From assembly GCF_040126055.1 (NCBI RefSeq), contig NZ_CP143541.1, positions 2,728,001 through 2,792,000 of the forward strand: a stretch of 64,000 nt of DNA. The letters are read 5' to 3'. Shown piece after piece: positions 1 to 64,000 of the stretch. The translations under genes and the position numbers were made by a program. Origin of the DNA: Pseudalkalibacillus sp. SCS-8 (GTDB lineage: Bacteria > Bacillota > Bacilli > Bacillales > Fictibacillaceae). Under the pieces are notes generated by a model. It searched no databases and was not told the DNA's origin. It saw only the letters and a program-made list of their open reading frames with translations. The first letter of the stretch is position 1. Each line of letters starts with the position of its first letter.

Positions 1-887
1 TGTGTCACATCTACAAATACCGGTAAGTGGGTTTCCTGCTTCAAGATCGGAACAGCAGAAATATCCAACGTGTTGCGGGTCGCTTTTTCATATGTTCGTA
101 TGCCTCGTTCACAAAGGATAATGTCTCCGTTTCCTTGGGACATGATATATTCCGCTGCATTAATGAATTCAGAAATGGTCGCCGAAAGACCTCTCTTCAG
201 TAAAACAGGCTTGGATGTGCGTCCTGCTTCCTTCAATAGTTCAAAGTTATGCATGTTCCTAGCACCAATCTGAATGACATCAACATAATTCAGTGCTTCT
301 TCAATATCTGCAGGATTTACGATTTCACTGACTACAGATAAATCGTGTTTCCGGGCGACGTCATTCAGGATTTTCAACCCTTCCATCCCTAAGCCTTGAA
401 AATCATAGGGAGATGTTCGAGGCTTGAATGCACCGCCACGTAAAAGCTTCACACCATGCTTCTTGACCGTCTCTGCTACTGCTTCCACTTGCTCATAATA
501 TTCTACAGAACAAGGACCAGCAATCAACCGCTGTCTACCATCACCGATTGTTTCTCCTCGGACATCGACAATGGTATTCTCAGGCTGGTTTTGTCTTGAG
601 ACGAGCAACGTCCTGCGGTGATGATCTTCCTGCAATTCCAAGCCTGCTTTGAAGATCTGCTTGAACAAATGCTGTAACGTCTTCGTCTCAAGCGGGCCCT
701 GGTTATGCTCGGATATGATATCGAGCATATGTCTTTCCCTGACCGGTTCATACCGGTTGACCCCTTGCTTCTTCTTTATAACACCGATTTCCTGGACAAT
801 TTCAGCTCTTTTATTCAACATGTCGACTAATTGTAGATTTATTTGATCGATCTGTTCTCTTAACTGATCAAGTTGTTCATTGCTCAT
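1..887 (-). CDS. aroA: Bifunctional chorismate mutase / DAHP synthase (3' part off window)
   Basis: Catalyses the first step of aromatic amino-acid synthesis (phosphoenolpyruvate + erythrose 4-phosphate to DAHP), with a fused N-terminal AroQ-type chorismate mutase that acts as the feedback sensor in B. subtilis AroA(G). Seen: an open minus-strand frame starting [17 protein letters not shown], with the AroQ helical domain over about residues 1-90, then the DAHP synthase barrel with IAGPCSVE and [18 protein letters not shown]. About 295 codons are present; the C-terminus lies beyond base 1. The ATG at 887 follows GGGAAGTG. It is the last visible gene of the ytxG-ytxH-ytxJ-aroA order known from B. 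subtilis. Identity is firm. Confidence 0.96.
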
Positions 888-992
888 ACTTTCACTTCCC
901 AAAAATAAATAGGTCTATTAATGAATCATTACTAGTTTAGTCTACCATAAAGACTGCGTCTACCTAAGAGCATCATCTCACTGAAATCTGTT

Positions 993-1325
993 TTAAAGCT
1001 GTTCAGCTGCAACCTTGCTCAACGTATCAAACGTTATTTTCCAATGAGAATCGTGATAGAGTACTTTTCCGTTTTGGAACAGGAAGATCTGAGGTGATTC
1101 ATGCTTAACATTGAACTCGTCTGCCAACTGATTGGACAGTGCTCTTGATTCCTGGACGTTCAAGTAATACGTCGGGATATGTGGATGGTCTTCAGCAAAA
1201 TTGCTTACTTCTTCAAATGCTGTTTGACTGATTGGACAAGTAGTACTGTTCTTCAAAAAGAAGAATGCCTTTGTTTGATCAATGGCATTAAACTCTTCCC
1301 ATGAGTGAATCTTTTTCATTTTCAT
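993..1325 (-). CDS. brxC: Bacilliredoxin BrxC (YtxJ), monothiol
   Basis: Small thioredoxin-fold protein (110 aa) of the YtxJ/DUF2847 family. Known: YtxJ (BrxC) removes bacillithiol from S-bacillithiolated proteins in Firmicutes. Seen: the single-cysteine active site TTCPISQTAF near residue 30 and a thioredoxin-like cis-Pro region (ESPQIFLF). There is no second Cys in the motif, consistent with monothiol bacilliredoxins. It follows ytxH in the same direction with a 125-base gap that contains an inverted repeat. Bacillithiol use by the organism is inferred from this gene. Confidence 0.92.
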   Translation of the reverse strand: MKMKKIHSWEEFNAIDQTKAFFFLKNSTTCPISQTAFEEVSNFAEDHPHIPTYYLNVQESRALSNQLADEFNVKHESPQIFLFQNGKVLYHDSHWKITFDTLSKVAAEQL

Positions 1326-1361
1326 GCTCCTATCTATTGTAAATTAGTCGAAAGTAAAAGT

Positions 1362-1421
1362 CCCGGAATACCTCAATGATAACAACAAGTAGCAACTGTC
1401 GTCATTAATGGGTGTTCCGGG
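1362..1421 (-). terminator. Long-loop inverted repeat between ytxH and ytxJ
   Basis: Arms CCCGGAATACC (1362-1372) and GGTGTTCCGGG (1411-1421) pair with one G-T pair but enclose a loop of about 38 nt, and no U-run follows. It may be a weak attenuator or processing site between ytxH and ytxJ; it is not a classical terminator. Confidence 0.35.
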
Positions 1422-1450
1422 CACTTCGTGTTACGTATTAGATTTGTGGG

Positions 1451-1909
1451 TTACTTATATTCCGTCGGTTGCTTTTCTTTGTAGTTGGTTTCTAATTCAT
1501 CCAATTCGCTGTTAGGTGTTTGCATCGCATCCTCTATCGCGTCTGCTTTCCCCTCATTATATTCTTCTTCAATTTCATCCATTTGACTGTCTTTATTTCT
1601 CCACTTCGTGTAATCATCCTTCATGGATGCAGAAAGTTCTTTCACTTTATTTGCAGCCTGAGATGTTTGAGTACTAACCGTCTGTGCAAGGTTTGAGGAT
1701 TTTTCCTTAGCCACAGAAGCCATTTCCGTACTCTTATCCTTCAGTTGGATGGCTTGATCATTAATATCCGTGCGTAGCTCTCTTCCTGACTTTGGAGCAA
1801 GTAGAAGCGCAGTTGTAGCTCCGACGATGCCTCCGATTAATGAGCCGATCAAGAAATCCTTCGTATCGATTGATGAATTAGATTGGTTTTGGTTTTGTTC
1901 GTTAGCCAT
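1451..1909 (-). CDS. ytxH: YtxH family general stress membrane protein
   Basis: 152-aa protein of the YtxH-like family. Seen: a hydrophilic N-terminus, one glycine-rich membrane segment (about residues 17-35, ending LLLAPKSGRELR, the family signature), then a long charged helical tail with Ala/Ser/Lys repeats. Start: the ATG at 1909 is spaced about 10 nt from AGGAGG, whereas the upstream in-frame ATG at 1918 would be only 1 nt away, so 1909 is preferred. Lies directly after ytxG. Its biochemical role is unknown; B. subtilis ytxGHJ is induced by general stress. Confidence 0.9.
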   Translation of the reverse strand: MANEQNQNQSNSSIDTKDFLIGSLIGGIVGATTALLLAPKSGRELRTDINDQAIQLKDKSTEMASVAKEKSSNLAQTVSTQTSQAANKVKELSASMKDDYTKWRNKDSQMDEIEEEYNEGKADAIEDAMQTPNSELDELETNYKEKQPTEYK

Positions 1910-1928
1910 AATTCTCATTCCTCCTCTA

Positions 1929-2369
1929 TTATTTTGGTTCTGTTGTTCGCTCTATACGTCGGTTTTTTAATTTCCATTTTTCATAAATATCAAGTGCGGC
2001 ATTACTCCATTGTACAACCTGGGATACCGTGTCGGACTTACGTTCACCTTCTCTAGCAATACGAGTGGACACATTTTTCACGGAATGACTGACTGTAGAG
2101 AGACTATCCCCGATTTCTCGTACACCATGAAATACTGAATTAAGGGATTCAGATTTTTGTTGGATATCTTCCGCTAGCTTGTTGGTCTTATGTAACAAAT
2201 CTGTCGTTTCCCTTGAAACACCGTCCAGCTGATTCTCCAGACCATCCAGCGTTTTTGCTACGTTGGTGAGAGTCAATTGGAGTGATTTTAGTGTCTTAGA
2301 TATAAATACCACCAGTACTGCGAATGCAATAGCAATTAGAGCTACACTTAGATACAAGATTATTTCCAT
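1929..2369 (-). CDS. ytxG: YtxG, DUF948 membrane-anchored coiled-coil protein
   Basis: First gene of the ytxGHJ unit. Seen: N-terminal transmembrane helix (about residues 3-25), then amphipathic helices (SLQLTLTNVAKTLDGLENQL and onward) typical of DUF948, with likely coiled coil to the end; 146 aa. Start: the ATG at 2369 lies 8 nt after AGGAGGTGG; a longer reading frame upstream has no ribosome binding site. Function unknown. Expression is probably stress-induced (see the SigB-like promoter just upstream). Confidence 0.9.
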   Translation of the reverse strand: MEIILYLSVALIAIAFAVLVVFISKTLKSLQLTLTNVAKTLDGLENQLDGVSRETTDLLHKTNKLAEDIQQKSESLNSVFHGVREIGDSLSTVSHSVKNVSTRIAREGERKSDTVSQVVQWSNAALDIYEKWKLKNRRIERTTEPK

Positions 2370-2398
2370 ATCGTATACCACCTCCTGTTTAGTATTCC

Positions 2399-2425
2399 AT
2401 TTCCCATTCTCGTTATTCATTAAAC
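2399..2425 (-). promoter_or_regulatory. Candidate SigB promoter of ytxGHJ
   Basis: On the minus strand GTTTAA (2420-2425) is followed after 14 nt by GGGAAAT (2399-2405). This fits the SigB general-stress consensus GTTTAA-N12-15-GGGWAW. A transcript would start about 10 bases further on, just before the ytxG ribosome binding site. B. subtilis ytxGHJ is known to be SigB- and SigH-dependent, so position and sequence agree. Confidence 0.7.
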
Positions 2426-2540
2426 CAGGTATCTATTGTATTCAAATTCGCTGCTAAATACAAACAATCCTCCTACCTTTTTTATAAACTTAAAATAAAG
2501 TACAATGAAAGGTGGGAAATATTAAATATAGGAGAGGAGA

Positions 2541-3662
2541 ATGCACATGATAGATCCAAGAATCCAAACATTGGCAAACAATATCATTACATATTCCGTC
2601 GACCTGCAACCTGGCGAGAAAGTATTGATTGAAAACACTGGGTACCAAAAAGAGCTTGTCAATGCTCTTGTAGAAGAGGCATATAAAGCTGGAGGTCACC
2701 CTTTTGTCACGATCAAGGACAACACGACACAGCGGGCGTTATTGATGGGAGCGACAGAAGAGCAGTTAGAGCTTCAAAGTAAATTCGAAGAAACGATCAT
2801 GAAAGAGATGGATGCTTATGTAGGGCTTCGTTCTGGGGATAACATTTCTGAATTGTCCGATGTGCCGTCCGAGAACATGGCGTTGTATCAAAAGAAAGTA
2901 TACAAATCCGTCCATCATGGGATCCGTATCCCTAAAACCAAGTGGTGTGTTCTGAGATATCCGACTCCATCCATGTCACAGCTTGCTGATATGAGTACCA
3001 CAGCATTCGAAAATCTATTCTTTGATGTTTGTAACCTTGATTATAGTAAAATGCTAGAAGCGATGGGACCATTAGCAGAGCTGATGGAACGCACGGATAA
3101 GGTAGAAATTAAAGGCCCTGGAACAGACTTGTCCTTCTCAATCAAGGACATTCCAGCCATCAAGTGTGCGGGGCATAAGAATCTACCAGATGGAGAAGTG
3201 TATACTGCACCTGTTCGCGAATCCGTCAACGGAACCATCACGTTCAATTCACCTTCCCCGTATAATGGGTTCGTATATCACAACGTAAGCTTTACGTTCC
3301 AGAATGGGAAGATCATTGAAGCAAGTGCAAACGATACAGAACGCTTGAATAAAGTACTAGATACAGATGAGGGTGCACGGTATATCGGAGAATTCGCCAT
3401 CGGCGTCAATCCATATATTCAAACACCAATGCAGGACATACTTTTTGATGAGAAAATCGATGGCAGCTTCCACTTTACACCTGGTCAATGTTATGAAGAA
3501 GCTTCAAATGGAAATGACTCAAACATTCATTGGGACCTTGTCAACATTCAACGACCTGAATATGGTGGAGGAGAAATTTACTTTGACGGCGTGCTCATTC
3601 GAAAAGATGGCCGTTTCGTCATCCCGGAACTTGAACCTCTAAACCCAGAGAACTTGAAATAG
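2541..3662 (+). CDS. M29-family aminopeptidase (AmpS type)
   Basis: Metallo-aminopeptidase of the M29 (thermophilic aminopeptidase/AmpS) family, releasing N-terminal residues from peptides in the cytosol. Seen: 373 aa, typical length 370-410; candidate metal ligands in GEFAIG, GSFHFTPG and the C-terminal IHWDLV (His-x-Asp), and the conserved end IYFDGVLIRKDGRFV. Two ATG starts six bases apart (2541 and 2547) both have suitable AGGAG spacing; either is possible. It is the only plus-strand gene in this part and sits between ytxG and murC, which are adjacent in B. subtilis. Confidence 0.88.
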   Translation: MHMIDPRIQTLANNIITYSVDLQPGEKVLIENTGYQKELVNALVEEAYKAGGHPFVTIKDNTTQRALLMGATEEQLELQSKFEETIMKEMDAYVGLRSGDNISELSDVPSENMALYQKKVYKSVHHGIRIPKTKWCVLRYPTPSMSQLADMSTTAFENLFFDVCNLDYSKMLEAMGPLAELMERTDKVEIKGPGTDLSFSIKDIPAIKCAGHKNLPDGEVYTAPVRESVNGTITFNSPSPYNGFVYHNVSFTFQNGKIIEASANDTERLNKVLDTDEGARYIGEFAIGVNPYIQTPMQDILFDEKIDGSFHFTPGQCYEEASNGNDSNIHWDLVNIQRPEYGGGEIYFDGVLIRKDGRFVIPELEPLNPENLK

Positions 3663-4104
3663 GCTCTGCCAGCTTTTATTGTCGATATAAAAGCATAAGG
3701 CGGCGACTCCAGCGGGAAAAGCAACAGCTGAAGACCCCGCAACGTCCTATGGTGAACGTCGAAGCCACCACATCCTGCGCCTGCGGTTACTCGGCGCAAA
3801 ACAGCATTGATGTAATTGAAATCCGTGGTCTTGTGGAAGTGAGGAGGCTGAAGCGTTTGTCCAGCTCCATCGCCTAGGTGCTCGAGGTCGCTTCGATTCC
3901 TTCAAAACACTAAAGGTGTTTTTTATCAGGAATCTCCAGCGCTTGCACTACAAGCATAAGGGCAACTAAGGCTCAGCCTTCGCTAAGGCTTGGCATCACC
4001 AAGTTTTCTTTATCGCACCTGAACAAGGCGATTCCGCATTTCATAACCCGCGGAAAGCGTCCGCCTGAACCGATTCAAAAATCAACAACATACTTTGGAG
4101 CCAA
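3662..4104. repeat. Composite MITE-like repeat, copy 1 (interrupted)
   Basis: Non-coding. The outer element begins with GGCTCTG... (3662) and ends ...GGAGCC (about 4103). It contains the core GCGACTCCAGCGGGAAAAGC (3703-3722) continuing to GACCCCGC, and near its right end CCCGCGGAAAGCGTCCGCC (4047-4065). The same parts occur without interruption in reverse orientation at 20835-21011 (177 bp). Here about 190 bp interrupt it from about 3859, starting GTCCAGCTCCATCGCC and including CCAGCGCTTG, which resembles another repeat family common in Bacillus intergenic DNA. No ORF with a ribosome binding site is seen. Likely one repeat nested in another. Confidence 0.65.
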
Positions 4105-4107
4105 TAT

Positions 4108-4141
4108 AAAAAGAGCTGATCGTTGAGATCAGCTCTTTTTC
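4108..4141. terminator. Terminator of murC (bidirectional-looking)
   Basis: Stem AAAGAGCTGATC/GATCAGCTCTTT with A-run and T-run on both sides, directly after the murC stop codon. Confidence 0.85.
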
Positions 4142-4146
4142 ATATG

Positions 4147-5448
4147 TCAGGATGCGATACAGTTTTCATAGGCTTGTTGATACTTTTGAATATCTCCGGC
4201 ACCCATGAACAAGAGTACGCTATTTTCATGTTTAGACAATCGATCAATGGAATCTTCCGTAATGATATTCGATTGATCAATCCGCTCCTGTAAGTTCTCA
4301 ATCGTGAGATTTCCTCTATCTTCACGTGCAGATCCGAAAATATCACACAGGTAGACTGCATCGGCTTGACCGAGACTTTCTGCAAACTCGTTCAAGAAGG
4401 TTTGCGTCCTCGTATAGGTATGAGGTTGGAAGATCGCCACGACTTCCTTATCAGGATACTTTTGCTTAGCCGATTCAATCGTAGCTTTAATCTCTGTCGG
4501 ATGATGAGCATAATCATCAATCAGCACTTGTTGACCGACAAACTTTTCAGTGAAACGTCTCTTCACACCTTTGAAGGTTTTCAATTGTTCCTTCAGGATG
4601 TTTACATCTACTTGTTCATAGTGGCAAAGTGCAATGACAGCTAAGGCATTCAACACATGATGAGTGCCGTACCCGGGAATCGAAAATGTTTCATAATAGG
4701 CATTGCGGACGAAGACATCGAAAGTCGTCCCTTCCTCATTCACCTGGATATTCCCAGCTTGGAAATCATTGTTTTCATTCAATCCATAAAAGAGGACTGG
4801 TACATTCGCCTGGATCTGCTGCAAATATGGATCATCTCCACAAGCGATGATGCCTTTTTGGACCTGCATCGCCATTGATTGAAACGCATCAAATACATCA
4901 TTCACATCTTTAAAATAATCTGGATGATCGAAATCGATGTTTGTCATAATGGCGTAGGATGGTTCATACGAAAGGAAATGACGGCGGTATTCGCAAGCTT
5001 CAAAGACAAAATACTCGCTATCTTCCACTCCTTTTCCTGATCCATCACCAATTAAGTAAGAAGTAGGGTGAGCAGCCCCAAGCACATGAGCCAATAACCC
5101 GGTTGTGGACGTCTTACCATGTGAACCTGTCACTGCAACACTTGTGAATTTCTTCATGAATTCACCAAGGAAGTGATGGTAACGATAAAGTGGTAATCCG
5201 AGCTCATTTGCTTTTGCTACTTCTTCGTGCTCATCAGGAAATGCGTTCCCTGCAATCACAACTTGATCTTCTTTGATGTTTTCTGCTTTGAAAGGTAATA
5301 CCGAGATATTCCGTTCTTCTAATGCTTGTTGGGTGAAAATATATTTGTCAATATCGGATCCTTGGATCGAATAATTCATGTCATGTAATATTTGTGCAAG
5401 TGGACTCATTCCAGTCCCCTTGATCCCAACAAAATGGTATGTTGTCAT
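4147..5448 (-). CDS. murC: UDP-N-acetylmuramate--L-alanine ligase
   Basis: Cytoplasmic peptidoglycan-precursor enzyme adding L-Ala to UDP-MurNAc with ATP. Seen: 433 aa; N-terminal nucleotide-sugar motif [14 protein letters not shown]-binding GSHGKTSTT (about residues 108-116), the catalytic region FDHPDYF, and C-terminal [10 protein letters not shown] and PHTYTRT. Start: ATG at 5448 preceded by GGAGGTT at 7 nt; the longer frame to 5463 has no binding site. Ends at its own terminator. Confidence 0.97.
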
Positions 5449-5594
5449 AAAACGAACCTCCAACTAATCTGGAATCGTTGCTCAGTGATTCATTTGTTTT
5501 ATTATATGCCTAGATTGTATATATGGGGCTAGTTCCGCTCATAGGCAGAAAACCCATTTTACAATTATATCAGAAAGAGATCGGTGAGACCATT

Positions 5595-6698
5595 TCAATC
5601 CACTTTCTCAAGTCTGTCATTGTGACGATACTTTCGCCCCTTTTTAGCCTCTGGCCGACCGTTCAGGATGACATTATCACCGGTAAAACCGATATTGATG
5701 TGCAATAAGGAGCTTCCCACTCCATAAATATCCACAGGCACCCTTTGTTCTTCAAAGGCCTGGATACGATCTTTGGTGAATCCACCACTTACGACGATTT
5801 TGACATGATGATAGCCTTCCTCATCCAATGCTTCGCGTAATGCAAAAATCAATTCAGGGTTAACTCCTCTAGGATCGAATTTCCCAAGGACATCCTGGTT
5901 CCGCCAGAAATACTGGTCGACAAGCGTTCTGGAAGTATCTACCCGAACACCCTTCAACAAGTCTCCGAACTCCCTGGCAACTCTCAACGCATCCGTCACG
6001 ACATCATTATTGTAATCGACGAGAGCGATCAGATCATCCTCTGGAAATTGTTTGTGATAAGCCTTTGATGCTTCCACAACATCTCCTTCAAACAATTGGA
6101 TCAGGGCATGAGGCATCGTCCCCATACCACGTTTTCCCCACCACTCGTTCATCGCATGTGTCGCTTGGGCTGTAGATCCTCCGATATAGGCAGAATATCC
6201 ATCACCTGATTGCTGCGTAAAATGGTCATCTCTGTCGCCCATGAAAATGACAGGCTTTTGAACGCCAGAAGTACTTGCAGCCTTTACAACATTATAAACA
6301 TTCGTAGCAACTGAGGTTCTTCTGCCAAGGATCCCATCAATGATCCCTTCGAGGAATCCGAAGTTCTGATAAGGTCCCTCAATCGTTAAGACGGTTTCAT
6401 AGGGTTCGACCCGGTCGCCATCTTTCAATGAATAGATTTCAAGCTGGTCCGGATTTTTTGCGAACGTTTTTATCAACGCAATAGCCTCATCCGTCCCGCA
6501 TAAAACCGCATGTTTTTTCTGGAAGAATTGCATTTTGACGATGTTGTCTGGTTTGTGCGTTTCTGCAATCTTACAAGTCTTCAAGAAATAAACTGCCGAG
6601 AACCATCCATCACCGACACGTTCATCGAACTTGAACGTACGATTGGTCAAACGTTTTATTTTGCCTTGCATTTTCAATTCAATTTCTTTCATGTCCAT
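5595..6698 (-). CDS. Nicotinate phosphoribosyltransferase
   Basis: NAD salvage enzyme (nicotinate + PRPP to nicotinate mononucleotide). Seen: about 367 aa, type II phosphoribosyltransferase fold, with GDGWFSAVYFLKT at the N-terminus, AYIGGSTAQATHAMNEW, the VRVDTSR motif and the PRPP-binding VSGGF and YGVGSSL motifs. This is the short NAPRTase form found between murC and sftA in several Bacillaceae. Start: ATG 6698 has AGGTG at 6 nt; GTG 6707 and ATG 6692 are alternatives. Confidence 0.88.
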   Translation of the reverse strand: MDMKEIELKMQGKIKRLTNRTFKFDERVGDGWFSAVYFLKTCKIAETHKPDNIVKMQFFQKKHAVLCGTDEAIALIKTFAKNPDQLEIYSLKDGDRVEPYETVLTIEGPYQNFGFLEGIIDGILGRRTSVATNVYNVVKAASTSGVQKPVIFMGDRDDHFTQQSGDGYSAYIGGSTAQATHAMNEWWGKRGMGTMPHALIQLFEGDVVEASKAYHKQFPEDDLIALVDYNNDVVTDALRVAREFGDLLKGVRVDTSRTLVDQYFWRNQDVLGKFDPRGVNPELIFALREALDEEGYHHVKIVVSGGFTKDRIQAFEEQRVPVDIYGVGSSLLHINIGFTGDNVILNGRPEAKKGRKYRHNDRLEKVD

Positions 6699-6826
6699 AA
6701 CATGCACCTATTCCTTCATGTTCTCAGTGAGTATGGTCACCCATTACGATCCCCGATGAGACCTTTACTTATAAGATAACCATTCCTTTATCATATAAAA
6801 CGAGTATCCATATGACAAGCCTTACA

Positions 6827-9340
6827 TTAATGTCGAATTTGCTCGGTCGATTTTTCCTCATATTCTTGTTTTGTAATAAGGACATTCCTCGGTTTACTGC
6901 CCATCGCTTCTGATACGATCCCTTTAGCCTCCATCATATCAACCAGCCTGGCAGCGCGATTATAACCGATACGGAACCTCCGTTGTAAGGAAGAAGAAGA
7001 AGCTGCTCCCTGTTCCAGTACGAATTCACAAGCTTCATCAAACAATTCATCGCTTTGGTCGAATTCCAGCGTAGATTGCACCAACTCTTCTTTCTCGAAC
7101 AAATAGTCTGGTTCCTTCTGACTTTTCACATGCTCGGTAATCCGTTCGATTTCCTCATCCGAAACGAAATTCCCTTGGATACGAACTGGCTTGGATACAC
7201 CGTTTCCTAAGAAAAGCATATCGCCTTTCCCTAACAGCTTATCGGCTCCATTAGAATCGATAATTGTTCTCGAGTCTACAGATGAAGACACGGCAAAGGC
7301 TACCCTTGTCGGGATGTTCGCTTTGATCAATCCAGTAATTACGTCAACTGATGGGCGTTGTGTCGCAAGAAGAAGATGGATTCCGCAAGCTCTCGCCTTC
7401 TGAGCAATCCGACAGATCGAATCCTCCACCTCTTGTGGAGATACCATCATCAGATCAGCCAATTCATCGATTACGACGACGATATATGGAAGCTTCTGTT
7501 CAGGCTCCCCTTTTTCCTTGACCATCCTATTGAATCGTTCCATATCTCTGACACCTGACTTAGCGAACAATTCATAACGACGTTCCATTTCATCCACTGC
7601 CCATTTCAACCCGAGAGTTGCTTCCTTTGCATCGGTGATGACAGGTGTTACGAGATGCGGCAGCTTATTGTATGGAGCCAATTCAACCATCTTCGGATCA
7701 ATCAGCAATAACCTTACATCATCGGGATGAGCTTTATACAAAATACTGATTAACAGTGAATTGATACAAACGCTTTTTCCCGAACCTGTCGCTCCAGCAA
7801 TCAACCCATGCGGCATTTTTTGCAGGTCAGTGATAACAGGCTGTCCAGAGATATCCAAGCCTAAAGCCACGGACAAAGGGGAAGAATCTTGCTGAAAGCT
7901 TGAGTGTGTAATGATCTCCCTTAACGTGACTGGTTTACTCACCTTGTTCGGCACCTCGATGCCGATTGCATTTTTGCCCGGGATTGGTGCTTCCATCCGT
8001 ATATCCTTCGCCGCGAGACTAAGCTTAATATCATCGGATAAATTCGTGATTTTGTTCACTTTGACACCAGGTGCTGGTTGAACCTCGATCCTCGTAACGG
8101 AAGGTCCTTTTGTCGCGCCTAGTACATTTGCCTTCACATTGAAGTTATCAAGCGTCGATTGAAGAAGTTCGATTTGTTCATCAAGCCACGTATCATCATC
8201 ATTTGTTTCTACCAGGTCCTTGTCAAGCAGGTTCGCTGATGGAAACGTATAGTTCCGTTCTTCCCTTTGAGGTGGAGCAGTTTTCTTAGGATCTTTCTTT
8301 GAAGAATCGGTTTCTGTTTTCTTGTTTCGGTCCCGTTGGAGCATCATGACATTGAAAGGAATCGAACTCTTCTTCCTTTCCTTCGACTGTGCAGGACGAT
8401 TTCGATCTTTCATTGGAACATCATTTTGTTTTTCAAATGGCTCCTGAGTGGTTGATTCTTTTGACTCCTGAACTGTCAATTCTTCTTTTTCACCTTCAGC
8501 TGACTCCTCTTCGGTTTCCATCCACTCTTCTTCATATGTATCTTTTTCATCTTGATTGAACGTCCGTTGTTCTTCTGCTTCTAGATCCTCTGATGAATAT
8601 CCTAACCCTTCCTCGTCTGTACTTAGATGAGTACTTGGATGATTTGAAACAACCTCTTCATCACCTATATCACCGGTATCAGCAACAGTTTCCTCAAAAC
8701 AATGTTCGGAAAGGGATGGGTTTTCTTGCTCGTATTCTTCCTCCACTTCTCTATTGCCTGATGAAACCTCCACGTTAATTAAGGCTTCATTTTGGTGATC
8801 CTGCCATTCATCGTCTTGAATCACTTCATTGTATTTTTCATGATCCATGACCCGTGATGTTTCATACCCTGGTTCGAAGGATGAATGAGAAGTAGGAGAC
8901 ATATTTTCAGGCGGATATGATTCCGGCCTTTGTCTGAACCCATAAATCGGGGATGGTATTTCCGTCGCTTTAAAGTTGACCCCTGTAAACTTCGGCCGTT
9001 GCTCCTCCGATCGATCGTTTCGATAAGAAACGTTTTCCCTTTTGCTTTTAGGAGTCTGGGGGGGCTGCTCTTTGACGTTCCATTCGGGTTCCCCTTTTTC
9101 CCTCTCCCAATCTCTATTCTTTTTTTCATCAGGAATTAATGGAAATCGGAAGTTTCCGTCTTCAGGATATTGATGCTTGACCTTAGGCTCGAATGACCGT
9201 TTAGGGTCCTGGATTCTTCCTATGGCCTTCCCTTTTTCCTTCGTTTTCACATTCTTTCTTTGTTGGTTGTTCCCTTCATTTTTCCCTGTACCTTCTTCAT
9301 CCTCAAAGATGAAATCCATCATTTTTTTGAACCAATTCAT
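6827..9340 (-). CDS. sftA: DNA translocase SftA (YtpT), FtsK/SpoIIIE family
   Basis: Cytosolic septum-associated DNA pump that clears chromosome DNA from the closing septum in B. subtilis. Seen: 837 aa; no N-terminal membrane segments (unlike SpoIIIE/FtsK); a long acidic, low-complexity linker to about residue 370; Walker A GATGSGKSVC near residue 515; Walker B VVVIDELADLMM; the LATQRPSVDVITG motif; C-terminal winged-helix gamma domain (RRFRIGYNRAARLVDMM). The linker is shorter than in B. subtilis (952 aa protein). AAGGTG lies 9 nt before the ATG. Confidence 0.95.
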   Translation of the reverse strand: MNWFKKMMDFIFEDEEGTGKNEGNNQQRKNVKTKEKGKAIGRIQDPKRSFEPKVKHQYPEDGNFRFPLIPDEKKNRDWEREKGEPEWNVKEQPPQTPKSKRENVSYRNDRSEEQRPKFTGVNFKATEIPSPIYGFRQRPESYPPENMSPTSHSSFEPGYETSRVMDHEKYNEVIQDDEWQDHQNEALINVEVSSGNREVEEEYEQENPSLSEHCFEETVADTGDIGDEEVVSNHPSTHLSTDEEGLGYSSEDLEAEEQRTFNQDEKDTYEEEWMETEEESAEGEKEELTVQESKESTTQEPFEKQNDVPMKDRNRPAQSKERKKSSIPFNVMMLQRDRNKKTETDSSKKDPKKTAPPQREERNYTFPSANLLDKDLVETNDDDTWLDEQIELLQSTLDNFNVKANVLGATKGPSVTRIEVQPAPGVKVNKITNLSDDIKLSLAAKDIRMEAPIPGKNAIGIEVPNKVSKPVTLREIITHSSFQQDSSPLSVALGLDISGQPVITDLQKMPHGLIAGATGSGKSVCINSLLISILYKAHPDDVRLLLIDPKMVELAPYNKLPHLVTPVITDAKEATLGLKWAVDEMERRYELFAKSGVRDMERFNRMVKEKGEPEQKLPYIVVVIDELADLMMVSPQEVEDSICRIAQKARACGIHLLLATQRPSVDVITGLIKANIPTRVAFAVSSSVDSRTIIDSNGADKLLGKGDMLFLGNGVSKPVRIQGNFVSDEEIERITEHVKSQKEPDYLFEKEELVQSTLEFDQSDELFDEACEFVLEQGAASSSSLQRRFRIGYNRAARLVDMMEAKGIVSEAMGSKPRNVLITKQEYEEKSTEQIRH

Positions 9341-9496
9341 TTATGCATTCACCTTTTTTAAAAAGTTTATTCTTCGCGTTCAAGGCTTTGTAAGATAATC
9401 AAAGGATATCGAAACTCCATCATTGTAATAAAGGGGACATGCGAAGAAGCGAACCTTGTCCCTATGAGTTTTCCTTGCAAAAGGGAAATACCTAGT

Positions 9497-9535
9497 AGAA
9501 AACAACCAGAGACTCTCCCCAGATTGTTTTCCTTC
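9497..9535 (-). terminator. Possible weak terminator after ytpR
   Basis: AAAACAA...TTGTTTT arms with a partly pairing interior sit just past the ytpR stop; the stem is interrupted and A/T-rich, so support is modest. Confidence 0.35.
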
Positions 9536-9540
9536 TGGAT

Positions 9541-10158
9541 CTACTTGTTTTCAGCAAAGAAATCGGATCCCACCTCATAAGAATCATCTAATACCAATAT
9601 TCCTTTTTCTTGAGGTGCATTTGGAAGATCAAGCTCTTTGGCCGAACAAATCATCCCGAAAGACTTTACGCCGCGAAGTTCTGCTTCTTTTATCAATGTT
9701 CCACTTGGCATGACAGCTCCAACACGAGAGACGACAACCTTTTGACCTTTATCGATGTTTGGCGCTCCACATACGATTTGTAACTTTTCACTACCGATAT
9801 CAACCTGACAAACACTCAGTTTATCTGCATCCGGGTGCTTTTCTTTGTTTTCGACATATCCCACGATGAATTCAGGACGGGAGTCAAATTCAATTGTTTC
9901 ATCTATATTGTTCTTATGAAGGAAAGTGTTGATTTCCTTTACGAGTTGGTCTGTAATGTCCACTTTTCCATTCCCTTTAACGTTGAAATGGTTGGAAGCA
10001 TTGAAAATGTTGAACCCGATCGTCCGTCCATCCTTCTGATCAACAAGCTTTACGACGTCACCACTTTTTTCATGACCACGTTCCTCAACTTGTCCAGCAT
10101 CAACGGTTACAAGTAAAACATCACCAATTCCTTTATCATTATAATATACGTTTAGCAT
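9541..10158 (-). CDS. ytpR: YtpR, tRNA-binding (EMAP/OB-fold) domain protein
   Basis: 205 aa. N-terminal DUF4479-like half (about 1-95) followed by a tRNA_bind OB-fold (about 96-200) with [20 protein letters not shown] and [14 protein letters not shown], closely like the N-terminal part of bacterial PheT. Probably an RNA-binding accessory protein; the target is unknown. Same direction and tight spacing (29 nt) after ytpQ. Confidence 0.92.
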
Positions 10159-10187
10159 AGTCAGTCTTTCCCCTTCCTTAAGAACAA

Positions 10188-10988
10188 TTAATCAGCTTCG
10201 GTTGGTTTATTTTTTGCAAGGATGAATATCGGTTCCAGCTCACCATCTTCATAAAGAAATGGCAAGGCTGTTATCGGGACTCTTCCGCTTGAGAAGAAGT
10301 GCATCGCCATTTGAGCGAGGACGTCATAGCCTTGATCATTTTTGATATCTGCAAAGATCAAAACATCCTGATGTGGAACTGCTACTGCTAGAGTGCCTTC
10401 AGCTTTCTCTTTCATATCCTGTAACAGTTGAACATTCAAGATACGGCTTGCATCATATCCGTCATTACGATTCAAAAAGTAAAATGTGTTACCTGCCACA
10501 TGATCTTCTTTCAGTTGGCAATCCAGGGACCTTAAGTTGAATCGGGCAATTTCATGCACCTGCTTCAAACTCCAGCCCTCAGCCTCCAGCATTTTATGGG
10601 TTAGGAGACGATATGAATTCCCTAGATCCTGAGCATAAAACACATTTGTCTCCGCGGTATGCTCTTCATGAACGAGTGATTCTCCATTGTTTTCAGTTGG
10701 AAAAGAGGTTGAGCGGATGACCGGAAAGATCGCCTTCTGATTTCCTTCTAAGGATGGCGCCTTATTCATGACAGAAAAGACTTCATTCACGTGGTGCACA
10801 ACCTCGTCAATCGCAGCTTCCTTACGTTCTTCATATTTTGCTGTCAACCCAGGCAATGAAAGCGTAATGCCTTTTTTAGACGCGTTATGTTCAATGCGTA
10901 ATGTTTTTTCTTTGGAGTCGTACTCGAAACTTCGGTCTTCTGCTTTCAATTTTTTTTCAAGAATTCGTTTCAGTTCAATAGGCTCCAT
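10188..10988 (-). CDS. ytpQ: YtpQ, DUF1444 protein
   Basis: 266-aa cytosolic protein of DUF1444 with no known activity; it regularly accompanies ytpP and ytpR. Seen: mixed alpha/beta sequence, no signal peptide or membrane segment. Start: ATG 10988 has AGGAGG at 7 nt; the open frame extends to 11024 but without a binding site. Confidence 0.9.
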
Positions 10989-11035
10989 GTCATAGCCTCC
11001 TTTCTCAATCGATAAGAACCTCAATAAAATGAAGA

Positions 11036-11059
11036 GGGCTGACTCAACAAAGCCAGCCC
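11036..11059 (-). terminator. Terminator-like hairpin after queF
   Basis: Arms GGGCTGACT and AGCCAGCCC (one mismatch) around a 6-nt loop, followed on the minus strand by CTCTTCATTTT. A second smaller hairpin (AGGGTCT/AGACCC) lies between it and queF. Confidence 0.6.
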
Positions 11060-11103
11060 CAGGGTCTTGCTATCTTTCAGGGCTAGACCCCTAGAGAAAA
11101 CGA

Positions 11104-11532
11104 TTATTCGCTTTTTTTATACTCAGATACGACTTCTGTGCCTAATCCGCCACGTGCGTTCCAGATTGCAGTGATCTGCATTTCCTTCGGATCCAGAAGG
11201 TGGACAAGATCATCAAGGATACGATTCGTTGCATGCTCTTGATAGATCCCTACATTTCGATAAGAAGTCAGATAATATTTCAAGGACTTCATTTCGACTA
11301 ATTTTTCGTTCGGAATGTAGCTGATATGGATTTCCGCAAAATCAGGAAGTCCAGACCAAGGACATACCGAAGTGAATTCTGTTGTAGGAATCGTTACGAG
11401 TGTTTCCTTCCCTACATACTCATATGGAATTGTTTCTAGTATATCGACGAGGATGACATCCTCATTTTCTATATCGAATCGAATACCTTCGTATTTACTG
11501 TGGTCAACATCAACTTTTGCCACGTTGTTCAC
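11104..11532 (-). CDS. queF: preQ0 reductase QueF (short, divergent)
   Basis: NADPH-dependent reduction of 7-cyano-7-deazaguanine (preQ0) to preQ1 for queuosine. Seen: 142 aa; nucleophile Cys57 in EFTSVCPWSG, proton-relay Asp in LPDFAE, the ISYIPNEKLVEMKSLKYYL segment matching the NADPH-binding motif, and a conserved Glu in YQEHATN. The protein ends about 25 residues earlier than B. subtilis QueF, and the His before that Glu is Gln. Start is GTG 11532, or GTG 11523, which has AGGGTG at 6 nt. queDEC lie 7 kb away. Alternative: a functionally divergent QueF-like enzyme. Confidence 0.85.
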   Translation of the reverse strand: MNNVAKVDVDHSKYEGIRFDIENEDVILVDILETIPYEYVGKETLVTIPTTEFTSVCPWSGLPDFAEIHISYIPNEKLVEMKSLKYYLTSYRNVGIYQEHATNRILDDLVHLLDPKEMQITAIWNARGGLGTEVVSEYKKSE

Positions 11533-11603
11533 CCTTTCTTATTGCGATAGAGAGTATATCTCTAATAGTAAATTGTAACACCTGAAGAAGGAAAAGTCAC
11601 TGT

Positions 11604-11918
11604 TTATGCGAGTGAGTTCAAGAAAGCTGTAATCTGTTCCTTGGACTTTCTTTCCTTATCGACATATCTTCCTGTTTCTTCTCCATGACGGTAGGCAAGG
11701 AAGCTTGGAATTCCGAAAATATCGAGTTCTTGGCAAAGTTCGATATGCTTATCCCGATCCACATAATAAAAGTCAAATTGATCGTATTCTTCTTCTATTT
11801 CCTTCATGATCGGCTTGATGACCACACAGTCTGGGCACCAATCAGCCGAAAACATGATGAGGGCATTTTCCGATTGAATCGCATTGTTCCATTCTTCTTC
11901 TGTATGGATTGTTTTCAT
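11604..11918 (-). CDS. ytpP: Thioredoxin-like protein YtpP
   Basis: 104-aa thioredoxin-fold protein, cytosolic, with active site WCPDC (CxxC) near residue 27 and cis-Pro in FGIPSF. Likely a general disulfide reductant; substrate unknown. GGAGGT lies 7 nt before the ATG. Belongs to the conserved ytpP-ytpQ-ytpR neighbourhood, here split by queF. Confidence 0.92.
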   Translation of the reverse strand: MKTIHTEEEWNNAIQSENALIMFSADWCPDCVVIKPIMKEIEEEYDQFDFYYVDRDKHIELCQELDIFGIPSFLAYRHGEETGRYVDKERKSKEQITAFLNSLA

Positions 11919-11933
11919 CTAAGTTACCTCCAA

Positions 11934-12962
11934 TTAATAATCAATTTTCATGTCGCCTGGCTGAATGAGACCTCTTTTTCTCATCCACTCAGATATTACA
12001 AGAGAGAGAAGGGCTGGTCCAATAAAATGCAACAACACAACGACCATGAAGGTTTCCCATGTAAAGCCCATTGACCTGAATGTCATGATTTGTCCGACAA
12101 GTCCACTCGTCCCCATTCCTGCACCTTCGGGAATATTGCTTGTCACCCATACAACCGTTCCAATAGGGGCTAAAATCATCCCTGCAACAGTTGGGGGAAC
12201 AAGGATGACGGGCTTCTTTACGATATTGGCAACCTGGAGCATGGAAGTTCCTAAACCTTGAGCGACCCAGCCACCCCAGCCATTATCCCGGAAGCTTGCT
12301 GTTGCAAATCCGATCATTTGAGCCGCACAGCCGATTGTGGCTGCTCCGGCAGCGAGTCCATCCAGTCCAAGCATGATGGCAATTGCTGCACTCGAAATCG
12401 GTGCTGTTAATGCAAGACCCATTAAAGCTGCAACAAGTATGCCCATTACGAAAGGACGTTGTTCGGTCGCCCACATGATCAACTCCCCAAAGTTGACCAT
12501 GACATTGGAGATTTGTGGACCAATCGTTTTGGCAACCAAATAGCCTGCGGTAACCGTTACGAATGGCGTCACGATAATATCGACCTTCGTTTCTTTGGAT
12601 ACGATTTTACCAACTTCAACAGCAATGACCGCAGCGACAAAGCTGCCTGCTGGTCCTCCGCCTAATGCGCTCCCCGCTGCTCCTGCAATGACCGCTGAGA
12701 ATAAAACAAGTGCAGGTGCATTCAAGCCGAAAGCAATCGAGACGCCGATCGCTGCTCCCATCAGACTCATTGCAAGACTACCCATTTCCATAAAGAAGGC
12801 AGCTCCTGCCCAGCCTGCTTGGTTCAATTGTTCACCGATGGTCTTCATGATCAGACCGACAATCAGAGATGAAAAGAGACCGAGAGCCATGTAGCTCAAA
12901 GCGGTGACAAAATACGTATGTAATGAAAGATTGACGCCTTTTTTAGCTAAAAATGTTTTCAA
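11934..12962 (-). CDS. PTS EIIC-like membrane permease (PF13303 type)
   Basis: About 342-aa polytopic membrane protein with around nine hydrophobic segments rich in Gly/Ala, resembling the EIIC_2 family (e.g. AGAAGSALGGGPAG, VILVPPTVAGMILAPIG). No EIIA or EIIB domain is encoded nearby, so whether it works in a phosphotransferase system is unclear; substrate unknown. Start: tandem TTG codons at 12965 and 12962; GGAGG is 8 nt from the second. Confidence 0.75.
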   Translation of the reverse strand: MKTFLAKKGVNLSLHTYFVTALSYMALGLFSSLIVGLIMKTIGEQLNQAGWAGAAFFMEMGSLAMSLMGAAIGVSIAFGLNAPALVLFSAVIAGAAGSALGGGPAGSFVAAVIAVEVGKIVSKETKVDIIVTPFVTVTAGYLVAKTIGPQISNVMVNFGELIMWATEQRPFVMGILVAALMGLALTAPISSAAIAIMLGLDGLAAGAATIGCAAQMIGFATASFRDNGWGGWVAQGLGTSMLQVANIVKKPVILVPPTVAGMILAPIGTVVWVTSNIPEGAGMGTSGLVGQIMTFRSMGFTWETFMVVVLLHFIGPALLSLVISEWMRKRGLIQPGDMKIDY

Positions 12963-13211
12963 CAATTCTTCCTCCGATTCTATATACAGTTAAGCTCTCT
13001 ATACTTCCTTACCTGTCATAACAAAAATATCGCAGGAAAAGTATTAAGATTTCCTGACAAACTACGATAATAAAAGTAAGGAGAAATGACGATTCTTTTT
13101 CAGTCTACCCAATGCTATACATGCATCATTATTTTTTATTATAAACATCCGGATAGAAGATATAAAGGTAGAGGTAAAGATCGTGTGAGGGGGAAAACAA
13201 GGGGGATGAAC

Positions 13212-15371
13212 ATGAACAACATGTTAAAGAAGTTGAAATTACCAGATATGCCGCAAATGACGATTAAGAACAAAGTTCGGCTTATGCTGACGATGTCCGT
13301 CATCGGGGTTGTCATCTTATTTGCGTTTACGATGTTTTATGTCCTTATGACACAAAACATGGACAAGAAAAAGGTGAATTTGCAAGAGTTAGCGACTGAA
13401 ACAATGGTTGTGAAAAATGAATTCTCATATATCCGCAACCTGGAACAAGAATACCTTCGTACAAATCGAGAAGGCGTTTCTACAGAAATCACCAATGAGA
13501 TTTCAGAGTTGAAAAAACATATTGATAAACTCCAAAAGCAAAACGAAGATTTTTCAAAATACTTTGTTGATATTGCAGAACAGGTCAAAGCTTATGAGGA
13601 CTCCTTTTCGAGTGCTGTCAAACTGACCTTATTAGACTTCAATAGCATGGAACAGCTTGATAACAAATCCAATGAGCTTATCAAAAAACTTAAAGCTGCA
13701 GATAAGGATCTTCTGAATGAATTCTACCTACTTCGGATTTTAGAGAAACAATATTTCATTTCCAATACATCCACTGACCTGAACCGTTACAATGACCAGG
13801 TCAAAATTGTAAAAGAGGGAATCACGAATCTAGATGTCCCTGCTCAAGAAAAATCAGCAATCAGCACTGGTTTCCTGGCTTATTCAACAACGATTGATAC
13901 GGTAGAATCGTATCGCAATCAAATTGCCAACTCCATTACGAACTTTGAAGAAATCGGTATGAATCTTGGATTGGACATTGAAACCGTCGAAAAAAATGTT
14001 GTAAAGGATACGAATGAATTAAGTGCGAATCAGGATCGCTTATCGACGATCTTGCTCGTTACCCTTATCATCTTAAGCTTAATCATCATCGGGGCTGTTG
14101 TCGCACTCGGTTTCTGGTTGATGAAAACCATCACCTCTTCCGTAACAAGCTTGAAGGAAGGTGCAACCATCATCGGAGAAGGTCATTTAGGGCATAGGGT
14201 GACTGTCGAACAAGAAGATGAAATGGGTGAATTGGCTCAGACATTCAATTTGATGGCAGAAAAAATGCAGAAGGCGATGAATGAAGTCAACACGGCATCC
14301 GAGAAGCTTTCCTCCTCATCCCAGCATCTTGCTGCAATTTCAGAGGAAACGACTGCCCAGACAGAAGAAGTGAACGAAGCGATTCAACAGGTTTCAGCCG
14401 GTGCACAGGTTCAGGCTGATCATCTGCTTCAAAGTACAGAACTAATCGACAAAGTCACCCATTCTGTCAATGAAACAGCTGAATTAAGCCTTCAAATCAG
14501 CGAGGATTCTCAATCCGCAGAACAGGAAGGGAATGAAGGGCTTCAAATCGTGGAGCACCTGGATAAAAGCTCAAATGAATTCTTATCTCTTGCTAATCAC
14601 CTCATTCACCAAGTACAAGAGGCAAATAAGAATTCACAAGAAATTGAATCCATTGTCGACACGATCAAAGACATCGCAAGCAGCACGGATTTACTTGCGC
14701 TAAATGCAGCCATTGAATCTGCTCGAGCAGGCGATGCAGGTAGAGGTTTTGCCGTTGTTGCTCAAGAGGTTAGAAAGCTCGCTGAACGTTCCAAGTCTGA
14801 AGCTCAGAATATCTACAAATTAATTGCTCTCATGTCAGAACAAATGGAACAGCTGTCTAATGAGGCTGAGCAATTCGATCATTATAGAACTGAACAACAG
14901 TCCTCCGTTGAACGTACAAAGGGTGCTTTCACCAAGATTGTAGGAAATGTATCGGGCATTAATAATCGAATCCAACAAATTCGAAATGCGATCAGCCAGG
15001 TACAAACATCCAATACCGCACTTTCTGAGAAATTACAGGAAGTAAGCGCCATTTCCCAGGAATCTGTAGCAGCTTCTGAAGAAGTGAGTGCATCAAGCAT
15101 CCATCAGAAGGAAGCGATCAACGAGGTCAACAATGCTGCGAATGAACTGCAGGACATCGCTATCTTGCTCCAAGAGGAGGTCGGGCAATTCAACCTCGTC
15201 AGCAGTTATATTGAGGAACTGGATAATCAGGACGAGGATCCTGCCGTATCCAAAGAAGATGCAACTGAGGACTACACCAAAAAGTTCCTGGATGAAGCCG
15301 CTGTTGCTCAAGAAGAAGATACTACAGATGAGGTTACTGATCACGATAAAGCTAATAACAAGGACAAATAA
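13212..15371 (+). CDS. Methyl-accepting chemotaxis protein
   Basis: Transmembrane chemoreceptor of about 719 aa. Seen: TM1 around residues 20-46; an all-helical extracytoplasmic sensor of about 230 residues with periodic Leu/Ile (helical-bundle, HBM/4HB type rather than Cache); TM2 at about 277-304; HAMP; long cytoplasmic signalling hairpin whose tip is [18 protein letters not shown] near residue 497, followed by [15 protein letters not shown]. The C-terminus is an acidic tail. Start: ATG 13212 is 6-7 nt from AAGGGGG; the frame is open further upstream (to 13086) but unlike a receptor N-terminus. Monocistronic with its own terminator. Ligand unknown. Confidence 0.93.
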
Positions 15372-15380
15372 TAGAAAGCT

Positions 15381-15415
15381 AAGGCTGTCGAGACTTCCTC
15401 GACAGCCTTTTTTTT
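15381..15415 (+). terminator. Rho-independent terminator of the chemoreceptor gene
   Basis: AAGGCTGTCGAG/CTCGACAGCCTT stem followed by a long T-run. Confidence 0.95.
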
Positions 15416-15420
15416 CTGAT

Positions 15421-15504
15421 TATGGACCGATTTTGCGATCGAACGCTTTAATTTCGAAAATTATAGACCGATTTCACAAAATTATAGACCAATTTCACAA
15501 TTTA
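15421..15504. repeat. Short tandem array, 21-bp period
   Basis: TATRGACC(G/A)ATTT core at 15421, 15462 and 15483, with a degenerate unit near 15441, giving a 20-21 bp period. The last two copies read TATAGACCGATTTCAC and TATAGACCAATTTCAC. It starts 6 bases after the chemoreceptor terminator and ends just before the mltG stop. Non-coding. Confidence 0.75.
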
Positions 15505-15517
15505 TGCGTATATTTGA

Positions 15518-16516
15518 TCACCAGTTTCCTTTATGGTTCGTATGCTTCTGGTGCTCCTGATAGGATGTTGAAAAGTGATGCGCTCCTGAACCATCGCCTT
15601 TGACGACGAAGAAATAATAATCATGCTTGTGAGGATTCAGACTTGCAGCAAGAGATTCTTTCCCTGGATTACTGATTGGTCCTGGTGGAAGTCCGATATG
15701 GAGATACGTATTATATGGACTCTCCACCTCCAGATCTTCATATAGAAGACGTTCCTTCGGCTTATCCAGCACATACTGGACAGTTGCACATGATTGCAGT
15801 TTCCAATCATCCTTCATCCGATTATGAAAAACACCGGCAATCATTTTGCGTTCCTGCTCAAGGACAGCCTCTTTCTCTACAATAGAGGCTAGTGTGACCC
15901 ACTTGTCCATTGAACCCTCCTCCAAACCGATTTCCATTCGTACATCATTAAAACGATCTAGCATACGTTCGATTACGTCTTCTGGTCTGCTGTTCTTTTT
16001 GAATGAATAGGTATCGGGAAAAAGGTATCCCTCTAAGCGGTAGGTCACCCCTGTTTTCGATTTGATACGATCTATAAGTGGATGCGAAACGTTCTTTCCT
16101 GTTTTAACAGCTTCAATAAAGGCTTTACGTTCAACAATCCCCTTCTTTGCTAAACGATCTGCAATCTGGTTGATCGTGAAACCTTCTGGAATCGTTACCT
16201 CAATCCCCTTTTCAGACGGAGAAGTGATCAGTTCTTCATACATTTTTGGGATGCTTTCTGAACTTGAAAGTGTATGACTTCCTTTTTTCACTTTACTGTC
16301 CATATTCCTTAATGATCCATATAACCGGAAGATTGTTTGATTTTTAATCAACTTTTCTTTTTCAAGGACTTCTGCCACTTCCCTAAGGCTTTGTCCTTCT
16401 CTGACTGTAACGATGCGCTCCTGACTCCTGATGAATGGCGTCGATTCGTAAACAAGCCATAACAATAGCAAAACACTTGTTATCGCGGTAATCCGGAATA
16501 TTATCGCTCTTTTCAT
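15518..16516 (-). CDS. MltG-family endolytic transglycosylase (YceG-like)
   Basis: Membrane-anchored peptidoglycan lytic transglycosylase thought to terminate glycan strands. Seen: 332 aa; N-terminal membrane helix (about 4-22), LysM-like segment IVTVREGQSLREVAEVLE, then the YceG domain with RLEGYLFPDTYSF and catalytic-region ASIVEKEAVLEQERKMIAGVF, and PYNTYLHIGLPPGPISNPG. B. subtilis has its mltG (yrrL) in another neighbourhood, so this may be a relocated or second copy. Start ATG 16516 with AGGTG at 9 nt. Confidence 0.9.
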   Translation of the reverse strand: MKRAIIFRITAITSVLLLLWLVYESTPFIRSQERIVTVREGQSLREVAEVLEKEKLIKNQTIFRLYGSLRNMDSKVKKGSHTLSSSESIPKMYEELITSPSEKGIEVTIPEGFTINQIADRLAKKGIVERKAFIEAVKTGKNVSHPLIDRIKSKTGVTYRLEGYLFPDTYSFKKNSRPEDVIERMLDRFNDVRMEIGLEEGSMDKWVTLASIVEKEAVLEQERKMIAGVFHNRMKDDWKLQSCATVQYVLDKPKERLLYEDLEVESPYNTYLHIGLPPGPISNPGKESLAASLNPHKHDYYFFVVKGDGSGAHHFSTSYQEHQKHTNHKGNW

Positions 16517-16654
16517 ATCCAAACACACCTGACCTTCTGTTCTCAGCCATCAGCATGCCCTTAACCATATGGAATCATTCAAGCATATGGCGTAAGTTTT
16601 CTGAAATTTCATGTTAGTATAGGGTTAGACCACATACATACAGGAGTGATTGTA

Positions 16655-17101
16655 ATGAATTTCACTGTTTATCTGGCGGGACAAATCCATGATAACTGGA
16701 GAGAGGAGGTCATTCGAAAAGCTGAAGAATTGAATTTGCCGTTGACGTTTGTCAGTCCGATGACAAATCATAGCCGATCAGACGGCATTGGAGAAGAAAT
16801 TCTTGGAGAACAGCCGACGAAAGTCATGAAAGATGACAAAGCATCTGATTTCAATAACCTACGGACTGAAATGCTGATGGCAAAGGCTGACGTCGTCCTT
16901 GCATTCTTTGGTGAAAGCTATAAACAATGGAATACAGCTATGGATGCCTCAACCGCATTAGCGAAAAACAAACCACTTATTCTTGTAAGGGACGAATCCC
17001 TCCATCACGCTCTAAAGGAGCTATCCAATAAAGCGACCGTAACAGTAGAGAATTTCGACCAAGCGATCAAAGCTCTTTCTTACGTATTCGAAACGGAATA
17101 A
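16655..17101 (+). CDS. ytoQ: YtoQ family protein
   Basis: 148-aa cytosolic protein of the YtoQ family. Seen: FTVYLAGQIHDNWREEVI and ADVVLAFFGESYKQWNTAMDAS, suggesting a nucleoside 2-deoxyribosyltransferase-like Rossmann fold; activity not established. ATG 16655 follows AGGAG by 8 nt; an in-frame GTG at 16646 overlaps the binding site. Confidence 0.85.
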   Translation: MNFTVYLAGQIHDNWREEVIRKAEELNLPLTFVSPMTNHSRSDGIGEEILGEQPTKVMKDDKASDFNNLRTEMLMAKADVVLAFFGESYKQWNTAMDASTALAKNKPLILVRDESLHHALKELSNKATVTVENFDQAIKALSYVFETE

Positions 17102-17105
17102 AGTC

Positions 17106-17152
17106 AAAAACACCTACCTGAGTTAAGGATGTAAACTCAGATAGGTGTTTTT
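17106..17152. terminator. Bidirectional terminator between ytoQ and the DUF84 gene
   Basis: AAAACACCTA(C)CTGAGT...ACTCAG(A)TAGGTGTTTT, with A- and T-runs, between convergent genes. Confidence 0.9.
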
Positions 17153-17664
17153 CATTCTTTATGGCTTGTGTATTGGTATTGTCCAATCAATAATTTGACG
17201 ATATGGGAAAACATCTCACTTCTCGTAACATATCCTGCTGTGAAGATCCCGACTGCACCGTCTTTTTTTCTAATATCTGTCTGATCTGTAAAGGAAGCCA
17301 TCACATCTCCAAGCTCAATCCCGTCGCGCACCTCTTTGCTGATACGTTCAGGGAGAAGTATTCCTGCGCCACTGGCATAATAAACCTGACCCGTTTCCGT
17401 AACCAATGCCCCCCAATTACAAAGGAACAATCCTTCAGGAGATTCTTCCACTCCTCCTTCAAGGCCGATTCCAACCTCGTATCCTTTTTCTACACAAGCA
17501 CGTGCGCGGTTTTTTGCACCTTGTCTGGTTTCGACGACAGAGAAAGGTTGTTCTGAAACATTCGATGGTACATCAATTCCGTCTACCTTCCAGCCAAGTG
17601 ATTCAACAATCGTATGAACAGCTTGTACTTTAGCCGGATTTTTTGAACCAACAGCTATTTTCAC
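17152..17664 (-). CDS. DUF84 inosine/xanthosine triphosphatase (YjjX-like)
   Basis: House-cleaning NTPase that removes non-canonical purine nucleotides. Seen: 170 aa; KIAVGSKNPAKVQAV at the N-terminus and the family signature GIGLEGGVEE, then GDVMASFT and DGAVGIFTAGYVTRSE. Start: GTG 17664 with GGAG at 8 nt; the longer frame to 17703 lacks a site. The stop codon touches the shared terminator. Confidence 0.88.
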   Translation of the reverse strand: MKIAVGSKNPAKVQAVHTIVESLGWKVDGIDVPSNVSEQPFSVVETRQGAKNRARACVEKGYEVGIGLEGGVEESPEGLFLCNWGALVTETGQVYYASGAGILLPERISKEVRDGIELGDVMASFTDQTDIRKKDGAVGIFTAGYVTRSEMFSHIVKLLIGQYQYTSHKE

Positions 17665-17729
17665 AAAGAACACTCCAATCGAATAGAAAGAAGTGTCAGG
17701 CACAAACTTCCTAGCCTGACACTTTCATA

Positions 17730-18800
17730 TCACTCATACGTAATTTGATCAACTGTGGACCTGTCAGATTGCTTCACAAGTTTCACAAGAAGTTCTTTTG
17801 CCGCTGCATAGTCATCAATATGGATCATCGACGCAGATGTGTGGATATACCGCGAGCAGATGCCTACGACAGCGGATGGTACACCTTCATTGGATATATG
17901 TACACTGCCTGCATCCGTACCGCCTTTTGAAATGAAATATTGGTATGGGATATTGTTCGATTCCGCAGTATCCAATATGAATTCACGCATTCCCTTATGA
18001 GTGATCATCGTACGGTCCAGAATTCGCAATAATGCACCTTGACCTAGTTGACCAAATGCATCCTTATCTCCACTCGTATCATTTGCAGGACTTGCATCCA
18101 ATGCATAGAAGATATCAGGCTTAATCAAGTTGGCAGCAGTCTTTGCACCTCTGAGACCCGCCTCTTCTTGAACGGTTGCACCTGAATAGAGGATGTTCGG
18201 TAGATCGGTCCCTTCAAGCTCCTTCATCAATTCAATGGCAAGACCGACACCATAACGGTTGTCCCAAGCTTTCGCAAGGATTTTCTTGCTGTTCGCCATT
18301 GGTGTGAAAGGACAGATCGGAACAATCTGCTGGCCAGGGCGGATCCCGATTTCTTCCGCATCGGCGCGGTCATCTGCTCCAATATCAATGTACATATGTT
18401 TCATTGGCATCGGCTTTGATTTCTGGGAATCCTCTAGCAAATGTGGTGGCGTGGACCCGATGACTCCAATGACAGGTCCTTTATCCGTCATGACCTGTAC
18501 ACGTTGAGCAAGTAGAACTTGACTCCACCAGCCGCCAAGTGTTTCGAAACGAAGCATACCATTTCTCGTGATCTGCGTGACCATGAATCCAACTTCGTCC
18601 ATATGGCCGGCAACCATGACTTTCGGTCCATCAACAGGACCTTTTTTTACACCGAAAATACTGCCGAGCTTGTCCTGAATGATTTCGTCTGAGACGGGTT
18701 CAAGCTGACTCCGTACATATTTACGCACGTCATGCTCGAAACCAGGAGCGCCTTGTAACTCGGTTAACGTTTTGAACATTTGTAAGGTTTGTTCGTTCAT
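17730..18800 (-). CDS. ytoP: M42 glutamyl aminopeptidase family protein YtoP
   Basis: Cytosolic dinuclear-metal aminopeptidase of family M42. Seen: 356 aa; metal ligands in [10 protein letters not shown] (His-x-Asp), AWDNRYG (Asp), [11 protein letters not shown] (catalytic Glu/Glu), LDASPA (Asp) and the C-terminal [17 protein letters not shown] is 6 nt before ATG 18800. Position matches ytoP in B. subtilis. Confidence 0.94.
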
Positions 18801-18874
18801 CATTGACTCCCTTCCTGTTACAATATTCTGTCACCCATCCATATTGTAACGTAACTGCGGGAGAACTGCTATAA

Positions 18875-19552
18875 TCATGGTCTTTTAGCGTATGGAATCG
18901 GATCCTCTGCTCCAGCTTCCTCAAAACCTTTCAAACGGAGGAGACAACTGTCACATTCCCCACACGCCACTTCCTCACCGAGGTAGCATGAGGTGGTCAA
19001 TTCATAAGGAACCTCCAGGCGCAACCCTTCTTCAATCGTTTCTTTTTTGGTCATATGAATAAGCGGCGCTTTAATTTCAATATGGCCTCCAGTAGACCCC
19101 TGTTTCGTAGCAAGGTTTACCGTTTCATTCATACTGTTGATGAATTCTGGTCTGCAGTCTGGATACCCGCTAAAATCGACCGCAGAAACGCCGATGTAGA
19201 TCGCTTCTGCACCTATGACCTCTGCGTATGCACTCGCAAGTGATAGGAAGATCATATTACGTGCCGGTACATAGGTGGCAGGAATCTCTTCATCCACACC
19301 GCCTTGCCTTACTTCAATCGATTCATCTGTAAGAGCACTTCCACCGATTTGCTGCAAGAAACTCACATCGACAATCCTGTGCTCAGGCGCTTCAAAATGA
19401 CTTGCAACCTTTTCAGCTTGTTTAACCTCCCGATCATGTCGCTGTCCATAATGGAATGTGATCGGGTACAAGTCGTATCCTTTTTCTTTCGCTATGCCCA
19501 TACAAGTGGTACTATCCAAACCTCCACTTAAAACCACGACTGCTTTCTTCAT
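18875..19552 (-). CDS. queC: 7-cyano-7-deazaguanine synthase QueC
   Basis: ATP-dependent conversion of CDG to preQ0. Seen: 225 aa; PP-loop SGGLDSTTC at residues 9-17, GQRHDREVKQAEKVA, and the C-terminal zinc-binding CYLGEEVACGECDSC cluster. Start ATG 19552 with GAGGGG at 7 nt, two bases after the queE stop: translationally close third gene of queD-queE-queC. Confidence 0.96.
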   Translation of the reverse strand: MKKAVVVLSGGLDSTTCMGIAKEKGYDLYPITFHYGQRHDREVKQAEKVASHFEAPEHRIVDVSFLQQIGGSALTDESIEVRQGGVDEEIPATYVPARNMIFLSLASAYAEVIGAEAIYIGVSAVDFSGYPDCRPEFINSMNETVNLATKQGSTGGHIEIKAPLIHMTKKETIEEGLRLEVPYELTTSCYLGEEVACGECDSCLLRLKGFEEAGAEDPIPYAKRP

Positions 19553-19554
19553 GT

Positions 19555-20286
19555 TTAAACCCCTCTCTGATTTGGATCCCAAATGATTTTATGCATCTGC
19601 AGACTGAGCTTCACATCTGGAAGCGGTTCAGCCAAGATCTTTTCCACCAGTTTCTTCGGAGGCATCGTCTCCCATACTGGGCTGAACAACACTTGCCCCT
19701 CTTGATGATGTTTCTTCACGACAGATGTTGCTACCTCAAAATCTTTATCATCGCCAATGACGAACTTGATTTCATCTTGCGGCTTCAGGAGCCCGAAATT
19801 CGAGTGAATCATACGGTCCATTTCTCCTGAATCAGGCAATTTATAGTCCATGATAAAACGTGCTTTTTCAGCAATCGCTTCATTTTCCTTCCGAAGTGCT
19901 TCGAATGGCTTCAGGTCAATCGCGCCATTCGTTTCGATGTGGACATCCGTTATATGATCGAGCTCGCACATAGCTTCCAGTAAAGCTGCTGACTTTTTGC
20001 CGTGGATCAGCGGCTCTCCTCCCGTGAAGCAGACTCGACGGCTAGAGAAGGATTCAATCGTTCCGATGATCTCTTTGATCGTCGCCTTGAATTCCTCCTT
20101 CGCTGGTGCGTAGCTATAATCCGTATCACACCACGTACAACGCAAATTGCAATGGAAGACTCGGACGAATACGGTGGGAAATCCCGCCATATTTCCTTCT
20201 CCCTCCACAGTTTCAAAAATTTCAACCATCGGAAGCTCCCAGGCCATATATTCCGCTTTTTCAGGTAATTGAATTGATTTATTCAT
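19555..20286 (-). CDS. queE: 7-carboxy-7-deazaguanine synthase QueE (radical SAM)
   Basis: Radical-SAM ring contraction of CPH4 to CDG. Seen: 243 aa; cluster motif CNLRCTWC (Cx3Cx2C), VEGEGNMAGFPTVFVR upstream and FTGGEPLIHG downstream. Overlaps the 3' end of queD by 8 bp, indicating coupled translation. A downstream start at 20247 (MAWELPMVEIF) is possible and would match the B. subtilis N-terminus better. Confidence 0.95.
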   Translation of the reverse strand: MNKSIQLPEKAEYMAWELPMVEIFETVEGEGNMAGFPTVFVRVFHCNLRCTWCDTDYSYAPAKEEFKATIKEIIGTIESFSSRRVCFTGGEPLIHGKKSAALLEAMCELDHITDVHIETNGAIDLKPFEALRKENEAIAEKARFIMDYKLPDSGEMDRMIHSNFGLLKPQDEIKFVIGDDKDFEVATSVVKKHHQEGQVLFSPVWETMPPKKLVEKILAEPLPDVKLSLQMHKIIWDPNQRGV

Positions 20287-20755
20287 CTTCCATCCACTCT
20301 CGTTTCAATGTTGCGTAGCTTGTTGGTGTTTCATACAGCTTCAATTCTTCGATTCGTGCTTTTCGATCCTGATATTCAGGAATTTGCTGTAGTCTCTGAT
20401 CCAACTGCTCCCAAATCCAAACAATCATATTTTCAGCCGTTGTATTCATATTAGGGAGAACCTCGTTCAAATAGCGATGATCAAGCTTTGCATCAATTTC
20501 CTCTTTAAACAATGTCTTTATATCACCGAAATCTACGGTTATTCCAATATCATTGACGTATCCGCTAATGGTAATCACAAGCTTATACGTATGACCATGC
20601 ATGCTTTTGCACTTTCCCTCATAACAGTGAAGGTGATGTGCTGCATCGAATGTGAATTCCTTTGTGACTGCCACACGTTTGTTGTGATATTTCAATTCGT
20701 GGCGTTGGATGTCTTCATCGATTCTTTCGACTTTTTTAGGAATTTGAAAGTCCAT
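20279..20755 (-). CDS. queD: 6-carboxy-5,6,7,8-tetrahydropterin synthase QueD
   Basis: Makes CPH4 from 7,8-dihydroneopterin triphosphate, first dedicated step of the 7-deazaguanine pathway. Seen: 158 aa; zinc ligands in FDAAHHLHC and the KCKSMHGHTYKLV motif, plus VDFGDIK and LDHRYLN. Start ATG 20755 with AGGAGG at 9 nt. First gene of queDEC. No recognisable preQ1-I riboswitch upstream, but a repeated TTGTAGGYAATG (20776-20787 and 20798-20809) sits in the leader. Confidence 0.95.
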   Translation of the reverse strand: MDFQIPKKVERIDEDIQRHELKYHNKRVAVTKEFTFDAAHHLHCYEGKCKSMHGHTYKLVITISGYVNDIGITVDFGDIKTLFKEEIDAKLDHRYLNEVLPNMNTTAENMIVWIWEQLDQRLQQIPEYQDRKARIEELKLYETPTSYATLKREWMEDE

Positions 20756-20834
20756 AACGCCCTTCCTCCTTTTGTTTGTAGGTAATGCCATCTATGTCTT
20801 GTAGGCAATGTGGATAATCCCTTGATAACATAAA

Positions 20835-21011
20835 GGCTCTGTTAAAGGTTGATGTTAAGTTTGAACAGCTTCAGGCGGACGCTTTCCGCGGGCAACGCTT
20901 CAGCCACACAGACCTCGTTCCTCGTTCTGCGGGGTCTTCAGCTGTTGCTTTTCCCGCTGGAGTCGCCGCCTTACGCTTCTTATTTCCTTATCAATAAAAG
21001 CTAACAGAGCC
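20835..21011. repeat. MITE-like repeat, copy 2 (intact, 177 bp)
   Basis: Bounded by GGCTCTGTTA (20835) and its complement TAACAGAGCC (21011). Contains GGCGGACGCTTTCCGCGGG and TCTTCAGCTGTTGCTTTTCC, the reverse complement of the outer parts of 3662-4104. No ORF. Terminal inverted repeats and internal GC-rich arms suggest a mobile or formerly mobile non-autonomous element. Confidence 0.75.
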
Positions 21012-21044
21012 AACATAAAAAAACTCCACTTTTTTTATAAAAGA

Positions 21045-21120
21045 GGAGTGTGAGAAGATCGATCGATTCTTCACGCTCCCTAGTTTTGTTTAAAGAGGGG
21101 TGGGAATTCCGAACCCTCTT
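21045..21120. other. Two strong hairpins upstream of ytzB-like gene
   Basis: Hairpin 1 (21045-21079): GGAGTGTGA...TCACGCTCC closing on a GATCGATC palindrome. Hairpin 2 (21093-21120): AAGAGGG/CCCTCTT. The rest of the stretch between queD and ytzB holds repeat copy 2 and a TATACT -10-like box near 21178. Neither hairpin has a clear T-run; role unknown. Confidence 0.5.
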
Positions 21121-21227
21121 ATCTATTTTATACATGCCGTGTCAAACAATTATTATAAATGAATGTACCCCTTTTGTTATACTATAGAATAAAGGAAATC
21201 AATTTTGTTGGAAAGGGGCATCCAGTT

Positions 21228-21533
21228 TTGAAAACATCTACACTCGTCGGTGTCGGAATAGGCTTTCTTGCCGGAGCGTTCTTTACGAAGCAGCTCCAAT
21301 CACGACCAATTACACCTGAAGCCGCACTTAAGCTGATCAAAAATAAAGTGTCATCCAAACTCAGCGGATCTTGGATTTATACGAATAAAGAACAAATGAA
21401 TATCAATGATCTGAAATATAACGTGTATAAAGGCGGTTTTACACGTTCGACTCCAGCTGGTGATGAGCACTATCTCTTTACGGTTGATGCAGATACGGGA
21501 TCTGTATTGGAAATCTCCAACACGAGTATTTAG
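21228..21533 (+). CDS. ytzB: YtzB-like small membrane-anchored PepSY protein
   Basis: 101 aa. Seen: short N-terminus with a Gly-rich membrane segment (TLVGVGIGFLAGAFF), then a PepSY-like domain with PEAALKLIKNKV and ending HYLFTVDADTGSVLEI. Start: TTG 21228 with GAAAGGGG at 9 nt; the open frame upstream has no site. Position between ytoP and ytnP agrees with B. subtilis ytzB. Role unknown, perhaps inhibition of an extracellular protease as proposed for PepSY domains. Confidence 0.75.
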   Translation: MKTSTLVGVGIGFLAGAFFTKQLQSRPITPEAALKLIKNKVSSKLSGSWIYTNKEQMNINDLKYNVYKGGFTRSTPAGDEHYLFTVDADTGSVLEISNTSI

Positions 21534-21564
21534 TCTTCTTATCACGTTCATTCCATACACATGT

Positions 21565-21603
21565 AAAAGGGGCCGGACTCTCATACGAGTCAGCCCCTTT
21601 TTA
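21565..21603. terminator. Bidirectional terminator after ytzB-like gene
   Basis: AAAGGGGCYGACTC/GAGTCAGCCCCTTT stem with flanking A- and T-runs between convergent genes. Confidence 0.92.
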
Positions 21604-21616
21604 AATAGGCATCGAA

Positions 21617-22177
21617 TTAATTGAATGTGTGCTTCTGGTTATAAATATTGTTTTGAATCTGCCAACGAGTAGAAGAGTAGACTTGGTTGCTCCATACGAA
21701 AATGAAATACGCAGGAACAAGCAGAATCAATGAATGCAAGAACATCGTCCAACCGATATTCATCTTCTTACCAAGGTGAGCGAATTGATCCTTGTAATCA
21801 ATCAATTTGTCACTTTGAAGTTTCCCGACTTCTGTTCCACTCAAAACCTTTTTGTTTGTTGCATCGTAGTAAACGACTTCACGATGCGCAAATGTGAAGA
21901 TGTTGTCGCGAACGGTTTGGAATTCAGCAAGAGAAGCATAGACAGTAACAGGACCTGATGCTTCTTGTCCTTCTTCAGCTTCAGGCGTTGCTTCTACCTT
22001 AATCGTTTCAGATAGTTTAAGCTTGTAATCCTTATTATAATCGTAAAATTCCTCTTCTAAGTGCTTTTCAACCGCTTTTTGCATTCCTTCTGGTTTCTCA
22101 ACAGCAGCAAGTACACCTGCTCCACCAGTAAGCATCAATGCAAAAGCCATCATTGCTGCAGTTACTCGTTTCAACAT
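21617..22177 (-). CDS. Unknown exported protein with C-terminal membrane anchor
   Basis: I do not recognise this family. 186 aa: Sec-type signal peptide (MLKRVTAAMMAFALMLTGGA), a predicted outside domain with many Lys/Glu (residues 25-140), and a C-terminal transmembrane helix (WTMFLHSLILLVPAYFIFVW) with a short charged tail. ATG 22177 follows AGGAGG by 10 nt. It is monocistronic and convergent with the ytzB-like PepSY gene. Confidence 0.8.
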   Translation of the reverse strand: MLKRVTAAMMAFALMLTGGAGVLAAVEKPEGMQKAVEKHLEEEFYDYNKDYKLKLSETIKVEATPEAEEGQEASGPVTVYASLAEFQTVRDNIFTFAHREVVYYDATNKKVLSGTEVGKLQSDKLIDYKDQFAHLGKKMNIGWTMFLHSLILLVPAYFIFVWSNQVYSSTRWQIQNNIYNQKHTFN

Positions 22178-22330
22178 TTCGCAATTCCCTCCTAACAATA
22201 TAAGCCAATTAATATAGTACACTATTATTGCTTTTGAAATCTATGATAATTGTAACAGGTTTTGGTGGAAAATGTGATGATTTTCGTCATCCATTTTCTT
22301 ACAAATGGTGTAAATGTGACAAATTTTTGA

Positions 22331-23173
22331 TCATTTTTCACGCTTAACTGAATTGATGATTTCACCTTGCTCATCAAATTTGACGGCGCGATAAATCGCA
22401 TCATGATAAAACGTGAACCAGGCGCCTTCACCTGTGCCTTTAGGAATCCATTCCTGCTTTTGACCGATGGATGTCATCGGATAATCGTCGTATGCGAGGA
22501 CCCACAATGGATTTTTATGAGCATGGGTCGGCATTAGGTCTGCCATATGTACAAGCTTTTCGTCACCTTGTTCAAACATCAAAATCGAGTGGCCATCGCT
22601 ATGACCTCCAGTATGAATCATATGAAGGCCAGGAAGGACTTCCATCCGATCTTCGTACGTTTCGACTTGGGATTCGATTCCTTTCCAGTTCATTTCCCAA
22701 TATGTATTCCTTGAACGAACATTCGGGTTCCTCATTTCATTCCATTCAGTCGCTGACGTGATGATCGTTGCATTTTTGAATGTGGATTCATATCCGTCGC
22801 CACTTGGTTTCGTGAGACCGCATGCATGATCGAAATGAAGGTGCGTCATCAATACCAGATCAATATCCGCTGTTGTAAGGTTGAACTTTGCCAGCTCGGA
22901 ATCAATATGAGACTCTTCATCCACCCCATAATTCCGTCGCTGTTTATCCGTCAATTTGTTATTTCCCATTCCCGATTCAATTAATATGTTCTTTCCTTCG
23001 TATTGGAAGAAGATCGGGTCTGTCCGTAATTCAATCTGATTTTTCTCATTGACTGGATATTTTTTACTCCACAATGGTTTAGGAACGACACCGAACATCG
23101 CTCCGCCATCCATATGTGTTACTCCTCCATTGAGCCAGAACAATTTAACGTCACCGAATTGAAGCGTTTCCAT
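22331..23173 (-). CDS. ytnP: Metallo-beta-lactamase-fold lactonase YtnP
   Basis: Zn-dependent hydrolase; B. subtilis YtnP acts as an N-acyl-homoserine-lactone lactonase-like quorum-quenching enzyme. Seen: 280 aa; HLHFDHACG metal motif around residue 110, [19 protein letters not shown]. No signal peptide. ATG 23173 has AGGAG at 9 nt. Adjacent to trmB as in B. subtilis. Confidence 0.93.
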
Positions 23174-23237
23174 GATCATTCACTCCTTATTAGGTACTCT
23201 AGAATTCATTGTATCATAATGAAAACGCTCTATTGCG

Positions 23238-23882
23238 TTACTTGCTTCGATAAACCGCCTCACAGCGATAAATGCGATTCCCTTTTGCAGAAAACTTCTC
23301 TTCATATTCTGTCATGATATTCCCCTCGAAGTTACTCTTATGAAGGTCCAGACTGACATTGTTGAGGACCATGCCATACTTGGAAAAGCTATGCAGAGAA
23401 TATTCGAATAGTCCCTGGTTATCCGTTTTCATATGGATTTCCCCAGACGGTACCATGACTTCTTCATATGACTGGAGGAACGTTTCATACGTCAGCCTAC
23501 GTTTTTCGTGTCGATTTTTCGGCCACGGATCTGAAAAGTTCAAATAGACCCTTTCGATTTCACCTTTACTGAAAAAATCCTTCAAGTCCGCTGCGTTGAC
23601 ATTCATCATACGGACATTCTTTTGGTCAGTCTCCTTAAGCTTATCGATAACAGAGACAACGACACTTTTTTGTCGTTCAATACCTATGAAGTTTATGTCA
23701 GGGTACTTTTCGGCCATTCCTGAGATGAATTGACCCTTTCCTGTTCCTACTTCAATATGGATCGGATGATCGTTCTTAAATATTTCATTCCATCTTCCTT
23801 TCCAGTTTTCCGGATCTGGAATGACGATTTCAGGATGATCATCAATCATATTTTGAGCCCACGGCTTATTTCTTAGACGCAT
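23238..23882 (-). CDS. trmB: tRNA (guanine-N7-)-methyltransferase
   Basis: SAM-dependent m7G46 methylation of tRNA. Seen: 214 aa; [14 protein letters not shown] motif near residue 40, [28 protein letters not shown] and C-terminal [14 protein letters not shown] lies 9 nt before the ATG. Confidence 0.97.
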
Positions 23883-24221
23883 CTTTTTATACCCCTTCTA
23901 TTTACGTGATTATCCTCGGATATTTTACCATGAATCCATCAAGGAATTGAATGTTATTCACCGATTTTACGTATTATCGTCCAAATTAGGAGCAAATAGG
24001 CGTATAATGGCGTATCTTTTTGAATCAAGGACCTGATTGGCATTAAAATTAAGATACGATGTACAGCCGCTTCATATCCAAGAAATTGGAATTAGGGACG
24101 TAAGCGTTTTCAAGGATATGATGTATATTGTGTTTATGAAAATGAATTTGAAAACGGACTGTTCATAATTGGTTATAAAAATTAAGTAAATAAAAATTTC
24201 GGGAGTGAATGTAACGAACTT
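23883..24221. other. 339-bp intergenic region with candidate cre site
   Basis: No ORF with a ribosome binding site. At 24098-24112 ACGTAAGCGTTTTCA matches the CcpA cre consensus WTGNAARCGNWWWCA with one mismatch. AT-rich with several TATAAT-like strings; it is the divergent control region of trmB and the following 54-aa gene. The rest shows nothing recognisable. Confidence 0.5.
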
Positions 24222-24386
24222 ATGATGAAAAAAGTACTGACAAAAACAGCAGAAGTTTCAGTATTAACTGTATTCAGCGGACTATTTGCAGGCTATGCAT
24301 TAGCGATATATCCTTTTGAACGAATTGCACACAAACAATCTTCCAATGCGAAAAAAATGAAAATCAAATATGCTTCTCAGTATTAA
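24222..24386 (+). CDS. Small single-pass membrane protein (54 aa)
   Basis: MMKKVLTKTAEVSVLTVFSG... with one hydrophobic segment (about residues 11-31) ending in IYPFERIA and a Lys-rich tail. The nearest Shine-Dalgarno-like string, GGGAG, is 16 nt upstream, which is far, so the start is uncertain (ATG 24222 or 24225). Support comes from the terminator placed 8 bases after its stop and from normal codon use. Not recognised. Confidence 0.55.
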   Translation: MMKKVLTKTAEVSVLTVFSGLFAGYALAIYPFERIAHKQSSNAKKMKIKYASQY

Positions 24387-24393
24387 TACCACC

Positions 24394-24438
24394 AAAAAGG
24401 TTCTTGTATCCTTCCAGTAAGGAACAAGGACCTTTTTT
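24394..24438 (+). terminator. Terminator after the 54-aa gene
   Basis: AAAAGGTTCTTGT/ACAAGGACCTTTT stem (one mismatch) followed by TTTT. Confidence 0.85.
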
Positions 24439-24531
24439 CTATATTTTGTGACAGAAGAAAAACACATGGAAAGAGATGTGATAAACGACGTAAAGACGGG
24501 TACAATGGAAGAAAAAAGGTGAGATCTGCAT

Positions 24532-24618
24532 ATGGAAGACTTCTTCATTATTTGGGCACCGCCGATTGTCCTTATCATTGCCATCATCGGTCTCTTTATC
24601 TGGGGAGCGAAGAAATGA
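24532..24618 (+). CDS. 28-aa membrane micropeptide, CydS-like pattern
   Basis: MEDFFIIWAPPIVLIIAIIG followed by LFIWGAKK: a single transmembrane helix with an N-terminal F-x-I-x-x-A-P motif. AAGGTG lies about 10 nt before the ATG. The pattern resembles CydS, the small third subunit of Geobacillus-type cytochrome bd oxidase, but cydAB are not in the window. Assignment to CydS is an inference from a short motif; existence of the gene is moderately supported by start site and composition. Confidence 0.5.
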   Translation: MEDFFIIWAPPIVLIIAIIGLFIWGAKK

Positions 24619-24709
24619 CAAAACACACCATGACCTGTCTCCGCATCGTATAATGTGGAAGCATTGGCACATCCTAAATTCCAAACGGACTTGAAAGGAT
24701 GTGTCTTTA

Positions 24710-24982
24710 ATGCCATTACAGGTTACCGATCAATTATCCTTATTGATGGACATCTTGAGAAGTCACCAATTGGATCAGTGTGGTTCCAGTTCAGAATGTG
24801 CTCAGATTGAACGGCTTACCAATTCCTTACTTCAAAATCCTCAAACACCTCTTGAGTTGAGGGAAACACTGACTTCCATCCAATCCTATAGCAAGAGCGG
24901 CGTCCAATCCCTAGCACTGGACCAACATATTACCGGATATCAGAACGAACTGACACAATGGATGAGTGTACTTGAACATTGA
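24710..24982 (+). CDS. ytzH: YtzH-like protein
   Basis: 90-aa cytosolic helical protein of the YtzH family, starting MPLQVTDQLSLLMDILRSHQ with the conserved CG...SECAQIERL. Function unknown. ATG 24710 has AAAGGATG at 8 nt; the in-frame GTG at 24701 overlaps that site. Convergent with ytmP through a shared terminator, the same neighbours as in B. subtilis. Confidence 0.85.
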   Translation: MPLQVTDQLSLLMDILRSHQLDQCGSSSECAQIERLTNSLLQNPQTPLELRETLTSIQSYSKSGVQSLALDQHITGYQNELTQWMSVLEH

Positions 24983-25008
24983 GAGAAAGATGAAACGTAA
25001 CATAACGG

Positions 25009-25052
25009 AAAAAGACGATGAAACCTCCCAATTCGGTCTCATCGTCTTTTTA
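25009..25052. terminator. Bidirectional terminator between ytzH and ytmP
   Basis: AAAAAGACGATGA/TCATCGTCTTTTT stem with flanking A- and T-runs. Confidence 0.92.
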
Positions 25053-25838
25053 ATGCAATAATTGTTTATTCAGTTGAGCAAGGAAGTTCAACCAGTATTG
25101 CGCTTCTTCCTTCTGATTTCGTTCACAATGCCAAAAGATCGATTCGATCGTCTGTGCGACAATATACCAGTGCATTCTTGTTTTCAATGCTGTCGTCAAA
25201 GGAACCCCGTAAGAGCGCAGCCATTCTTCCCATTCATGATCAGGTACATACCAATAAAGGAGCATTGCAAGATCCAATGCAGGATCCGCAATCACAGCAC
25301 CGTCCCAATCAATGAGATAAAGGCGGTCATCCTCTGTAATCAACCAGTTATTATGATTCACATCTCCATGACATACAACAAATTGATCCGTTCGGACGTC
25401 ATCGATATGTGAGGATAGGTAATCAAGATAAGGCTTGATTTCATCATGGTATTTCGTATTCATATGATTCCTGTTCAGAAGCTCGTCCATTATGGCATCA
25501 GGTGTCAACGGCTTAATGCCTATTCTACGTAACATAGATAATAGTTCCTGAGAACGATGAATTTTAGAAAGCAATTGGGCAACCAATTGTTGATTCATAT
25601 CTGCAGCTTTTAATTCTCGACCGTTCAACCAGTGTTGAGCAGTGATGACGTCTCCGTTCTCTAATCGTTTCGTCCATAATAGCTTCGGAACGATTCCCTC
25701 TGCCGATAATACAGCGAGGAACGGTGACGAATTCCTTTTTAAGAAGATCTTCTCTTCTCCGTATTGTGCGATGTAGGCTTCACCGGTTGCACCACCTGCA
25801 GGTTTCACCTGCCAGCCGCTTCCAAGTATGTGTTTCAA
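25050..25838 (-). CDS. ytmP: Phosphotransferase-fold kinase YtmP
   Basis: Aminoglycoside-phosphotransferase/choline-kinase-like enzyme, cytosolic, substrate unknown. Seen: catalytic loop VCHGDVNHNNWL and metal-binding LIDWDGAVIADPALDL; about 262 aa. Start: an ATG exists at 25862 but has no binding site; TTG 25838 has GAAGGTG at 6 nt and yields the family N-terminus KHILGSGW. I prefer TTG 25838. Confidence 0.88.
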   Translation of the reverse strand: MKHILGSGWQVKPAGGATGEAYIAQYGEEKIFLKRNSSPFLAVLSAEGIVPKLLWTKRLENGDVITAQHWLNGRELKAADMNQQLVAQLLSKIHRSQELLSMLRRIGIKPLTPDAIMDELLNRNHMNTKYHDEIKPYLDYLSSHIDDVRTDQFVVCHGDVNHNNWLITEDDRLYLIDWDGAVIADPALDLAMLLYWYVPDHEWEEWLRSYGVPLTTALKTRMHWYIVAQTIESIFWHCERNQKEEAQYWLNFLAQLNKQLLH

Positions 25839-26009
25839 TGCTTTCACCTTCGATTTCATCATTCTATATCTTTATTATCGGCTATAATCCTTCATTTCGA
25901 AGTACTCATTAAAGATACTTAATAAAACATAGTTCTGTACAGATATAATATTTTAACACAGAAAGACTCATTTTCGAAGTCAAAATCCCAAACCCATTGC
26001 AAAAACTCT

Positions 26010-26945
26010 TTAGATGACAGTGAATTCCTTAGGCAGGACATGGAGGGAAACAGGGGTCGTACCGGCTACTTCACCATCTGCATGCATGGTGACAGGAACA
26101 TCTGACTCTACTGTAATTTCCTTTCCACGTAACATTGTCACTTCTTTCATTTTTGTGTGTAACCCAAAAAACACTGTACCAAACAGGAAAAAAAGTTTCA
26201 CACGACTAAGATTATGGACGACACAAACATCCAGCTGACCATCATCAGGTCGCGCATCAGGACAAATCATCATGCCGCCTCCATAATACTTGATATTGGC
26301 CGTGGCGACGAGCCACACATCTTCAAATGCATATTCTTTGCCGTCGACCTTAAGCTTAAGCGCGTATGGCTCATACGTCATGCTTAACTTCAATAACGTG
26401 AAGATATAGGAAAGGGAGCCTAATCCGAATTTGTTTAACAGGTCTTTATAATTTGCTTCGTTGGTGCGCTTGGCTACTTCACCATCAAAACCGATCCCGA
26501 CTGAATTTGCAAAGTAATTCGATTTATGTCGACGTAAACCTGGGCGCAGCTCACCCAGATCATATTGCTTGGAACGGGACATTTTGAAACCCAAAATGTG
26601 ATTAAGGGCTTCTCCAGGAGATTTAGGGAGCTTAAAACCTCTTGCAAAATCATTTCCTGATCCTGCTGATATGAACCCGATCGGAATATGCATATAATTA
26701 CGCATGCCATTAACGACTTCATGAATCGTGCCGTCTCCCCCAACCGCGATGATTCCTCTCGTGTTCTCATGATGCATATGTACCATCTGCTGAGCAAGCT
26801 CCTTTGCATGACCCTGCTTTTGAGTAAAGAAGCTACGGAAAGGAACATTCCGCTTCTGAAGGTCTGCCTTGACCTTCTTCCAGATTTTTTCTCCTCTCCC
26901 ATTACCCGACTTCGGATTAATAATAATGATCAGGAATTTTTCCAT
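26010..26945 (-). CDS. ytlR: Diacylglycerol-kinase-family lipid kinase YtlR
   Basis: Lipid kinase of the DagK/YegS catalytic family. Seen: 311 aa; INPKSGNGRGEKIWKKV, the nucleotide-binding GGDGTIHEVVNGM near residue 67, SAGSGNDFARG, and C-terminal RPDDGQLDVCVV. Substrate not shown; B. subtilis YtlR is uncharacterised. ATG 26945 has only a weak GAGTGG site. Confidence 0.9.
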   Translation of the reverse strand: MEKFLIIIINPKSGNGRGEKIWKKVKADLQKRNVPFRSFFTQKQGHAKELAQQMVHMHHENTRGIIAVGGDGTIHEVVNGMRNYMHIPIGFISAGSGNDFARGFKLPKSPGEALNHILGFKMSRSKQYDLGELRPGLRRHKSNYFANSVGIGFDGEVAKRTNEANYKDLLNKFGLGSLSYIFTLLKLSMTYEPYALKLKVDGKEYAFEDVWLVATANIKYYGGGMMICPDARPDDGQLDVCVVHNLSRVKLFFLFGTVFFGLHTKMKEVTMLRGKEITVESDVPVTMHADGEVAGTTPVSLHVLPKEFTVI

Positions 26946-27108
26946 CAATGAGCCACTCTCTTTCGCATGTCTTTTTCTTTTTTCAACAAAATAGATGGTT
27001 TTTCCTCTATTTGTCTCAAATTTTGTAAAATATTCTTGTTAGTTTAGGTGAAAAGAACTATTTTTGTCGATTGCGATTACGATCGGAAAGAACGATGATA
27101 GCCTAGAT

Positions 27109-28032
27109 TCAAATGGAAAAGTGACCAGAATTGTCACCAGGCTCCCATTCTGGTCTGAGATAGGCTGTTGTTGCACAGTGCTCTAACATTCTTTTGGCTA
27201 TTTTTAGTTGGTTGTGTTTAATGGGGCTAGGGTGTTTCTTCATTTTTTCCAACCATTGTTTAAAATTCGTCCGATCAATGACCTGAACAAACGGAGGGAT
27301 ATTCGAACGGTTTACATAAGCATCTGATCCGAGGATTGTATAGGAAACACTCATATCCGTTTCCTCTCCGACGACGGACTCAATAAAATGATTCATGCGC
27401 TTGATGGCAGCAACTGGACTGACGATTTTACGACGTTTCGTATCGTTCTCCACCTCCCAAAACCGGTCAAGTGCAGGGTGGATGACTTCCCCTTCTTTTG
27501 AGTCAAGCTTGGCAATTGCTTGTACTGTATCCGGTCCAATAAGGATGACATCCAACTGGGCTTCCGCTTTCTTCATCTTAATAATGGGTTTATAAAGAAT
27601 GAGATAGTTATCAGGAAGCTCGAGCATCAAAAAACGGAGAAAGGGATCCGATTGAAGTTCTTTGCTGATCATCGATTTTTCTCGGATAGTGGTACTCGCC
27701 CATTTCAATTGGAACTTGAACAATTCTCTTCTGAAGTTACGCTTTAAAGCAGTAAGCGTAAGAGGTTGTATCTGTGTTCCACTGTTATCCTCTTGACTGC
27801 TGACAGGCTCCATCTTTTCCTTCTTCCGGTTTAACGGCCACCATTTTCTCACTGGTGCATCGTCCTCTTGAGGGGTGTCCACTTGATCTTGTTTAGTGTC
27901 TTTTTCTTTTTCCCAGCTCGCTTTCAGCCGTTTCCAGCGCTCACTTTTCAAACGGATATATTGTCCCGTATAGCGATACACATCTTTTTCATAACGTGAT
28001 ACACAATCTTCTATTTTAATAAGCTGTGCCAT
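27109..28032 (-). CDS. ytlQ: NERD-related protein YtlQ
   Basis: 307 aa, cytosolic. Seen: an N-terminal charged helix region with a Lys/Glu/Asp/Gln-rich insert (residues 40-85), then an alpha/beta domain resembling the nuclease-related (NERD) fold. Positionally equals B. subtilis ytlQ between ytlR and ytlP. Catalytic residues are not obvious. AGAGGTG precedes the ATG by 7 nt. Confidence 0.75.
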   Translation of the reverse strand: MAQLIKIEDCVSRYEKDVYRYTGQYIRLKSERWKRLKASWEKEKDTKQDQVDTPQEDDAPVRKWWPLNRKKEKMEPVSSQEDNSGTQIQPLTLTALKRNFRRELFKFQLKWASTTIREKSMISKELQSDPFLRFLMLELPDNYLILYKPIIKMKKAEAQLDVILIGPDTVQAIAKLDSKEGEVIHPALDRFWEVENDTKRRKIVSPVAAIKRMNHFIESVVGEETDMSVSYTILGSDAYVNRSNIPPFVQVIDRTNFKQWLEKMKKHPSPIKHNQLKIAKRMLEHCATTAYLRPEWEPGDNSGHFSI

Positions 28033-28046
28033 TCATTTACACCTCT

Positions 28047-28733
28047 TTACAACCAGATGGACATAATAGGAATCAACAGTGATGCGAGGATGGCAGAAAG
28101 GGTCATTGCGACTGAACTTATTGCAGCAGCCTGATGCCCATATTCCAGCGCTTTGGAGGTTCCAATGGCATGGGAGGCTGAACCAAGCCCAATTCCTTTT
28201 GCCATCTCGTGATCAATTTTGAACCATTTAAATACATATGGAGCAAGCATGACCCCACCTATGCCTGCAATCATGACAAAGGCGACTGCCAAAGAAGGCG
28301 TCCCGCCAGTCACGCGGGTGATTTCCATTGCCACAGGTGTGGTCACAGATTTTGGTAATACCGAGAAGACAACATTTTCTTTCATTCCTATCATTCTAGC
28401 AAACAAGAAACCTGACCCTATTCCGACGACGACACCACCAAAGATGCTGAATAGCAGTGGGAACATGGATTGCTTGATGACATTCCTGTATAGGTAGAGT
28501 GGATAGGCTAATGCAACAACTGCTGGTCCAAGCAATCGATCGACCCATTGGGCACCTACCATATATGAGTCATACGGGATACCGAAGAAGATGAGCACAA
28601 GAATGATAGTGCCTGTAGCTGTAATGATCGGAATTGTAAACGGGTGCTTCTTCCATTTATACAGGAAGGTGCCACCAATATAAACGCCAATCGTCATGAA
28701 AAGAAATAGGATTGAGTACAAATTAAGATCCAT
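28047..28733 (-). CDS. LrgB/CidB family membrane protein
   Basis: 228-aa protein with about seven hydrophobic segments and the LrgB signatures LLGPAVVALAYPLY, PKSVTTPVAMEI and GLGSASHAIGTSKA. Family members act in murein-hydrolase control or as pyruvate/3-hydroxypropionate facilitators (e.g. PftB). Overlaps the LrgA-like gene by 11 bp, so the two are translated together. Confidence 0.9.
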   Translation of the reverse strand: MDLNLYSILFLFMTIGVYIGGTFLYKWKKHPFTIPIITATGTIILVLIFFGIPYDSYMVGAQWVDRLLGPAVVALAYPLYLYRNVIKQSMFPLLFSIFGGVVVGIGSGFLFARMIGMKENVVFSVLPKSVTTPVAMEITRVTGGTPSLAVAFVMIAGIGGVMLAPYVFKWFKIDHEMAKGIGLGSASHAIGTSKALEYGHQAAAISSVAMTLSAILASLLIPIMSIWL

Positions 28734-29103
28734 GTTGATCCTTTCTTATTTCACGAAATTTCAACCATGTAAGAAGTTTAGCAGAGAAGACCATGACGAG
28801 AAGTGTGCTCAAAATGACAACGGGAATCAACAACAATCCCCTTCCTTGAAAAACGTGCCCGAATTCCATTACGCCGACTGTTACAGGAATGAAGAATAGG
28901 GGCAAATGAGCAAGTAAAAACTGACAACCTTCCTGTACCCACTTCAAAGGAAAAAGGTTCGTGACTAACAAGCTGAACAACACAAGCATTCCGATGATGC
29001 TGCCTGGTATCGGGAGGTTGAATACATTCTGTATGCCAATTCCGACAAGGTAAATCGCATACAGGAGTAACACCTGTAAGGTTCCAATTACAATCTTAAC
29101 CAC
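28723..29103 (-). CDS. LrgA/CidA family holin-like protein
   Basis: 126 aa, four hydrophobic segments with the family motif NLPIPGSIIGMLVLFSLL. Partner of the LrgB-like protein encoded next. GTG 29103 with GGAAG at 7 nt; its site lies in the last codons of thpR, making thpR-lrgA-lrgB one unit. Which of LrgA, CidA or PftA it matches best cannot be decided by eye. Confidence 0.88.
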   Translation of the reverse strand: MVKIVIGTLQVLLLYAIYLVGIGIQNVFNLPIPGSIIGMLVLFSLLVTNLFPLKWVQEGCQFLLAHLPLFFIPVTVGVMEFGHVFQGRGLLLIPVVILSTLLVMVFSAKLLTWLKFREIRKDQHGS

Positions 29104-29105
29104 TA

Positions 29106-29666
29106 TTAATCTTCCTTCCCTAAATGGAAGCGATGATAAGGGACATATTTCTGTACCCTTTGAGGATGGATTTCATACAAGAGAATTTCCTCCACAGTCC
29201 AACTACTACCTGTTAATTGCGTCGGCTCTGGTAGCTGTTCCGTAATCTCAGCGTTCCCTCCCCACCTTTTTCCAAGGGTGATATGCGGACGAAAAGGTCG
29301 ATCATCTGTTTTGAAGCCTGCTCGTTCACAGCTCTTTGTTGTTTTCTGTTGTAACTGGGTAAGTGCTGATGATTGTTCGACACCCAACCAACAGACCCGC
29401 GGTGTGTTCGGGTTACCAAACACACCAACAGAATCGATAGTCAATTCGAAAGGATGGACGTCGCTCTTTATGTGGTTTATATTTTGAACAAGCTGTTGTG
29501 CCTGATCCTCAGACGTTGCACCTAGAAAATTCAACGTTATATGATAATCCCCAGGAGATGTCCATTTTTTCAGTGGAAGAATCGTATTGATTTGCTCCGC
29601 ATAGCTATGTATCTGATGTTGTAATTCGTAGGGAATTGGTACTGCAAGGAATGTATGTCGTTCCAT
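29106..29666 (-). CDS. thpR: RNA 2',3'-cyclic phosphodiesterase (YtlP)
   Basis: 2H-superfamily phosphoesterase. Seen: 186 aa with two HxTx motifs, YHITLNFLG (about residue 43) and RPHITLGKRW (about 128). Cytosolic; physiological RNA substrate unknown. GGAGG lies 8 nt before the ATG. First gene before the lrgAB-like pair. Confidence 0.93.
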   Translation of the reverse strand: MERHTFLAVPIPYELQHQIHSYAEQINTILPLKKWTSPGDYHITLNFLGATSEDQAQQLVQNINHIKSDVHPFELTIDSVGVFGNPNTPRVCWLGVEQSSALTQLQQKTTKSCERAGFKTDDRPFRPHITLGKRWGGNAEITEQLPEPTQLTGSSWTVEEILLYEIHPQRVQKYVPYHRFHLGKED

Positions 29667-29790
29667 TTACCGAACCTCCATTTTCTCTATTCATAAGTCT
29701 ATCAGAAATAGGGAATGACTTGAATGTATACCATTCTGTGAAATTCGTCACCTATGTTTGATCAAGTAATTAGAGCTGTTTACTCGGCTT

Positions 29791-29799
29791 TGGTATAAT
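29791..29799 (+). promoter_or_regulatory. Extended -10 promoter of the cysteine synthase gene
   Basis: TGGTATAAT (TGn + TATAAT) with no good -35 box; about 35 nt before the chosen start. Confidence 0.6.
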
Positions 29800-29835
29800 G
29801 ATGAAGAAGTATTGAATGTAAAGGACGTGTTTTTA

Positions 29836-30774
29836 ATGCGTGTTGTTAATAGTATAGCTGAATTAATCGGTGATACTCCTTTTGTTAAATTGAATCGTCT
29901 GACGGATCCGAACGGTGCAGATGTTTATGTGAAATTAGAGTACTTTAACCCAAGCGGGAGTATTAAGGATCGCGCCGCTTACAATATGCTTGCTGAAGCT
30001 GAAAAAAAGAACCTCTTGAAAGAAGGTTCGACGATCATTGAACCGACATCTGGGAATACCGGTATCGGCCTGGCGATGAATGCCGCTGCTAAAGGCTACA
30101 AAGCCATTATCGTGATGCCAGATACGATGACCCAGGAAAGAATCAATCTTCTGAAGGCATATGGTGCCGAGGTTGTCCTGACACCTGGAGATGACAAAAT
30201 GCCTGGGGCAATTGAAAAGGCGAAGGAGCTAGCTGAAAAAATTCCGAACAGTTTCATGCCGATGCAGTTTGAAAACCCGGCGAACCCTGATGCCCATCGC
30301 CATACGACAGCAATGGAGATCCTAGAGGCAGCCAAAGTGATTGGAAAGAACTTCACAACATTCGTCGCACCAGCTGGTACAGGTGGGACGATTACAGGAA
30401 CAGGAGAGACATTAAAGAAACACATCCCTGATCTTGATATTAAAGTAGTTGAACCTGAAGGCTCCCCTGTCCTATCAGGCGGAAAGCCAGGGAAGCACAA
30501 GCTGGTCGGTACGAGTCCCGGTTTTATTCCAGAGATCTTGAACCAAAAGATTTACGATGAAATTATCCGAATTAAGGATGAGGAAGCGATTGAAACAGCA
30601 AGAAGCCTTGCGAGCCAAGAAGGGATCCTAGTCGGACCATCCTCTGGTGCTTCTGTGTATGCCGCTCTTCAAGCAGCTAAGAAGCTGACGAATGAGGATG
30701 TGGTCATTGCAATGACTTGTGATTCAGGCGAACGATATTTATCAAGTGACCTATTCGATTTTGAAGAAAAATAA
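29836..30774 (+). CDS. Cysteine synthase family protein (YtkP-like)
   Basis: PLP-dependent O-acetylserine sulfhydrylase fold: O-acetylserine + sulfide to cysteine. Seen: 312 aa; PLP lysine in NPSGSIKDRAA (about residue 43), PTSGNTGIGLAM, GTGGTITGTGE and GPSSGASVYAA. Start: ATG 29836 with AAGGA at 10 nt. B. subtilis has ytkP here, a cysK paralogue; whether this is the main or a paralogous enzyme is open. Own promoter and terminator. Confidence 0.9.
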   Translation: MRVVNSIAELIGDTPFVKLNRLTDPNGADVYVKLEYFNPSGSIKDRAAYNMLAEAEKKNLLKEGSTIIEPTSGNTGIGLAMNAAAKGYKAIIVMPDTMTQERINLLKAYGAEVVLTPGDDKMPGAIEKAKELAEKIPNSFMPMQFENPANPDAHRHTTAMEILEAAKVIGKNFTTFVAPAGTGGTITGTGETLKKHIPDLDIKVVEPEGSPVLSGGKPGKHKLVGTSPGFIPEILNQKIYDEIIRIKDEEAIETARSLASQEGILVGPSSGASVYAALQAAKKLTNEDVVIAMTCDSGERYLSSDLFDFEEK

Positions 30775-30784
30775 AGAGTATAGG

Positions 30785-30815
30785 AAAGGACCTCCATTGT
30801 GGAGGTCCTTTTTTG
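30785..30815 (+). terminator. Terminator of the cysteine synthase gene
   Basis: AAAGGACCTCC/GGAGGTCCTTT stem with T-run. Confidence 0.93.
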
Positions 30816-30918
30816 AGTCATCCTATTTCCGTATCCCTCATGTTTTCTCATTTGTGATAAAGGGTAAACGTTTCTATAAATATGAGTTCGAGAAATATTG
30901 TATAAAGGAGTTTTCTGA

Positions 30919-31119
30919 ATGCCTGCTAAAGAAATGGATACATTCAAATGGGAATTGAACCGCATCACCCGAAACTTCACAGAATTGGTGCATAGCTACG
31001 AGAAACTGGATCAAGGTGAAAAAGAATACGTGCACCATAATTATCCATTCACTTCAGAGCTTCCAGAATTGAAGAACCTGGTCGCGAAGTGGAATGATTC
31101 AATCAGCAGCAACAAGTAA
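30919..31119 (+). CDS. Small hypothetical protein, 66 aa
   Basis: Hydrophilic, helical 66-aa protein (MPAKEMDTFKWELNRITRNF...), no membrane segment or Cys pairs. AAGGAG lies 8 nt before the ATG and a terminator follows at once, so the gene is real. Family not recognised. Confidence 0.8.
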   Translation: MPAKEMDTFKWELNRITRNFTELVHSYEKLDQGEKEYVHHNYPFTSELPELKNLVAKWNDSISSNK

Positions 31120-31157
31120 GAGAGGGGAGCATTTTTTCACTCACCCTCTCTTTTTTT
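31118..31157. terminator. Terminator between the 66-aa gene and the MFS gene
   Basis: AGAGAGGG...CCCTCTCT stem followed by a long T-run; shared by convergent genes. Confidence 0.88.
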
Positions 31158-32322
31158 ATGCAAAAGCCCGCTCAGGCAGGAATCTCAAGTTCACGAGCAA
31201 GAGAACCAATCCTATGGTTGTTAATGCACCAAAGAAGAAATAGAGACCGAATAAAGAGAAGGTATCGTAAATGATGCCTCCAATAAAGGTACAGAACCAG
31301 CTGCCCAGCCCATTTCCCATCGAACTGTATAAAGCGACAGCCGTCGCCTTTACATCATCCGGGGCAATTTCCCTTACATATTGAAGTGCTGCAGGGATGA
31401 ACAAGCCAATTGAGAACCCTTGAGCAATCGTAGTTGCATAAACCCCTACTAATGTCGGTTCAGTAAAGTAATAGAACCATCTGATTGCAGAGATAAGCGC
31501 TGCCGCAATCAGGATCTTTTCATAGCCGAGCTTCCTGATCCATCCGCCTGAAAATTTCATGAAAGGTGCCTCACTTCCAGCGGCTAATAGAAAGGCGATC
31601 CCCACTCCTGCAAGTGTGCCGCCCAACTCTTGAATATATAATCCGAAGAAGAAGTTATTGGAATGAATCGGTCCGAACACTGAAAAAGTCGTCAATAAAA
31701 ACAGGATGAATTTCGGCATCTTTATCAATTTTACAAAGCCTGTCCGTAAGTCAACCTGCAATGAGTTGCTCTCTTTTGGCATTGAAAGGACAAAGATTGC
31801 GCAGATCAACAAGGCCGCTGTAAAGCCGTAGAAGATTAATGTGAGACCGAGCGTTTCAGCTAGTGAGCCCATCACATATACAGACAACGCGAATCCTACT
31901 GCACCCCATAACCGGAAGTTTCCATAGTCCTTTTTTTCAGCCATGACATAATTGAGCGTGATACTGTCTGATACCGGAACAATCGCACTCTGGAATGTGG
32001 CAAGTAAAATGGAAACAAAAATGAAGCCCCAATACGATTCCAAATATGCAAACGGTAACGCGAGAGCACCACTCAATATAAGCGTTAAGATGAGGACCCC
32101 TCTTGGACGCCTTGTATAGTCACAAATCAGCCCCCAAATCGGTTGAGCCACAATCATCACCACGGGACTGACGGACATGATGATCCCGATTTGTGTCCCC
32201 GTTAATCCGACCTCCTGCTTCAAATAGACACTCAATAACGGAAAAAGCGTACCGAAACCGAAGAAGATGAAAAAATAGAATAAGCTGATGTTCACAGATG
32301 TTTTTTCAAAAGAGTACTTCAT
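31156..32322 (-). CDS. MFS transporter (MFS_1-like, HcaT/nucleoside symporter-like)
   Basis: 388-aa, 12-segment major facilitator protein. Seen: MSVSPVVMIVAQPIWGLICD at the loop 2-3 motif, NYVMAEKKDYGNFRLWGAVGFA typical of the MFS_1-like family including HcaT, and duplicated six-helix halves. Substrate unknown. AGGAG is 9 nt upstream of the ATG. Confidence 0.85.
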   Translation of the reverse strand: MKYSFEKTSVNISLFYFFIFFGFGTLFPLLSVYLKQEVGLTGTQIGIIMSVSPVVMIVAQPIWGLICDYTRRPRGVLILTLILSGALALPFAYLESYWGFIFVSILLATFQSAIVPVSDSITLNYVMAEKKDYGNFRLWGAVGFALSVYVMGSLAETLGLTLIFYGFTAALLICAIFVLSMPKESNSLQVDLRTGFVKLIKMPKFILFLLTTFSVFGPIHSNNFFFGLYIQELGGTLAGVGIAFLLAAGSEAPFMKFSGGWIRKLGYEKILIAAALISAIRWFYYFTEPTLVGVYATTIAQGFSIGLFIPAALQYVREIAPDDVKATAVALYSSMGNGLGSWFCTFIGGIIYDTFSLFGLYFFFGALTTIGLVLLLVNLRFLPERAFA

Positions 32323-32475
32323 AGTGTTGTTCTCCTGACTGTGCCGTTGTTGTTCATTACTCTGTCGATTGTATCGTACCCATTTGAAATTGGGAATAGT
32401 TGATTGGTTGTTAATTTTGCAGCTTAATTGTATGATTATGGAAAATCTGTGTACAAGGAGGCATGTGTATAGGAA

Positions 32476-33381
32476 ATGAAGAAAACGCGTAGTGAGTCAA
32501 AAGAATTGAGGGTTATGAAACTGTTGGAAGCCCGAATGGATTTAAGTGAACCCGATCGAAGCTATCTTTTGAGTTTAAAGAAAGGCTATGAAGGAGAGTG
32601 TAAGTTTGACGGTTTGGTTGCCCCTTTTTTTGGTGGACGAATCGTTCTCAACGACCTATTGCTCGAGCATAAGAACACAGTTTTTCAAATTGATTCATTG
32701 GTACTCAGCTCCTCTATGATTGACATGTTCGAAGTGAAAAATTACGAAGGTGACTACTATGTCGATGGAGAGCACTGGTACCCCCTTCACGGTAACGAGA
32801 TTAAGAACCCCCTGCATCAAATACAACGATCCACCCTACTACTCCGCGATCTATTAAAAGGCTTAGGCATTAAACTCCCGGTTGAATCCCACCTCGTTTT
32901 TGTGAACCCCGAGTTCCAGCTATATAAAGCTCCTGTTGATCAATCCATTGTTTATCCCGCCCAATTGAACCGATTTTTCTCGAAAATGCAAAAAGAGCGC
33001 TCGTTTCTGAAGGAGTACCACTATGACATCGCTAAACAGCTGCTCGCCCTCCAATTGGCGGACGTCCCCTCCTTTCGATTACCAAAGTATGATTATCCCC
33101 AATTGAAAAAAGGAATACCGTGTTTGGCATGTGGTCAGATGTATGGTGAGTTAGCCAAAACGAGATTGGTCTGTAAAAACTGCGGCGGTTGCGAAGACTA
33201 CGAGCCAGCGGTGTTGCGAGCCGTCGAGGAATTCCAGTTGCTGTTTCCGGAGATGAAGGTCACGACCAACGCCATTCATGAGTGGTGTGGGGTGGTGAAG
33301 AAAAGACTAACTATCCGTAATGTGCTAGCGAGGAATTACAATCGAGTAGGTCATGGAAGGCACTCGTATTATCTTTCATGA
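32476..33381 (+). CDS. NERD-domain protein with C-terminal zinc ribbon and helical domain
   Basis: 301 aa. Seen: NERD (nuclease-related) domain at about residues 35-150 with GYEGECKFD, QIDSLVLSSS and FEVKNYEGDYYV (Asp and Glu-x-Lys as in PD-(D/E)xK nucleases); a zinc-ribbon CLACG...CKNCGGC near 215-240; and a C-terminal helical region. Known: NERD proteins are likely DNA-processing factors. The ATG lacks a well-spaced binding site (AAGGAGG is 14 nt away). Its 3' end runs directly into the 52-bp array. Confidence 0.83.
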   Translation: MKKTRSESKELRVMKLLEARMDLSEPDRSYLLSLKKGYEGECKFDGLVAPFFGGRIVLNDLLLEHKNTVFQIDSLVLSSSMIDMFEVKNYEGDYYVDGEHWYPLHGNEIKNPLHQIQRSTLLLRDLLKGLGIKLPVESHLVFVNPEFQLYKAPVDQSIVYPAQLNRFFSKMQKERSFLKEYHYDIAKQLLALQLADVPSFRLPKYDYPQLKKGIPCLACGQMYGELAKTRLVCKNCGGCEDYEPAVLRAVEEFQLLFPEMKVTTNAIHEWCGVVKKRLTIRNVLARNYNRVGHGRHSYYLS

Positions 33382-33793
33382 TGTCGCATAGAGAGTTATG
33401 CGTACCCCATATTGCATTTTTCTCGTATTCGGGGACGCATGAGCCCTTCTTGCGTCCCTCATTTTGCGTTTTCCTTGTTTTCGGGGACGCATGAGACCTT
33501 CTTGCGTCCCTCATTTTGCGTTTTCCTTGTTTTCGGGGACGCATGAGCTCTTCTTGCGTCCCTCATTTTGCGTTTTCCTTGTTTTCGGGGACGCATAAGA
33601 CCTTCTTGCGTCCCTCATTTTACGTTTTCCTCGTTTTCGGGGACGCATAAGACCTTCTTGCGTCCCTCATTTTGCGTTTTCTCGTTTTCGGGGACGCATG
33701 AGCCCTCCTTGCGTCCCTCATTTTGCGTTTTCCTCATTTTCGGGGACGCATGAGCTCTTCTTAATTCTCTCATTGTGCATTTGTACTGGATTT
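33379..33793. repeat. Tandem array of 52-bp hairpin units (8 units)
   Basis: GGGGACGCAT starts at 33431, 33483, 33535, 33587, 33639, 33690 and 33742: spacing 52 bp, once 51. Each unit has GGGACGCA...TGCGTCCC, an 8-bp perfect stem with an 11-nt loop, then a T/C-rich stretch. A degenerate first unit (33379-33430) keeps a different stem, GCATA/TATGC; the last unit has lost its right arm. The array begins at the NERD-gene stop codon and ends before the pepV terminator. Open frames through it are by-products of repetition. Confidence 0.93.
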
Positions 33794-33805
33794 CTCTCCA
33801 TCAAT

Positions 33806-33836
33806 AAAAAAACCGAGTACATCCGTACTCGGTTTC
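33806..33836. terminator. Terminator of pepV
   Basis: AAACCGAGTAC/GTACTCGGTTT stem flanked by A- and T-runs. Confidence 0.92.
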
Positions 33837-33852
33837 TCCCAATCAAATCTCC

Positions 33853-35256
33853 TTACTTCGCCAGCTCATAGATTGCTTGGGCGTAGATTGCGGTTGCTTT
33901 CATCAGGTTTTCGATGTCGATGTACTCGTCTTTCTGGTGAGCCAACTCGTCCTCACCTGGGAACAAGGCGCCGAACGCAACGCCTGCATCCAATGATCGG
34001 GCATAAGTGCCGCCGCCAATCGAGATCAGGTAGCCCTCTTCTCCCGTTTGCTCCTCATAGACGGACATCAGAGTCTTAATCAACGGATGATCTTCAGCAA
34101 CATGGTGCGGTCCCAAATGCTCAATCTCGTTCAGCTCATAACCGAACTCCGATCCCGCTTTCTCCAATACGCCACGAGTCCGATCGAAGTCATGCGACAC
34201 TGGGTAACGGAGGTTCATCCCGATTTTGCCGCCTTCCTCAACGGAATACCGCATGATTCCGGCGTTCAACGTCAACGGACCGCTCACTTCATCAGAATCC
34301 GCGATCTGCAACTTTGCACCTTCCGTATCCGCAGTCAGATATTCACTCACAAGGCTGATGAACGCTCCACCGTCGCCTTCAAATGAAAAAGCGGATAAAA
34401 ACTCGGCCAGGAACAGTCCTGCGTTTTTTCCAGTCTCAGGTTTACTGCCGTGTACCGATACACCTTCCAGTTTAAACGTATAGCGACCATCTGCCTCCAC
34501 AAGCTCGCCGGTCAAACCGGTATCAGCTAAAAACGAGTTAAACGATGCCTCCACGTCATCAGACAGGCCATCAACTACCGCTTCAGCGTAGTCTGGCACC
34601 ATGTTCAGCCTTCTCCCTGAATCGAACGACAACAAACGAGCTCCCTCACCAGAGCCTGCTCCTTCAACGCGAGTCTGTTTCCATTCACAATCAAAGATTC
34701 CTTTTTCCGCGTATATAATTGGGAAATCCGCATCCGGCGCAAAACCGATCGTCGGCATTTCTTCATGCTTGAAATAGTGCTTCACACAGCGCCAGTTGCT
34801 CTCTTCGTCAGTACCGAAAATAATACGGACGCGCTTCTTCACATCAAGACCGAGCTCCTTGACGATTTTCATCGCATAATACGCTGCCATCGTTGGTCCT
34901 TTATCATCGATTGCTCCACGAGCATAAATACGGCCATCACGGATTTCAGCTGCAAATGGATCAGAGCTCCAACCGTCTCCAGCGGGTACAACATCCAGGT
35001 GGCACAGCACACCGACGAGATCTTGTCCTTCACCGAATTCCAAGTGACCGGCATATCCATCTACATTTTTACTTGCAAAGCCGTCAGCTTCCCCTTTTGC
35101 CAAAAAGTGCGTGAGAGCGCGGTTAATTCCTTCTCCGAATGGAGCAGCTTCCCTGGCACTCTCCGGATCTAGGACACTTTCGATTTGTAACAGCTCCTGG
35201 AGGTCGTTAATCAGATCCTCTTTCCGCTTCTCTACTTCCTGTTTCCAGTCAATCAT
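33853..35256 (-). CDS. pepV: Dipeptidase PepV (YtjP), M20 family
   Basis: Zn dipeptidase acting on a broad range of dipeptides in the cytosol. Seen: 467 aa; GVLCHLDVVPAGDGW (His-x-Asp ligands), YARGAIDDKGPTMAAYYAMK, catalytic FGTDEESNW (Glu-Glu), FAPDADFP, and C-terminal IGGGTYARSL. B. subtilis ytjP is in the same place. AAGGGGATG precedes the ATG. Confidence 0.94.
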   Translation of the reverse strand: MIDWKQEVEKRKEDLINDLQELLQIESVLDPESAREAAPFGEGINRALTHFLAKGEADGFASKNVDGYAGHLEFGEGQDLVGVLCHLDVVPAGDGWSSDPFAAEIRDGRIYARGAIDDKGPTMAAYYAMKIVKELGLDVKKRVRIIFGTDEESNWRCVKHYFKHEEMPTIGFAPDADFPIIYAEKGIFDCEWKQTRVEGAGSGEGARLLSFDSGRRLNMVPDYAEAVVDGLSDDVEASFNSFLADTGLTGELVEADGRYTFKLEGVSVHGSKPETGKNAGLFLAEFLSAFSFEGDGGAFISLVSEYLTADTEGAKLQIADSDEVSGPLTLNAGIMRYSVEEGGKIGMNLRYPVSHDFDRTRGVLEKAGSEFGYELNEIEHLGPHHVAEDHPLIKTLMSVYEEQTGEEGYLISIGGGTYARSLDAGVAFGALFPGEDELAHQKDEYIDIENLMKATAIYAQAIYELAK

Positions 35257-35280
35257 CGTTTCTCATCCCCTTATTGTTGC

Positions 35281-36291
35281 TTATGTGCGTATCTTATCAT
35301 AGGTCTCTTTATCACATATGACAAACAGTCGTGCATCCTTAGGGATCTTTTCGTCAAGCCTGCGGTTGATGTCCATTTTTTGTCCATCCGCAATGAGCGT
35401 CGCACCTTCAGCAAGCAAGTCATTGAAGGCATCCCGATAGGTTTTCCATTCAGGGTGTGCTTTTATCTCATAAATATTATCTCCGATTCCGTGGCTCATC
35501 AACTGACTGAAAATCTTAGAAATCCCATTCGTAATCGCTGACCGGACAGCCAGCCTTGAAATCGTTTCGTTCGATAGGATAAATTCGTCCACTTTAACAT
35601 GTCTGAAGTTCTTAATATGATCTTCGTTCAAAATCTCTACCGTGCTATGGATATCTGGTGAAAGTCTTTCAATCGTCGTTACGGTGAGCAAAGTCTTTCC
35701 ATCCGTCAAAAGCGGATCTTGTATCGAATCGTCTGCGAATAATAGGACGGCAGCAGCCTTAGGTAGATTCGCCTGCATTAATACTTCTTCTTCAGCTGGA
35801 TTTCCCTGGACGTAATGGACGAGTTCATGTAGATAAGGAACCTTATTCAATTTATCTATAATGACAATCTCCCGAAAGTTATCCGTTTGCAAAATCTCTT
35901 CGATCGCGAATTTCGCTTTCTGAGACCATCCGATAATGACAATATGGTCCGTGCCTTTAAATGCCAATAGTCCTTCCTCCTTCCTTCGTCTGAATGCTCC
36001 AAAGCCATCCACAACTTTACCAATGACTACACCAATCAAACCAATCCCGATTATGTATAAAAACATGGCATATATCCGACCTCCGACTGACACAGGTGAG
36101 ATGTCGCCATAGCCGACAGTCGTGACGGTGGTCATGACCCACCACAGTGAGTCGAACAGGGTAGTGAACGTTTCCGGTTCAAGGATAATCATCATTAGAG
36201 AACTAATTAGTACCATCAAGACACTTACTGTAAAAAGCACCCAGTTACTTAATTCAATTACTTTGACTCTTAACCATTTAAAAAATTGCAC
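35281..36291 (-). CDS. Potassium channel with TrkA-N domain
   Basis: Two-helix K+ channel fused to a cytoplasmic RCK/TrkA-N domain, of the YugO type. Seen: TM1 near residues 10-35, pore helix and selectivity filter TTVGYGDISP (about 65-75), TM2, then the Rossmann fold HIVIIGWSQKAKFAIEEIL, and a C-terminal regulatory part. Start: GTG 36291 with AAAGGAGG at 5 nt; upstream in-frame ATGs (36309, 36312) precede the binding site and are rejected. 336 aa. Confidence 0.9.
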   Translation of the reverse strand: MQFFKWLRVKVIELSNWVLFTVSVLMVLISSLMMIILEPETFTTLFDSLWWVMTTVTTVGYGDISPVSVGGRIYAMFLYIIGIGLIGVVIGKVVDGFGAFRRRKEEGLLAFKGTDHIVIIGWSQKAKFAIEEILQTDNFREIVIIDKLNKVPYLHELVHYVQGNPAEEEVLMQANLPKAAAVLLFADDSIQDPLLTDGKTLLTVTTIERLSPDIHSTVEILNEDHIKNFRHVKVDEFILSNETISRLAVRSAITNGISKIFSQLMSHGIGDNIYEIKAHPEWKTYRDAFNDLLAEGATLIADGQKMDINRRLDEKIPKDARLFVICDKETYDKIRT

Positions 36292-36619
36292 GTTATCCTC
36301 CTTTCTCATCAATGAAATGGTATGATATGGATTCCCTTTGAACTATTTACAGAATTATTATACAATATTTCTAACTAGGAGGTGGGGGTTGACAATCCAT
36401 TAATCCACTCGAAAAAGGGGTTCGGAGTGGAAGTGAAAACAAGGTCAATTGGATGGACAGCAACACATTACCATCTTTCTCATCAGTTTCGTCCCATTGA
36501 AAACGTTTTATGCCTAATGTACCTGTATTGTACAAAGATTTCAACAAACGCTTAATACAGACTTAACAAATTTTAGGTACACTGAGCATGAATCGTTAAT
36601 TAAGGTAAGGAGTGGTTGT
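36292..36619. other. 328-bp intergenic region, divergent control region
   Basis: Between the channel gene and ytzE. Contains AGGAGGTG (36379-36386) not followed by a plausible gene, and TTGAAAACGTTTTA near 36498, a cre-like site lacking the conserved C. Nothing else recognised. Confidence 0.35.
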
Positions 36620-36841
36620 TTGAGTCCTTCGACTGAACGTATGTTGAACCGTGTAAAGGCAATCTATTTGTTTATCAATGATTTTGGCCCGGTAACAACT
36701 CAGCAGCTTGTCGACGAATTCGGTACGACAAAGAGAACGATTCAGCGAGATTTAAACGTACTAACGTATAACAACCTAGTAGACAGTCCCACAAGGGGAA
36801 TGTGGGAAACAACGTCCCGGAAAGTGAAAATAGCTCAATAA
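36620..36841 (+). CDS. ytzE: DeoR-type HTH protein YtzE
   Basis: 73 aa consisting only of a winged helix: VKAIYLFINDFGPVTTQQLV and TTKRTIQRDLNVLTYNNLV recognition helix. No effector domain. Start TTG 36620 with AAGGAG at 8 nt. Matches B. subtilis ytzE in size and place (after ytjP). Targets unknown. Confidence 0.88.
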   Translation: MSPSTERMLNRVKAIYLFINDFGPVTTQQLVDEFGTTKRTIQRDLNVLTYNNLVDSPTRGMWETTSRKVKIAQ

Positions 36842-36848
36842 GAAATAA

Positions 36849-36884
36849 AAAAGGGAGTGACCTTTACAGAAGGTCACTCCCTTT
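36849..36884 (+). terminator. Terminator of ytzE
   Basis: AAAGGGAGTGACCTT/AAGGTCACTCCCTTT stem. Confidence 0.92.
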
Positions 36885-36919
36885 CCTGTTTGCATGCCTT
36901 TCAGGTTTCTTTCGTCCAA

Positions 36920-37552
36920 TCAATGAGGCACCACTTCTTCTACATCTTCAACAAGATGGTCCTTCATATGGTCTGGGACGATAATCTCCTCAGCTGTCAA
37001 CGTCATGTTTTCCTCCAGCCTCAAGTACTTGTTTGTATCGGACATGAGCTTCGCCCAGAATCCCTCTGATATGGATAATCCGACCACTCTTCTCGTCTCC
37101 CAATCTATGACGATATCCTTCACCTTTCCAATTGTCTCACCTGAAGTCGTCTTCACTTTCTGCTTGATGATCGCATCAGCAGAAATGGAATCGATCGGAT
37201 CATGGGACTGCTGGTCAATTCCAGAGATCCTCACCATATCATCTGATAGTTCGTTTACATCAGAGAATGGAATGTAATAGGTTTCTTTGATGTAATTTTT
37301 GAAATTCGATCCTCCACTCGTTTCAGCAGATCGATTGGAATCGAACTGACCGCCGACAGAATATACGACATCATCAGGTGCATCCATCTTTTCACCTACG
37401 TGGTCATCTGGTCTTTTTTCGACGTATATCAGATATTCCAAATCATAGGTTTTTTTACTCAAAAGAATGTCATCCACTTCATGGTTATCCAATTCCCCAT
37501 ACTCGCTGCTTACGATTTTCTTTTTTAGAATGTCTTTTCCGAAAATCAACAT
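36920..37552 (-). CDS. Double PRC-barrel domain protein
   Basis: 210-aa cytosolic protein with two PRC-barrel-like segments: FGKDILKKKIVSSEYGELDN (N-terminal) and VKTTSGETIGKVKDIVIDWE (about 140-185), separated by an acidic linker. PRC barrels occur in RNA-processing and photosynthetic-reaction-centre proteins; the role here is unknown. ATG 37552 has AAAGGAG at 8 nt. Confidence 0.75.
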   Translation of the reverse strand: MLIFGKDILKKKIVSSEYGELDNHEVDDILLSKKTYDLEYLIYVEKRPDDHVGEKMDAPDDVVYSVGGQFDSNRSAETSGGSNFKNYIKETYYIPFSDVNELSDDMVRISGIDQQSHDPIDSISADAIIKQKVKTTSGETIGKVKDIVIDWETRRVVGLSISEGFWAKLMSDTNKYLRLEENMTLTAEEIIVPDHMKDHLVEDVEEVVPH

Positions 37553-37629
37553 AATGGATTCTCCTTTCACTTGGATGTTTTGATTAATACCCTACCTAAC
37601 GGGGAATAAAACAACCTGGAGGACCTATT

Positions 37630-38340
37630 TTATCGACCCTTCAATAGGTCAATTTCATTAGATTCAAGTGGGCGATACTCACCAGGTGAAAGGTTTGGAT
37701 CAAGCTGCAAAGGGCCCATGGAGATACGCTTCAAATAAACAACCTTTTTTCCAACCGCTTCAAACATGCGTTTGACTTGATGGAATTTACCTTCTGTTAT
37801 GGTGAGTTCGATTTCCGATCCATCACCATTTTTTAGAATCGTAAGCTCAGCTGGCTTTGTTACATAGCCATCATCCAAGGTGACACCTTTTTTAAAGTAA
37901 ACTCGATCTTCGTCAGTTACTTTACCATCAATTTTGGCGTAGTACGTTTTCGGTACATGTTTTTTCGGTGAGAGCAGTTCATGTGCAAGTTGTCCGTCGT
38001 TCGTAAGGAGGAGTAGGCCTTCCGTGTCCTTATCCAGTCGTCCTACAGGGAAAGGTTCGAAATGGATATGCTCCTCATCAAGTAAATCAAGGACTGTATC
38101 GTGAAGATGATCTTCGGTAGCAGAAATGACACCATCAGGCTTATTCAACATGAGATAGATGTGTTCCACATAGACGACTTCCTCCCCTGCCACCATGATG
38201 ACATCTCCGTCTGGAGCAACATGAGTTTTCCCATTTTTCACACGGTCACCGTTCACCGTCACCAAACCGTTTTTCAATAGCTTTTTTACATCTTTACGAC
38301 TTCCATAATTCATATTGGCTAACAATTTATCTATTCTCAC
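37630..38340 (-). CDS. RsuA-family rRNA pseudouridine synthase
   Basis: S4 domain (about residues 1-55, RIDKLLANMNYGSRKDVKKL) plus pseudouridine synthase domain with catalytic Asp in GRLDKDTEGLLLLTNDG and KFHQVKRMFEAVG. Likely acts on 16S rRNA; equals B. subtilis ytzG. Start GTG 38340 with GGGAGG at 7 nt; 236 aa. Confidence 0.92.
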   Translation of the reverse strand: MRIDKLLANMNYGSRKDVKKLLKNGLVTVNGDRVKNGKTHVAPDGDVIMVAGEEVVYVEHIYLMLNKPDGVISATEDHLHDTVLDLLDEEHIHFEPFPVGRLDKDTEGLLLLTNDGQLAHELLSPKKHVPKTYYAKIDGKVTDEDRVYFKKGVTLDDGYVTKPAELTILKNGDGSEIELTITEGKFHQVKRMFEAVGKKVVYLKRISMGPLQLDPNLSPGEYRPLESNEIDLLKGR

Positions 38341-38430
38341 GAAACGACCTCCCAGCAATTGTAAATCAGTAGCTTAATTTTTGATTAAAAGTGTATAATA
38401 AGGGAAGATAGTCCAAAAGGAGGGGTACCT

Positions 38431-38871
38431 TTGAAACAAATGATCGGCTTGCTTGCGACAGGTAGAAAAAAATTAGGTCATTCAGCACCAGTGCTTGATT
38501 TTTATACGAGCCCATTGTTTCAGAAATCCGTTGAATATGCAAAAAGGCACTATGATCGATTTTATTTCTATAACGCAAAAGACGGATTATTACTACCAGA
38601 TCAAACGTTGGAACCGTATGACCTATCCATTAAAACGTTCTCGATCATGGAGAAGAAGGTATGGGCAAGAAACGTTATTGATACCTTTCAAAAGTATGAA
38701 TCTCCTGATGACATCGTTGTTTATCTTCATGGCGGGAAGGTTTACCGGGACCATCTGGAACCTCAGCTTGAGCAAAGAGGTTACGATTACGAGATACCGA
38801 TGAAGGGTCTTGGAATCGGGCAGCAATTGGCATGGCTCGATGCACAGATGAAGGGCGCTTCATCAGATTAG
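38431..38871 (+). CDS. DUF6884-like protein
   Basis: 146-aa cytosolic protein starting MKQMIGLLATGRKKLGHSAP with LDFYTSPLFQKSVEYAKRHY and LLLPDQTLEPYDL, a pattern of DUF6884 (possibly related to deazaguanine/TGT-associated proteins, unproven). Start TTG 38431, AAGGAGG at 7 nt. Divergent from the pseudouridine synthase gene. Confidence 0.75.
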   Translation: MKQMIGLLATGRKKLGHSAPVLDFYTSPLFQKSVEYAKRHYDRFYFYNAKDGLLLPDQTLEPYDLSIKTFSIMEKKVWARNVIDTFQKYESPDDIVVYLHGGKVYRDHLEPQLEQRGYDYEIPMKGLGIGQQLAWLDAQMKGASSD

Positions 38872-38937
38872 AATTCAGCGGCATCATAATTAATCCACTA
38901 TTAGTTTATCCTACAAAGAATCTCTCAAATCGCAGCT

Positions 38938-38970
38938 TAAAAAAAGAGAGACCTGAAAAGGCCTCTTTAA
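38938..38970. terminator. Terminator between DUF6884 gene and ytgP
   Basis: AAAGAG(AGA)CC...GGCCTCTTT imperfect stem with A-run; the ytgP stop codon lies within it. Confidence 0.65.
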
Positions 38971-40604
38971 TTTGCACGTAATCGACGACGGAATATCCGG
39001 TCGATCCGATCTCCAAATATGTGTTGTAGGAGCCCTGAGAAGTAGCTCATATAAAGATAAACTCCTGCTCCTGCAATTACACTCACCGATAAGACAGCTA
39101 CAGAGGTCCATGTGCTGCTGTAGTCTGTACCTACTAATGATTCGACTCCCCATTTGGTCAGCAGTACCGTGATGACCATCATACCGATGAACATCCCAAT
39201 CAGAGTCGCTCTCTTGATGATCGGACGGAAAGAGAACTGTGCCGCTTGTTTGATGATTAACAGATTAATCGTAATCGATAACAGGTACCCCAGGTTAGTG
39301 CTGATGATTGCACCAATGATCCCAAAAGATGAAATCAATACATAATTCAAGCTGATTTTTATGAATACACCGGCCAGTAAACTATAAACCGCGAATCGCT
39401 GCTTGTTGATCCCTTGCAGGATCGCTGCAGTAACCGTGAATAACGCAAACAAGATCGCCGTCGGTGCATACCAGCTAAGAACATAGCCACCAATCTCGAT
39501 GTTGCTTGAGAAAAGGAACGAATATGCCGGCAGTCCAAGGAGTGCTAGTCCGATTCCCGCAGGCAACGTCAAAAACAGGATGATTTCAAAGGTTTTCGTG
39601 ATCTGGCTTTGCATGACTTTGAAATCCTTCTTCGTATAAAGGGACGTAATCAAAGGGATGACCGTCAAAGCAAGACCCGTTGATAGCGAGACAGGAATCA
39701 TGATCAACTTTTGTGAATACGTCTGCATGACAGCATAGAATGCTTCTGCTTTCGCTTGACCATACCCCAGGCCGCTCTGCAAGGCTTTATTAATCGTGAA
39801 CATGTCGATGACCTGATACAAAGGAATCGCGAGCCCGACTGCTACGAAAGGGACGGCATAGCGGAGAAGCTCCATGTATATTTTCGGTAAAGAAATTTTA
39901 TGATCAACACTGTCCTCCAGAAGCTTGTTCAAATGCTTCCGACGTCTTCTCCAATACCATACCAAGACCATTAGAGAGGATAATGCGCCGACGAAAGCGG
40001 CAAATGTCGCAAACCCGACAGCAGTGCTCACCTCTCCGTTGAAGACCTTCATGACGAGAAACGCACTGACTAAAATGAATCCGACACGTACAATTTGTTC
40101 AACAACCTGGGACATACCTGTAGGCCCCATCGATTGGAAGCCTTGAAAATATCCTCTGATCATACTCATCAACGGTACGATGATCAAGGCAATTGATACA
40201 AGTCGGATGACGAATGTGACATCTTCAATCGAATTTCCTTCTTTTCCATCGCTGCCTACTTGCATCTGGGCAATCCATTCAGCTGAGAAGAACAGCGCCA
40301 GAAAAGCGATAAAGCCGCTTAACGTCATAACAACGAGTCCGGATTTCAAAAGCCTCCTGCTCGTGATGTAATCGCCTAATGCATTATATTTTGATACAAA
40401 TTTGGAAACGGCTAATGGTAGCCCTAAGGTCGATATGCTCAGAAAAATCGCATAAGGGATGTACGCATAGCTATAAAGTGCTCCCCCGGATGCATCGTCC
40501 GTTTCGACGAGCCATTCAAACGGAATGATGAAAATTAAGCCGAGAAATTTAGAAAAGAAAGTAGCAGCAGTCAATATAAGGGTGCCGCGAATCAACTTTG
40601 ACAT
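38967..40604 (-). CDS. ytgP: YtgP, MurJ/MATE-like polysaccharide flippase
   Basis: Polytopic inner-membrane protein of the MOP superfamily, 545 aa, 14 predicted helices. Known: B. subtilis YtgP is the MurJ-type lipid II flippase (redundant with Amj). Seen: GTLILTAATFFSKFLGLIFIIP at the N-terminus and repeated helix pairs; C-terminal Arg-rich tail RIDRIFRRRLRAN. ATG 40604 with GGAG/GGAAG upstream. Confidence 0.9.
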   Translation of the reverse strand: MSKLIRGTLILTAATFFSKFLGLIFIIPFEWLVETDDASGGALYSYAYIPYAIFLSISTLGLPLAVSKFVSKYNALGDYITSRRLLKSGLVVMTLSGFIAFLALFFSAEWIAQMQVGSDGKEGNSIEDVTFVIRLVSIALIIVPLMSMIRGYFQGFQSMGPTGMSQVVEQIVRVGFILVSAFLVMKVFNGEVSTAVGFATFAAFVGALSSLMVLVWYWRRRRKHLNKLLEDSVDHKISLPKIYMELLRYAVPFVAVGLAIPLYQVIDMFTINKALQSGLGYGQAKAEAFYAVMQTYSQKLIMIPVSLSTGLALTVIPLITSLYTKKDFKVMQSQITKTFEIILFLTLPAGIGLALLGLPAYSFLFSSNIEIGGYVLSWYAPTAILFALFTVTAAILQGINKQRFAVYSLLAGVFIKISLNYVLISSFGIIGAIISTNLGYLLSITINLLIIKQAAQFSFRPIIKRATLIGMFIGMMVITVLLTKWGVESLVGTDYSSTWTSVAVLSVSVIAGAGVYLYMSYFSGLLQHIFGDRIDRIFRRRLRAN

Positions 40605-40786
40605 ATATACTTCCAACTCCCAAAGACGTTACATGTAATCTTAAGTATTTTACCATAGTAACATGGCATTCGTGAAAGCTTTTCGATTCGTAACCGTACC
40701 GGCTCTCAGTCTTCTCATTGATTTCTTTTTCATATTAAACATGGTATCTTACATTGTAGTGAAGGAAAAGTAGGTGTTTTATGATC

Positions 40787-42049
40787 ATGAAATACGATGT
40801 CATCATAATCGGAGGAGGGCCATCCGGTCTCATGTCTGCTGTAGCCAGCGCTTCCAACGGGGCTTCCGTCTTGTTAGTCGACAAGGGGAACAAACTCGGA
40901 AGGAAGCTTGCGATATCCGGCGGTGGACGATGTAATGTGACGAACCGCCTTCCGATTGAAGAAATCATCAAGCATATACCCGGTAACGGGAAATTCTTAT
41001 ACAGTGCCTTTAACATTTTCAATAATGAAGATATTATTGCCTTCTTCGAGGGCTTGGGTATCCAACTGAAAGAAGAAGATCACGGCAGGATGTTCCCTGT
41101 CAATGACAAAGCACAATCCGTCGTGGATGCCATGCTTAAGAAAATCAAGGAGCTGGGCGTTGATATCCGGACGAAGACGAAGGTAAAGAACGTGCTTTAT
41201 GATGAGCAACGCGCGAAAGGAATTCTTCTCGAAGATGGCGAAAGAATTGACAGTGATGCTGTCATCATCGCTGTCGGCGGAAAGTCCGTTCCTCATACGG
41301 GATCAACCGGTGATGGTTATGCTTGGGCGAGGGATGCCGGGCATACGATTACTGAACTCTACCCGACTGAGGTTCCTTTGACCTCAGATGAAGATTTTAT
41401 TAAAAACAAAACGCTGCAAGGACTTTCTTTACGAGATGTGGCTCTCAGTGTTTTGAAACCGAACGGTAAACCGATCGTCACCCATCGGATGGACATGATT
41501 TTCACCCATTTAGGTATTTCCGGCCCTGCCGTGCTCCGTTGCAGTCAATTTGTCGTAAAAGCACTTAAGAAAAGCAAAGACGGCAAAGTGAACATGCAAA
41601 TCAATCTTATGCCAGACAAAAACCAAGAGCAAGTGTTCCAGGAACTGATGAAAATCTTGAAGGACGAGCCGAAAAAGGCGATCAAAAATGCATTAAAAGG
41701 GTGGATTCCAGAGCGGTACCTCCACTTTTTACTCGAACGGGCAGAGATTCCACTTGAAACCGTCTATTCCCAGCTCTCTCACTCTGCTCTACGTGATTTT
41801 GCAGGCCTCGTAACAAGTTTTACATTTACTGTAAACGGAACATTACCGATTGAAAAAGCCTTTGTCACAGGTGGAGGCGTTTCGACTAAAGAGGTGGAGC
41901 CTCAGACGATGCGTTCAAAATTCATTGATAACTTGTACTTTTGCGGTGAGATATTGGACATTCATGGATATACGGGAGGATATAACATCACGTGCGCATT
42001 CGTCACAGGACACCTTGCCGGCACGAATGCAGCCATGGATCGTACTTAG
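40787..42049 (+). CDS. ytfP: NAD(P)/FAD-dependent oxidoreductase YtfP (HI0933/BaiN family)
   Basis: Flavoprotein of about 420 aa. Seen: FAD Rossmann motif [17 protein letters not shown], the family signature [34 protein letters not shown] and C-terminal [31 protein letters not shown]. Substrate unknown. Start ATG 40787 (AGGTG at 10 nt) or 40781. Confidence 0.92.
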
Positions 42050-42060
42050 GAGGATCGTAG

Positions 42061-42537
42061 ATGGTCGATTTTCAGGTTAAAGGCGATTATGCACTTACTA
42101 CTGAAAAAAATGTCATGGATGTACCTCTTATTCATCACTATTTACGTCACGAATCCTATTGGGCGAATGGAATCGATTATAAAACCGTAGAAACCTCGAT
42201 CCAGCATTCATTATGCTTTGGCCTTTTCTCTTATGATCATGAAAATGAGGAAATCGGGGCTCAAGTGGGATTCGCTCGCGTCATTACGGATTATGCAACG
42301 TTCGGGTATTTGGCGGACGTTTTCATCCTAAAAGAACACAGGGGAAAGGGTTTATCCAAATGGTTGATGGAGAACGTGATGACTCACCCTGATCTGCAAG
42401 GATTAAGAAGATTGATGCTCGTGACCCGGGATGCACAAGGACTCTATCGCCAGTACGGTTTTGAAGTATATGAAAACAAGGATAATGGTTTGATGGGGAT
42501 CCGTCGAAAGACTGAAGAGGTATATAACAAGAGCTGA
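42061..42537 (+). CDS. GNAT family N-acetyltransferase
   Basis: 158 aa with the acetyl-CoA loop LKEHRGKGLSKWLM and the GNAT C-terminal DAQGLYRQYGFEVY. Acceptor unknown. AGGAGG lies 8 nt before the ATG, 12 nt after the ytfP stop, so the two are an operon. Confidence 0.9.
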   Translation: MVDFQVKGDYALTTEKNVMDVPLIHHYLRHESYWANGIDYKTVETSIQHSLCFGLFSYDHENEEIGAQVGFARVITDYATFGYLADVFILKEHRGKGLSKWLMENVMTHPDLQGLRRLMLVTRDAQGLYRQYGFEVYENKDNGLMGIRRKTEEVYNKS

Positions 42538-42558
42538 TTTACTCAGCTCTTTTTTATT
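42529..42558 (+). terminator. Terminator of ytfP-GNAT unit
   Basis: AAGAGCTGA/TCAGCTCTT stem and T-run; its left arm includes the GNAT stop codon. Confidence 0.9.
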
Positions 42559-42569
42559 TGGAAATGGGA

Positions 42570-42761
42570 TTATTCCTTATAGAGAATCAATGCAGAGAAG
42601 CTGTAGAGCGTTTCAAATTCTTCCGATTCCTCATCAGTCGCAATGGATACCTGGTATTGGATTTCGATGAATTTTGATGGTAGTAGGGTTGCAAGGAAAT
42701 CATTCACTGATTCCTCAAGATCCTCTTCATGCTCTGCCTCGAAAATTTTCACCTTTAACAT
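42570..42761 (-). CDS. cse60: Sporulation protein Cse60 family (YteV-like)
   Basis: 63-aa cytosolic protein MLKVKIFEAEHEEDLEESVN..., with IQYQV and YSFSALILYKE as in Cse60, a SigE-dependent B. subtilis sporulation protein of unknown function. Start: ATG 42761 with GGGGGTG at 7 nt; the frame to 42818 is open but runs through a hairpin. Indicates an endospore-former. Confidence 0.82.
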   Translation of the reverse strand: MLKVKIFEAEHEEDLEESVNDFLATLLPSKFIEIQYQVSIATDEESEEFETLYSFSALILYKE

Positions 42762-42767
42762 GCAAAA

Positions 42768-42813
42768 ACACCCCCAGGGAATTTCACTTAACGTAAAATT
42801 CACCCAGGGGTGT
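42768..42813 (-). promoter_or_regulatory. 18-bp hairpin holding the cse60 ribosome binding site
   Basis: Minus-strand arms ACACCCCUGGG(U)GAAUUU and AAAUUCCCUGGGGGUGU form an 18-bp stem with one bulged U and a 10-nt loop, followed by UUUUU and the cse60 start. It is both a plausible terminator of the upstream rhodanese genes and a structure that buries the cse60 Shine-Dalgarno. TTGACA (42810-42815) followed after 17 nt by TACGTT lies in the same segment, so a promoter may overlap. Confidence 0.65.
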
Positions 42814-42854
42814 GTCAAATCCTTTGACGAAAGTCTTCTACTTTTGTCAGGATA

Positions 42855-43184
42855 TCAGGATACTGTGACGTAATAGATAAACTTCTTCGTTTTCTTTTTC
42901 AAAATGCGCGCGGCCATTGCAGCGGCGATTTTCGATTCCGCAATGACGACGATATCTTGATCACAGATGTCTTCTTCCTTCGTCGTACGAGGCAAATAAG
43001 ATAATGGAATGTTCTTCGTCGTCATATGGAATGGATTCCGATGGGATAATTGGTAATCCCGGATATCAATCATGCAATATTCGTCCAACGCACCTTGCTC
43101 AAACGTTTTGAGCTTTATATAAGGAAGGATATAGGAGAAAAAGAGATACGCTGCTGCAACCAGCAAAATCATTTCCCATATCAT
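42855..43184 (-). CDS. Membrane-anchored rhodanese-fold protein lacking the active-site Cys
   Basis: 109 aa. N-terminal transmembrane helix (MIWEMILLVAAAYLFFSYIL), then a rhodanese-like domain (MIDIRDYQLSHRNPFHM...NIPLSYL). At the catalytic loop VVIAESKIAAAMAARIL the Cys is replaced (AES), so sulfur transfer is unlikely. GAAGTGAG lies 6 nt before the ATG. Follows ytwF by 33 nt; the pair is an operon. Confidence 0.8.
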   Translation of the reverse strand: MIWEMILLVAAAYLFFSYILPYIKLKTFEQGALDEYCMIDIRDYQLSHRNPFHMTTKNIPLSYLPRTTKEEDICDQDIVVIAESKIAAAMAARILKKKTKKFIYYVTVS

Positions 43185-43217
43185 TAGTGTCTCACTTCCC
43201 CTTTCTTTTCGGACATG

Positions 43218-43529
43218 TTACTTCGTGTCGCCTTCCCACTCAAGCATGCCGCCAGTCATGTTCTTCACTTTATAGCCTTGTTCCTGTAGGAAAAGGCTCG
43301 CATTTTCACTACGTCTTCCAGAACGACAAACCATGATATGCTCTTTGTCCTTCTCGATTTCATCCAAACGCTCTGGAATTTCAGAAAGACGGATATGCTT
43401 CGCTGCAGGAATTTTTCCTGCTGCAACCTCTTCGTCCTCACGCACATCTATAATTGAAACGTCATTTCCTTCTTTCAACAGCTTTTCAACTTCTTCAGGT
43501 GTAATGGTTTTAACCGTATAGTCCTCCAT
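43218..43529 (-). CDS. ytwF: Rhodanese-like sulfurtransferase YtwF
   Basis: 103-aa single-domain rhodanese, cytosolic. Seen: IIDVREDEEVAAGKIPAAKH and active-site loop VCRSGRRSENA with Cys near residue 68, then NMTGGMLEWEG. ATG 43529 has AAGGAATG upstream. Sulfur acceptor unknown. Confidence 0.92.
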   Translation of the reverse strand: MEDYTVKTITPEEVEKLLKEGNDVSIIDVREDEEVAAGKIPAAKHIRLSEIPERLDEIEKDKEHIMVCRSGRRSENASLFLQEQGYKVKNMTGGMLEWEGDTK

Positions 43530-43637
43530 CCAAATCATTCCTTCCATCTATATTAAATCATTTATATCTTTGCTCTTTCGTCACTTATTTTAATAACTTC
43601 ACTAAAAAAAGTAAAGGGATTGATTTTGGAAGGTGGA

Positions 43638-43761
43638 ATTCCTGAAAATTTGAGGCGGATTCCTGAATTTCGTGGTGGAATTCCTGAAAGTTGAGGGTGA
43701 ATTCCTGAAAATTGAGGATGAATTCCTGAAAAACTACATCCAATTCCTGAATTTGGTAAAA
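43638..43761. repeat. Array A: six 21-bp units downstream of leuS
   Basis: ATTCCTGAA occurs at 43638, 43659, 43680, 43701, 43722 and 43743, exactly 21 bp apart; the first 9-10 bases are conserved and the rest vary, often GTTGAGGRTGA. It lies between the leuS terminator and the ytwF start. The minus strand reads as a heptapeptide repeat (SGIHPQF-like), but no ribosome binding site is seen. Confidence 0.93.
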
Positions 43762-43787
43762 AAGACCCGCAAGAGTGATTCAATCAT

Positions 43788-43825
43788 TTTAAAAAAGGAT
43801 TGCTCCATGCAGGAGCAATCCTTCC
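43788..43825 (-). terminator. Terminator of leuS
   Basis: AAGGATTGCTCC/GGAGCAATCCTT perfect stem, 4-nt loop, T-run on the minus strand. Confidence 0.95.
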
Positions 43826-43834
43826 TCATTCGTA

Positions 43835-46252
43835 TTAATTTGCCACGATGTTGACCAATTTGCCTGGAACCGCGATGACTTTGCGGACCGTCTTTCCTTC
43901 GATGTTTTCTTTTACTTTGTCGTCGGAAAGTGCGATTTCTTCCATTTGTCCTTTATCTGCATCTGTCGGTACCAACAATTTCGCACGTACTTTTCCGTTG
44001 ATCTGGACGACGATTTCCACTTCGTTTTCCGTCAACTTGGATTCATCGAATGTTGGCCACTCGGAGTATGCGATGGATCCTGTGTTCCCTAGTTTCTCCC
44101 ATAGCTCTTCTGTAATATGAGGAGCAACCGGAGACAGCAATTTGACGAATCCTTCCATCAACGCTTTCGGTAATACATCCTGCTTATACGCTTCGTTGAT
44201 GAAGACCATCAACTGGGAGATCCCGACGTTGAATCGCAACTCTTCATAGTCTTCGGATACTTTCTTCACGGTTTGATGATAGATGCGCTCGAAGTCCTCG
44301 GAAGCTTGAACATCCTGGATCTTACCAGAGATCGAGCCATTCTCTTCAACAAACAGTCGCCATACACGATCCAAGAATCGGCGGGAGCCGTCCAGTCCAC
44401 TTTCGGACCAAGCGATGCTCGCATCCAATGGTCCCATGAACATTTCGTACAAGCGCAACGTGTCACCGCCATGTGATTTTACGATATCGTCAGGGTTCAC
44501 GACATTCCCCTTCGACTTACTCATCTTCTCGTTGTTCTCCCCAAGGATCATACCCTGGTTGTACAAGCGTTGGAACGGCTCTTTCGTCGGCACAACACCT
44601 ACATCATATAAAACCTTATGCCAGAAGCGCGCGTACAATAAGTGAAGGACTGCGTGCTCCGCTCCACCAATGTACAAGTCGACTGGAAGCCAATGCTTCA
44701 GCTTCTCTTCAGACGCCAACTCGTCGTTGTTCGTCGGATCAATGTAACGCAAGTAGTACCAGCAGCTTCCTGCCCATTGCGGCATTGTATTCGTTTCTCG
44801 ACGACCTTTTTTACCCGTTTCCGGATCGACGACGTTCACCCACTCTTCAATGTTCGCAAGCGGTGATTCGCCTGTTCCGGAAGGCTTTATGTTGCTTGTT
44901 TTCGGAAGGGTCAACGGCAATTCTTCTTCAGGCACTGCGCTCATCGTGCCGTCTTCCCAATGGATGATCGGAATCGGCTCGCCCCAGTAGCGTTGACGGC
45001 TGAACAACCAGTCACGTAGACGATACGTAATTTTCTTCTCACCTTTGTTGTTCTGTTCTAACCACTCGATCATTTTCGAAATCGCTTGTTCCTTGTTCAT
45101 TCCGTTCAAGAAATCGGAGTTGACGATTTCGCCATCTTCCGTATATGCCTCTTTCGAAAGGTCGCCACCTTTTACAACTTCAACGATTGGAAGCTCGAAC
45201 TTCGTCGCGAATTCATAGTCACGCTCGTCGTGCCCAGGTACCGCCATGATGGCACCTGTTCCGTAGCTCACTAATACGTAATCCGCGATCCAAACCGGGA
45301 TTTGCTCACCATTCGCAGGATTGATGGCATAAGCGCCTGTGAATACTCCGGTCTTTTCTTTCGCAAGCTCGGTACGCTCCAAGTCACTCTTCGTGCTAAT
45401 TTCTTTTTTGTAAGCTTCAACCGCTTCTTTTTGCTCAGGTGACGTAATCTCGTCAACATAGGCGTGTTCTGGCGCCAATACCATGTAAGTCGCACCGAAC
45501 AATGTGTCAGGACGAGTCGTAAAGACGGTCACTGTTTTGTCGGAGTTCGCGATATCAAACGTGATTTCCGCTCCTTCAGATCGGCCGATCCAGTTACGCT
45601 GCATTTCCTTCAAGCTTTCCGGCCAGTCCAATTCTTCAAGGTCTTCAAGTAAGCGATCTGCATACGCCGTAATCTTTAACATCCACTGCTTCATCGGTTT
45701 ACGGATGACCGGATGTCCACCACGTTCACTTTTACCGTCGATGACTTCCTCGTTTGCAAGGACTGTTCCCAATGCAGGGCACCAGTTGACCGGAACCTCG
45801 TCGATATAAGCCAAGCCCTTTTTATAAAGCTGTAGAAAAATCCACTGCGTCCACTTGTAGTAATTCGGATCCGTCGTGTTCACTTCGCGATCCCAGTCGT
45901 AGGAGAATCCTAATTCCTTGATCTGACGGCGGAACGTGTTGATGTTCTGCTCGGTAAAATCAGCCGGGTCATTCCCTGTATCCAATGCGTATTGCTCTGC
46001 TGGAAGACCGAATGCATCCCATCCGATCGGATGAAGCACGTTGTAGCCCTGCATCCTCTTCATTCGCGCGACGATGTCTGTCGCCGTGTACCCTTCCGGA
46101 TGCCCGACGTGAAGCCCCGCACCCGATGGATAAGGGAACATATCCAACGCGTAGAATTTTTTCTTTCCTGGTTCGAATTCCGTCTTGAACGTTTTGTTCT
46201 CTTCCCAAAACGATTGCCACTTGCGCTCAATTTGCTGATGATCGAAAGCCAT
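43835..46252 (-). CDS. leuS: Leucyl-tRNA synthetase
   Basis: Class I synthetase, 805 aa. Seen: HIGH-type motif [15 protein letters not shown] near residue 45, CP1 editing domain with [24 protein letters not shown] motif [14 protein letters not shown] near 577, and anticodon-binding C-terminal part. Controlled by a leucine T-box. The distance from the T-box terminator to the start codon, about 375 nt, is unusually long and contains array B. Confidence 0.97.
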
Positions 46253-46356
46253 TAGTAAGCCACTCCCATTCTTTTATATGTTTTAAGTATGATTTCATCT
46301 GGTATGTTTGTATATCTAAAGGGTGCAGGACCCTCTGATGATGTGGTAGTTGTTCC

Positions 46357-46482
46357 ATTCCTGAATTTTCAGGTGTAATTCCTGAAAGTTTAGGGTTAAT
46401 CCCTGAATTTTCAAGGTGATTTCCGGAAAAATTGCTTTCAATTCCTGAAATTCTGCCCATAATTCCTGAAATTAGTACAAGT
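46357..46482. repeat. Array B: six 21-bp units in the leuS leader
   Basis: ATTCCTGAA-type units start at 46357, 46378, 46399, 46420, 46441 and 46462, exactly 21 bp apart; units 3 and 4 are degenerate (ATCCCTGAA, TTTCCGGAA). Same core and same period as array A on the other side of leuS. Lies inside the transcribed leader between the T-box and the leuS start. Confidence 0.92.
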
Positions 46483-46499
46483 TTACTATCGCAAACGCA

Positions 46500-46620
46500 G
46501 AAATCAGAAGCTCATCAACTTCCCCCTGTGGAAAGAGGAGCGATGAGGTCAAGGCGTCGCAGTCCGAGAACCGGAGTAACGAGTTAACGACGAAATTCGC
46601 CGTTCATCAATCGCCAGAGA
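46500..46620. repeat. Possible dispersed repeat in the leuS leader
   Basis: GC-richer block containing GGAGCGATGAGGTC, CGGAGTAACGAGTTAACGAC and TTCATCAATCGCC, with a hairpin AACGACGAA/TTCGCCGTT. Wording resembles a repeat seen in other Bacillus intergenic regions, but I see no second full copy in this window. Confidence 0.35.
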
Positions 46621-46626
46621 AAATAA

Positions 46627-46905
46627 TAAAAACCTCCCGCCACTGATCTAAAACATCAGGGACGAGAGGTTGAATAAACAATAACCTTCCCGCGGTACCA
46701 CCCGCATTAGTGCATAAATGAAACGTGCACTCACTCAAGCTCCTTATCGCGGAGAAACGATAAACGCTACTTCGGATGTTCACGTTTATGGCTCGGAGGC
46801 GAGTTCAAATAGTGTTCGGGTTGGCTTTCCAGCAGCCGCCAACTCTCTAGGACCGTTGACTATTTTACTATTCCTCTTCTTCGCCTTGAATTTGTGAAGA
46901 ATGTA
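46627..46905 (-). promoter_or_regulatory. T-box leader (tRNA-Leu) of leuS
   Basis: Conserved T-box GGGTGGTACCGCGG (46690-46703 on the minus strand), a Stem I region with specifier GAA-CTC-GCC (CUC, leucine), and a terminator stem ACCTC...GAGGT with T-run at 46627-46672. Uncharged tRNA-Leu should favour the antiterminator and leuS transcription. Confidence 0.95.
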
Positions 46906-46911
46906 ATTTGT

Positions 46912-46940
46912 ATTGTATGCAGGTTCTCAGAAATTGTCAA
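46912..46940 (-). promoter_or_regulatory. SigA promoter of leuS
   Basis: TTGACA (46935-46940), 17-nt spacer, TACAAT (46912-46917) on the minus strand, directly before the T-box. Confidence 0.9.
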
Positions 46941-46990
46941 GGTTTTTTCTGAAAATAGACATCTATCAGGATAGGCGTTTTAACCCACTT

Positions 46991-47542
46991 TTATACATCT
47001 CCGAAAAAATCTTCTACCAGCTTTTTATATGTATAAAAGAATGGGGGAATCTCGATACCCTCCAGACCGACAAAGGCATTTTCCACGATACTCTTGTAAT
47101 ACCACCTTTGCTTCGTCTTGTCCCCTTTGAACTTTTCCCATATCGCATCACCCTCGGATTCGTACGCCTCGATGACACTTTTAAGATTGTCGAGTTTATC
47201 CGCGACAATGAGTGCTTTCATCTCAAATGGGGCCTCTTTTATATAATCGACCGTATGTTGTTTCCGTTCTAGCCAGGATCTGCTTTTATCTTCCGTATTT
47301 CCTTGTACGATATCCACTACTTTTCGTCCGAATTCGCGTTTGATATCCTCAAACTCAAGCGCTGTATCCTCCACTGCGTCATGCAGATACCCCGCTATAA
47401 TCAGATCTTCGGATAAGCCTGCTTCCTTTAACGTTTCAGCTACAGAAATCGGATGGACTACATAGGGTTCACCAGTCAATTTACGAACTTGACCGTCATG
47501 AGCTTGCTTCGCTAATGCTTCCGCTTTCTTGCATTTTTCCAT
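46991..47542 (-). CDS. HD-domain phosphohydrolase, SpoT/MESH1-like
   Basis: 183-aa cytosolic HD protein. Seen: AHDGQVRKLTGEPYVVHPIS, the HD pair LHDAVEDT near residue 53, GNTEDKSRSWLERKQHTV and ADKLDNLKSV. This arrangement matches the hydrolase domain of RelA/SpoT homologues, so a small alarmone (ppGpp) hydrolase is a reasonable guess; no synthetase, TGS or ACT domain is present. AAGGGGTG upstream of the ATG. Alternatively a general metal-dependent phosphohydrolase. Confidence 0.8.
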   Translation of the reverse strand: MEKCKKAEALAKQAHDGQVRKLTGEPYVVHPISVAETLKEAGLSEDLIIAGYLHDAVEDTALEFEDIKREFGRKVVDIVQGNTEDKSRSWLERKQHTVDYIKEAPFEMKALIVADKLDNLKSVIEAYESEGDAIWEKFKGDKTKQRWYYKSIVENAFVGLEGIEIPPFFYTYKKLVEDFFGDV

Positions 47543-47554
47543 ATGAACACCCCT

Positions 47555-48196
47555 TTATGTAGAACCGACCTTTATGTTTAATCGCTTCATGACCATTACG
47601 GTAAGAATAAGCCAAAGTCCACCTGCTGTAAAACCTCCAACGATATCACTTGGAAAATGGACCCCCAGGTACACCCTGCTGAAGCCAATCAAACCAACCA
47701 ACATCCACGTCAATACAAGGATATAGCCTGCTTCCTCTCCTTGATTTCGCAAATGCTTCCAAAGGAGATAGCCGAGAAAACCGATGAAGGCGGCTGAATT
47801 CATCGAATGACCGCTTGGAAAGCTCAATCCACTTTCATGGATCAATGGAAGCTCATTCGGTCTTGTCCTGTTATAGATCGTCTTCAACCACTTATTCATT
47901 TCTCTGGCCCCGATCAAGTTGAAGATGATCAATAAGGAAAGCTTGGGGTTTCGTTTAATAAGAAAATAAATGACCAATATGTACATCAAAGGTAAGGTTA
48001 CATACTTCGAGCCCAGGTCAGTGATGAAGAACATTGCTGGAGTCAGCCATTCGGTCCTGAAATACCAAACATGCTTCATCAGCCATAAATCAATGCTAGT
48101 CAGATTATTATAAGAATAGCCCAGGAAAAGAAACACACACAATAATACTACTGAAATAATGAAAAGCTTTTGCCACTCATCTGATCTTCCCTCCAT
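47555..48196 (-). CDS. PAP2-family membrane phosphatase
   Basis: 213 aa, six hydrophobic segments. Seen: the three acid-phosphatase motifs KTIYNRTRP, LSFPSGHSMNSA and SRVYLGVHFPSD. Probably dephosphorylates undecaprenyl pyrophosphate, phosphatidate or phosphatidylglycerophosphate; which cannot be told. ATG 48196 has AAGGGGTGG at 4 nt. The HD gene follows 12 nt later. Confidence 0.9.
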   Translation of the reverse strand: MEGRSDEWQKLFIISVVLLCVFLFLGYSYNNLTSIDLWLMKHVWYFRTEWLTPAMFFITDLGSKYVTLPLMYILVIYFLIKRNPKLSLLIIFNLIGAREMNKWLKTIYNRTRPNELPLIHESGLSFPSGHSMNSAAFIGFLGYLLWKHLRNQGEEAGYILVLTWMLVGLIGFSRVYLGVHFPSDIVGGFTAGGLWLILTVMVMKRLNIKVGST

Positions 48197-48252
48197 TGTC
48201 CCACCCCTTTCTTCTTTTATTCTATTACTCAGCACCGATTTTATTTTTCAAA

Positions 48253-48278
48253 ATAAAAAAACCGTCTGTGACGGTTTT
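48253..48278 (-). terminator. Terminator of yttB
   Basis: AAACCGTC/GACGGTTT short stem with T-run after the MFS gene stop. Confidence 0.85.
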
Positions 48279-49466
48279 CTAGGCAACTTGCGATGAAGCT
48301 TCGGGAACAATTTTCCGATCATGAATGACCGCGATAAACAAGCTGATGATCAGCAAAAAGAAGATAACGTAAAACATCGATTGAATGCCGGTCAAATCCA
48401 CAATCAATCCTCCGACAATTGGGCCGAACATTCGACCTCCAGTTGCCGTGCTGTTGACCACCCCCTGGTAAAAACCCTCACGCCCCTTAGGAGCAAGTTC
48501 ACCAGCAATTGTCGGTACCGCTGGCCAGACGAGCATTTCTCCGATCGTCAGTATGACCATTGCGGTCATCAGCCCAATAAAAGCATGTGACTGCGAGGCA
48601 ACGAGGAAAGAAATCATGAAAATACTGATTCCCACGATAATTTGGGTTTTCGTAAATCTTAGCCAATTTTTCACGACAAACGAAAGCAACGGCTGCCCTA
48701 ACACGATGAGTGCACCATTAACTGTCCATAGCAGGCTATAATGACTTAATGAAATGCCGATGTCCTGAGTAAACGAAGCAATGGTGGACTGCCATTGGAC
48801 GTATGCGAGCCAGCAAATGAAATAGGCGATACAAAGCCATATGAGCGCTCGGAACCGCGACTTACTTTTGATAACGAGCCGTTCATCGAGGACACTTTTA
48901 ACAACTGGCGAAGCCGAATTGTGGGTAAGGTTGCGATATCCAATCACAGCAATGACAAAAAAGATGAGATACATGACCGTATTGCCGATGAAAATCCAGG
49001 TGAAGTTGAAAGAGGCGAGCAGCCCTCCAGCTGCCGCACCAACTGCAACACCGACATTTTGTGCAACGTACATCGCATTATAAGCCTTTCGGCCGCCTTC
49101 CTTCCAAACCGTCCCTGCGTATGCGTACATCGACGGAAAAACCATTCCGCCCCCGAATCCGAGCAATATCAAGAAAATCAGATATGGAATAAAGCTGTGA
49201 AAAAACACAAGCCCTAGTGAACTGGTAAACGTGACACCGATCCCAAACAAAATGGACCGATATCCTCCAACTCGATCAAACAGTGCGCCACCTATCAAGT
49301 TACCAATGACACCTGCCCCCGCATTGCCCATCAGGACAAGCCCAGCAATCGTCAACGTCTTTCCAAGATGGTCGTGAATATATACCGTGTTAAGAGGCCA
49401 AAGAAAAGAAGCACCTGTCACATTGATGATCATACCGATTACTAACAACCAAAGAGGCTTTGGCAC
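48279..49466 (-). CDS. yttB: MFS transporter YttB-like
   Basis: 395-aa 12-helix major facilitator. Seen: MGNAGAGVIGNLIGGALFDRVGGYRSI (motif A between helices 2 and 3) and a second half of six helices. Likely drug or metabolite efflux; substrate unknown. Start GTG 49466 with GGAGGG at 9 nt. Divergent from ytqA as in B. subtilis. Confidence 0.85.
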   Translation of the reverse strand: MPKPLWLLVIGMIINVTGASFLWPLNTVYIHDHLGKTLTIAGLVLMGNAGAGVIGNLIGGALFDRVGGYRSILFGIGVTFTSSLGLVFFHSFIPYLIFLILLGFGGGMVFPSMYAYAGTVWKEGGRKAYNAMYVAQNVGVAVGAAAGGLLASFNFTWIFIGNTVMYLIFFVIAVIGYRNLTHNSASPVVKSVLDERLVIKSKSRFRALIWLCIAYFICWLAYVQWQSTIASFTQDIGISLSHYSLLWTVNGALIVLGQPLLSFVVKNWLRFTKTQIIVGISIFMISFLVASQSHAFIGLMTAMVILTIGEMLVWPAVPTIAGELAPKGREGFYQGVVNSTATGGRMFGPIVGGLIVDLTGIQSMFYVIFFLLIISLFIAVIHDRKIVPEASSQVA

Positions 49467-49650
49467 CTATAAACGCCCTCCGTTCAACATGCTCAACTGT
49501 AAAAATTTATGTGATTGAATCATAGAAATTGTATTCCTTTTTCACCGGAAGCACAATGTTTTTTTCACAAGTCAAACTCGGTTTGGCGTGTGTCATGGCC
49601 CCATGCTAAAATAGCCCTATCAAATCATTTTTTACTAGAAAGGGAAGCTT

Positions 49651-50604
49651 ATGTCGATACCTTCTCATTTTGGAGATAAACGCTATTTTACTTGGAATAA
49701 ACATTTAAAGGAGCATTTTGGTGAAAAGATCATCAAGGTTCCGATTGATGGTGGTTTTGATTGTCCGAATCGTGACGGTACTGTTGCATCGGGTGGTTGC
49801 ACCTTTTGCTCTCAGAGTGGATCGGGTGATTTTGCAGGAGACAGGCGTGATGATCTGGTGAAGCAATTTCATACGATTAAGGAACGGATGCACAGGAAAT
49901 GGAAAAACGGAAAATACATCGGGTATTTTCAAGCGTTCACCAATACACATGCCCCTGTTGAAGAATTGCGAGAGAAGTTCGAAGTGATTCTGGAGCAGGA
50001 AGGCGTCGTCGGGCTCGCTATTGCAACACGTCCCGATTGTCTGCCGGACGATGTCGTCGAATACCTAGCTGAGCTGAACGAGCGCACGTACCTTTGGATC
50101 GAGCTCGGATTACAGACGGTCCATGAAGAAACAGCACAGCTGATCAACCGTGCACACGATTATGCATGCTACGTTAAGGGAGTGAATAAGCTTCGGAAAC
50201 ACGGCATTCGCGTGTGCTCCCATATCATTAATGGGCTTCCACAGGAAACGCCTGAAATGATGATGGAAACCGCACGGGAAGTCGCTAAGCTCGATGTCCA
50301 AGGCATCAAAATCCATCTATTACATCTTTTAAAAAAGACGCCGATGGTCAAGCAGTATGAAAAAGGGCTTGTCGAGTTTCTTGATTTTGACACGTATATC
50401 AAGCTCGTCTGCGACCAACTTGAAATCCTCCCGCCCGACATGATGGTCCATCGCCTTACTGGCGACGGTCCAGCTGAGTTGATGATCGGACCAATGTGGA
50501 GCTTAAACAAATGGAATGTATTGAATTCGATTGAAGCTGAGCTTGAAAGCCGCGGCAGCTTTCAAGGGAAATTTTATCAGCCTACTGAGGTGACAGCTCC
50601 ATGA
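49651..50604 (+). CDS. ytqA: Radical SAM protein YtqA (MnmL)
   Basis: TIGR01212-family radical SAM enzyme, 317 aa. Seen: cluster cysteines in DCPNRDGTVASGGCTFC (Cx11Cx2C) near residue 32, YFQAFTNTH, IATRPDCL, ELGLQTVHEETA. Recent work on B. subtilis links YtqA (MnmL) to the 5-aminomethyl step of mnm5s2U34 tRNA modification. Overlaps ytqB by 4 bp (ATGA). Confidence 0.93.
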   Translation: MSIPSHFGDKRYFTWNKHLKEHFGEKIIKVPIDGGFDCPNRDGTVASGGCTFCSQSGSGDFAGDRRDDLVKQFHTIKERMHRKWKNGKYIGYFQAFTNTHAPVEELREKFEVILEQEGVVGLAIATRPDCLPDDVVEYLAELNERTYLWIELGLQTVHEETAQLINRAHDYACYVKGVNKLRKHGIRVCSHIINGLPQETPEMMMETAREVAKLDVQGIKIHLLHLLKKTPMVKQYEKGLVEFLDFDTYIKLVCDQLEILPPDMMVHRLTGDGPAELMIGPMWSLNKWNVLNSIEAELESRGSFQGKFYQPTEVTAP

Positions 50605-51173
50605 ATCTAAGCCGAGTATTGCCCTATGCGAAAGAGTTACTGGAAAAGGTTATAGAGCCTGGTGGTGTTGCAGTCGATGCAACTGTCGGAAACGGGCATG
50701 ACACATTGTTTTTAGCAAAATTGGTTGGTGAAAACGGTCGTGTCTACGGCTTTGACATCCAAGAACAGGCCATTGAGAAGACGCTTGAACGGTTGAAGGA
50801 TGAAGGGATGGCGGATCGCGCGGAAATCCATTTGAGAAGTCATGCAGACATCAAGCAGGTTGTGCCTCAAGAAAAGCACGGTCAAATCCATGCTGCGGTA
50901 TTCAACCTCGGTTACCTACCGGGAAGCGATAAAGAAGTCATTACCAAGCCTGACTCCACTTTAAACGCGATTGAAGGATTGCTAGACATTTTAAAGCCAG
51001 GTGGATTGATTGTCCTCGTCGTCTATTACGGCCATGAAGGTGGTAACGAAGAGAAAGAGGCACTCATGACCTATTTACACGAGCTCGATCAAACGAAAGC
51101 CCACGTCCTGCAATATCAATTTCTCAATCAGAAAAACAATCCTCCGTTCCTCATCGCCATAGAAAAAAGGTAA
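50601..51173 (+). CDS. ytqB: tRNA methyltransferase YtqB (MnmM)
   Basis: 190-aa class I SAM methyltransferase of PF06962. Seen: VAVDATVGNGHDTLFLAKL SAM loop, YGFDIQEQAIEKT, and FNLGYLPGSDK catalytic region. B. subtilis YtqB (MnmM) methylates nm5s2U34 to mnm5s2U34 in tRNA. Translationally coupled to ytqA; they should act in sequence. Confidence 0.93.
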   Translation: MNLSRVLPYAKELLEKVIEPGGVAVDATVGNGHDTLFLAKLVGENGRVYGFDIQEQAIEKTLERLKDEGMADRAEIHLRSHADIKQVVPQEKHGQIHAAVFNLGYLPGSDKEVITKPDSTLNAIEGLLDILKPGGLIVLVVYYGHEGGNEEKEALMTYLHELDQTKAHVLQYQFLNQKNNPPFLIAIEKR

Positions 51174-51194
51174 ACGGAATAAGCATAAAAATTT

Positions 51195-51224
51195 GTCCTT
51201 CATCATGTTGATGAAGGACTTTTC
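51195..51224 (+). terminator. Terminator of ytqAB
   Basis: GTCCTTCATCA/TGATGAAGGAC stem, 3-nt loop, followed by TTTTC. Confidence 0.9.
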
Positions 51225-51295
51225 TTCTTCTCTCTTGCGCTGTTTTTAACCCCTGGAGGAAGGTTTTTTCCGTCGGGGGACGGTCGTCCATCCTC

Positions 51296-52363
51296 TCAAG
51301 ATGTTTTTACTTTACGATAAACGTAGCTGTTCCAGTAGAAGTAGTATGCTGGGAATCCACCCGCACGCATCAGCTTTTTGAATACACTTTGTACAACTGG
51401 TTGATTTTTCACCTTTGTATCCGTTGAATACATTCCGAGCAACCCTCTCGTTATCAACGAATGAAATCTGGAATGTGGCAAAGCTTTTGCTGCTTCATCC
51501 GCTTTATTAAAAAAGTGAAGAAGGCGATTCATCATTTCTTCTTTCGTTTCATAATAGAAACAGAAGTTGAGATCTCCTCCCGCCTTGTCCTCTTCTTGAT
51601 CGATCAGATAATCCATCATGATGTGAAGGCCTTGAATCCATGGGAAGTACCCGTCTTTTATATTCCTTACTAAATCTGGTGAAATGTCCTCATTCGTCGC
51701 ATAGGAAACGAGGCAGAAAATGCCGATCGTTGAACCCGCACACGCAGAAAATTCATACCAGCTCATCGGAGGGAGCTGTGCTTCATTATCCTTATGCCAT
51801 TGCTGCAATCGGGGAACACGTTCATCATGGACGACATGTTTATGTATTTGCAGGTTACTGTAGTGCTCCTCTAGCTCAATCAATGCATTTGCAATCTGCT
51901 CATAACTCGGAAGCTTTGATAAAGCCTGCTGACACACCTGGACAAGGTCATGGAGATATCCGCCATCATTCTGATCTTCTCGAAGAGCATAGTAATTCTC
52001 AAGAGAAGCACCAGGTGTCAGAGCATGTTCCATCGACCGGTGTAATAGCGCAAAATCCTCCGGGTCCAATGATGTACTACGATCACATAGGTTGTCCAAA
52101 TAATCGCTGATCGTCTGATAAGCAACGATGAAGCGGATGACTTCACCTCTCCACTCTGCATCCGCTGCTAATAACGAATAAATTCCGCCTCCCTCACAAT
52201 GGAACGTTTTCGACCCTATACTTTCTAAGGCTTGTGTCCTAAGTTCATCATTCGGAATATGCTCAGCCCTCTTTTTCCAGAAATTCAATTCCTCATGGAC
52301 ATATGGGAGAACCTGTTTATAAATTTTTTTCATTAACGACCAAGGTTGAGATGGGACGGTCAT
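51296..52363 (-). CDS. ytpB: Tetraprenyl-beta-curcumene synthase YtpB (DUF2600)
   Basis: C35 terpene (sesquarterpene) cyclase-type enzyme converting heptaprenyl diphosphate to tetraprenyl-beta-curcumene in B. subtilis. Seen: 355 aa, all-helical, Asp-rich SDYLDNLCDR (about residue 87) and a second acidic motif MMDYLIDQEEDK. Directly follows ytpA (4 nt gap). Confidence 0.92.
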   Translation of the reverse strand: MTVPSQPWSLMKKIYKQVLPYVHEELNFWKKRAEHIPNDELRTQALESIGSKTFHCEGGGIYSLLAADAEWRGEVIRFIVAYQTISDYLDNLCDRSTSLDPEDFALLHRSMEHALTPGASLENYYALREDQNDGGYLHDLVQVCQQALSKLPSYEQIANALIELEEHYSNLQIHKHVVHDERVPRLQQWHKDNEAQLPPMSWYEFSACAGSTIGIFCLVSYATNEDISPDLVRNIKDGYFPWIQGLHIMMDYLIDQEEDKAGGDLNFCFYYETKEEMMNRLLHFFNKADEAAKALPHSRFHSLITRGLLGMYSTDTKVKNQPVVQSVFKKLMRAGGFPAYYFYWNSYVYRKVKTS

Positions 52364-52367
52364 ATTC

Positions 52368-53177
52368 TCACTCCTTATGACTGTTTTGTCTGATCACAAG
52401 ATTCAATTCGACATACTGATGAATATATTCGAAAACGAGCTCTCTTTCTGGATCATTGAGCACTTCATGATATAATGCCGGCCATTCCTTATAAGCTTTC
52501 TCCATTATATCCAAGCTGTTGAACCATTCACGCACTTCCTGTTTATCGACAATCAGATCATTTCCACCCTGCACGACTAATAGAGGAATGTCAGGAAAAC
52601 GGTGCACGGATTGGAATGCTTGTTTCATCGCATTCATCAGCTCACGGTACCAGCGGATCGACACCTTCCTAACCAGCAATGCATCTTCAGCATCGCGCTT
52701 CAATACGTCTTCTGATCTCGTCCCTTTCGGCGGACCACCTCGACTTGAACGTAAACGGAGACTCGGATAGATTTTGTTAATTACTCTAGATACCGAATCC
52801 AGCAGTACAGGTGGTTTTTCAACGATACCTAAAGCAGGAGAGGATAATAGGACAGCTGCAAGCGGCATATCCTTTTCAGTAACAGCCCGAATGACCGCCA
52901 ATCCACCCATGCTATGGCCAAACAAGTAAATCGGCAGATCGAAAGCTTTTGCCGCATCCACCCAAGATTCAATGGTTTCTATATATTCGTCAAAGGAATG
53001 AATATGGCCTCTATTCCTTCTCGTTAATCCTTGACCTGGCAAATCCCCCATAACAACATGAAATCCTTTGGATACCCATTGGGAACAAAGCCATTCATAT
53101 CTTCCGTGATGTTCGCCTGCCCCATGGACCATGACGATGATTGCTTTTGCATCTTCTTTCGCTTCCCATATCCACAT
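52368..53177 (-). CDS. ytpA: Lysophospholipase-like alpha/beta hydrolase YtpA
   Basis: 269 aa. Seen: MVHGAGEHHGRYEWLC oxyanion region, nucleophile GHSMGGLAVI near residue 93, catalytic Asp in QGGNDLIVDK, and His in LYHEVLNDPERE. In B. subtilis YtpA makes the lysophospholipid antibiotic bacilysocin. ATG 53177 has AAAGGGGG at 7 nt. First gene of ytpA-ytpB. Confidence 0.92.
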   Translation of the reverse strand: MWIWEAKEDAKAIIVMVHGAGEHHGRYEWLCSQWVSKGFHVVMGDLPGQGLTRRNRGHIHSFDEYIETIESWVDAAKAFDLPIYLFGHSMGGLAVIRAVTEKDMPLAAVLLSSPALGIVEKPPVLLDSVSRVINKIYPSLRLRSSRGGPPKGTRSEDVLKRDAEDALLVRKVSIRWYRELMNAMKQAFQSVHRFPDIPLLVVQGGNDLIVDKQEVREWFNSLDIMEKAYKEWPALYHEVLNDPERELVFEYIHQYVELNLVIRQNSHKE

Positions 53178-53272
53178 CGCAGATCCCCCTTTCAATCTTT
53201 CAAATAATTTGCTAAACTGCTAATGATTTCATACAAGATATATCTATTCCCTAATGAAAGAGGTTGATACCT

Positions 53273-53785
53273 TTGATCTACCCTTATAAAGGTTCAGAGC
53301 CTGATATTGACCCTTCCGTGTACGTTGCGGATGGCGTAATGATATCTGGCGATGTGAAAATTGACGCCCAATCATCTGTCTGGTTCAATACGGTAATCCG
53401 TGGCGACGTAGCCCCGACTTTTATCGGCAAGCGCGTCAATATCCAGGATCTATCGATGCTCCACCAAAGTCCGAATGTACCCCTGATCATTGAGGATGAT
53501 GTAACGGTCGGACACCAGGTTACATTACATAGCTGTACCATCAAAAAAAAGGCTTTGATCGGTATGGGCTCACTCATCCTTGATGGTGCCGAAATCGGAG
53601 AAGGTGCCTTCATCGGCGCAGGAAGCCTTGTACCCCCTGGTAAAAAAATCCCCCCTAACACTGTTGCTTTCGGACGTCCTGCAAAAGTAGTGCGGGAATT
53701 GAATGACCAGGATTTACAAGAGATGGAGCGCATCCGTACTGAATATGTAGAACGTGGTCAATATTATAAATCGCTTAAGCGTTGA
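53273..53785 (+). CDS. ytoA: Gamma carbonic anhydrase-like protein YtoA
   Basis: 170 aa left-handed beta-helix hexapeptide-repeat protein. Seen: three candidate zinc His in MLHQSP, TVGHQV and TLHSC; VPPGKKIPPNTVAFGRPAKVVREL. Start TTG 53273 (MIYPYKG...) with AAAGAGG at 9 nt; TTG 53264 overlaps the site. Activity uncertain as many family members are inactive as anhydrases. Confidence 0.92.
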   Translation: MIYPYKGSEPDIDPSVYVADGVMISGDVKIDAQSSVWFNTVIRGDVAPTFIGKRVNIQDLSMLHQSPNVPLIIEDDVTVGHQVTLHSCTIKKKALIGMGSLILDGAEIGEGAFIGAGSLVPPGKKIPPNTVAFGRPAKVVRELNDQDLQEMERIRTEYVERGQYYKSLKR

Positions 53786-54143
53786 ATTCTATGATATTTC
53801 CATCTGGATCCTGTACAAAAACTTGATGCCAGCCGGTTTTACTGGCTGGTTTATCTAAATATGTACAACCTGCTCGTTCAAGTCGTTCAATCAGGTCATC
53901 AATCGATCGGACCCGGACTGCAAAATGAGAGCTTCTACTATTCAATGTCGGTTTCTCTTCTTCAGATAGAGATTTATTCACAATCAAGTGGAGCTGTGTT
54001 CCTCCTAGCGAATACCAAATGCCATCAAACTCGAAGTCCGGCCTTTCAGGACTGATCTCGAATTGTAGGACTTTTTCGTAAAAAGCTCTTGCCCTCTTCA
54101 GCTTTCTCACTTCTAATGATACATGGTGAATTTGCTCATACAC
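53775..54143 (-). CDS. VOC-family (glyoxalase-fold) protein
   Basis: 122 aa. Seen: IHHVSLEVRKLKRARAFYEK and the C-terminal QVFVQDPDGNIIEFNA; candidate metal ligands His, His, Glu. Substrate unknown (glyoxalase/dioxygenase/fosfomycin resistance superfamily). Its 3' end overlaps that of ytoA by 11 bp. Confidence 0.87.
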   Translation of the reverse strand: MYEQIHHVSLEVRKLKRARAFYEKVLQFEISPERPDFEFDGIWYSLGGTQLHLIVNKSLSEEEKPTLNSRSSHFAVRVRSIDDLIERLERAGCTYLDKPASKTGWHQVFVQDPDGNIIEFNA

Positions 54144-54321
54144 AATGCATCCCTCCTTCTCTGTACCTATATGCCCGCTTTCAACATTTTATCATCCCTA
54201 TTTTCAAATGTGTAATTTCCATACTCCACCAATCTCCATAAAGATTTTACATTGTTTTGACATTCCCCTAATAGTTCAACGTTATGATTTTGTTAAATCA
54301 CGATTCAAAGGGGGAAACAGG

Positions 54322-54846
54322 TTGTCTAGAGTAATCGGATGGCTTCACGAACGGGAATGCTCACTTTTTCATTGGGTGAACAATAAGTGTCAGCATACCT
54401 TCTTCGGTAAATACTTCATGACAGTGACGCATGCCGGAGGTGCAACAGGATCGATCGTGATGTGCTTGCTTTTGATGAGCTTGAACGATGGAGAATTAAG
54501 GATGATCGGCTTCCAATGCTTACTTGCGCTTGCCATCAGCCACCTCCCAGTACAGGTGAGTAAAAAGCTCTATCCACGTAAACGACCATATCAGGTACTT
54601 CCGAATACGATCACGATTTCAAAGCTGTTGAAGGATCATTCATTTCCTTCTGGCCATACGACAGCAATCTTTTCGGTCGTTACACCTCTTGTCCTATGGA
54701 ATCCACTTTTTGCTGTCCTTTTCATCCCGTTATCTCTGTCTGTCGCAATCTCCAGAATCTATCTCGGTCTGCATTATCCATCTGATGTGTTTGCAGGCAT
54801 GCTTTTAGGTATTGGAAGTGGGCTGCTCGTCTCTTCCATTCTATGA
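54322..54846 (+). CDS. PAP2-family phosphatase
   Basis: 174-aa membrane protein. Seen: KLYPRKRPYQ, DHSFPSGHTTAIFS and SRIYLGLHYPSD motifs, about five hydrophobic segments. Start TTG 54322 with AAAGGGGG at 7 nt; the open frame upstream to 54145 has no site. Only 25 nt before the glycosyltransferase start, forming a two-gene operon. Likely phosphatidate or prenyl-phosphate phosphatase. Confidence 0.9.
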   Translation: MSRVIGWLHERECSLFHWVNNKCQHTFFGKYFMTVTHAGGATGSIVMCLLLMSLNDGELRMIGFQCLLALAISHLPVQVSKKLYPRKRPYQVLPNTITISKLLKDHSFPSGHTTAIFSVVTPLVLWNPLFAVLFIPLSLSVAISRIYLGLHYPSDVFAGMLLGIGSGLLVSSIL

Positions 54847-54871
54847 ATCATGTTCAGGGGGGATAAATACA

Positions 54872-56029
54872 ATGAAAATCGCACTCTTTTCTGATACGTA
54901 TTACCCGCAAGTCAATGGCGTTGCTAACACGTTACATCGATTGGTCAGCTATTGGGAACGACAAGGGATTGACTGTAAAGTGATCGTTCCAAAATCCGGT
55001 ACCACTGAGGACCTTTATGCCTCTCAGACACATTCGTTGCCAAGCATGCGCTTCCTCTTATACAAGGAATGCCGTGTCGCACTTCCTTACAACCGCGGCG
55101 TTACCCAAGAACTGTTGGCGTTTCAGCCTGATTTAATCCATGTCGCTACTCCGTTTTCTACTGGGCTTTTTGGAATGAATCACGGTAAAAAATATGGCGT
55201 GCCTATGGTTGCTTCCTATCACACCAATTTCGATCATTACCTTTCGTATTATCACTTACAATGGGCGACGAACTGGTTATGGAAATACTTGCACTGGTTC
55301 CATTCCAATTTCGATCAGACTTATGTCCCCTCTCATGACACACTTGATCATCTGACCAAAAAAGGGTTCGACAAGCTTTCGATTTGGGGGCGAGGTGTCG
55401 ATACAGCACTCTATCACCCTGGTCGTTGTTCGGATGAATTCAAAAAGAAATACAACATTCCGGGGACTCATCTCTTGCTAACTTACGTAGGCAGATTAGC
55501 GCCTGAGAAAGACATCGAAACGTTCATCAACATCATTCGAACCTTTCCTAAGGAATGGCAGGATCAGGTGAGTTGGATGATCGTCGGCGAGGGACCGAGT
55601 GAAGAAGTCATGAAGGAAACGTTACACTCCTATTCAAATGTACGATTTACAGGATATTTGAGAGGGGAGGAACTTTCACAGGCTTATCGTGCATCTGATC
55701 TATTCATCTTCCCTTCCCCTACAGAAACGTTTGGGAACGTCGTATTGGAATCCATGGCTTGTGGTACCCCTGTCATCGGTGCAGATTCCGGTGGCGTGCG
55801 AACCATCATCCAGGATGGCACGAATGGATATCTCGTGACCCCCGGCCGCTCTCAAGCCTTCATTGATCGAATCTTATTTCTATTGAAGCATCCGAAAATC
55901 TTGAAACGATTTGGGAAGATGTCTCGTGAATATGCTCTAAGTCAATCATGGAATACCATTTTTGCAAAGTTGACGAAGGAGTATATGGAGATCGCTGAAC
56001 GCAAAAAGAGAATTCATTCGGCATCATAA
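54872..56029 (+). CDS. GT4-family glycosyltransferase
   Basis: 385 aa. Seen: acceptor-side N-terminus IALFSDTYYPQVNGVANTLH, GRLAPEKDIETFI donor-site start and FPSPTETFGNVVLESMACG (E-x7-E motif). This N-terminal pattern is shared with SQD2/MgtA-type lipid glycosyltransferases. Start ATG 54872, GGGGGG at 9 nt. With the PAP2 gene it suggests making diacylglycerol and glycosylating it; that link is inferred. Confidence 0.9.
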   Translation: MKIALFSDTYYPQVNGVANTLHRLVSYWERQGIDCKVIVPKSGTTEDLYASQTHSLPSMRFLLYKECRVALPYNRGVTQELLAFQPDLIHVATPFSTGLFGMNHGKKYGVPMVASYHTNFDHYLSYYHLQWATNWLWKYLHWFHSNFDQTYVPSHDTLDHLTKKGFDKLSIWGRGVDTALYHPGRCSDEFKKKYNIPGTHLLLTYVGRLAPEKDIETFINIIRTFPKEWQDQVSWMIVGEGPSEEVMKETLHSYSNVRFTGYLRGEELSQAYRASDLFIFPSPTETFGNVVLESMACGTPVIGADSGGVRTIIQDGTNGYLVTPGRSQAFIDRILFLLKHPKILKRFGKMSREYALSQSWNTIFAKLTKEYMEIAERKKRIHSAS

Positions 56030-56047
56030 GTGGATGAATTCGTTTTT

Positions 56048-56137
56048 GTAGATAATTTCTGTTTTTTGTAGATAATTTTTTATTTTCGTAGATAATTTCA
56101 AATTTTCGTAGGAAATTTGAAATTTTTGTAGATAATC
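56048..56137. repeat. Tandem array, exact 20-bp period, five units
   Basis: GTAGATAAT (one copy GTAGGAAAT) starts at 56048, 56068, 56088, 56108 and 56128, each preceded by TTTT or TTTC. Lies between convergent GT4 and metK. The other bases of this 310-bp gap are A/T-rich and hold a possible repeat remnant (ATGTTGTTGATTTTGAACAG near 56269) and the metK terminator. Confidence 0.93.
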
Positions 56138-56300
56138 ACGCGTACACCCTCTTCCTAACATTCATCAAGGCAATTAATGCTCGTTTTTATCACGTTTTCT
56201 CCTAAAAACAAGGCCATTCAATAAAAAAAACGTCTTAAACTGACAATTATTCGCCTTAGCATTAAGAATGTTGTTGATTTTGAACAGCCATTAATAAAAA

Positions 56301-56332
56301 AAATGGCTGCCACCTTCAGGTGACAGCCATTT
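56301..56332. terminator. Terminator of metK
   Basis: AAATGGCTG(C)CACCT/AGGTG(A)CAGCCATTT stem, flanked by A- and T-runs. Confidence 0.92.
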
Positions 56333-56339
56333 CATTCAT

Positions 56340-57533
56340 TTATGCGTTGTTCTTCAGTATTTCTGCTTTGTCCGTACGCTCCCATGGAAGGTCGATATCT
56401 GTACGTCCGAAATGTCCATAAGCAGCTGTCTGCTTGTAGATTGGACGACGTAGATCTAGCATCTTGATAATACCTGCTGGGCGGAGATCAAAGTTCTCTC
56501 GAACAAGCTCAACAAGTCTTGCTTCCGCTACAGTACCAGTCTCGAATGTATCGATTGAAATGGATACAGGCTGAGCTACACCGATTGCATAAGCCAATTG
56601 AACTTCACACTTCTCAGCAAGACCAGCAGCTACGATATTCTTCGCGACATAACGAGCAGCATACGCAGCAGAACGGTCCACTTTCGTCGGATCCTTACCT
56701 GAGAATGCTCCACCGCCGTGACGTGCATATCCGCCGTACGTGTCAACGATGATCTTACGTCCAGTCAGTCCTGCATCCCCTTGTGGTCCACCGATAACGA
56801 AACGGCCAGTCGGGTTGATGAAGTATTTTGTATCTTCATCAATCAATTCAGCCGGAACGACTGGATTGATAACATGCTCTTTCAAATCACGTTTGATTTG
56901 CTCAAGTGTCACTTCTGGATGGTGTTGAGTTGAAATGACAACCGTATCTACACGGACAGGCTTATCATCTTCATCATATTCAACAGTGACCTGTGTCTTT
57001 CCGTCAGGACGAAGGTATGGTACGACTTCGTTCTTACGTACCTCAGTCAGACGACGACTCAACTTATGGGATAAAGAAATTGGTAACGGCATGAGTTCAG
57101 ATGTTTCGTTACAAGCAAATCCGAACATCAACCCTTGGTCACCAGCACCGATTGCTTCAATCTCTTCATCAGAGATTGTTCCTTCACGAGCTTCGAGTGC
57201 TTGGTTGACACCTTGTGCGATATCAGCAGACTGTTCATCAATGGATGTCAAGACCGCACAAGTTTCATAGTCGAAGCCGTACTTCGCCCGCGTATATCCG
57301 ATTCCTTTTACCGTTTCACGAACGATCTTCGGAATATCGACGTAAGTAGAAGTGGTAATTTCACCTGCAACAAGGACAAGACCTGTGTTGACAGATGTTT
57401 CACACGCAACCCGGGCATTCGGGTCACTTGATAGAATTTCGTCCAAGATCGCATCCGAAATCTGGTCACAGATTTTATCCGGATGGCCTTCTGTAACGGA
57501 CTCAGAAGTAAATAGACGTCTGCTTTTTGACAT
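56340..57533 (-). CDS. metK: S-adenosylmethionine synthetase
   Basis: ATP + methionine to SAM. Seen: 397 aa; [34 protein letters not shown] and [36 protein letters not shown]. Start ATG 57533 with GGAGG at 7 nt. Controlled by an S-box riboswitch; divergent from pckA as in B. subtilis. Confidence 0.98.
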
Positions 57534-57790
57534 TACGGAACCTCCTCGGCGATACACGAAAAATATCGCTGATAATTGATACGGTACTCATTCCGTACGG
57601 AAAAGTGCAATAAAAACCCAAGATTTTATAATTCGGATGAAGGATGAACTCATATCTTGAGTTGTTTAAAGTCCACTTTGGACAGAACGTTCATCAATCG
57701 GCGAGGATGGTTAAACACCCCTCGTTCTTACCATTCCGGGATTACGTTGCACTAATACTGATGAAAGTATTCGAATTTTCGTTGATTGCG

Positions 57791-57945
57791 AAAAAAAAAC
57801 CTTTCCCTTTTTAGAGGAAAGGTGGTTCGTTGTAAACCTTTCACCCTCTTATTTTTCAGGTTAGCACCTTTTCACCTATTGGTGTCGGTTGCTGGGTTTC
57901 ATTGGGCCTGTCCCTCCACCTACTCGGAATAAGAGTAGCCGTTCT
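57791..57945 (-). promoter_or_regulatory. SAM-I riboswitch (S-box) of metK
   Basis: On the minus strand: GGTGGAGGGACAGGCCCAAT, then GAAACCCAGCAACCG and AAGGTGCTAACC, the S-box core, followed by the terminator ACCTTTCC(TC)...GGGAAAGGT with nine T (57791-57823). About 250 nt of further leader precede metK and contain small hairpins (ACTCA/TGAGT, GTCC/GGAC). SAM binding should terminate transcription. Confidence 0.96.
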
Positions 57946-57951
57946 CGCAAT

Positions 57952-57980
57952 ATCATATCGCAGTACACCTGCTATGTCAA
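57952..57980 (-). promoter_or_regulatory. SigA promoter of metK
   Basis: TTGACA (57975-57980), 17-nt spacer, TATGAT (57952-57957) on the minus strand, just before the S-box. Confidence 0.9.
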
Positions 57981-58125
57981 CGAATTTGAACATACAAACA
58001 CCCTTCAGATGATTATTCTTTTTCCTTATTAAATATGAAAATTCCGAATACTTTTAAGAAAATCCTCTATGGCCGCCTATTTCATTTGACTTCATGTTTC
58101 GTTTGTCACAAATAAGGAAAAATAG

Positions 58126-58155
58126 TATACATTATTAAAATAAATATGTTATACT
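58126..58155 (+). promoter_or_regulatory. pckA promoter with a CcpN-type operator over the -10 box
   Basis: TATGTTATACT (58145-58155) fully matches the CcpN consensus TRTGHYATAYW and covers the -10 TATACT (58150-58155); a weak -35 TATACA lies 18 nt upstream. In B. subtilis CcpN represses pckA and gapB during glycolytic growth. No second full operator seen. Confidence 0.7.
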
Positions 58156-58217
58156 AATTCAGACGATAATGGATGTCTTGGAATTATTAAATATTATCTT
58201 GAAAAGGATGGGTTTAC

Positions 58218-59801
58218 ATGAATACGGCACAATTTACATCTTTAACTGATGAACTTATAAGTAAATCTACAACTCATAAGAACTTACCTACACCAACATT
58301 GGTCGAAAAAGCGATCTTTCGTGGAGAAGGTGTCCTATCCTCAACTGGTGCTCTCCAAGTTGAGACAGGAAAATATACAGGACGTTCCCCGAAAGACAAA
58401 TATATCGTCATGGAACCTTCAGTAAAAGATAAGATTGACTGGGGATCTGTCAATCAACCGATTGAAGAAGAGAAATTCAATAATTTATATAAAAAAGTGA
58501 TCGAATACTTAACAAAAAAGGATGAGACTTTCGTATTTGAAGGATTTGCGGGAGCAGATAAGGCATACCAGCTTCCTTTACAAGTCATCAACGAATACGC
58601 TTGGCACAACCTTTTTGCCAGACAGCTTTTCATACGCCCAAATGAAAGCGATTTAAATGGCTTCACACCAGAATTCCAGGTCATTTCTGCACCAGGATTC
58701 CAGGCTGATCCGGCTGTTGATGGAACAAACTCAGAAACCTTCATCATCATCTCATTCGAAAAGCGTGTCGTCTTGATCGGTGGTACAGAATATGCTGGAG
58801 AAATCAAGAAGTCAATCTTTTCAGTCATGAACTACATCCTGCCTGAAAAAGACATCCTATCCATGCACTGTTCAGCTAATGTCGGGCAAGAAGGCGATGT
58901 GGCTTTATTCTTCGGTTTAAGCGGAACAGGTAAAACGACACTTTCTGCTGATCCTAACCGACGTCTGATCGGTGACGACGAACACGGTTGGGCAAACAAC
59001 GGTGTCTTCAACATTGAAGGCGGCTGCTATGCTAAGTGCATCAACCTCTCTAAAGAAAAAGAACCACAAATCTGGAATGCAATCAAATTCGGCACTGTTC
59101 TCGAGAACGTCGTATCAGATGAAGAAACGAGAGTCGTTGATTATGATAATACGACTTTGACGGAGAATACCCGTGCCGCTTATCCGATTGATGCGATTCC
59201 AAATGTAATCATGCCGAGTGTGGCAGGAAACCCGAACACGATTATTTTCTTGACTGCAGATGCTTTCGGTGTCCTTCCTCCAATCAGCAAACTTACGAAG
59301 GAACAAGCAATGTACCACTTCCTATCTGGATATACAAGTAAGCTTGCAGGTACGGAGCGAGGCGTCACAAGCCCGCAGGCAACATTCTCAACATGCTTCG
59401 GTTCACCATTCCTTCCGCTGCATGCTGAACGTTATGCAAAAATGCTTGGTGAAAAGATCGCCCAGCATGATGTCGACGTTTATCTCGTGAACACTGGCTG
59501 GTCTGGCGGTGAGTATGGTGTGGGTAAACGTATGAATTTATCCTACACGCGTGCAATGGTCCAGGCTGCTCTTGAAGGGGAGCTACGCTCTACGGAAACG
59601 GTGAAGGATCCATTCTTCGGATTGCATATTCCGACTCGTTGTCCGGGTGTCCCTGGTGAAGTCCTTCAACCGAGAAAAACATGGACAGATCAGAATGCTT
59701 ATGACGAAAAAGCGAAAGAACTCGCATTGAAGTTCAAAGAAAACTTCAACAAGTTCCCGAATGTTAGCGAAGAAATCAAAAAGGCTGGACCACTCGTATA
59801 A
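58218..59801 (+). CDS. pckA: Phosphoenolpyruvate carboxykinase (ATP)
   Basis: Gluconeogenic enzyme: oxaloacetate + ATP to PEP + CO2. Seen: 527 aa; [13 protein letters not shown]-loop [15 protein letters not shown] near residue 233, LIGDDEHGW metal motif, PIDAIPN and [23 protein letters not shown] precedes the ATG. Confidence 0.98.
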
Positions 59802-59812
59802 TCGAAAATGCA

Positions 59813-59845
59813 AGAAGCGACCCAAATTTGGGTCGCTTCTTTTTG
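59813..59845 (+). terminator. Terminator of pckA
   Basis: AGAAGCGACCCA/TGGGTCGCTTCT stem and TTTT. Confidence 0.95.
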
Positions 59846-59856
59846 TCATGCTCCAT

Positions 59857-60645
59857 TTATCGTTGTTTTTTCATCCAGCTGCACAGATCCCGGGTTACTT
59901 GAAGCTTCTTTTCAGGGGTGAAATGATGGTCGTCTTCGATGTACCAGGTTTCATACCGTTTATCATGCTCGTACAGCTTCCTTTCCAGCAAACGCGCGTG
60001 TTCAAAGGACACATTTTCATCATAGATGCCATGAATGATCAGAACCGGAGCTTCAAATCGTGGCACTTCGCTAAGTGGTGTACGCCATTCATATCGATCT
60101 GGATACTTGTAAACGGACCCTCCGACAACCCGCTTCAACATTTTTCGTAGTCCTTTCCGTTCCTCATACGTAAGCTTCATATCCGAAACACCGCCCCATA
60201 CGACAACTGAACGGATAATGTCAGGGTAATATCCCGCGGTGAAAAGCGCCATTGCGCCTCCCCTCGAAAAACCGAATACATGTAAAGAGGATGAATCCAC
60301 GAAAGGAAGATCATCCAAAATACGCAGTGCCGAAAAAGCATCATGCCGATCCTCGCCGCAAAAATCCTCCTGCCCTTCCCCTCCCTCATTCCCCCTGTAA
60401 TGAGGGGCGAAGACGACAAAGCCCTGGGAGGCAAATTGGATGATCCGCGCTATCCTCACCTTCCCAACCTGCTTGATCCCTCCTCTGAGATACAAAAGTC
60501 CTGGTAGAGCTTCTTCTGAAACAGGTTGAGCCAGTAAACCCTTCACAAGAAAATCCTGGCTTTTATACGTGATTACATATAATTTTATTCCAGGATGTGG
60601 TGACGGAAAACGTTGCACATCCTCGATCCGATTCGACTCAAACAT
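59857..60645 (-). CDS. ytmA: Alpha/beta hydrolase YtmA (S9-like)
   Basis: 262-aa cytosolic prolyl-oligopeptidase-like hydrolase. Seen: nucleophile FGFSRGGAMALFTAG near residue 144, LIIHGIYDENVSFEHA with the Asp, His in DDHHF. Substrate unknown. Start ATG 60645, GAGGTG at 5 nt. Divergent from ytlA. Confidence 0.9.
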   Translation of the reverse strand: MFESNRIEDVQRFPSPHPGIKLYVITYKSQDFLVKGLLAQPVSEEALPGLLYLRGGIKQVGKVRIARIIQFASQGFVVFAPHYRGNEGGEGQEDFCGEDRHDAFSALRILDDLPFVDSSSLHVFGFSRGGAMALFTAGYYPDIIRSVVVWGGVSDMKLTYEERKGLRKMLKRVVGGSVYKYPDRYEWRTPLSEVPRFEAPVLIIHGIYDENVSFEHARLLERKLYEHDKRYETWYIEDDHHFTPEKKLQVTRDLCSWMKKQR

Positions 60646-60731
60646 AGACACACCTCACAGTATTTCTAGGCGAACACACATTATAAGCATCAATCATACA
60701 CTATCCCATCTAAGTTTGTGGAGGGATAGGA

Positions 60732-61736
60732 ATGTTCAAGAAAATAAAACGTCATATCGCTGGAGCTGCTTCCTTCATACTTGCATTCACATTACTGGCA
60801 GCAGGCTGCTCAAACAGCTCCTCAAATGATAAAGTGCGAGTTGCAGAGGTTACTCGATCCATCTTTTATGCACCACAATATGTGGCGATTGAGAAAGGCT
60901 TTTTTAAAGAAGAGGGGATCGACCTGGAGTTGACCACGACCTGGGGCGGAGATAAGACGATGACCACGCTGTTATCGGATGGAGCGGATATCGCCCTTGT
61001 CGGTTCAGAGACGACCATTTATGTCTATGCTCAAGGAACGACAGACCCTGTTATCAATTTTGCCCAGCTCACTCAAACAGACGGTACATTCCTTGTCGCG
61101 CGTGAAAAGCCGGATACTTTTTCTTGGGATCAGCTGAAGGGAAGTACCTTCCTTGGCCAACGGAAGGGCGGCATGCCTCAAATGGCAGGTGAATATGGCC
61201 TGAAAAAGCACGGGATCGATCCTCATAAGGATTTGAACCTTATCCAGAATATCGAATTCGCAAATATTGCGAACTCCTTCGCATCCGGCACAGGGGATTA
61301 TGTACAATTGTTTGAACCGACTGCCAGCATATTTGAAAAAGAAGGCATTGGTCATATCGTTGCATCGTTCGGTAAAGAATCCGGTAAGATTCCGTATACC
61401 ACCTATATGGCCAAACAGAGCTACATGGATGAAAATAACGATGTCATCGAACGATTCACCCGTGCTCTATACAAAGCGCAGCAATGGGTTGATACTCACT
61501 CCGCTAAGGAAATCGCTCAAGTTATCAAGCCTTATTTTGATGATACCCCGCTTGATTTAATTGAAACTGTGACAGAACGGTATAAGAATCAACACAGTTA
61601 TGCCACCAATCCGATCCTTGATGAAGAAGAATGGAACAACTTGCAGACGATCATGGAAGAAGCGGGTGAACTTCCTAAACAAATCGATCATGCGATACTT
61701 GTAAATACCGAAATCGCTGAAAAAGTTGCAAAGTAA
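60732..61736 (+). CDS. ytlA: ABC transporter substrate-binding lipoprotein YtlA
   Basis: 334 aa. Lipoprotein signal ending LLAAGCSNSS (Cys lipobox), then an NMT1/SsuA-type binding fold starting VRVAEVTRSIFYAPQYVAIE. Family members bind thiamin precursors, sulfonates or taurine; the ligand here is not shown. First gene of ytlACD. GGAGGG lies 6 nt before ATG 60732. Confidence 0.92.
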   Translation: MFKKIKRHIAGAASFILAFTLLAAGCSNSSSNDKVRVAEVTRSIFYAPQYVAIEKGFFKEEGIDLELTTTWGGDKTMTTLLSDGADIALVGSETTIYVYAQGTTDPVINFAQLTQTDGTFLVAREKPDTFSWDQLKGSTFLGQRKGGMPQMAGEYGLKKHGIDPHKDLNLIQNIEFANIANSFASGTGDYVQLFEPTASIFEKEGIGHIVASFGKESGKIPYTTYMAKQSYMDENNDVIERFTRALYKAQQWVDTHSAKEIAQVIKPYFDDTPLDLIETVTERYKNQHSYATNPILDEEEWNNLQTIMEEAGELPKQIDHAILVNTEIAEKVAK

Positions 61737-61749
61737 GGAGTGATGGAGG

Positions 61750-62523
61750 TTGTCATTCTTAACCGTTCATCAATTGACCCATGCCTACTTTTCAACCCAA
61801 TCGAGTACAACAGCCGTAGAGGATATAAATATTGATATTGAGGAAGGAGAGTTTGTTTCCTTCCTCGGCCCAAGCGGCTGCGGAAAAACGACTTTATTGT
61901 CCTTGATTGCAGGTCTGTTCAAGCCTACACTCGGCACGGTGAATATGAAAGGGAAAGAAGTGCGGAATGTCAAAAATCAAATCGGATATATGTTCCAGCA
62001 GGACTATCTCTTCCCCTGGAAAACGATTGAAGAGAACATCTTGCTAGGCTTGAAAATCCAGCGAAAGTTGAATGATACGAGCAGGACCTTTGCATTGGAG
62101 CTATTGGAACAAATGAATCTCAGTCATACCCGTACGAAATATCCTCATGAGCTTTCAGGTGGAATGCGTCAAAGGATTGCACTCGTCCGGACATTAGCGA
62201 CCCAGCCTGTCCTGCTTTTATTAGATGAACCATTTTCAGCGTTAGACTATCAAACGAAGCTGAAATTAGAAAACCTTGTCTTCAGGACGTTGAAGGATCA
62301 CGATAAAACAGCTTTACTCGTGACCCATGACATTGGTGAAGCCATTGCGATGTCAGATCGGGTCATCGTTTTATCAGCAAATCCAGGTAGAGTTAAATCG
62401 ATACACACCATACCTGATCAGCTTAAAAAGCTGGATCCCTTTGATGCAAGAGCTCATGCAGACTTCCATGATATCTTCCAGTTGATCTGGGAGGAGTTGA
62501 ATGAACTTGAAAACGAAAGTTGA
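61750..62523 (+). CDS. ytlC: ABC transporter ATP-binding protein YtlC
   Basis: 257 aa. Walker [19 protein letters not shown]-loop [10 protein letters not shown], signature [17 protein letters not shown], Walker [13 protein letters not shown], switch His VTHDIGEA. Energises the YtlD permease. Start TTG 61750 with AAGGAG at 9 nt. Overlaps ytlD by 23 bp. Confidence 0.95.
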
Positions 62524-63304
62524 ACTTGCATATGAACAATTCAAAAATCAAGTGAAACGCAGGAAAAGGCAGGTCATCGTCACCCAATTTACCTTATTCC
62601 TTTTATTCATCGCTTTATGGGAAATTGCTTCATCGATGGCATGGGTCAACCCCTTGTTGTTTAGTTCACCAAGTAAAATCGTTCACTTGTTCATCGATAA
62701 GATCGGGGATGGGACCTTGTTCGTCCATATTGTCGCGACCACAGGAGAAACGCTCGTCAGCTTCGTCATTGCAACCATTTTAGGTACCGCATGTGCTGCA
62801 CTATTATGGTGGTTCCCGTTTGTTTCGAATGTGTCTGACCCATACTTGGTCGTTTTGAACGCAATGCCGAAAGTCGCGCTTGGCCCCATTCTGATTGTCG
62901 CCCTCGGTCCAGGATACGTTTCGATCATTGCCATGGGTGTGTTGATCTCCTTCATCATTACAACACTTGTCGTTTACACCGCTTTCCATGAGACCGATCA
63001 GAACTATATCAAAGTTATTGAAACTTTCGGGGGAAACAAAAAACAGACCTTTAAAGAAGTCACTCTGCCTGCAGCCATTCCGACCATCATCTCTACCTTG
63101 AAGGTGAATGTCGGGTTGTCCTGGGTCGGCGTCATCGTCGGTGAATTCCTCGTCTCCAAAAAAGGTCTAGGTTATATGATTATATATGGATTCCAGGTGT
63201 TCAACTTTACACTCGTCTTACTAAGCTTGTTCATCATCGCTGTTTTGGCCACAATCATGTATTCCGGTGTAGGCTTTCTCGAGACGAAGCTCCTTAGGCG
63301 TTAA
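62501..63304 (+). CDS. ytlD: ABC transporter permease YtlD
   Basis: 267 aa, six hydrophobic segments, SsuC/BPD_transp_1 family. Seen: coupling (EAA-like) loop [20 protein letters not shown] then [20 protein letters not shown]. Completes the ytlACD importer. Stop overlaps that of ytkD by 4 bp. Confidence 0.94.
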
Positions 63305-63786
63305 TTGGTCGAGATTTGATTTTCATGGATGAATTGCAAGCTTCGCTCAAGCACTTGGTCTTTCATCATAAAACTGAATTTACCGTTCTCTTTTAACGAT
63401 TCGGGTAATTCCTTCATCAATAAAGGTCCGTTCGTTTCAAAGTAATGGGCCTTTATATCCATCTTTTCAATCGTAGCAAAATAGATGTTTTTGATGATCG
63501 TACCACCCTTGCCTTTGACCCGGTATTGCCCAAGATAAGTAAGTTCGTTCACCGTTGCACCCGTTTCTTCATACACTTCCCTCACGGCTGCTTCCTCAGC
63601 CGATTCGCCCTTTTCCACTTTCCCCCCTGGGAATTCAATCCCTCTTCTCGGATGTTCCGTGAGCAGCCACTGATCCTTAAAGCGGCAAATGATCCAAACA
63701 TGCTTTGGTGTCGGGGAATAGGGTTGTTCAGTGAACGATAACTCGACCGTGTTCTTATAATAATCTTCAAAAGTATATTGATTCAT
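63301..63786 (-). CDS. ytkD: Nudix hydrolase YtkD
   Basis: 161 aa. Nudix box [20 protein letters not shown] with EETGA following. B. subtilis YtkD hydrolyses 8-oxo-dGTP and acts as an RNA pyrophosphohydrolase candidate. ATG 63786 has GGAG at 8 nt. The remaining 214 bases to the window end show no gene. Confidence 0.94.
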
Positions 63787-64000
63787 ATTCAAAACTCCAA
63801 TTTGTCTGCCGTAATATACAAATTCTCCTTATTCATATTTTACATGAAGTTGTTCGAAATTACAGTGCCACGCATATATTCGTAAAACTCGATTAATCGA
63901 CAAAAGGAAAGACTTTTCCCATTTAACATTGTGTACCACATTTAAAGCTTAGTAGCAACAATGTTAAGCAGAAAAAGTCAGACATTGTACGAGCCAATCG

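Follow-up and report, generated by a model that had tools for sequence, protein, structure and literature searches.

What ties the gene of a predicted nuclease to the tandem repeats that begin where its reading frame ends? The question is raised by a locus of Pseudalkalibacillus sp. SCS-8, located in a stretch of 64,000 nucleotides of contig NZ_CP143541.1 (the window), in which the gene of a NERD-domain protein is directly followed by an array of 52-bp units able to form hairpins. The comparisons described here suggest that a nuclease is partnered with repeats of its own, in a system that has not been described before and would extend across Bacillales. The genome of the window (3.62 Mb, one contig) is labelled G000, and the genomes compared with it are labelled G001-G007 (same genus) and G010 (a relative in the same family). 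Two clades of proteins are distinguished: NERD-300, with proteins of about 300 amino acids containing a NERD domain and a Zn ribbon, and its sister clade NERD-335, of about 335 amino acids.

The NERD gene and its 52-bp array

The NERD-300 gene of the window (301 aa) occupies positions 32476..33381 of the plus strand, and its stop codon (33379-33381) lies immediately 5' of the array. The array is preceded by a decayed leading copy (CGCATA/TATGCG; 33382..33408, plus strand), defined by fold and pairing analysis. The array itself (33397..33752, plus strand) consists of seven units, each made up of arm3, a 24-nt T-rich segment and arm5, one of them being 51 bp long; TRF places it at 33399-33762, with a period of 52, 7.0 copies and 92% matches. 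According to the sequence, its decaying 3' end (33753..33800, plus strand) contains the spacer and a degenerate linker. Further on there is an inverted repeat with A/T runs (33806..33838, no strand assigned), noticed by eye and not flagged by a simple terminator scan, which, again by eye, is probably the terminator of a convergent gene. This neighbour is an open reading frame on the minus strand (33853..35256), which we take to encode a PepV-like dipeptidase; the same neighbour stands after the NERD gene in both G003 and G007.

The original prediction counted seven near-identical hairpin units. The number is right for the units at period 52 but not for the hairpins, because the GGGACGCA arm is present seven times and the TGCGTCCC arm six times, which gives six exact compact hairpins. 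Folded as single-stranded DNA, the array (415 nt) reaches -73.8 kcal/mol versus a mean of -36.7 kcal/mol for 100 dinucleotide shuffles (z -8.5). A regular hairpin folds at -15.5 kcal/mol (0/200 shuffles equally good) and the leading copy at -7.2 kcal/mol (3/200). The latter had been credited with a different stem that still pairs; it retains CGCA/TGCG, the core shared with the other units, and differs from them by two additional inner pairs (T-A and A-T) and by the absence of the four outer ones. It is a decayed copy still able to fold, with no new stem. The last unit, for its part, has not necessarily lost one arm, since two pairings are open to each arm: one over the spacer of about 11 nt, which gives the hairpin of the original prediction, and one over the 24-nt T-rich segment. 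In five near-isolated copies, picked by eye, the long-loop pairing is the better one (8-10 of 10 pairs versus 1-7). The long loop is also favoured in last units (18 versus 6, with 9 ties; n=33) and the spacer pairing in first units (15 versus 4, with 14 ties; n=33), and no preference is seen in the HMM-found units without a neighbour (10 versus 12, with 5 ties; n=27). An arm3-to-arm5 order in every array, expected at first, found no confirmation in the array ends, which did not settle the register. A conserved A.G mismatch in the stem, suspected by eye, was also discarded when counts over 31 units gave A.G/G.A in 14, C.A/A.C in 15, and other combinations.

The simple scan (GC-rich stem followed by a T-run) detected no terminator-like site between positions 32300 and 34000, with both strands covered, in line with the earlier statement that no other terminator separates the NERD gene from the array. 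Rfam, used at the gathering score, finds in the window only a T-box leader (46655-46890, minus strand) and a SAM riboswitch (57846-57935, minus strand), both away from the 52-bp array. Searches with the array gave no match in phages and one scrappy match in plasmids.

The NERD-300 protein

The window protein matches the Pfam family NERD (PF08378) with 57.9 bits, the cut-off being 22.1 (E 1.7e-15), and its layout comprises a putative PD-(D/E)XK-like nuclease domain, a four-Cys Zn ribbon and a helical C-terminal domain. Residues E41, D73 and K88, together with C216, C219, C233 and C236, are invariant in 51/51 aligned homologues, and residue 86 is E or D in 47/51. An AF2 model of the protein has a mean pLDDT of 85.6. 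Among the structural matches listed for it are middling ones (Z up to 8.3) to Can2, McrC, XisH, nickases and similar PD-(D/E)XK enzymes; the predicted nuclease fold is supported by these matches and by the invariant residues. For the C-terminal domain the best fold match (E 0.42) was not significant, with only weak zinc-finger and winged-helix rows, and a PDB sequence search with the NERD protein returned no match. PADLOC and NCBIfam yielded weak, partial matches to PglW, MkoA and MAD6, of which those to PglW and MAD6 cover the NERD part only and lie far under the cut-offs. In five proteins of both clades NERD is the only Pfam domain that reaches its cut-off, and in the libraries searched NERD proteins are given no function other than the NERD domain itself. 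G000 holds two NERD-300 genes, that of the window and a second one (L153).

Association of NERD-300 genes with 52-bp arrays

A total of 57 NERD-300 loci were gathered from 8 initial named matches, 15 more from the genus, 29 from a search of the order and 5 from a search of the phylum. After dropping one duplicate (L188 = L119), an array is found directly downstream of the gene in 50/56 distinct loci (51/57 before), these being the best-scoring loci and not a random sample. The period of these cis arrays is 51 bp (n=6), 52 bp (n=38), 53 bp (n=5) or 102 bp (n=1), and they contain 2.2-20.4 tandem repeats. They begin between -3 and 264 bp past the stop codon (679 bp for a gene that contains an internal stop), and at 100 bp or less in 39/50 loci. 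Two of the 56 loci (L158 and L161) have an upstream array only, three (L122, L123 and L189) have no array by TRF, and L163, with 207 bp remaining to the contig end, is not among the 50. One NERD-300 gene of G001 (L160) has 52-bp arrays on both sides.

The order search detected NERD-300 in 110/299 sampled genomes, providing the 29 new loci; several of the genes listed by it lie 130-460 bp from a draft contig edge, so that the arrays are probably a cause of assembly breaks and counted too low. In the phylum search 4/398 genomes matched at E<=1e-25, all of them from the same order as the window genome. The homologue of Trichococcus patagoniensis indicates that the gene is not confined to Bacillales. 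Arrays of 52 bp accompany this homologue and those of Bacillus sp. FJAT-29790, Cytobacillus eiseniae, B. methanolicus PB1 and a strain labelled B. subtilis DE0224, as well as NERD homologues that G005 and G006 carry outside the NERD-dipeptidase site. PMC12802215 places a NERD gene of B. methanolicus MGA3 (BMMGA3_16030) at a distance of 456 bp from upp.

The repeat unit changes quickly with the divergence of the protein. Unit similarity is 0.85-0.87 for the three protein pairs above 80% identity, has a mean of 0.59 at 70-80% and of 0.48 at 60-70%, and falls to 0.38-0.42 below 60%, shuffled units giving 0.40. A faint likeness remains at 45-60% protein identity, where 11-15% of the pairs still exceed the 95th percentile of the shuffles. 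The repeat therefore turns over much faster than the protein, while the period and often the palindromy persist. Contiguous stems in cis units have a mean of 6.4 bp versus 4.6 bp in shuffled ones (p<=0.05 in 20/52); when mismatches are tolerated, the palindromy of these units has a mean z of 2.6 and reaches p<=0.05 in 28/52 but not in 24/52.

The background frequency of such arrays was estimated from 400 kb of G000, which contain five 52-bp arrays, about one per 80 kb. G010, in which no NERD-300 was found at E<=1e-30, carries eight NERD-335 genes. Arrays of 52 bp make up 5/20 of the tandem arrays sampled in G000 versus 0/30 in G010 (Fisher p 0.007), a comparison of one genome of each kind, based on 20 segments of 20 kb per genome and on merged arrays with a period of at least 12, in which the G000 grid was near-even and non-random, had a few shifted starts, left out the place of the window and included three 52-bp arrays (of the five) known beforehand.

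Arrays across the genome and covariation of their arms

The exact hairpin of the window recurs at two other G000 loci, as found when the unit was searched for elsewhere in the genome, a check suggested with the original prediction. A covariance model (R1), built from 16 units of three arrays with the same arms (window, L010 and L011), gave 76 matches at E<=1 in 23 places of G000, from which 21 arrays were kept after dropping L064 and L065, where the unit HMM found nothing. Of these arrays, 20/21 overlap no ORF of at least 120 aa. Arrays of the family are found in either orientation beside other genes. Within one array the units are near-identical; between arrays the arms vary, and the T-rich framework and the 52-bp period are constant. 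Four arrays (L049, L054, L055 and L066) are mosaics of two arm types, with the switch in the framework or in the spacer. R1 is incomplete, since it finds 3/5 of the 52-bp arrays in the 400 kb of G000 and misses the cis array of L153. It has matches in 4/7 genus relatives (G003, G004, G005 and G006) and, in a search of 59 other genomes with stricter filters (E<=0.01 only), no match of at least 42 bits, the best one being of 41.1 bits, in G003.

The arms of the arrays can be related to the NERD-300 genes of the same genome. Those of the second NERD-300 locus of G000, TGAGGTGCTC/GCACCTCA, recur in L053 and, for one arm, in L047, and the cis arms GGATAGAAAG of G003 are found again in several G003 arrays. 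The unit sequence is particular to a gene and its near relatives, and arrays with the same arms stand at further intergenic sites in the genome. By eye, 11/20 of the other R1-detected G000 arrays have arms that match neither of the two NERD-300 cis arrays of G000.

The original prediction held that pairing was kept while the sequence changed, and proposed a covariation analysis. Such changes are not found in the leading unit, nor within the arm type of the window (0/160 cells changed on both sides, in 16 units of three arrays). Between arrays and species the claim very likely holds. One unit per array locus was taken from 46 loci of 5 genomes, L052, L067 and L085 having been left out of 49 for poor register. 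In this set 80.2% of the cells are paired, versus 61.7% with the 3' letters shuffled and 31-53% with the partners slid; both partners have changed in 105 cells, versus 45 and 18-30, respectively; and the covariation score is 0.523, versus 0.225 when shuffled (0/500 reach it) and 0.075-0.249 when slid. These figures lean to paired units, because the loci were found by a stem-containing model and the register came from an HMM seeded by eye, and they control only in part for relatedness and for the stem that the search model contains. Since the slid control scores low, a structural or symmetric-site constraint is very likely, and so, judging from the aligned units, is the maintenance of pairing through sequence change at the level of arrays and species. 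Selection on RNA may account for the covariation, which can also be explained by a dimeric DNA-binding protein with two co-changing half-sites, or by template switching between the arms.

Array sites are retained from one species to another, often with different arms. Ten cross-genome pairs of loci, representing six sites, have both flanks alike; their arms are alike in three pairs (L054-L070, L055-L071 and L086-L095), partly alike in two (L011-L068 and L056-L074) and different in five (L055-L094, L071-L094, L073-L086, L073-L095 and L097-L087). The site between the NERD and dipeptidase genes carries 52-bp arrays with unrelated arms in G000, G003 and G007. No clean empty array site was found in the cross-genome comparison. 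In 16/21 arrays the T-rich strand is in lagging-strand orientation (p 0.027, with the terminus set at the GC-skew flip of 1.90-2.04 Mb and the origin at the contig start), a weak hint at replication.

The NERD-335 clade and its 20-21-bp arrays

NERD genes of both clades are widespread in Bacillales. The NERD-335 proteins, present in 147/199 sampled genomes, have the NERD domain and the four-Cys motif in the same order as NERD-300. Arrays with a period of 20-21 or 40-42 bp lie within 700 bp of 21/30 order-wide NERD-335 loci (L216, the repeat of which looks coding, is excluded from the 21) and within 900 bp of 18/20 genus loci, these 20 being all the weak NERD matches (E 1.5e-10 to 8.4e-4), assigned to the clade by score and length and without a tree. 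Together, 38/49 distinct loci (L203 = L166) have such arrays, upstream or downstream of the gene. Arrays of 50-54 bp were found near 0/30 of the order-wide loci.

The window contains five arrays of period 20 or 21, three of which match a resident NERD gene. Two of them stand on either side of leuS, at 43631..43760 (AATTCCTGAAA; TRF end 43732, last copies by eye) and at 46352..46480 (21 bp, same type; TRF end 46449, last copy by eye), and match the repeat that flanks the NERD-335 gene G000:2708933-2709937(-). This repeat gives 12 matches in 11 places of G000, two of them beside the gene and two in the window, and no match in the 7 other genus genomes. The third, a 20-bp array (TTTTTGTAGATAATTTCAAA; 56043..56136, TRF), is of the same type as the repeats upstream of the NERD-335 gene G000:1675415-1676203(+). 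No strand is assigned to these three arrays. The other two, also detected by TRF, are short (15450-15500 and 30379-30422).

In most of the genus genomes (8 in all; L233-L240; TRF or by eye) leuS has repeats of 20-21 bp in its vicinity, and their type differs between genomes, with one type shared by G004 and G006. It had been set beforehand that in each genus genome the type flanking leuS should recur beside a NERD-335 gene of the same genome. It does so in G003 (two exact motifs, and inspection by eye) and in G000, where this was already known, and was not seen in G001, G002, G004, G005, G006 and G007, that is, it recurs in one of the seven new genomes, for which the NERD lists are incomplete. 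Periods of 20, 21, 40-42 or 60 account for 21/30 of the sampled G010 arrays, and periods of 20-21, 40-42, 52 or 60 for 13/20 of those of G000.

Comparison with known systems

None of the known families tested fits. The RAYT-REP system, as presented in the accessible part of its description, consists of single gene copies with their own flavour of palindromic repeat adjacent and with further copies dispersed between genes, for which co-evolution has been suggested (PMC3116915). The NERD repeats resemble RAYT-REP and REPIN elements in standing beside the gene and in having copies of the same flavour dispersed between genes. On the other hand, the enzyme is NERD (PD-(D/E)XK-like) and not a Y1 (HUH) tyrosine transposase, and the NERD repeats form tandem arrays with a fixed period of 52 or 20-21 bp and covarying arms. 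By analogy, NERD genes and arrays would work most like RAYT-REP, without the Y1 transposase that defines it. A Y1 protein is present in all 8 genus genomes, and a RAYT was considered as partner of the 52-bp arrays and rejected: nine Y1 regions from these genomes gave one weak match to the unit HMM (6 bits), and the 7.5 kb examined around the G000 Y1 gene contain no 52-bp unit. This RAYT-like gene, whose neighbours we take to be fabZ-like and flagellar genes, has adjacent GTGTCAGGCACC/GGTGCCTGACAC repeats (L107 3887-4030), a separate REP-like family.

Type III toxin-antitoxin systems (ToxIN, CptIN and TenpIN), in the portion of the literature available on them, have a toxin gene beside tandem repeats particular to the locus (PMC4627078). 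The NERD genes also adjoin a short tandem-repeat array of locus-specific sequence, which differs in lying downstream in 50/56 loci and upstream only in 2, whereas type III repeats lie upstream; moreover, no toxin domain of the ToxN, CptN or TenpN type reaches its Pfam cut-off in the five proteins compared, and many arrays have no gene. CRISPR arrays share with the NERD arrays the regular repeats beside a nuclease gene, but here the whole 52-bp unit repeats, with no unique spacers, and the arms vary between arrays; NERD is named in the legend of a figure in a survey of CRISPR neighbourhoods, as far as its accessible text goes (PMC10910872). Bcr1, Bant-1, Bhal-1 and other stem-loop families of Bacillus are repeated and mostly intergenic; they have other lengths than the 52-bp arrays and no tie to a NERD gene is reported in the part of the source covered here (PMC2267715). 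A NERD nuclease, described as related to Holliday junction resolvases, is reported from a casposon in another study, the accessible part of which does not mention arrays (PMC6563490).

Iteron arrays have a period of 20-21 bp, like the NERD-335 repeats, at which, in contrast, no replication origin has been shown. In the open full-text literature no paper tying NERD genes to tandem arrays appeared among the best-ranked matches listed, most subscription papers and preprints being outside that literature.

A probable partnership between NERD nucleases and their repeats

It is very probable that NERD nucleases and repeats form a partnership, to which the array beside the gene of about 300 aa belongs as the gene-linked one. 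We infer that the NERD protein may recognise its repeats as DNA, because the periods of 20-21 and 52 bp correspond to about 2 and 5 helical turns, which would place the repeats on one face of the helix, and because the arms are symmetric and match in a genome-particular way; palindromic arms would suit a dimer or an extruded hairpin. The nuclease would then nick or cut at the repeats, and repair synthesis induced by the nick or break would copy them to other sites and rewrite existing arrays, as is suggested because the arrays stay in place while their arms change. In this manner the arrays would come to reflect the specificity of whichever NERD protein is resident. This mechanism, in which NERD activity at the repeats drives the copying and rewriting of arrays, has a little less than an even chance of being correct, and the explanation as a whole, partnership and mechanism together, stands at about evens.

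Several other explanations have to be weighed. NERD could be a regulatory or architectural DNA-binding protein with the arrays as its operators, spread by ordinary duplication and conversion and not by a nuclease. This is rather unlikely, yet it would agree with periods close to two and five times 10.4, with the occurrence of arrays in the same intergenic positions again and again, for example next to leuS, and with the 20/21 R1-detected G000 arrays free of longer ORFs; the nuclease residues E41, D73 and K88, retained in all 51 proteins, argue against it, and no conserved set of target genes has been established. It is less probable that the system acts at the RNA level, the array being transcribed and its repeat RNA inhibiting the NERD nuclease in the way of a type III antitoxin. 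As in the accessible account of those systems, a nuclease gene adjoins tandem repeats that differ strongly between loci (PMC4627078), the stems covary and the RNA of the tested units folds well below shuffles; nevertheless, the downstream position of the array, the many arrays without a NERD gene, the 20-21-bp repeats on either side of NERD-335 genes and the presence of NERD as the only domain above its Pfam cut-off in the five proteins argue against an antitoxin. The original prediction itself, that the hairpins form the 3' end of the NERD mRNA as terminator or stabiliser, is the least credible of all. The short distance to the stop codon in 39/50 loci and the lack of a terminator-like site between gene and array in the simple scan are in its favour, but the stem has no T-run after it, arrays of the family adjoin other genes in both orientations, two of the NERD-300 loci have their array upstream only and NERD-335 arrays may stand on either side, and 24/52 units have no significant hairpin.

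A role in defence, with NERD as an anti-phage or anti-plasmid nuclease marked or titrated by its own arrays and an arms race behind the fast change of the repeats, seems very improbable. NERD domains are found in defence proteins (Mokosh type I and Nhi-like), in a paper whose accessible part does not mention arrays (PMC10952713), and the partial matches to MAD6 and PglW point in the same direction; these are, however, the weak ones already described, limited to the NERD part and far under the cut-offs. Equally improbable is a neutral repeat, expanded by slippage on the lagging strand, with arms kept by template switching and a link to NERD due to hitch-hiking. The lagging-strand bias of the T-rich strand and the homogenised, partly mosaic arrays would agree with it, but it explains neither why 50/56 NERD-300 loci, from many genera, have an array with one fixed period nor why the period is clade-specific.

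The partnership of NERD nucleases with their repeats can be put in a more general form, which we propose only tentatively: NERD proteins would be sequence-specific nucleases, each with a fast-changing DNA repeat rewritten at fixed sites, in two clades with different periods and in a manner similar to RAYT-REP but with an unrelated enzyme. If this is true, the repeats would be a testable substrate for the NERD family, and a considerable part of the tandem repeats that these genomes contain would be explained by the partnership. It would also be a second, independent case, beside RAYT-REP, of a gene partnered with dispersed repeats.
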